A stretch of DNA of 20,145 bases from a virus: positions 1 through 20,145 of the IMG/VR virus record IMGVR_UViG_3300032323_000110; one strand, 5' to 3'. The translations under genes and the position numbers were made by a program. How positions within the stretch are numbered: position 1 is the first letter of the stretch; each line of letters starts with the position of its first letter. Below, in pieces: positions 1 through 20,145 of this stretch. Under the pieces are notes generated by a model that was not told the origin of the DNA, searched no databases, and was given only the letters and a program-made list of their open reading frames with translations.

Positions 1-1470
1 GTGTCGGATTCTAAAGAAGGATGGGCAAAATCGCTTAGACAGCTCATTGCTCTTTTATATTCTGGTGAAATTCCAAAGTACGATGTATCCAAAGTTAGAC
101 CTGCAGGAGCTAGACTTAAGACCTTTGGTGGAAGAGCGTCAGGACCTGGACCTTTGGAAGAGCTTTATAAGTTCTGTATCGCCAAGTTCAAAGGGGCAGC
201 TGGTCGTCGCTTATCATCATTGGAATGCCATGATATTCTCTGCAAAATCGGGGAAGTTGTTGTTGTGGGCGGAGTACGACGCAGTGCAATGATTTCATTG
301 TCTGACTTGTCTGATGACAAGATGGCTCATGCTAAGGCTGGTAATTGGTGGGATGGTCAAGGACAACGAGCATTGGCTAACAACTCTGCTGTCTACGAAG
401 AGAAGCCGTACATTGGTCAGTTCATGCGTGAATGGTCATCTATCTATGAGTCGCATTCAGGAGAGCGTGGAATCTTTAGTCGTGCTGCATCGCAGAAACA
501 GGCTGCAAAGAACGGTAGACGAGATGCAACCTATGCGTATGGCACGAATCCGTGCAGTGAGATAATTTTGCGTCCTTATCAGTTCTGTAATCTATCTAGC
601 TGTATTGTTCGTAGCGATGATGATATGGATTCTTTGGAGCGTAAGATTCGTATTGCGTCAATTCTTGGTACTTTCCAAGCTTCGCTAACTAACTTCCCAT
701 ACTTGCGTAAGATTTGGCAGAAGAACACCGAAGAAGAAGCACTACTAGGTGTGTCTATGACTGGTATCTGTGATAACTCACTATTGAATAACCCTGATGA
801 TGCTGACTTACCAGCACGATTGGAGAGACTAAAAGATGTTGCTGTTACTACTAACGCTGAGTTCGCTTCTGCTATTGGTATTAATCAGTCTGTGGCGGTT
901 ACAGCAGTTAAGCCTGAAGGGACTGTTTCTCAACTCTGTTCAACTGCGAGTGGTATTCATCCTCAGCATAGTAAATACTATATTCGTCGTGTTAGAGCTG
1001 ATAACAAAGACCCACTAACACAGTTCATGATTCAGTCTGGATTCGTTGCAGAACCTTGCGTGATGAAGCCTGATTCAACAACAGTATTTAGTTTCCCTGT
1101 TGCTGTTGCTGATGGTGCTCTATTGCGTGATGATTTGTCTGCACTACAACACTTGAAGTTATGGTTGTTGTTCCAGAGACACTACTGTGAACACAAACCT
1201 TCTGTGACTATCTCTGTTAAAGAAAACGAATGGATGGATGTCGGAGCATGGGTTTACAAGCACTTTGATGAAGTTACTGGTGTGTCGTTCTTGCCGATGG
1301 ATGGTGGAACTTACAAACAAGCTCCTTACTCTGAGTGTACCGAAGAAGAGTATAAGGACTTGTTTAACAAAGTACCTAAAGATATTGACTGGAACAATTT
1401 TGTTGAATACACAGACAATGTGGAAGGTGCTCAACAGTTAGCTTGTACCGCAGGAGCTTGTGAGATTTGA
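1..1470 (+). CDS. Ribonucleoside-triphosphate reductase, class II monomeric (B12-dependent), 3' part
   Basis: Reduces ribonucleotides to deoxyribonucleotides for phage DNA synthesis, using adenosylcobalamin to make the thiyl radical. The 489 codons match the C-terminal two thirds of the Lactobacillus leichmannii-type enzyme. Seen: the active-site motif NPCSE (N183, C185, E187); a second cysteine C196 exactly 11 residues later, matching the C408/C419 pair of that enzyme; KPEGTVSQL near residue 303; a SGIHP then YYIRRVR block; and a terminal C482-x4-C487 pair that would pass electrons from thioredoxin. The reading frame is open at base 1, and the GTG there is probably internal, because family members continue upstream with the effector-binding region and the other redox cysteine. 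It is on the opposite strand to the structural genes. Family assignment is firm; the N-terminus is outside the window. Confidence 0.9.
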   Translation: MSDSKEGWAKSLRQLIALLYSGEIPKYDVSKVRPAGARLKTFGGRASGPGPLEELYKFCIAKFKGAAGRRLSSLECHDILCKIGEVVVVGGVRRSAMISLSDLSDDKMAHAKAGNWWDGQGQRALANNSAVYEEKPYIGQFMREWSSIYESHSGERGIFSRAASQKQAAKNGRRDATYAYGTNPCSEIILRPYQFCNLSSCIVRSDDDMDSLERKIRIASILGTFQASLTNFPYLRKIWQKNTEEEALLGVSMTGICDNSLLNNPDDADLPARLERLKDVAVTTNAEFASAIGINQSVAVTAVKPEGTVSQLCSTASGIHPQHSKYYIRRVRADNKDPLTQFMIQSGFVAEPCVMKPDSTTVFSFPVAVADGALLRDDLSALQHLKLWLLFQRHYCEHKPSVTISVKENEWMDVGAWVYKHFDEVTGVSFLPMDGGTYKQAPYSECTEEEYKDLFNKVPKDIDWNNFVEYTDNVEGAQQLACTAGACEI

Positions 1471-1829
1471 AAACTTGTTCTAAATGTAATCAGCTTAAAG
1501 AACTAAGCGAGTTTCAAAACGATGTACGACATCAAGATTCTAAGCAGTCTTGGTGTCGTCAGTGCGGCTACGCTGCTAAAAAGGTAAAAAGAGCAGAGAA
1601 CAAAAGAAAGGCTGTTGATTATCTAGGAGGAAAATGTCAAATGTGCGGAATAACTTCTGAATGTTTAGATATTTTTGATTTCCACCACAGAAATCCTCTT
1701 GAAAAAGAATCTAGCTTAAATGTTTTAGTGAATAAAAGCTGGGCTCATATTCAACCAGAGCTTGATAAGTGTGATTTACTTTGCTCTAATTGCCATAAAA
1801 TAACCCATTGGCGATTGAGAAATAAATAG
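1467..1829 (+). CDS. HNH homing-type endonuclease, zinc-binding
   Basis: A 120-residue HNH nuclease of the small free-standing phage type. The N-terminus has two CxxC knuckles (C4/C7 and C30/C33). The nuclease core has C57/C60, the histidine pair H73-H74 in DFHHR, and C106/C109 with H110 in LCSNCH, a beta-beta-alpha-metal fold. The start is TTG at 1467, overlapping the TGA of the reductase (TTGA), with GGAG about 10 bases upstream. The protein then begins MKTCSKC, as relatives do, so this non-ATG start is credible. Codon use looks more A-rich than in the reductase (AGA, AAA), which suggests separate acquisition. It probably cuts related genomes lacking the insertion; the target site is not visible. 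Confidence 0.85.
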   Translation: MKTCSKCNQLKELSEFQNDVRHQDSKQSWCRQCGYAAKKVKRAENKRKAVDYLGGKCQMCGITSECLDIFDFHHRNPLEKESSLNVLVNKSWAHIQPELDKCDLLCSNCHKITHWRLRNK

Positions 1830-1862
1830 TTTCCTTGTGTAGTCTCCTTCCGAGACCTTTAT

Positions 1863-1889
1863 GGCAGCCCTTCGGGGCTGTCTTTTTTT
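1863..1889 (+). terminator. Rho-independent terminator, UUCG loop
   Basis: An 8-bp stem (1863-1870 with 1875-1882, one G-U pair) closed by a TTCG loop is followed by seven T residues (1883-1889). It ends the + strand reductase/endonuclease transcript. The T run overlaps the stop codon of the convergent - strand gene. Read on the - strand the hairpin has no trailing T run, so it should be one-directional. A weaker inverted repeat (GTCTC/GAGAC, 1842-1856) sits just before it. Confidence 0.88.
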
Positions 1890-2313
1890 ACACTATTTCT
1901 ATAGAACAGTCTTCAGCTCTTTCAATCATTGGCATGATAAGACCCATAGCGACCTTAGACGAGCCAATCCAGTCACTCTTACCGTCCCAAGTCATTCCAA
2001 CGAGTAAGCAGCCCTCAGTGTTCTTGGAAGAGTTACCGCTGTGTATTCGTATGCCTGTAAACCCAGGGACATTAAGGAGTAAAGGTAATCTAGTCTTAAA
2101 TCTATTGGACATAGTAATACGAACATCGTAGACTCCTTTGGGGATTGCTGTTTTGTCTTGTTCTTTCCAGACTTTGACATCTTGACCTTCTACTTCACGA
2201 TATTTGTCTTCTAAGACATAGCACAGAGGACTTTGACCGTAGTCTGTTACTTCATAAAGCTGTCCTACTGTAAAAGTTTCACCAAAGTGTATTCTTTTCA
2301 GTAACAGTTTCAT
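1888..2313 (-). CDS. DUF5675-like protein, candidate lysis enzyme
   Basis: A 141-residue protein resembling the DUF5675 family: a short beta-rich start, an LED motif near residue 35, AIPKGVYDV (57-65), then GIRIHSGN (87-94) and GC at 101-102. H91 and C102 are the obvious candidate catalytic pair, with a spacing loosely like cysteine-dependent L,D-transpeptidases; that parallel is inference. It is the last gene of the late transcript, coupled to the holin by an ATGA overlap, and no lysozyme, amidase or transglycosylase is seen elsewhere in the window. Location suggests peptidoglycan cleavage at lysis. There is no signal peptide, which fits export through a holin. Family call is moderate, function speculative. 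Confidence 0.6.
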   Translation of the reverse strand: MKLLLKRIHFGETFTVGQLYEVTDYGQSPLCYVLEDKYREVEGQDVKVWKEQDKTAIPKGVYDVRITMSNRFKTRLPLLLNVPGFTGIRIHSGNSSKNTEGCLLVGMTWDGKSDWIGSSKVAMGLIMPMIERAEDCSIEIV

Positions 2314-2702
2314 TTAATCCCTTTAATCTTCTCAAAAGTTCGTAAGCTGCCTAAACCTAACATAGCAAAGACTAGCTCCATAAGGATGTCAGACATCAAT
2401 GCAGGAGGAGTTATTTGTAAGTTGAATGTAGCTACAGCCCACAATAGGATGTTGTATAGCACGAAGTTGTAGAACAGACCGAAGACACAAATCCAACCAA
2501 TCGCTGGTCTCCAGCCTGATTTGAACAAGTTCTCAGACTTAGCTTCTTCCTCATTCACCTTAATCTGTGCAAGAGCTAGTTGAAAGTCTTGGTCTTGAGC
2601 TGCTTTGAACAACTCAGACTGTGCTTTCTCTCTAGCATCTTTGTCAGGAATAACCTTGTCTAAGAGCTTTGCACCTAGTTCAATGATTGCTAGTGGGAGC
2701 AT
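2310..2702 (-). CDS. Holin, three-helix GTA type
   Basis: A 130-residue inner-membrane protein likely to form the lysis pore. The N-terminal half is a charged amphipathic helix (about 15-60). SGWRPAIGWICV (62-73) leads into a long hydrophobic stretch to about residue 92, enough for one or two helices, and a further helix spans about 104-120. It ends with RTFEKIKG. The SGWRP block and the RTFEK tail are hallmarks of the holin superfamily found with gene-transfer agents. ATG overlaps the stop of the upstream ejection-type gene (TAATG), and its own TGA overlaps the next ATG, placing it in a lysis cassette at the end of the late operon. Confidence 0.85.
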   Translation of the reverse strand: MLPLAIIELGAKLLDKVIPDKDAREKAQSELFKAAQDQDFQLALAQIKVNEEEAKSENLFKSGWRPAIGWICVFGLFYNFVLYNILLWAVATFNLQITPPALMSDILMELVFAMLGLGSLRTFEKIKGIK

Positions 2703-4651
2703 TATTCTTCACCAACAGCTGTGTCCCAGTTTATTCTATTTTCTACAGGAGCTGTAGGCTGTGTAGCTGTACCTGTTTGTCTAGCATCGGGACTGTTCAA
2801 GAAAGTATTAACTTCGTTGATATACTCACTGTCAATAATTCCTGAAGCGTTTAGTCTATCTACCAACTTAGCAGCTGCAGCACCTCCAAATTTAGGATTG
2901 CTACTAGCTCTTGACAAATCAGCTAAAGCACTTACAGCGTCTTTGTTTGTAGCGGCTTTTGCTAACAAACGAGGAGTAATTAAGAACACACCTGCTGTAG
3001 CTAGAATGTCTGGAAGCTTTTCACTAACTCCGTCAGGGGCTACAATATAACCAACACCGCCACCGAGAGCAGCAGTACCAGCTAATAGACCTTTATTACG
3101 AAGATAAGTACCTTGAGCTGAACCAGCAGCGTCTAAACCAATATTAGCTGCGTTCAAGATGTCTTTAATATCGTTAGCTTCGTTCTTAAACAGCTTAAAG
3201 AAAGCTTTGTTTAGCTCGTCATCATAATTAGCTGAACCTTTAGTAATCTTAGATGCAAAAGCTTGTACTTTTTCAGGAGAAGAAAAAGCTTGGTTCAAGA
3301 AACCGTATTTAAAGTCACCTAATACCTGTGCTGAAGCATCTGGACCTGCTTTGGCTGCGTACTTGTCAACTTGTGTAATAGCTTTAAACAAGTCTGTAGA
3401 CTTTTCAGTTTCAGCCAAGTCAAAGATATAAGCACCTGTTTTAGACGCAGACATATCCATGGCAGAATTAATTGTTTCATTAAACAATCCCTGAGTGCCT
3501 TCTCTGTAGTTTTTCTTTACTTGTTTATATTGATTAACTAAATCAGGACCTAGTTGTTTCTTAGACAAATCAATAACATTGTCCATCTGTTTTTCAACTT
3601 GAGATGCAAAGTTTGTATACGCAGCACCTTTAGCAGTTGAACCAACACCAGGAACAACCGCCTCTGATGCAGATTGTTTAAAAGCACTAATTAAATCATG
3701 AGCAGCACCAAACTCAATAGCATTGTCTTGTTTAATAATTTGCTCTAATACTGTTTTACGCTCATTAGCGGCATCTATATCTTTAATACGACCAATCCTA
3801 TCAAGTTCTGACTGAGCTGCAGCCTTAACAGGACGCATATCAACAAACACATTAAAGTCTTTAGACAAAGACTCATAGAATGGACGATACTTGTCTTTAA
3901 AATCTGCTCTTGCTGTGTTAATTAAAGCTTGGAAGTTTTCACCAGCAGCTCTTGATAAAGGCTCATCTGCTTTTAGTGCAGCTGTAAATGTTGGAGAAGT
4001 CTGTAAAGTTCCTTTAAGTTCTTCTACACCTTTTGAAATTGCAGTACGGACACCTTCTTGTTGTTTAGCAAACAAAGGAGCACCTGTACCGCTTTCTGCG
4101 ATGTTTTCTACAAACGCATCAAAAGGACGATTTGTTAGTTGTCCTCTAGTTAGAGTACCGCCACGCTGAGACAAATACTGTTGTGCAGCAACTCTAGCAT
4201 CATCAAAAGTACCAGCACGAGTAATGCCTAAAGAATCTAGTGCGTCTTTACCAACTCTGATTGTTTTACCGCCAAACGCAAATGCAAGGTTACCGCCTAC
4301 ATCCCATGCAGCGTTTTCTAGCAATGCTCCAACAGCTCTTCCACCAGAAACTGGCTGAAATAAAGATTCAGCACCTAAACCAAATGCTGTTCCTACTGTA
4401 GAGCCAGCTAAAGAAGGAAATAAAGTACGAGCAAAAGCTTGTCCTGCTGTTTGTCCTACTCTACCACCAGCTGGGCTCTTACTTAAATAAGCACCAGCGA
4501 TACCTCCTAAAAGACCTAAAGCTTCAGGAAACGGTGTTGTTGCACTGATAGGAACAGGACCAGAAGGTCCTGCAATGTATCCTCTTTGGTCACCGCCTGG
4601 TTCTAATACTGACTTTTGTTTTGCTGCTTCATCCCAATCAATTTTTGACAT
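2702..4651 (-). CDS. Large internal virion / DNA-ejection-type protein
   Basis: A 649-residue protein, the largest of three ejection-type genes. Residues 40-130 are rich in Gly, Ala and Ser with hydrophobic runs. The middle (150-510) is mostly charged and helical. Two hydrophobic segments (about 521-538 and 548-566) could insert in a membrane. The ends carry matching short motifs, IDWDEA (4-9) and INWDTA (640-645). The position just before the holin matches the last ejection protein (gp16-like) of T7-type genomes, but no transglycosylase motif is seen and it is half that length. ATG follows the upstream stop by one base, with AGGA 8 bases before it. Role is inferred from position and composition. 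Confidence 0.55.
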   Translation of the reverse strand: MSKIDWDEAAKQKSVLEPGGDQRGYIAGPSGPVPISATTPFPEALGLLGGIAGAYLSKSPAGGRVGQTAGQAFARTLFPSLAGSTVGTAFGLGAESLFQPVSGGRAVGALLENAAWDVGGNLAFAFGGKTIRVGKDALDSLGITRAGTFDDARVAAQQYLSQRGGTLTRGQLTNRPFDAFVENIAESGTGAPLFAKQQEGVRTAISKGVEELKGTLQTSPTFTAALKADEPLSRAAGENFQALINTARADFKDKYRPFYESLSKDFNVFVDMRPVKAAAQSELDRIGRIKDIDAANERKTVLEQIIKQDNAIEFGAAHDLISAFKQSASEAVVPGVGSTAKGAAYTNFASQVEKQMDNVIDLSKKQLGPDLVNQYKQVKKNYREGTQGLFNETINSAMDMSASKTGAYIFDLAETEKSTDLFKAITQVDKYAAKAGPDASAQVLGDFKYGFLNQAFSSPEKVQAFASKITKGSANYDDELNKAFFKLFKNEANDIKDILNAANIGLDAAGSAQGTYLRNKGLLAGTAALGGGVGYIVAPDGVSEKLPDILATAGVFLITPRLLAKAATNKDAVSALADLSRASSNPKFGGAAAAKLVDRLNASGIIDSEYINEVNTFLNSPDARQTGTATQPTAPVENRINWDTAVGEE

Positions 4652-4652
4652 A

Positions 4653-5798
4653 TTAGAGTCCTAATTCTTTTTCAACTGCTTTAGCAAAATCAGCCTCTTC
4701 TTTAGTAATTGGCTGTTTATTTTGAACTTTCTGTTTAAGAGCATTATAGCGACGCAAGTCAGTATAAATGTTATCCTGTTCTAAGGCAATGTTAAATCCT
4801 TGTAAAGAATTAAGTTTATCTGCTCTTTGGTATGAATCAGCTCTCTTAACCAAAGCACGATTTACTGCAATATCTTCTTTAAGCATACCAACAAGTCTTC
4901 TGATAGTTGCTGGCTCTTGTAGAGTTTCTGGCTTAGACTGTCTTAAGAAATCCAATTCTTTTGCAGCAAGAGAACCAGGTAACTGTTTTACAGCTGGAAG
5001 AACAAAGTTAGTAAACAAAGCATTCAATGTCTCTGTGTTACTTGCTTTTTCACTAACAGGAATACCTAAACCTGACAATGTCTTAGAAGCTGTTTTACTC
5101 CAGTTAGCAAACTGACCTTGGAATGAGTTAGGTAAAAGTTGGTCAATAACATCAATGTCTCTTGAAAGTTTAGCACCTGTACCAAGTAAGTCTTTAGCTT
5201 TACCAAGAGCTGCGACGACATCTTTAGATTCTTCTTTAGCTTGGTTTTTAGCAAAAAACTCACCCAATGCACCAAGATTAACTTCTGTTGTAGATTTTCT
5301 GGTTTCTAATTTACCGAAGTAAGGAATCTTACCTTGTGGACCAAGAATAAATTGCTCAGTTCCTGACTGATAAACCTGACGACCATCTTCGCTTAGTCCG
5401 ACCTGCTTAACTTTAGCTTCTCTTCTGTCTTCTGCTATAGCAATGTCTTTATCAATATCAGCAGCTCTTGCCGTAGCTTGAATAGCTAAGTCAGTGTATC
5501 CTCTTTGTCCTAGAGCCTGTGCAAACTGACGCAATCCCTGCGGTGTAGACACATCAAACTGTGAACGCATTTGCTGTACATCACGAATCATCGCTAATTG
5601 AGGGTCTTCAACACCTAGTAAACCTTGGGTTGCACGACCTAAACCACTACCAGCTTCCATAGCATAGAAACCAGCTAACTGTCCTGGAGCTAGTGCCGCT
5701 AACTGAGCATTTGTTGCAGTGTCTCTAGCAGCAACACTTCGTTGATACATTTCAGGAGTCATCCCGAACATACCGCCTACAATATTTCTTTCAGCCAT
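4653..5798 (-). CDS. Internal virion / DNA-ejection-type protein
   Basis: A 381-residue, mainly helical protein. The first 65 residues are Ala/Gly-rich (AALAPGQLAGFYAMEAG), then comes a charged region with DIDKDIAIAEDRREAKVKQ near 115-133. A second helical region contains FVLPAVKQLPGSLAAKELDF (about 277-296), and the C-terminus is Lys/Glu-rich. No enzyme motif or signal peptide is seen. It has a strong ribosome site (AAGGAGT, 6 bases before ATG) and sits between two other ejection-type genes with gaps of 1 and 9 bases. By order it corresponds to a gp15-like protein but is about half the size of T7 gp15; similarity was not tested. Confidence 0.5.
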   Translation of the reverse strand: MAERNIVGGMFGMTPEMYQRSVAARDTATNAQLAALAPGQLAGFYAMEAGSGLGRATQGLLGVEDPQLAMIRDVQQMRSQFDVSTPQGLRQFAQALGQRGYTDLAIQATARAADIDKDIAIAEDRREAKVKQVGLSEDGRQVYQSGTEQFILGPQGKIPYFGKLETRKSTTEVNLGALGEFFAKNQAKEESKDVVAALGKAKDLLGTGAKLSRDIDVIDQLLPNSFQGQFANWSKTASKTLSGLGIPVSEKASNTETLNALFTNFVLPAVKQLPGSLAAKELDFLRQSKPETLQEPATIRRLVGMLKEDIAVNRALVKRADSYQRADKLNSLQGFNIALEQDNIYTDLRRYNALKQKVQNKQPITKEEADFAKAVEKELGL

Positions 5799-5807
5799 AA
5801 TTACTCC

Positions 5808-6848
5808 TTAAAATCCGTAGTCTTGTGCAGCTAACATTCTTGTTTGTTCAGAGCCTCTGTTAGTGCCGTACTGAGAAGCTGTGGAAGGGTTACCAATTAA
5901 GTTATCAAACCAATTAGAAGATGGTGTTGATGCAAAATTAGTTGAACCAATCTGTCTACCAAAAGAACCTAACAAAGCCGCTGTAGGGTCTGTAATACCA
6001 GCCATTGTACGACTTGCACCGCCCATACCGCTAGACAATAAGTTACCAGCAGCAGCACCTGCTGTGGCTTGACGACCACCAATAGCAGAGCCCAGCTCAA
6101 ATGCTTGCTGTCCTAACTGCTCTACAGAACCTCCTAAACCTAACTGAGTTTGTAATGGGCTGTAGTATGCAGACAACAATGAAGGAACAGTAGCACCGAG
6201 TTGACCACCAGTACCAAATAAACCAGCACCAAATGTAATGTTTTGTTTAGCCATCTGGTCTGCATTAGCAGCTAATTGTAAGTCTTGGTTTGCAATAGAG
6301 TTGTAGTAAGCAGCTAACTCAGGATTGGTTTGAGCCATGTTTCCAGCAGAAGTGCCGCCTGTAGCTAATCCTGTACGACCTGTCGTAAACAAGCGATTAC
6401 GAATACCAGCAAGTTCTCTTTCTCTTTGAGGACCTAATAAAGCTTGCTGTCCTGCAATATAGTTTTGAGCAGCTTCTTGTGGGGAAGTGGCTAAGTATTG
6501 AGAACCTAGACCAAATAAAGACTGAGCAGCACCTGTTATAGGCTGTGTCAATGCTTGAGCAGCTGTAGGGTCATAAAGACTTGCTTGCGTTATAAGTCTA
6601 TCTCTAATAGCCTGTAGCTCAGGAGTTAGTTCATAACCAGCCCCTATAACATTGCCTTCATCGTCAAAGGTGAAATTAGATGAACCAAAGCCTGTAGTTA
6701 CTCCTACAGGTCTAAAGCGAGACATCTCAGCTGCTCTTATAGCAGCGTCCGCTTGCATTCTTGCCGCATTTTCTGATGCTTTAGCTTGTCTTCTAGCCCC
6801 TAAATAAGAGAGCCCACCGCCTATAAGTGCTCCTGCGAAACTTCCCAT
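5808..6848 (-). CDS. Internal virion / DNA-ejection-type protein, Gly/Ala-rich
   Basis: A 346-residue protein beginning with a short glycine-rich hydrophobic helix (MGSFAGALIGGGLSYLG), followed by an Ala-rich amphipathic helix full of small and basic residues. This is the usual start of podovirus ejection proteins that enter the cell envelope with the DNA. Residues 90-250 are rich in Gln, Ala, Leu and Gly (QALLGPQRERELAGIRNRL). The C-terminal 100 residues are Gly/Ser/Thr-rich and probably flexible. GGAG lies 8 bases before the ATG. It lies between the Gln-rich 166-codon gene and the 381-codon gene. Role inferred from composition and position. Confidence 0.55.
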   Translation of the reverse strand: MGSFAGALIGGGLSYLGARRQAKASENAARMQADAAIRAAEMSRFRPVGVTTGFGSSNFTFDDEGNVIGAGYELTPELQAIRDRLITQASLYDPTAAQALTQPITGAAQSLFGLGSQYLATSPQEAAQNYIAGQQALLGPQRERELAGIRNRLFTTGRTGLATGGTSAGNMAQTNPELAAYYNSIANQDLQLAANADQMAKQNITFGAGLFGTGGQLGATVPSLLSAYYSPLQTQLGLGGSVEQLGQQAFELGSAIGGRQATAGAAAGNLLSSGMGGASRTMAGITDPTAALLGSFGRQIGSTNFASTPSSNWFDNLIGNPSTASQYGTNRGSEQTRMLAAQDYGF

Positions 6849-6871
6849 ATTATTTACTCCGTTAAACTGTA

Positions 6872-7372
6872 TTAATACCAGTTGTTGTTTCTAAAAAAAC
6901 CACCAAACAATGAGTTTTGACCATATCCATAATTATAAGGATTAATAGTATAAGGGTTCACTGTTTTAGATTGTTGTTGAGGACTATAAAACGAAGAAGC
7001 TGCTCCTTGTGTTCCAGTCCTTGATAAAATTTCTATTAGTTGTCTAATTAAAGCTTCTGTATCTGCATTACTTCCTAAAGGAGACATATTTTCTAGCTGT
7101 GTATTTTGACCTACTGATGCCAGTGTGTTTCCAGTATTAATTGTGTTCTGCGGTACTGTTGTAAGAGGCTGCACACTCTGCATAGCTTGTGGTTGGGTTA
7201 AATTCTGTACAGGCTGTGCTGGTTGTATTTGCTGCTGTGGTTCAACAACAGAAATAGACGACGCTATTTTTGACGCAAAAGAATTGTCAACAGGTTGTTG
7301 AATCTGTTGTTGTTGAGGTTGTTGTACTGCTTTTATTAAAGGAGCAACAACACTTACTAATCCGCCCATCAT
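6872..7372 (-). CDS. Gln/Asn-rich low-complexity virion-associated protein
   Basis: A 166-residue protein of unknown function. A short hydrophobic start (GGLVSVVAPLIKAV) is followed by Gln-rich low complexity to about residue 100 (runs such as QQPQQQQIQQ). A small predicted helix (ALIRQLIEILSR, about 107-118) comes next, then an Asn/Tyr/Gly/Phe-rich tail (NPYNYGYGQNSLFGGFFRNN). There are two adjacent ATG codons (ATGATG); the second, at 7369, is 6 bases from GGAG and is the better start. The first overlaps the stop of the upstream gene. By position it could be an additional internal virion protein or a chaperone; composition alone does not decide. Confidence 0.5.
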   Translation of the reverse strand: MMGGLVSVVAPLIKAVQQPQQQQIQQPVDNSFASKIASSISVVEPQQQIQPAQPVQNLTQPQAMQSVQPLTTVPQNTINTGNTLASVGQNTQLENMSPLGSNADTEALIRQLIEILSRTGTQGAASSFYSPQQQSKTVNPYTINPYNYGYGQNSLFGGFFRNNNWY

Positions 7373-7656
7373 CTACTCCGACTAAAAATATAACCTAATT
7401 GACCGTTATTCAGCTTTAAAGGCTGTTCCATTTTAAACCCAATACTTTTTGCAAACTTCGCTAACTTAGTGTTGTCCTCTTCTATAATGGCTACCAGCGG
7501 AGTAGACACAAGATACTGCAATAAATTTAAATCTTCTAAATACTTCTTCTTTACTTTCGGTGTCCAGTTAAAGACATCCGTGTGAAACCAGTGCATACCT
7601 GCGAAGAACTCTAAGTACATTACATAGTCCTGACGCTGTACGACTGGTGTCTTCAT
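7369..7656 (-). CDS. GNAT-acetyltransferase-like protein, short
   Basis: A 95-residue protein. Residues about 52-77 read like the last strand-helix-strand of a GNAT fold (EEDNTKLAKFAKSIGF, the N-x-x-L...F...GF pattern). An MHWFHTDVFNWTP segment near residues 21-33 resembles the central strand of phage GNAT proteins found beside tail and ejection genes. At 95 residues it is well short of a full GNAT domain (about 140), and I do not see the acetyl-CoA loop (Q/R-x-x-G-x-G/A). It may be degenerate or use the fold structurally. The start lacks a clear Shine-Dalgarno site, 8 bases after the upstream stop. Confidence 0.55.
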   Translation of the reverse strand: MKTPVVQRQDYVMYLEFFAGMHWFHTDVFNWTPKVKKKYLEDLNLLQYLVSTPLVAIIEEDNTKLAKFAKSIGFKMEQPLKLNNGQLGYIFSRSR

Positions 7657-7664
7657 TCTGTTTA

Positions 7665-8486
7665 TTACAACTGAATAGCTGCTACCCAGAATGTTTCATT
7701 ACCTAGGTTCATTGTATTAACTCTAAACTGTAATGTTGTAGCTGTTGTTGGTGTTAAGTAAACAGTTAAAGAGTTTGAAGGGTCTACAACAAAGTTAACA
7801 GTTGTGTCTGGATATGCATCAAATGAATTACTTAAGCTTCCTAAACCCCACTGGAAATCAACACCAATAGTCGTATTACCTCCTTGAATACCAGAGTAAT
7901 GCATATTAATCTGAATAGGTCTATTAGTACCGCTTACAGAAATAGAATGTGTTGTGTTTGTAGTATAAGCTTGCTGTGTAATCACAGTAGGTGAAGCAGC
8001 TGCTGCCGAAGTCCAAGCCGAACCATTAGATGTCAATACATTTCCAGCTGTGCTCGGAGCTACATACCCTAATACATCTGTACCAATAGCAAGACCTAAA
8101 TTAGTTCGTGCATTGGAAGCAGTAGAAGCACCAGTTCCACCGTCAGCTACTGCTAAGTCAGTAATACCTGTAATTGAACCGCCATTAATAGTAGGGCTTG
8201 TTAAAGTCTTGTTTGTTAGGGTTGCTGTAGATGTTAAAGAATCAGAAACAGCACCAGATACAAACGCTGTAGTAGCTAATTGTGTTGTATTAGCACCTGA
8301 CGCAGCTGTTGGAGCTGCTGGAGTGCCTGTGAATGTAGGAGACGCTGTGTCTGCTTTAGAGCTGATAGCAGAAGCAATAGCATTGAACTCACTGTCAATC
8401 TCTGTACCTTTAACAATCTTACCTGAGTCACCTGTAGGTAAAGTGTCTTTAGTAGCAAAGTTAGTTCCTTTTGTATAATTACTCAT
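7665..8486 (-). CDS. Tail fibre protein (second fibre)
   Basis: A 273-residue fibre-type protein. Residues 15-80 carry the widespread phage fibre module: GDSGKIVKGTEIDSEFNAI, then TPAAPTAASG and TTQLATTAFV. Next are LTNKTLTSPT (90-99), VADGGTGAST (113-122) and NLGLAIGT, a repetitive beta structure typical of trimeric fibres. Residues about 168-273 are a distinct beta-rich domain, probably the tip or receptor-binding part. AAGGA lies 6 bases before ATG, 9 bases after the nozzle gene. It shares the LTNKTLTSPT module with the larger fibre at 12973-15120. The coding region ends with two consecutive stops (TAATAA). Confidence 0.85.
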   Translation of the reverse strand: MSNYTKGTNFATKDTLPTGDSGKIVKGTEIDSEFNAIASAISSKADTASPTFTGTPAAPTAASGANTTQLATTAFVSGAVSDSLTSTATLTNKTLTSPTINGGSITGITDLAVADGGTGASTASNARTNLGLAIGTDVLGYVAPSTAGNVLTSNGSAWTSAAAASPTVITQQAYTTNTTHSISVSGTNRPIQINMHYSGIQGGNTTIGVDFQWGLGSLSNSFDAYPDTTVNFVVDPSNSLTVYLTPTTATTLQFRVNTMNLGNETFWVAAIQL

Positions 8487-8495
8487 CTCTTATCC

Positions 8496-10097
8496 TTAAA
8501 TCAGTGTCTTTCCACCCTTGAGTCCAAAGTCAATCTTTTGAATAGACAAAGGAGCGTTATTAATATCAGCTTCAAATCCTAGTTGCACTACTTTACCTGC
8601 ACCACCTGCGTTAACTTGAGCACTGTCAAGAGCAATACCGTTAGAGTAAGTAGCGATGTTATATTCACCTGTACCGTACTCAAACACAGATACAGTGTCT
8701 AGCGTTACTACTTGAGTGCTGTAGTTACTGGTGTAATCAAAGCCCCACTTAAACGAGATGGCTTGTGCTGAACCGCCAATAGCAACTAAGTTAATCTTCT
8801 TCATTATCTTAGTCTGTACAGGGCTATCAAAGTCAAAATAGTTTGTGTAATAAGACATACGATAAGTCGCACCGTTGTCTTGATATCCGTTATACTTACC
8901 AATAAAGCCTTGCTTACCAATGTACAACTCTTTAGCTGTTGTCAAGTTAAACGCTGTAGGTTTAATATCTTTCCAGATAGTTACTCTAGCACCGCCATTT
9001 TCTAAGACACCTCTTGTATCAAAGCAGTAAGTAAAACCAGTAGACGGTAATGCTAATAAATAATGAGCATCTGTTGGAAAATAAACAGCCTTGATGTACT
9101 TTAATACTTCAGTGTTTACATTGCTCAGTAGACCGTCACGAACATTCTTAGACACATCTCTAAAAGGCAATGACTTCTCTTGTACAACTCGCTGTAAAGA
9201 CTGTACACCAGTAGCAGACAAGAACAACAAGTCTGTACCGATAGACGCAACAGAATCTCTAGCAATGCAACCAACACCAGTAATTGTGTCTTCTAATGCT
9301 AAAGCTGATGGGTCTACAGGGTTTCTGTAAACAATGATATGACGCTCACAGAATATAATCAAGAAACCGTTATGAGCAGCTAAAGCTACGATAGGGTCAT
9401 TGTTAGGAACAACTTCACTAATGTTTAAGTAACCAGAAGTGCCAGTCTTCCACTCGGTAGGGTCTAACAAGTCACTAAAGTATACTGTCTGTCTATCATT
9501 AGCAATATCTGCAACCCATACACGACCAAAAGCAGTCATCACCACATTAGGTGTAAAGTTAGTAACTGTGTAATTACCAGGCAAGTTAGTGGCAATATCG
9601 CCTAAGCGTTGTAGACCATAAGCACCTGTGTGTGCATGAGCTGTAGAGCCGAGCTTATGATAAACTAATGTAGGATGCCCTGCCTGAGCTAGAATAGCAT
9701 GACCTGAAGGAGCTGCTCCTGTGTCATAAGGCATACCACTAATCTGCCAGTTATCGTCAGTAATGGTGTAAGTTAAGTTAGCAGTATTGTCGCTATTGCG
9801 TACAGCCATTTCAGTAAGTGTTGTAGTACCGCTATAAAGCTTGTTATTAGCAGCGGACAACACCTCATTACCATCGTCTTTAACAACTTGATAAATTGCT
9901 CTAAAGTTGCCTGTTGATGCAGCTGAAGTATTTACTTTAGTCCAGCCTTTACGAGCACCGATACGACCGTACTGGTCAATGACGCAGTTAAAAGCTTCTA
10001 AAGCAAAGCCACTAGACAACTGCACAGAGCTGTCTTGGGTGTTTAAACCGAAGAAGCCTGGAGCTGCAATAGAGCCTGTTAAGAGCTGTTCTGCCAT
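8496..10097 (-). CDS. Tail tubular protein B-like (nozzle)
   Basis: A 533-residue, beta-rich protein that likely forms the tail nozzle beyond the adaptor. The start (GSIAAPGFFGLNTQDSSVQL, then NCVIDQYGRIGARKGW) is typical of podovirus tail tubular B-type proteins, and repeated strand patterns fit a propeller fold. It directly follows the adaptor gene (stop TAA abuts ATG), matching the gp11-gp12 order of T7. At 533 residues it is shorter than T7 gp12 (about 790). GGAGA lies about 9 bases before the ATG, inside the previous gene. Assignment rests on pattern and order. Confidence 0.75.
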   Translation of the reverse strand: MAEQLLTGSIAAPGFFGLNTQDSSVQLSSGFALEAFNCVIDQYGRIGARKGWTKVNTSAASTGNFRAIYQVVKDDGNEVLSAANNKLYSGTTTLTEMAVRNSDNTANLTYTITDDNWQISGMPYDTGAAPSGHAILAQAGHPTLVYHKLGSTAHAHTGAYGLQRLGDIATNLPGNYTVTNFTPNVVMTAFGRVWVADIANDRQTVYFSDLLDPTEWKTGTSGYLNISEVVPNNDPIVALAAHNGFLIIFCERHIIVYRNPVDPSALALEDTITGVGCIARDSVASIGTDLLFLSATGVQSLQRVVQEKSLPFRDVSKNVRDGLLSNVNTEVLKYIKAVYFPTDAHYLLALPSTGFTYCFDTRGVLENGGARVTIWKDIKPTAFNLTTAKELYIGKQGFIGKYNGYQDNGATYRMSYYTNYFDFDSPVQTKIMKKINLVAIGGSAQAISFKWGFDYTSNYSTQVVTLDTVSVFEYGTGEYNIATYSNGIALDSAQVNAGGAGKVVQLGFEADINNAPLSIQKIDFGLKGGKTLI

Positions 10098-10745
10098 TTA
10101 GACAAGTCTCCAAGTAGACTCTTCATCATAGCGACCACTCTCAATAGCGATAGCGTCTGCCAATGATGTTTTGTATAGTCCATAAGCCTCACTAGAAGCT
10201 AGTCCACCATCTTCTCCACGCTCTACCAAAGCTTTAGCGTAAGCCAAAAAGATAACAGGTTCGTAAGGAACTTTAAGCACATCAGCATTGTTTACTAACA
10301 TAGGCTGAGGTAGCACAATATTGAAGCGTACATTGTAGACACCATCAGGGATAGGGAATAAGTCTACCTGTGTGTCACCATTAACATCAACACCGTTAAA
10401 GTTGTAATACTGTGGAGAACCTTTTTGAGGTGTTGTCAACAAGAACTGTTGGTTCATCCAACGAGTAGAAGCTTCTCTTAACTCCCAGTTAGATGTGTCG
10501 TTTAAGACATCAACAACACGGAAACGCTGACCAGAGCCTTCTAAAACATAGTTAAAGATGTCAGGAGATGTTACAGCAGTTAGGGTGTCGTATAAAGCAT
10601 TCCAATTGTAAGAATCTTCAACATTGCGTTTAGCATCGTTGACAAACTTACCAATCATTTTAGAATAGGCATTATCGTTCACTGAAGAAACTTCAGATTC
10701 TCTAAGCCTTGCCAATACTTCATTTACGAGTTGAATATATTGCAT
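10098..10745 (-). CDS. Tail tubular protein A-like (head-tail adaptor)
   Basis: A 215-residue gp11-like adaptor that would sit under the portal and connect it to the nozzle. Seen: a helical N-terminus (MQYIQLVNEVLARLRE), KFVNDAKRNVEDSYNWNAL (32-50), a beta-rich middle with RWMNQQFLLTTPQKGSPQYY, VDLFPIPDGVYNVRF, and a C-terminal helix with FLAYAKALVERGEDGG. This is the usual plan of the T7 gp11 family. It begins the second transcription block, right after a sigma70-type promoter at 10756-10784. AGGA lies about 6 bases before the ATG. Confidence 0.85.
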   Translation of the reverse strand: MQYIQLVNEVLARLRESEVSSVNDNAYSKMIGKFVNDAKRNVEDSYNWNALYDTLTAVTSPDIFNYVLEGSGQRFRVVDVLNDTSNWELREASTRWMNQQFLLTTPQKGSPQYYNFNGVDVNGDTQVDLFPIPDGVYNVRFNIVLPQPMLVNNADVLKVPYEPVIFLAYAKALVERGEDGGLASSEAYGLYKTSLADAIAIESGRYDEESTWRLV

Positions 10746-10755
10746 AATATTCCTA

Positions 10756-10784
10756 AGTTTACCACAATTCTAGGTTTGTGTCAA
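10756..10784 (-). promoter_or_regulatory. Sigma70-type promoter upstream of the adaptor gene
   Basis: On the - strand TTGACA (10784-10779) is followed by a 17-base spacer and TAAACT (10761-10756). The -35 is perfect and the -10 matches 4 of 6. The spacer contains a CACAA/TTGTG dyad (10763-10767 and 10776-10780). It lies in the only gap between the small basic genes and the adaptor. The predicted start point would be within a few bases of the ATG at 10745, which is odd. Confidence 0.6.
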
Positions 10785-10791
10785 GAACTAT

Positions 10792-10971
10792 TTAGCGTCC
10801 ACGACCACTTTTTTTCATGTTCGTAGCTGTTCTACCACCTCTCATTGGAAGAGATTTACCAGCCTTTGATAAGGCAATAGCTACTGCTTGTTTTTGAGGT
10901 TTACCTTCTTTAACCATTGTACGGATGTTAGAAGATACTGTTTTGTCTGACTTACCTGATTTTAGTGGCAT
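10792..10971 (-). CDS. Small Lys/Arg-rich protein, 59 aa
   Basis: A 59-codon gene found by reading the gap. It begins [17 protein letters not shown], continues with [17 protein letters not shown] and ends in KKSGRGR. It has about 15 basic and 2 acidic residues. The start is well supported: AAAGGA lies 7 bases upstream, just after the stop at 10985. Similar small proteins with the QKQAVAIAL motif are common in phages, function unknown. It is the last of three consecutive basic microproteins. DNA binding or head interaction is possible but not shown. Confidence 0.8.
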
Positions 10972-10984
10972 ATTTATCCTTTAG

Positions 10985-11245
10985 TTACCATTTAACTTTG
11001 TCAGCCCAATATGCCGCTGACATCTTACCTTTAGCGATATTCTTAGCATGACGAGCTTTAAAAGACTCATTACGCTTAGAACCCTCTGGACTACCTTTAA
11101 CACCTTGCTGACCAAAACGAATAGTCTTCACTTGGTCGCCTGATTTAGCTACGACAACATGAGACTTAGTAGGATGGCTTGGTGTGGCTTTAGGCTTGTT
11201 ATAACCTGAGACACCTGCTTTAGCTAGTCTAGAGTCCTTTTTCAT
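10985..11245 (-). CDS. Small basic protein, 86 aa, unknown function
   Basis: An 86-residue, strongly basic protein (about 20 Lys+Arg against 5 Asp+Glu). Recognisable segments are GVSGYNKPKATPSHPTKSHV (11-30), KTIRFGQQGVKG (40-51), SFKARHAKNIAKGKMSAAYW (61-80) and a terminal ADKVKW. This sequence type recurs in many phages as an uncharacterised family; no enzyme motif is seen. Its ATG overlaps the upstream stop (ATGA), with AAGG about 9 bases upstream, so translation is coupled. The RFGQQG and KARHAKN blocks could bind nucleic acid; that is inference. Confidence 0.8.
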   Translation of the reverse strand: MKKDSRLAKAGVSGYNKPKATPSHPTKSHVVVAKSGDQVKTIRFGQQGVKGSPEGSKRNESFKARHAKNIAKGKMSAAYWADKVKW

Positions 11246-11394
11246 TTCTTAGCCTTTTTAGCTGTCTTAGCAGCATCCTTGAAGTCTTTAGCGGTTGGAG
11301 CACCTTTGCTACCTACTTTACGCATCTTTTCACCTGAGCCAGCCTTGATACGAGCTTTCTTGGCTGCGATATTGGCATACAATCCTGGTTTCAT
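11242..11394 (-). CDS. Very small Lys-rich protein, 50 aa
   Basis: A 50-codon gene: MKPGLYANIAAKKARIKAGS, then EKMRKVGSKGAPTAKDFKDA, ending AAKTAKKAKK. It has about 16 basic and 3 acidic residues, and the tail resembles the Lys/Ala-rich tails of histone-like proteins. The ATG lies 2 bases after the stop of the 114-codon gene, with CGGAAG just upstream. Its TGA overlaps the ATG of the 86-residue gene. The MKPGLYANI start and SGEKMRK motif are typical of an uncharacterised phage family. Function unknown. Confidence 0.75.
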   Translation of the reverse strand: MKPGLYANIAAKKARIKAGSGEKMRKVGSKGAPTAKDFKDAAKTAKKAKK

Positions 11395-11396
11395 AA

Positions 11397-11741
11397 TTAG
11401 CTTCCGTTCTGATAACTAGTGTTTTGATGAATTTCTACAGTAAAGATTACTGAAAATGTACTACCTGATTCAGGTGTCACTCTTAACTCGTCATATTCAT
11501 CAAATACCATACGACCATCCGAGAACTGAATATAATCTCCAGCACCTACAGACTTACCGCCAGCAATAACAATATCATCTTCAGCAGAAGAGTCATACCA
11601 ATCAGCAGCAATAGATTTAGAACTGCCACCAGCATTAGACAAAAACAACAATGTAGCAATAGCTTTACAGCCTTTCGGCACTGTATAAACAGTATTGCTG
11701 ACACCTGCAGTTAAGTTTAGACCTACTGTTAGTTCTCTCAT
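11397..11741 (-). CDS. Beta-rich virion-type protein, 114 aa
   Basis: A 114-residue protein with alternating hydrophobic strands and no helix-rich region. It contains TVYTVPKGCKAIATLLFLSN (18-37), VGAGDYIQFSDG (65-76) and ELRVTPESGSTFSVIFTVEI (85-104). The pattern fits a small beta-sandwich such as a minor virion or decoration protein, and similar phage proteins have no known function. The ATG overlaps the stop of the upstream membrane protein gene (ATGA); the Shine-Dalgarno is weak. It sits between the fibre genes and the basic trio. Confidence 0.6.
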   Translation of the reverse strand: MRELTVGLNLTAGVSNTVYTVPKGCKAIATLLFLSNAGGSSKSIAADWYDSSAEDDIVIAGGKSVGAGDYIQFSDGRMVFDEYDELRVTPESGSTFSVIFTVEIHQNTSYQNGS

Positions 11742-11953
11742 TTAAGTGTCCAATGTGAGCCAATAAATGTAACAATACCGCCAACAATAGAAGCTACTGT
11801 CATACCCATCCAGAAGCCACCTTTAGATTTGTTAGCAAGTTCTAGCAACTCTTCCATACCTAGTTCTAGCTTGTCTATCTTCTTTTCCATAGCTTCAACT
11901 TGAGCTACCAGCTTACCGTATTTGTAAGGGTCTATTTGATTGTTTTCCATCAT
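11738..11953 (-). CDS. Coiled-coil protein with C-terminal membrane helix
   Basis: A 71-residue protein (70 if the second of two adjacent ATG codons is used). Residues 15-45 form a heptad-like charged helix (LVAQVEAMEKKIDKLELGME). After KSKGG there is one hydrophobic helix (FWMGMTVASIVGGIVTFIGS, about 47-66) and a short polar end. The plan resembles hemolysin XhlA-type or anti-holin proteins, which have a cytoplasmic coiled coil and one membrane helix. It lies away from the main holin, within the fibre region, and no clear Shine-Dalgarno is seen. A role in lysis timing is possible but unproven. Confidence 0.6.
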   Translation of the reverse strand: MMENNQIDPYKYGKLVAQVEAMEKKIDKLELGMEELLELANKSKGGFWMGMTVASIVGGIVTFIGSHWTLK

Positions 11954-11966
11954 TGGCTATCGTCTA

Positions 11967-12353
11967 TTAAGGTTTAGGATATTTTACTTTAACTGCTAGG
12001 CAATCAGCGATATACTTATCAATCTGTGCTTGGTCGCCTTTAACAACACCGTCCACATAGTCAGACATTGGTGGATATTCATTAGCTCTCGCTTCTAAAA
12101 CCCTTTCCAGGTGTTCTTCATAAGTAGCGTCAGAGACAACCCAAACTTGCTTCCAAACACCGTCAACTAACTCAGGCTGTCCTTCAGTTACATTCTTGTC
12201 AAAGCCTACAGCAGGACAGGAAGTACGCTCTACAGGAAACATACCGTATTCAGCCAACAAAGCATCGTTAATCTGTGCAGGAAAAGAAGTCTGAGGATTG
12301 TCTTGCTTTAGTTGAGCTACGCTATATGGGTAAATATCGTTTTTAATATACAT
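11967..12353 (-). CDS. Tail fibre assembly / chaperone-like protein
   Basis: A 128-residue protein. The N-terminus (IYPYSVAQLKQDNPQTSFP) and the C-terminus (DYVDGVVKGDQAQIDKYIAD, then VKVKYPK) match the general pattern of small proteins encoded directly after phage tail fibres and thought to help fibre folding or trimerisation. Two central segments (LVDGVWKQVWVVSDATYEEH) look like strands and a helix. The ATG overlaps the stop of the fibre-associated gene (TAATG), with AGGA about 7 bases upstream. Assignment rests on pattern and position. Confidence 0.6.
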   Translation of the reverse strand: MYIKNDIYPYSVAQLKQDNPQTSFPAQINDALLAEYGMFPVERTSCPAVGFDKNVTEGQPELVDGVWKQVWVVSDATYEEHLERVLEARANEYPPMSDYVDGVVKGDQAQIDKYIADCLAVKVKYPKP

Positions 12354-12973
12354 TATGTTAATCCTATTGTGTATGCAATGTAATCTACTTGTGCTACAGC
12401 AAACTGACCTGGGTTTGGATTTGTAACTTGACTAATTAAATAACCGCCACAAGTTGAAATACCACCACCTGATATTTCTCCTAGGGTTGTATACCCTGAA
12501 GGAGGTGCTATAGTAGAGTCAGCAACAGCGACATTTCCAAAGGCAACTACTGCATTATATGTTCCACTTAAAACTGGTGGATTAGCGTTGTCGTTGCCTA
12601 CAGCAAATGAAAAGCTAGAATAATTAGCATTTCTAAATACAGCTAATAAATATCCTGTTCTCGTTGGAGCAGTTCCTGTTCTAGTAAAAGATTGTGAACC
12701 TGTTGTGTCAACCACTCGGTAGAGTAACTGAGACGACACATTGCCTTCGCTTCTTACATTTAAACTTGTCCAGCCTGTAGAGGTATAAGCCACATCGCCT
12801 GAAAAAACAGGTACGGTTATACACATAAAAGCTAAGTCACCTGTTTGCACACCAGCTGGGTATGACACAGTCAGAGAGTTGGTATTTGTGCCTGTAGAAG
12901 CTTCTGCAACACCGACAAATGTTAAAGCTGCTCCTGGTTTAAAAGAGGCAGCTCTTAGAAATTGACTGAGCAT
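12353..12973 (-). CDS. Beta-rich fibre-associated or fibre-tip protein
   Basis: A 206-residue, nearly all-beta protein rich in Ser, Thr, Gly, Val and Asn. The block LTVSYPAGVQTGDLAFMCI (about 33-51) recurs in phage proteins near fibres, followed by repeated strand motifs (GWTSLNVRSEG, GYLLAVFRNANYSSF). I chose the ATG at 12973, which overlaps the fibre stop (TAATG) with AGGTG 6 bases upstream. An in-frame start at 13024 would read 17 residues back into the fibre gene and lacks a ribosome site. It probably caps or decorates the large fibre. Confidence 0.65.
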   Translation of the reverse strand: MLSQFLRAASFKPGAALTFVGVAEASTGTNTNSLTVSYPAGVQTGDLAFMCITVPVFSGDVAYTSTGWTSLNVRSEGNVSSQLLYRVVDTTGSQSFTRTGTAPTRTGYLLAVFRNANYSSFSFAVGNDNANPPVLSGTYNAVVAFGNVAVADSTIAPPSGYTTLGEISGGGISTCGGYLISQVTNPNPGQFAVAQVDYIAYTIGLT

Positions 12974-15120
12974 TATGTCACCTGTCCGACTAAAGCACCG
13001 TAAACAGTAGTTCCTACTTTCCACAATTGAATAACTGTAAAGCCACTAGCAGGAGCTAAAGTGGGTGCTGTGCCTCCAACCCAAACTACAGGAATAGAAG
13101 TCCAAGTAACTGTAAAAGATGACGCAGAATCGTTTACCATAAGAGTTAGTGCTTCACCAGCGTCCCATGTTCCTTGAGTTGGTGTGCTGTTTGCAGATAG
13201 AGTCCAAGTCTGAATAGTACCGTTAGCAGGACTAAGTGCTGGTGTCGTACCAGTTACAGCAAAAACAGTCTCATCAATAGCACCGCCAAAAGTAAACTTA
13301 CCGCTTGTTGTAGCAGTTGTAAGAGTAGGACTTGTAAGTGTTTTATTAGTTAGTGTCTGAGTATCTGTTGTTCCAACTACTACTCCAGAAGGAATAGCTT
13401 TCTGAGCAGCAGAACCATCAATGTTACCTGAACCGTTAGATAAAACAAAGCTAGAGGAAGCAATACCTGAGATGGTATTGTTGTCTGCACTAATTGTTTT
13501 ATTTGTAAGTGTTTGAGTTTGTGTCCCTGTTGTTACTTCAACAAATTCAACATCATCAGTTCCAGGAGAAAACTGAGAGTAAGTTGAATTTATGAATGTT
13601 TTACCAGCATTAACCGTACCAAAATTTACAGTGACTATTGCTGCGTTAAGCTCTACAGAAGTGTCAGCATCTGTGGTACGAGACCAAGCACCAGTAGCTA
13701 CTTTATAAATACCATTTTGAGTTTTATCTGTTTGGTTTTTTACTAAAACTCTAACATCGTCAACTACTAATACCCCATCTATTGTTTGATTTCCAGATAA
13801 TGTGATATTTGCCGTAGTTGCGACACTTACTGGTTGTTTTGCTGTTGCCGCTCCAGTTGACCAAGGCACATTTACAACAGCCTGACCAGCACTATTTAAC
13901 TGAATACCATAAGTTCTATTAGTCTCTGCTGTTACTGTAAGAGCAGGTTCAGTCTGAACTGTATCACTAAATAACTCTATACCGCCTAATGTTGTTGATG
14001 TTGCAGCAGGTAGTGTGTACGACCCAGTAGTATTTGTAATAGTAAAGTTAGGGTATGTGCCTGAAACACCAATACCTGTACCAGCTGTTAAAGAAACAGT
14101 TTGGTCAGGGGCTGTGTTTGTGATAGTTAAAGTACCGCTAGAAGTTATTGGGCTTCCTGATACGCTAATACCTGTACCAGCCGTAGCAGCTACGCTTGTA
14201 ACCGTACCTGCACCAGCACCTATAGCAGTTCTAAAATCTGAGGCAGATAAAGAAGATACTGTGTTATCAGCATTAAATCGTGGAAATGTAATTGCTGATG
14301 GGTTGGTAAGAGTAAATAAATTAGAACCAACGGTTGTAGCACCTAAAGATGTTCTACCAGTTGATGCAGTTAAACCTGTAGCACCGCCATCCCATTTATT
14401 TCTGTCTGTATATGCAGTGTCCCACTCTGACTGTTTAGCTGTAGTAGGAATAGAATATCCTGAAGCATAGCTTACTGCTAAAGTTCCGCTTGATGTTACA
14501 GGAGAGCCTGATACACTTAAACCTGTAGGTACTGACATAGCAACAGAAGTTACCGTACCTGTACCAGTGCCATTTGCACCATTATATACTTGGAATGTGC
14601 TTGTGGTTGCATCAGTGTATGTAATCGTGTAAGTATCTGTTGTACCAGCTGCACCATTACCAGATGTACGAACTACAGATACAATACCTCTACCATCGTC
14701 TCCATCTGCACCTGCAGCACCAGTAGCACCTGTTGCACCTGTATTGCCACGAGGAATGCCAAGAGCTAATACAAAAGTTTCATTATTGTAAGAAGCTGTA
14801 GCAGAAGAACCTGCTGAAAGAGTAGTAGCAGTAACATCAAAGTTTTCTGCCATGTTAATAGACGCATCACGAGCATCTTCTGCAGCAGCCTGAGCTGTTT
14901 CTGCGTTTGTTTCAGCTAATTCTGCATTAACTTCAGCTAGTTCAGCATTTACTTCTGCAGTCTCTGCAGCATTCTTAGCAACAACTGCTGCAGCTCTTGC
15001 AGCTTCTGCAGCAGCGGCATCCTCTTCTACCTGAGTAACTAACTCACGAATTAAACTGGCTTCACTTGACGAGTCGTTAGTTGCGTCACCTGCTCCACCT
15101 GCTCCACGATAGATTGCCAT
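12973..15120 (-). CDS. Large tail fibre with coiled coil and collagen-like segment
   Basis: A 715-residue trimeric fibre. Domains in order: an N-terminal tail (1-22); an Ala/Glu-rich coiled coil (24-90) with near-heptad repeats such as AEVNAELAETNAE; a collagen-like Gly-X-Y stretch (121-145, GATGATGAAGADG); three repeats of a GTVTSV...SGSP...SSGTL type (188-217, 305-334 and a partial 340-362); a fibre domain (about 428-530, KQPVSVATTANITLSGNQTI, then DRTDVRVLVKNQT-type sequence); LTNKT modules (538-542 and 590-599); and a C-terminal beta domain (about 605-715). It follows a terminator with AAGGG 9 bases before ATG, and TAATG joins it to the next gene. Function: host attachment. Confidence 0.85.
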   Translation of the reverse strand: MAIYRGAGGAGDATNDSSSEASLIRELVTQVEEDAAAAEAARAAAVVAKNAAETAEVNAELAEVNAELAETNAETAQAAAEDARDASINMAENFDVTATTLSAGSSATASYNNETFVLALGIPRGNTGATGATGAAGADGDDGRGIVSVVRTSGNGAAGTTDTYTITYTDATTSTFQVYNGANGTGTGTVTSVAMSVPTGLSVSGSPVTSSGTLAVSYASGYSIPTTAKQSEWDTAYTDRNKWDGGATGLTASTGRTSLGATTVGSNLFTLTNPSAITFPRFNADNTVSSLSASDFRTAIGAGAGTVTSVAATAGTGISVSGSPITSSGTLTITNTAPDQTVSLTAGTGIGVSGTYPNFTITNTTGSYTLPAATSTTLGGIELFSDTVQTEPALTVTAETNRTYGIQLNSAGQAVVNVPWSTGAATAKQPVSVATTANITLSGNQTIDGVLVVDDVRVLVKNQTDKTQNGIYKVATGAWSRTTDADTSVELNAAIVTVNFGTVNAGKTFINSTYSQFSPGTDDVEFVEVTTGTQTQTLTNKTISADNNTISGIASSSFVLSNGSGNIDGSAAQKAIPSGVVVGTTDTQTLTNKTLTSPTLTTATTSGKFTFGGAIDETVFAVTGTTPALSPANGTIQTWTLSANSTPTQGTWDAGEALTLMVNDSASSFTVTWTSIPVVWVGGTAPTLAPASGFTVIQLWKVGTTVYGALVGQVT
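14035..14559 (-). repeat. Three related beta-repeats in the large fibre
   Basis: Residues 188-217 (bases 14559-14470), 305-334 (14208-14119) and a shorter 340-362 (14103-14035) share a G-T-V-T-S-V ... G-T/L-S-V-S-G ... S-S-G-T-L pattern. They are likely internal duplications building the fibre shaft. Confidence 0.7.
14900..14983 (-). repeat. Degenerate 21-bp tandem repeat in the fibre coiled coil
   Basis: Four consecutive 21-base units start at 14900, 14921, 14942 and 14963, each beginning TCTGC or TCAGC on the + strand. Each encodes one heptad of the coiled coil, so the helix probably grew by unit duplication; the fourth unit is the most diverged. Confidence 0.65.
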
Positions 15121-15149
15121 AGATTTTATCCCTTGTTGTCTTGTTTAAA

Positions 15150-15163
15150 GACACCGCAGTGCC
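15150..15163 (-). other. Small stem-loop in the fibre leader
   Basis: On the - strand GGCAC and GTGTC (15163-15159 and 15154-15150, one G-U pair) enclose a TGCG loop. It lies between the terminator and the fibre ribosome site and may be a processing or stabilising element; evidence is only the inverted repeat. Confidence 0.35.
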
Positions 15164-15166
15164 CTT

Positions 15167-15191
15167 AAAAAAGACCCCTGCCGAAGCAGGG
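15167..15191 (-). terminator. Rho-independent terminator after the capsid gene
   Basis: On the - strand CCCTGC and GCAGGG (15191-15186 and 15181-15176) pair around a TTCG loop, followed by GTC and six T residues (15172-15167). It begins 15 bases after the capsid stop codon. No good promoter follows it before the fibre gene, so downstream genes probably depend on read-through. Confidence 0.88.
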
Positions 15192-15205
15192 AATCTTAAA
15201 GGTTA

Positions 15206-16165
15206 TTAACCGTTTACAGCCAATACGAAACCAGCTTCTGGGCGAACTGTCTTAACACCGAACAATGTATCTGCAGTGTAAAGAGTTGACAAGTAGTCTA
15301 GTTTGTACTGAGTCTGTGAGCGAACACCAACTTGCTCTGCCAACACCATTGTGTCAGTGTGGAACAACAAGGCAGCTTTGATAGCGTCACCAGCTGTGTT
15401 CTCAGATGCAGTCTCAATAACAGGCATATTGCTTGACACATAAATGTCAATACCATATAGCTTACCGATTTGACCGTTCTGAACACCACGACCATCAACG
15501 AAATCGCTAGAGTTGTAGCGGTCCACACCCATGATTGCATTACGCAATGATGGTGGGATTGCAAACTTACGACCGTCCATTGGTACATCAGCGTCATCCA
15601 TCAACTGGATTAAGCGACGGAAACCAGCGTCAGTGAACACATCGCCAGTTACTACTGTGTCAACAGCGTAAGGTGTCAAACCTGTAGAAGCGTCAATGTA
15701 ATAGCTGTTTGAGTGAACCCATGAAGTTGTGCCGTTACCGAAAGTCTGACCCAACATGATTAGCTCGTCGTCAACTTGTTTAGCCAAAGCGTAACCAGCG
15801 TCTTCTGTGTAGAAAGAACGCAAGCTAGACAATGCCTGAACTTCAGCGATGTCCTCAATAAAGCGTGAGTATTCAAAGTGCTTGTTGATTAAAACCTGTA
15901 CTTCTGACTCAGCGTCAGCTTGTACAGTTACTGCAGTATTTGCCGCTTTAGCAGTTGCTGTGCCACGAGTTGGCTTAGGAATGTGCAATGTGTCGCCTTT
16001 TTTGCCTTTGAAAGACATCTTACGAACTAGGTTTGCCAATACTAAGTTTTTCTTGTACGCAGCAATAACCTCATCACTCCAAATTTCTGGAATGAAGTTA
16101 TTAGCGTTTGATTTGTTTACGATTGAATCTGCATTGCCTGGATAGGCTGCTTTTACTAATGCCAT
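15206..16165 (-). CDS. Major capsid protein
   Basis: A 319-residue protein with an HK97-type capsid pattern, close in length to T7 gp10A (345). It begins MALVKAAYPGNADSIVNK and carries FIPEIWSDEVIAAYKKNLVL (24-43), the KGKKGDTLHIPKPTRGTA block (53-70), a helix with FYTEDAGYALAKQVDDELIM, and a C-terminal GVRSQTQYKLDYLSTLYTAD segment. It directly follows the scaffold gene (34-base gap, AAGGA before ATG) and is followed by a strong terminator, the usual arrangement for an abundant virion protein. No slippery site for a T7-like 10A/10B frameshift is seen at its end. Confidence 0.92.
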   Translation of the reverse strand: MALVKAAYPGNADSIVNKSNANNFIPEIWSDEVIAAYKKNLVLANLVRKMSFKGKKGDTLHIPKPTRGTATAKAANTAVTVQADAESEVQVLINKHFEYSRFIEDIAEVQALSSLRSFYTEDAGYALAKQVDDELIMLGQTFGNGTTSWVHSNSYYIDASTGLTPYAVDTVVTGDVFTDAGFRRLIQLMDDADVPMDGRKFAIPPSLRNAIMGVDRYNSSDFVDGRGVQNGQIGKLYGIDIYVSSNMPVIETASENTAGDAIKAALLFHTDTMVLAEQVGVRSQTQYKLDYLSTLYTADTLFGVKTVRPEAGFVLAVNG

Positions 16166-16199
16166 GATTTTATTTCCTTAAAAGTTATAAATGCTAAAA

Positions 16200-17042
16200 T
16201 TACTTGACTCTCCCCTCAGCATACGCAGCCATGATTTCATCAGCCATTTGTTCGTATCTTTCAGGGTCGGTCATTCTCAATTTAATAAGGTCTGCTCTAC
16301 GATATACTTTTCTGCTTGACTCACCAGCACCACCAACATCCACAGTAGCTGCCTTCATTGCTTGTTCTTGAGCTTGACTCTCTACCTTAGCAGCTGATGC
16401 TGTCTGTTGAACTTGTTGAGCCTGTTTGATTTGTTTAATCTCCTTGTAGGTAGACAACAATTCATCAGCACTCTCAAAGTCATACTCAGCGTCTGCTTTG
16501 GCAAATAACTGCAATCTAATAGCGGAAGACTTAACCCAGTCTTGGAAACCAGCATCTTGTGCGATAGTTCCAAAATCAGGATGTTTAGCTGCCAGTTGTT
16601 GGGCAGTTTTCATCTTCTTCATTTCAAGTGCAGCTTGTCTAGCTTCAATTACAGCAGGATGCTTCTCTACCTGTCTGTTTACAGCCTGTTTAGGGTCTGC
16701 AAAAAAGTCTTCTTCAAGCGATTCTTCAATCGGCTGTTGCTGTACTTTCTTGTTGGTCTCAAGTTGTTGTTTGAGTAGCTGGTCTGCAAGACTTCGTACT
16801 TCGTGAACCTCGTTTGCTTGACGACCTATTAGCTTCTCAGCTTCTTGGTGCATCTTTGCAATCTCAATAGCAGATTTACCACGATACTTCTCTGGTAACT
16901 CTTCTACCGCTGGTTCAGCGTTGCCTACCTCTTCAGTTTGTCCAGCACTAGTTGTGTCTGGAACTGGGGTTGTAACATCTTGTACTTCTTCTTGCTCATT
17001 GCTTTCAAACAGTTTGTCCTGTTCAATAAAGTTTGCTGCCAT
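16200..17042 (-). CDS. Capsid scaffold protein
   Basis: A 280-residue, acidic, helix-rich protein that would direct procapsid assembly and then leave. Seen: an acidic, Pro/Thr-rich N-terminus (to about residue 50); the scaffold signature LPEKYRGKSAIEIAKMHQEA (49-68) then EKLIGRQANEV; long charged helices with Gln-rich runs in the middle; and a basic C-terminal helix (VYRRADLIKLRMTDPERYEQ, about 246-265) that likely binds the capsid protein. AGGAG lies 7 bases before ATG. Placement directly before the capsid gene is standard. Confidence 0.88.
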   Translation of the reverse strand: MAANFIEQDKLFESNEQEEVQDVTTPVPDTTSAGQTEEVGNAEPAVEELPEKYRGKSAIEIAKMHQEAEKLIGRQANEVHEVRSLADQLLKQQLETNKKVQQQPIEESLEEDFFADPKQAVNRQVEKHPAVIEARQAALEMKKMKTAQQLAAKHPDFGTIAQDAGFQDWVKSSAIRLQLFAKADAEYDFESADELLSTYKEIKQIKQAQQVQQTASAAKVESQAQEQAMKAATVDVGGAGESSRKVYRRADLIKLRMTDPERYEQMADEIMAAYAEGRVK

Positions 17043-17108
17043 TTAAAGTCTCCTGTCACCGAATCAAGTGATTTTAGGATTTATGTTCTGAGGCTCTTGC
17101 GAGGTATC

Positions 17109-17345
17109 TCAGGCTTCGTTTTGCTTGCGTTCTTGTTTAGCTTTTTCTTCATGCTTCCTAGCCCAAGCATCGTGAGCTGATACATACACTGGGTCTGTAC
17201 CATCCAACGATATTCGGACTGCAGAAATAATCCGTTTAGCGTCATTACCGCAAGTACCACAGGTAGTTACTGTTGTCTCATAATCAACATACTTTTCTGT
17301 GATATGTCCAGCTTCACAGCTGAATTCAAACATCCTTTTAGGCAT
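17109..17345 (-). CDS. FmdB-like zinc-ribbon protein
   Basis: A 78-residue protein. MPKRMFEFSCEAGHITEKYV followed by CGTC gives the ligands C10, H14, C29 and C32: a small zinc ribbon whose first knuckle is C-x3-H rather than C-x2-C. The rest is a helical tail rich in Lys, Glu and Gln. I chose ATG 17345 because GGGAGA lies about 8 bases upstream and MP(x)n(F/Y)xC is the family start; an in-frame ATG at 17372 lies further inside the previous gene. It overlaps the previous gene by 8 bases. Zinc-ribbon proteins of this type are common among phage head genes; function unknown. Confidence 0.75.
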   Translation of the reverse strand: MPKRMFEFSCEAGHITEKYVDYETTVTTCGTCGNDAKRIISAVRISLDGTDPVYVSAHDAWARKHEEKAKQERKQNEA

Positions 17346-17583
17346 CCGTGTCTCCCGACATGAGTTGCTCAAAGGCTGCTTCTGATGCAGGTTTCAAGTT
17401 TAGTAGCCAATTAAGTATGTCTAATTGACCACGCTTGAGCTGCAAGTCAGTTTCGTTCTGGATTGGCATTACTTGATTTAAGGAATTAAACAATTGCTGT
17501 GCATCTTCCATTAAATCCTGCCAACCGCTAGTTGCCATCATAGAAAATCTATTCTCATAATAGCTTTGTAACTTTTTGTCCAT
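17338..17583 (-). CDS. Conserved small phage protein, 81 aa, head region
   Basis: An 81-residue helical protein starting MDKKLQSYYENRFSMMATSG, followed by WQDLMEDAQQLFNSLNQV and LKRGQLDILNWLLNL. This sequence type is common just downstream of podovirus portals; its function is not known to me. It is the first gene after the 17625-17654 promoter, with AAGGA 9 bases before ATG. It lies between portal and zinc-ribbon genes, so a role in head assembly or packaging is plausible. Confidence 0.75.
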   Translation of the reverse strand: MDKKLQSYYENRFSMMATSGWQDLMEDAQQLFNSLNQVMPIQNETDLQLKRGQLDILNWLLNLKPASEAAFEQLMSGDTDA

Positions 17584-17624
17584 GTTTCTTTGTCCTTTTG
17601 GAGAAACGAGTTAAATGTGTTGCT

Positions 17625-17654
17625 ATTATACAACACTTACACCTGTTTTGTCAA
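17625..17654 (-). promoter_or_regulatory. Consensus sigma70 promoter for the head genes
   Basis: TTGACA (17654-17649), an 18-base spacer and TATAAT (17630-17625) on the - strand match both hexamers perfectly. The predicted start point is near 17618, giving a leader of about 35 bases before ATG 17583. It would drive the 81-aa, zinc-ribbon, scaffold and capsid genes down to the terminator at 15170. Confidence 0.85.
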
Positions 17655-17659
17655 GTGTT
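17632..17659. repeat. Inverted repeat overlapping the promoter
   Basis: AACACTT (17632-17638) and AAGTGTT (17653-17659) are perfect 7-base complements separated by 14 bases. One arm lies in the spacer next to the -10 and the other overlaps the -35. It could be a repressor or activator operator, or a weak hairpin. Confidence 0.55.
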
Positions 17660-17660
17660 T

Positions 17661-19664
17661 TTACTGTAAATTGTTGTTTTTTTGCATCTGTAGCTCAACA
17701 ATCTTGCCTTTGTTGTTGATGTCCTTCTCTTTTAGCATCAACTCAGCAATTTTTGCTCGCTTTTCAAACTCTTTGTCTTGGTTATCACCCTCAATGTTGG
17801 TAGACAATGAACTGATTACCTTAGCTCTTAGCTCTTCAGGCATCAACTGTGTCTCAACCACTGTTTTAGCAGCCTCTGCTTGGTCTCTTTGAGCTTTAGC
17901 TTGTAGAGAAGCAGTCTGTGCTTGAGCCTGTTCCATCTGCATCTGTTGAGCCATCTGAGCCATTTGCTGTGCTTCAGGGTTAGGCTGAGACATTTGCTCC
18001 AAAGCCATCTCCATTTCAGCTCTATTAGACAAACTAGAGTTAGCAATGATGCCTTTAAGGATAATCGGCAACACAGGAGTGTCAGGTCCAAGAGTCTGTA
18101 GCAAGCCAATCAACTGTTGCTGTTCGTATTCACGAGCCATAATACCCAAAGTAGCAGTAGGAATGAACTTCATGTCTACAGAAGGGTAACGCTCAGGGTC
18201 AAACTGCATATAACGGAATGCAACTTTTTTAATCAAAGGAACTAAGAAGTCTTCTTGGAAGTTCGTCAAGGTACGCTTGTACTTCTTGATGATTGCACCC
18301 ATCGCCATAGACATCTGTTGACCACCACCGTCACGAGTAGCTTGAGACACCAAACCTTGGCTATCTAAAGTACCAGTCGCTTGTAGCAACATACGCTCAA
18401 ATTCCTGTGCAGCCAGTGCGTTGTTCTGACTGGTTTCACCGAACTTGAATGGGAATAGAATCTCTGATGGAGCACCGTTGGTAAGAATAGCTTTACCTGG
18501 CTTAACTTCAAACTTAGCACCACGAGGTAAACGAGTAGCGTCCATAGCAATCATAGGAGCTGTGGTCAATGCCAAGCTGTCTAAGTGACTGCGTAACTGT
18601 GCATCAATGGCTTTTTGCATATTGTATGCTTTTTCCACTGTTCCACGACCCCAGAAACGGTTAGGAATTGTGTCGTCTTGGTAAGCAACAATAGGACGGT
18701 CTTTCATCATGTAAGGGTTGGCTTCTGCTTTAAGCAACAAACCATCGTTACCAATGACGATTATAGCCTCTACAAGGTCACTGTAGTCCTTTGCAGCACT
18801 TGTCTCAGGGAATAGGTCAACTACCTCATCTCCGTCGTTCTCAAGCTGTTCTAGGTACTCTCTAGGCACTAAGCCGTAGTAGGTTAACAACTTGACCTTG
18901 TCGTCTTGATACTGTACATCTTCTTGAGTTACTTCTAAGTCATCGTCGTTACCAGAAGGACCGATGTCTACCTTACGATAGATGCCTTTTTCCATGCCTT
19001 CAACAACTTTGTGAATAGACACAAACTTCTCAACAGCAACACCCATCGCATCTTCAATAGAAGTAGCGTTAGGGTCAATCAGGAAGTTCTTAGGGTTTAC
19101 TGGGTTTACTTTAACGCAGAAGTATTCTTTTTCTTCTACACCGTAAGCTGCCTGTGTTGAGCCAGGAATAGGCTGAGTTGCAGGGATATATTCCATCTCT
19201 TGTTTAACAACCAACTCACCAATACCAGTACCGTAGATTTCAGCCATCAATTCAATCTGGTCTACAGACTTACGAATCTTATGACGCTCTAGGTCTTCTC
19301 TGAGCATTGAACGCATAGCTTCAATGTCCATCTTGTTACCGTTGTAATCTAGAACATCGTCTTTGATGTCAAAGTATTCACCGTTACCAAAGATAGCTTC
19401 CATAATCTCTGCATGGCGAGTCTCTACAGCTTGCTGAGTAGCAGGGCTGATGATACGACTACGCTCTGACTCACGAGTGCGGTCTTGGGCATCCCATTGA
19501 CCACGGAAGATACGCTCGTATTCCAACCAGTCTTCTAAGTAGTTCTGGTCTCTGAAGTCTCTCCAGCGGTCACAGTGTTGTACAACAAAACTTACAAGTT
19601 GCACATCAGCTTCTGAAGGAGTATCCCACTGCATACCTTCATTGTTGTCTTTCATTTCAGCCAT
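17661..19664 (-). CDS. Portal protein
   Basis: A 667-residue portal, the dodecameric ring through which DNA enters and leaves the head. Seen: a start typical of podovirus portals (FVVQHCDRWRDFRDQNYLED, then FRGQWDAQDRTRESERSRII and ETRHAEIMEAIFG), a long beta/alpha wing region, VAYQDDTIPNRFWGRGTVEK (about 330-349), and the stem/clip helices. The last 110 residues are Gln/Ala/Met-rich (AQQMAQMAQQMQMEQAQAQ) and then Lys-rich coiled coil, the usual C-terminal barrel or extension. AAGGA precedes ATG, 9 bases after the upstream stop. It lies directly after the terminase and a small gene. Confidence 0.92.
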   Translation of the reverse strand: MAEMKDNNEGMQWDTPSEADVQLVSFVVQHCDRWRDFRDQNYLEDWLEYERIFRGQWDAQDRTRESERSRIISPATQQAVETRHAEIMEAIFGNGEYFDIKDDVLDYNGNKMDIEAMRSMLREDLERHKIRKSVDQIELMAEIYGTGIGELVVKQEMEYIPATQPIPGSTQAAYGVEEKEYFCVKVNPVNPKNFLIDPNATSIEDAMGVAVEKFVSIHKVVEGMEKGIYRKVDIGPSGNDDDLEVTQEDVQYQDDKVKLLTYYGLVPREYLEQLENDGDEVVDLFPETSAAKDYSDLVEAIIVIGNDGLLLKAEANPYMMKDRPIVAYQDDTIPNRFWGRGTVEKAYNMQKAIDAQLRSHLDSLALTTAPMIAMDATRLPRGAKFEVKPGKAILTNGAPSEILFPFKFGETSQNNALAAQEFERMLLQATGTLDSQGLVSQATRDGGGQQMSMAMGAIIKKYKRTLTNFQEDFLVPLIKKVAFRYMQFDPERYPSVDMKFIPTATLGIMAREYEQQQLIGLLQTLGPDTPVLPIILKGIIANSSLSNRAEMEMALEQMSQPNPEAQQMAQMAQQMQMEQAQAQTASLQAKAQRDQAEAAKTVVETQLMPEELRAKVISSLSTNIEGDNQDKEFEKRAKIAELMLKEKDINNKGKIVELQMQKNNNLQ

Positions 19665-19673
19665 TATTTATCC

Positions 19674-19907
19674 TTAGTCTTCCATTGAATCATCAAAAGG
19701 GTCAGCAAACTCAACTTCTACCACTTCTTCAGTTGGCATAAAGATTTGCTTGTCTTTCAACCCTTGTTCTTTGGCGGCTGTGATAATTTTCATTAGACAA
19801 TCACCGCTGAGGTTCTGAATCTCTTCTTTGATTACTTCCCATACTTCTGGGTTCTTGCTTAGTTCCTCAATGTTCAAAGGCACATAGTCGTTATCTTTTT
19901 CGTACAT
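19674..19907 (-). CDS. Small acidic protein, 77 aa, unknown function
   Basis: A 77-residue acidic protein with two predicted helices (LNIEELSKNPEVWEVIKEEI, about 11-30, and GDCLMKIITAAKEQGLKDKQ) and an Asp/Glu-rich end (EEVVEVEFADPFDDSMED). No family recognised. It sits between TerL and portal with gaps of 12 and 9 bases, and has a good ribosome site (AAGGA 7 bases before ATG). It is too short for a usual small terminase, but a packaging accessory role is possible from position. Confidence 0.65.
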   Translation of the reverse strand: MYEKDNDYVPLNIEELSKNPEVWEVIKEEIQNLSGDCLMKIITAAKEQGLKDKQIFMPTEEVVEVEFADPFDDSMED

Positions 19908-19919
19908 TTTTATTCCTTA

Positions 19920-20145
19920 TTAGTAACCTGCAACCACATCAAGAACCTCCCAATCGTCTTGGTCATCATCGCCATCAAAATAGCTAGTAACAGCTAGTTG
20001 GTCAATGTAAGACAAAGCATCGGGTAAGTCGTCATGTACACCAGCGGTTGGAAACATCAACAATTGGTCTACAAACTCATCAAAATCTTCTTCAGCGTCT
20101 AGTATCACTCGTCCGTGTTCAAAGCGACCCTGTAATGCCCAGACA
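19920..20145 (-). CDS. Terminase large subunit, C-terminal part
   Basis: The 3' end of a gene that runs off the right edge. The visible 74 residues start VWALQGRFEHGRVILDAEED and continue with DQLLMFPTAGVHDDLPDALS and YIDQL, then an acidic tail. HDDLPDAL is the conserved end of the terminase nuclease domain; its aspartates are the usual third acidic motif of the metal-binding nuclease. A GTG at 20108 is only internal, since the frame is open upstream. This is the packaging motor's nuclease end. It is the first late gene in the window, before the portal, unlike T7 where terminase genes are last. Confidence 0.88.
   Translation of the reverse strand, partial: VWALQGRFEHGRVILDAEEDFDEFVDQLLMFPTAGVHDDLPDALSYIDQLAVTSYFDGDDDQDDWEVLDVVAGY

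What the first reader, a model, noticed from the sequence alone, without database searches (positions are those of the whole stretch)
1888..2702. Lysis cassette without a recognisable endolysin; DUF5675-like protein is the candidate
The last two late genes are a GTA-type holin and, overlapping it by ATGA, a DUF5675-like protein with candidate catalytic H91 and C102. No lysozyme, amidase, peptidase or transglycosylase is seen in the 20 kb. If no endolysin exists elsewhere in the genome, this family may be an unassigned phage peptidoglycan hydrolase.
Basis: partly seen in the sequence, partly recalled or inferred. Interest (0 to 1): 0.55.

Follow-up and report, generated by a model that had tools for sequence, protein, structure and literature searches.

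The report
Phage lysis enzyme hidden as DUF5675
A small phage protein family listed as 'unknown function' most probably is the enzyme that breaks the bacterial wall at the end of infection, built on a fold that cells normally use to cross-link that wall.

Summary
Window 1888-2313(-) is a DUF5675 protein (Pfam E 6e-26) overlapping by ATGA a GTA-type holin at 2310-2702(-). H91 and C102 are invariant in 86 of 86 family members compared. The AlphaFold2 model (pLDDT 95.9) resembles L,D-transpeptidase/YkuD-fold enzymes (best Z 9.8).

Three tests say DUF5675 is the endolysin. (1) Beside the same holin, 66 loci carry DUF5675 (11), a known endolysin (35) or neither (20), never both; a relative has an M15 peptidase in the same place. 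(2) Elsewhere DUF5675 stands between holin-like genes and Rz/Rz1-like spanins, e.g. phage MW202455. (3) Of 38 DUF5675 records of 30 kb or more, 31 match none of nine lysin families searched (one search uninformative); 7 match one.

The window is a 20-kb fragment, so its missing half is untested; three relatives of 37-38 kb showed no lysin among the Pfam families displayed. Activity and cleaved bond are inferred. crAss-like phage records already label relatives 'L,D-carboxypeptidase/transpeptidase', one beside 'lysis regulatory protein/holin'; the new part is the family-wide assignment, probably a new endolysin class.

The parts
1888..2313 (-). DUF5675 protein (141 aa), proposed endolysin with an L,D-transpeptidase-like fold
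   Evidence: Pfam PF18925 E 6.4e-26; PHROG 1501 'unknown function'; AF2 pLDDT 95.9; VIA-align Z 9.8 to Pgp2
1996..2049 (-). motif R89-I-H91-x-G-N-x4-T99-x-G-C102-x-x-x-G106; H91 codon 2041-2043, C102 codon 2008-2010
   Evidence: H91, G93, G101, C102 and G106 invariant in 86 of 86; His-Cys spacing 11 in 86 of 86
2310..2702 (-). holin, GTA_holin_3TM (130 aa), ATGA overlap with the DUF5675 gene
   Evidence: Pfam PF11351 E 3.5e-20; PHROG 3427 holin E 3.2e-32
2310..2313 (-). ATGA stop/start overlap of holin and DUF5675 genes
   Evidence: a 4-nt overlap is seen in many close relatives listed (e.g. L002, L004, L008, L012-L014, L034)
1..1470 (+). ribonucleotide reductase (class II) C-terminal part, convergent with the lysis pair; flank used in the replacement test
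   Evidence: Pfam RNR hits; 70.6% identical to the RNR of L154, which has an M15 peptidase in the DUF5675 place
11738..11953 (-). 71-aa protein, coiled coil plus C-terminal membrane segment (XhlA-like by eye), possible accessory lysis gene
   Evidence: sequence; homologue about 0.8 kb before the holin in G001; similar-looking ORFs next to holin and DUF5675 in L076 and L123 (by eye); PHROG 937 'hemolysin' only at E 0.09
8496..10097 (-). tail/head-closure protein; its G001 homologue carries a PHROG label 'amidase' (rival lysin considered)
   Evidence: G001 homologue: phrog_5107 'amidase' E 1.8e-29, but also Hc3 head closure 1.8e-11 and virion structural 1.6e-17; a PDB profile search gave only two weak AcrIIA6 matches, no amidase

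Best explanation
The two genes are a holin/endolysin pair, and DUF5675 is the endolysin. Late in infection the 3-TM holin opens the inner membrane. The 141-aa DUF5675 protein, which has no membrane segment, passes through and attacks peptidoglycan. From fold and motif, C102 with H91 would form an acyl-enzyme on the L-centre carbonyl of residue 3 (meso-DAP) of the stem peptide and resolve it with water, cutting cross-links as an L,D-endopeptidase (or L,D-carboxypeptidase). Shown here: gene pair, predicted fold, invariant residues, endolysin-slot occupancy in relatives. Inferred: passage through the holin, wall cleavage, the bond cut.
For: Fold: AF2 pLDDT 95.9, pTM 0.89. VIA-align against the PDB: of 27 rows, 24 are L,D-transpeptidase/YkuD-fold entries at Z 6.1-9.8 (about 11 enzymes, half of the rows LdtMt2), led by Pgp2, with Bd1075, Csd6 and DpaA (by title, or family recalled); one at Z 7.0 (4xxt) is a fused peptidoglycan protein; two are a kinase at Z about 2. 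H91 and C102 invariant in 86 of 86. No membrane segment by hydropathy in 86 of 86. Slot: of 66 holin loci, 11 DUF5675, 35 a known endolysin (GH24 25, M15 5, GH108 3, M23 2), 20 neither, 0 both within three same-strand genes (Pfam of 10 of the 12 representatives). L154 shares the RNR (70.6% aa) and holin (49%) with the window and has Peptidase_M15_3 right behind the holin. Cassettes: MW202455 has TM ORF - DUF5675 - Rz-like - Rz1-like, overlaps of 17, 4 and 4 nt (PHROG spanin matches weak); L078 DUF5675 - Rz-like spanin, E 4e-18; L054 DUF5675 - Rz-like - Rz1-like (weak matches); Microcystis phage L223 DUF5675 - Rz-like by eye. Upstream small TM ORF at 51 of 85 DUF5675 genes against 26 of 374 control ORFs; downstream ORF with N-terminal TM 27 of 85 against 23 of 363 (Fisher p 7e-26 and 3e-9; after collapsing at 70% identity 20 of 39 and 12 of 39, p 2e-11 and 2e-5). 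No match to nine searched lysin families in 31 of 38 records. The pair sits at two places in related genomes but stays together.
Against: No activity data. No sequence link to L,D-transpeptidases: no PF03734 hit, hhalign against E. coli Ldts not significant (P 0.098, though its best piece puts TEGC on SHGC; a deeper profile aligned elsewhere), no meaningful PDB sequence match, no Foldseek PDB hit with E <= 0.001. The canonical HG(S/T) and Cys+2 Arg are absent. 7 of 38 records hold another lysin domain: GH108 in G016, SLT in W01, G036 and G030, NLPC_P60 in G012, W03 and G032; MW202455 also annotates a 'permuted papain-like amidase', and phage crAss001, after which some relatives are labelled, a 'glycoside hydrolase/peptidoglycan hydrolase' (47 kb of 102.7 kb viewed). 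In MW202697 the annotated GTA-type holin is about 20 kb away from DUF5675, which follows a 68-aa TM ORF instead. In Pseudomonas phage Cygsa01 the gene follows the portal gene and in Curvibacter phage PCA1 it stands before head genes, without annotated lysis neighbours. 34 of 85 DUF5675 genes lack a detected small TM ORF directly upstream. The G001 homologue of the window tail protein bears a PHROG label 'amidase'. 20 of 66 holin loci show no lysin of the tested kinds within 3 genes.
Confidence: 0.8

Rival explanations
1. DUF5675 is a DpaA-like amidase that cuts outer-membrane proteins or lipoproteins off the wall (an auxiliary lysis function), and the true endolysin is another, unrecognised protein.
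For: DpaA is among the fold matches (Z 8.1). DpaA, like DUF5675, has a short His-Cys spacing (8 and 11 against 16 in LdtB) and no Arg at Cys+2; PMC12729407 (passages) says that DpaA lacks an arginine conserved in transpeptidases, without saying in those passages which one.
Against: It sits in the endolysin slot and is never found with a known endolysin of the four tested kinds beside the same holin; spanin-like genes follow it as they follow endolysins; several hosts (Bacteroides, Microcystis) are not expected to have Braun's lipoprotein (recalled).
Confidence: 0.1
2. The endolysin is a virion-associated domain, e.g. the tail protein 8496-10097 whose G001 homologue hits PHROG 'amidase', or a large internal virion protein; DUF5675 does something else at lysis.
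For: phrog_5107 'amidase' 1.8e-29 in the G001 homologue; weak phrog_342 'internal virion protein with endolysin domain' match in another G001 protein, 3.6e-5; SLT domains in three other records.
Against: The 'amidase' protein also matches head closure and virion structural families, the Pfam lists show no lysin family for the set that holds it, and a profile PDB search finds no amidase. The phrog_342 match covers profile positions 294-429 of 1235 only. No SLT in the window record.
Confidence: 0.06
3. DUF5675 is an active L,D-transpeptidase that changes the wall (amino-acid exchange or 3-3 cross-links), e.g. to stabilise the cell until lysis or block superinfection.
For: Same fold as transpeptidases; public label 'L,D-carboxypeptidase/transpeptidase'.
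Against: Endolysin-slot replacement by GH24, M15, GH108 and M23 enzymes; lacks the HG(S/T) and Cys+2 Arg of the transpeptidase motif.
Confidence: 0.03
4. The lysis cassette is real but the DUF5675 gene is a passenger without catalytic role.
For: No biochemical data; copies outside visible lysis cassettes.
Against: 86 of 86 keep His and Cys; repeated association with different holin-like and spanin-like genes.
Confidence: 0.01

Closest known systems
YkuD-fold L,D-transpeptidases, L,D-carboxypeptidases and DpaA (Pfam PF03734 and relatives; PDB 6xj7 Pgp2, 4xzz Csd6, 7o21 Bd1075, 8ikr DpaA, 6iyv LdtMt2)
   Same: Predicted fold over the whole protein (Z 8.0-9.8 for these five); an invariant His before a (S/T)xGC cysteine; the same class of substrate is likely.
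   Different: No significant sequence similarity; H-x-G-N instead of HG(S/T); His-Cys spacing 11; Leu or Ile instead of Arg at Cys+2; no hydrophobic N-terminal segment found; next to holins and spanins.
crAss-like phage 'L,D-carboxypeptidase/transpeptidase' genes (e.g. cr106_1 gp_13207, annotated after crAss001)
   Same: Homologous by tblastn; in cr106_1 preceded by 'lysis regulatory protein/holin'.
   Different: Those are record labels; I found no paper that tests them or links them to DUF5675 as a family.
Canonical endolysins: GH24 lysozyme, Peptidase M15, GH108, M23
   Same: Occupy the place beside the same holin family.
   Different: Unrelated folds and bonds cut (recalled).
Holin GTA_holin_3TM (PF11351)
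   Same: The window's holin is a member.
   Different: Nothing unusual seen.

Membership tests
Pfam DUF5675 (PF18925) | profile score over the curated cut-off (26.7 bits) | tested here: met
   90.9 bits, residues 5-129 of 141
YkuD L,D-transpeptidase family (PF03734) | YkuD fold | tested here: met
   predicted model only; 24 of 27 VIA-align rows, Z 6.1-9.8, 90-112 residues aligned; Foldseek alone gave no PDB hit with E <= 0.001
YkuD L,D-transpeptidase family (PF03734) | Pfam profile match | tested here: not met
   no PF03734 hit at E <= 0.1
YkuD L,D-transpeptidase family (PF03734) | hydrophobic-G-hydrophobic-HG(S/T)-X10-(S/T)XGC-hydrophobic-R(M/L) motif (as given in PMC12729407) | tested here: not met
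   (S/T)xGC is present, but H-x-G-N replaces HG(S/T), the His-Cys spacing is 11, and Cys+2 is Leu or Ile in 86 of 86
YkuD L,D-transpeptidase family (PF03734) | His and Cys in one active-site pocket | not testable with these tools
   no coordinates returned; VIA gives ranges only
YkuD L,D-transpeptidase family (PF03734) | acts on the meso-DAP L-centre bond | not testable with these tools
   needs purified protein
NlpC/P60 | papain-like fold | tested here: inconclusive
   the VIA list does not decide it
Phage endolysin (functional class) | encoded next to a holin | tested here: met
   window pair; small TM ORF directly upstream in 51 of 85 family members
Phage endolysin (functional class) | only candidate wall lysin outside the virion proteins | tested here: inconclusive
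   window is a fragment; in relatives 31 of 38 records match none of nine searched families; the GH19 search rang in no control; 7 of 38 match one
Phage endolysin (functional class) | interchangeable with known endolysins at the same locus | tested here: met
   0 of 66 holin loci have both; L154 M15 replacement
Phage endolysin (functional class) | degrades peptidoglycan | not testable with these tools
   no bench data
GTA_holin_3TM (PF11351) | profile score over the cut-off (24.8 bits) | tested here: met
   73.2 bits

The most novel reading that the evidence does not exclude
DUF5675 is a distinct class of endolysins with an L,D-transpeptidase fold, L,D-endopeptidases that cut the wall at the bond their cellular cousins use to cross-link it. 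It is shared by tailed phages of many bacteria and by ssDNA microviruses, a group whose non-phiX members lack the known phiX lysis gene.
Probability: 0.6. Interest if true: 0.78.

Novelty: new variant of a known kind. Interest (0 to 1): 0.62.

Why it matters
PF18925 and PHROG 1501 are filed as unknown function. 134 of 50,697 phage records hold a tblastn match to the window protein at E <= 1e-3; at E <= 1 it is 243, chance matches included. Naming the family an endolysin would fill the lysis gap in many phage genomes and add a wall-cutting fold to those tried as antibacterials. It would also give some microviruses a testable lysis enzyme: PMC7062461 (passages) notes that metagenomic gokushoviruses lack the phiX-type lysis gene, though some seem to have acquired peptidases. 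The test is small, because the protein has 141 residues.

Tried and rejected
NlpC/P60 fold: no such row among the VIA matches, so not supported, but not excluded. Sequence route to L,D-transpeptidases: phmmer and profile searches of the PDB (the latter gave only Abraxas proteins at E 0.38 to 2.3) and hhalign against LdtA, B, C and E gave nothing significant; I therefore rest the fold on the model. Checking the 'amidase' tail protein by structure: the model was poor and was not searched. Genome scan for named hosts: only 4 loci, two with a genus name (Hymenobacter, Nitrosovibrio), no host inference for the window. G003 has a different 83-aa ORF before DUF5675, and no holin family among the 25 of 48 families shown; not followed.

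Literature: 10 searches ran. for DUF5675 found 2 papers, no function given in the passages I saw. The listings of the others show no paper on a YkuD-fold endolysin; most listed papers were not opened. The library is open-access PMC only.

Rows dropped and lists cut: 12 of 78 new holin loci had no holin ORF in my ORF set. 11 of the loci printed (L029, L030, L072, L082, L097, L112, L126, L128, L133, L135, L136) had no DUF5675 hit in my ORF set (cause not checked) and are missing from the neighbour table; so is L047. Pooled proteome scans took ORFs of 45 aa or more, 60 of 61 for G001, 64 of 67 for G003, 62 of 64 for G005, and 57 of 63 annotated genes of MW202697 (the shortest left out). Only the first 25 families are shown for G001, G003 and MW202697 (of 38, 48 and 38); for G001 I rescanned 42 leftover proteins and all 8 Pfam families were shown, but of 54 PHROGs only 25. 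The five control records were picked after I had seen endolysin-like neighbours, so they test detection, not frequency. Of the 38 DUF5675 records, 11 were checked with the Pfam model; the rest rest on the tblastn matches that brought them in.

Full report
OBSERVATION. Window 1888-2313(-) encodes 141 aa and 2310-2702(-) 130 aa, joined by ATGA. Pfam gives DUF5675 (E 6.4e-26) and GTA_holin_3TM (E 3.5e-20); PHROGs give 1501 'unknown function' and 3427 'holin'. H91 and C102 are as stated. The record is 20,145 bases long, so the rest of the genome cannot be searched. In the window, family scans of part of its proteins (10 by Pfam; 11 by PHROGs), home-made GH24, GH108, M15 and M23 profiles over 286 frames and Pfam SLT found no lysin.

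FOLD. With 22 sequences (A1) AlphaFold2 gave pLDDT 95.9, pTM 0.89. Foldseek alone found no PDB hit with E <= 0.001, but VIA-align of its top 1000 (996 aligned) put L,D-transpeptidase/YkuD-fold entries in 24 of 27 rows (Z 6.1-9.8; about 11 enzymes, half of the rows LdtMt2): Pgp2 9.8, LdtMt5 8.7, Bd1075 8.4, Csd6 8.3, DpaA 8.1, LdtMt2 8.0, Tlde1a 7.6. One further row (4xxt, Z 7.0) is a fused peptidoglycan protein whose matched domain I did not identify; the two other rows are a kinase at Z about 2. The tool warns that Z under 8 can be a common arrangement; the argument is the uniformity of the rows. That Pgp2, Csd6 and Bd1075 are L,D-carboxypeptidases is recalled. In the viral library 12 matches have E <= 0.001: three are named DUF5675, one L,D-carboxypeptidase/transpeptidase, eight have no name; three of the 12 lie inside proteins of 868, 1210 and 1251 aa. 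A Nodularia phage 'Endolysin' follows at E 0.13, TM 0.60.

RESIDUES. In 86 distinct proteins of 100-220 aa (window included), H91, G93, G101, C102 and G106 are invariant; the His-Cys spacing is 11 in all, and Cys+2 is Leu or Ile in all. A looser set of 89 gave 87 with the full HxG..TxGC motif; the other two were a truncated copy and a Vibrio copy with Ile for Thr that keeps His and Cys. The YkuD motif in PMC12729407 (passages) needs HG(S/T) and Arg at Cys+2; E. coli LdtA, B, C and E have them, DUF5675 does not. DpaA has HGD...SIGC with spacing 8 and Ala at Cys+2. So DUF5675 is fold-related to, but not a member of, the canonical transpeptidase family, and its motif leans towards DpaA, a hydrolase. 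The same review reports L,D-endopeptidase activity for two Clostridioides YkuD enzymes, a precedent for cutting cross-links.

SLOT. Searching with the window holin gave 80 loci, 78 of them new. In 66 of the 78 a holin ORF was found. Within three same-strand genes: DUF5675 11, GH24 25, M15 5, GH108 3, M23 2, none 20, both kinds 0. The known kinds were assigned by similarity to 12 representatives, ten of which Pfam confirmed; the other two were not scanned there. At the +1 position: DUF5675 11, GH24 22, M15 3, GH108 2, none of these 28. L154 is the sharpest case. Its RNR is 70.6% and its holin 49% identical to the window's. Where the window's kin L138 has holin - DUF5675 - small convergent ORF - RNR, L154 has holin - M15 peptidase - homologous small ORF (41%) - RNR; the virion genes on the other side match in size only. 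Many of the 66 are near-relatives, so the counts are not independent events.

CASSETTES. In complete phage MW202455, a stretch mostly left without annotation reads TM ORF 27199-27528, DUF5675 27512-27970, Rz-like 27967-28335, Rz1-like lipoprotein 28332-28610. PHROG spanin matches there are weak (E 0.0014 and 0.0041; the better matches are families of unknown function; the TM ORF matches none). L078 has two TM ORFs, DUF5675 and an Rz-like spanin (E 4e-18). L054 (Helicobacter pullorum prophage) has DUF5675, Rz-like and Rz1-like genes (E 0.0042 and 0.0014, unknown families better). L085 and L084 have DUF5675 followed by an ORF with a lipobox and a C-terminal membrane segment, like a one-piece spanin (my reading; PHROG gives only an unknown family for L085). 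L053 (Bacteroides phage) and L223 (Microcystis phage) end in coiled-coil proteins that look Rz-like by eye (for L053 PHROG gives unknown families). crAss-like cr106_1 reads 'lysis regulatory protein', 'lysis regulatory protein/holin', 'L,D-carboxypeptidase/transpeptidase'. Vibrio phage 1.122.A has DUF5675 and an annotated GTA-type holin as a two-gene unit facing against its neighbours. Against this, in MW202697 the GTA-type holin is about 20 kb away and DUF5675 follows a 68-aa TM ORF, and in Cygsa01 and PCA1 no lysis neighbours are annotated. Overall an upstream small TM ORF stands at 51 of 85 DUF5675 genes against 26 of 374 control ORFs; a downstream ORF with N-terminal TM at 27 of 85 against 23 of 363. 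Collapsing at 70% identity gives 20 of 39 and 12 of 39; at 50%, 3 of 6 and 2 of 6.

OTHER LYSINS. I took 38 DUF5675 records of at least 30 kb (33 viral contigs, 5 phage records; part of those found) and 5 controls with the holin but no DUF5675 beside it. GH24 0 of 38, M15_3 0 (71), GH108 1 (72), Amidase_2 0 (73), SLT 3 (74), M15_4 0 (75), GH19 0 but uninformative (76), NLPC_P60 3 (77), M23 0 (78). Thus 31 of 38 match none; 7 match one. All 5 controls had one (they were chosen knowing their neighbours). Pfam scans of nearly all ORFs of G001, G003 and G005 showed no lysin, with the display limits given under Tried and rejected. MW202697 has SLT in a 413-aa frame near its virion genes, and MW202455 an annotated 'permuted papain-like amidase'. 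In G001, a PHROG labelled 'amidase' matches a 533-aa tail protein that also matches head-closure families; I regard the label as doubtful.

MOBILITY. blastn of the window against G001 (67-84% over shared stretches) shows the holin+DUF5675 pair at 79% identity but at another place, beside the tail adaptor gene (for L002). It moves as one piece.

KNOWN BEFORE. Two papers name DUF5675, without function (passages). [quoted passage not shown] PMC10354031 (passages) names a holin only. Database labels for crAss-like relatives already say L,D-carboxypeptidase/transpeptidase. I found no paper joining DUF5675, this fold and endolysin function (listings). So the new part is the family-wide assignment and the replacement evidence.

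MICROVIRUSES. DUF5675 matches occur in microviruses of about 5-7 kb, His and Cys kept in the six I read. PMC7062461 says that metagenomic gokushoviruses lack the phiX-type lysis gene (passages). PMC11980548 reports a verified wall hydrolase in microvirus Ebor, which its authors match to PDB 6SSC, so probably not a DUF5675 (passages; not tested).

VERDICT. Endolysin: about 0.8. L,D-bond hydrolysis by Cys102/His91: about 0.65, inferred from fold and motif.

Noticed in passing
L049:4829-5242; L226:1501-1926; L227:1465-1857; L228:1378-1830; L229:1396-1833; L230:1204-1800: Microviruses (ssDNA phages of 6.4-7.1 kb) carry DUF5675-like copies with the His and Cys; in Dulem virus 260 (L227) a 71-aa lipoprotein-like ORF follows with a 4-nt overlap.
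   Followed up: partly
L051:27199-28610: Complete phage MW202455 has a lysis cassette (TM ORF, DUF5675, Rz-like, Rz1-like) in a stretch mostly left without annotation.
   Followed up: yes
L084:6381-6863 and L085:6384-6854: ORFs right after DUF5675 with a lipobox at the N-terminus and a membrane segment at the C-terminus, the layout of a one-piece spanin (u-spanin).
   Followed up: partly
window 11738-11953(-): 71-aa coiled-coil plus C-terminal TM protein (XhlA-like by eye); its G001 homologue lies about 0.8 kb before the holin.
   Followed up: partly
L034:14552-16153 (homologue of window 8496-10097): PHROG 5107 is labelled lysis/'amidase', yet its match here is a head-closure/tail protein; the label may be wrong.
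   Followed up: partly
window 1863-1889: Hairpin (agcccttcggggct) followed on the + strand by a T run that overlaps the DUF5675 stop codon; looks like an intrinsic terminator between the convergent operons.
   Followed up: no
window 1467-1829(+): 120-aa ORF overlapping the RNR stop, rich in CxxC pairs with an HH...N motif, HNH-endonuclease-like by eye; no Pfam match above cut-off.
   Followed up: no
BFVD A0A8S5VTR0 (868 aa), A0A7H0XAI4 (1210 aa), A0A1L7N1E2 (1251 aa, Ralstonia phage RP31): The DUF5675 fold also matches inside very large phage proteins (only the RP31 one is named DUF5675), perhaps virion-borne wall enzymes.
   Followed up: no
BFVD A0A482MIV2 (417 aa, Nodularia phage vB_NspS-kac68v162): A protein already labelled 'Endolysin' is a weak fold match of the window protein (E 0.13, probability 0.96, TM 0.60).
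   Followed up: no
L225:5001-5450 (Pseudomonas phage Cygsa01): A DUF5675 gene overlapping the portal gene by 4 nt, outside any annotated lysis cassette; a different role is possible there.
   Followed up: no
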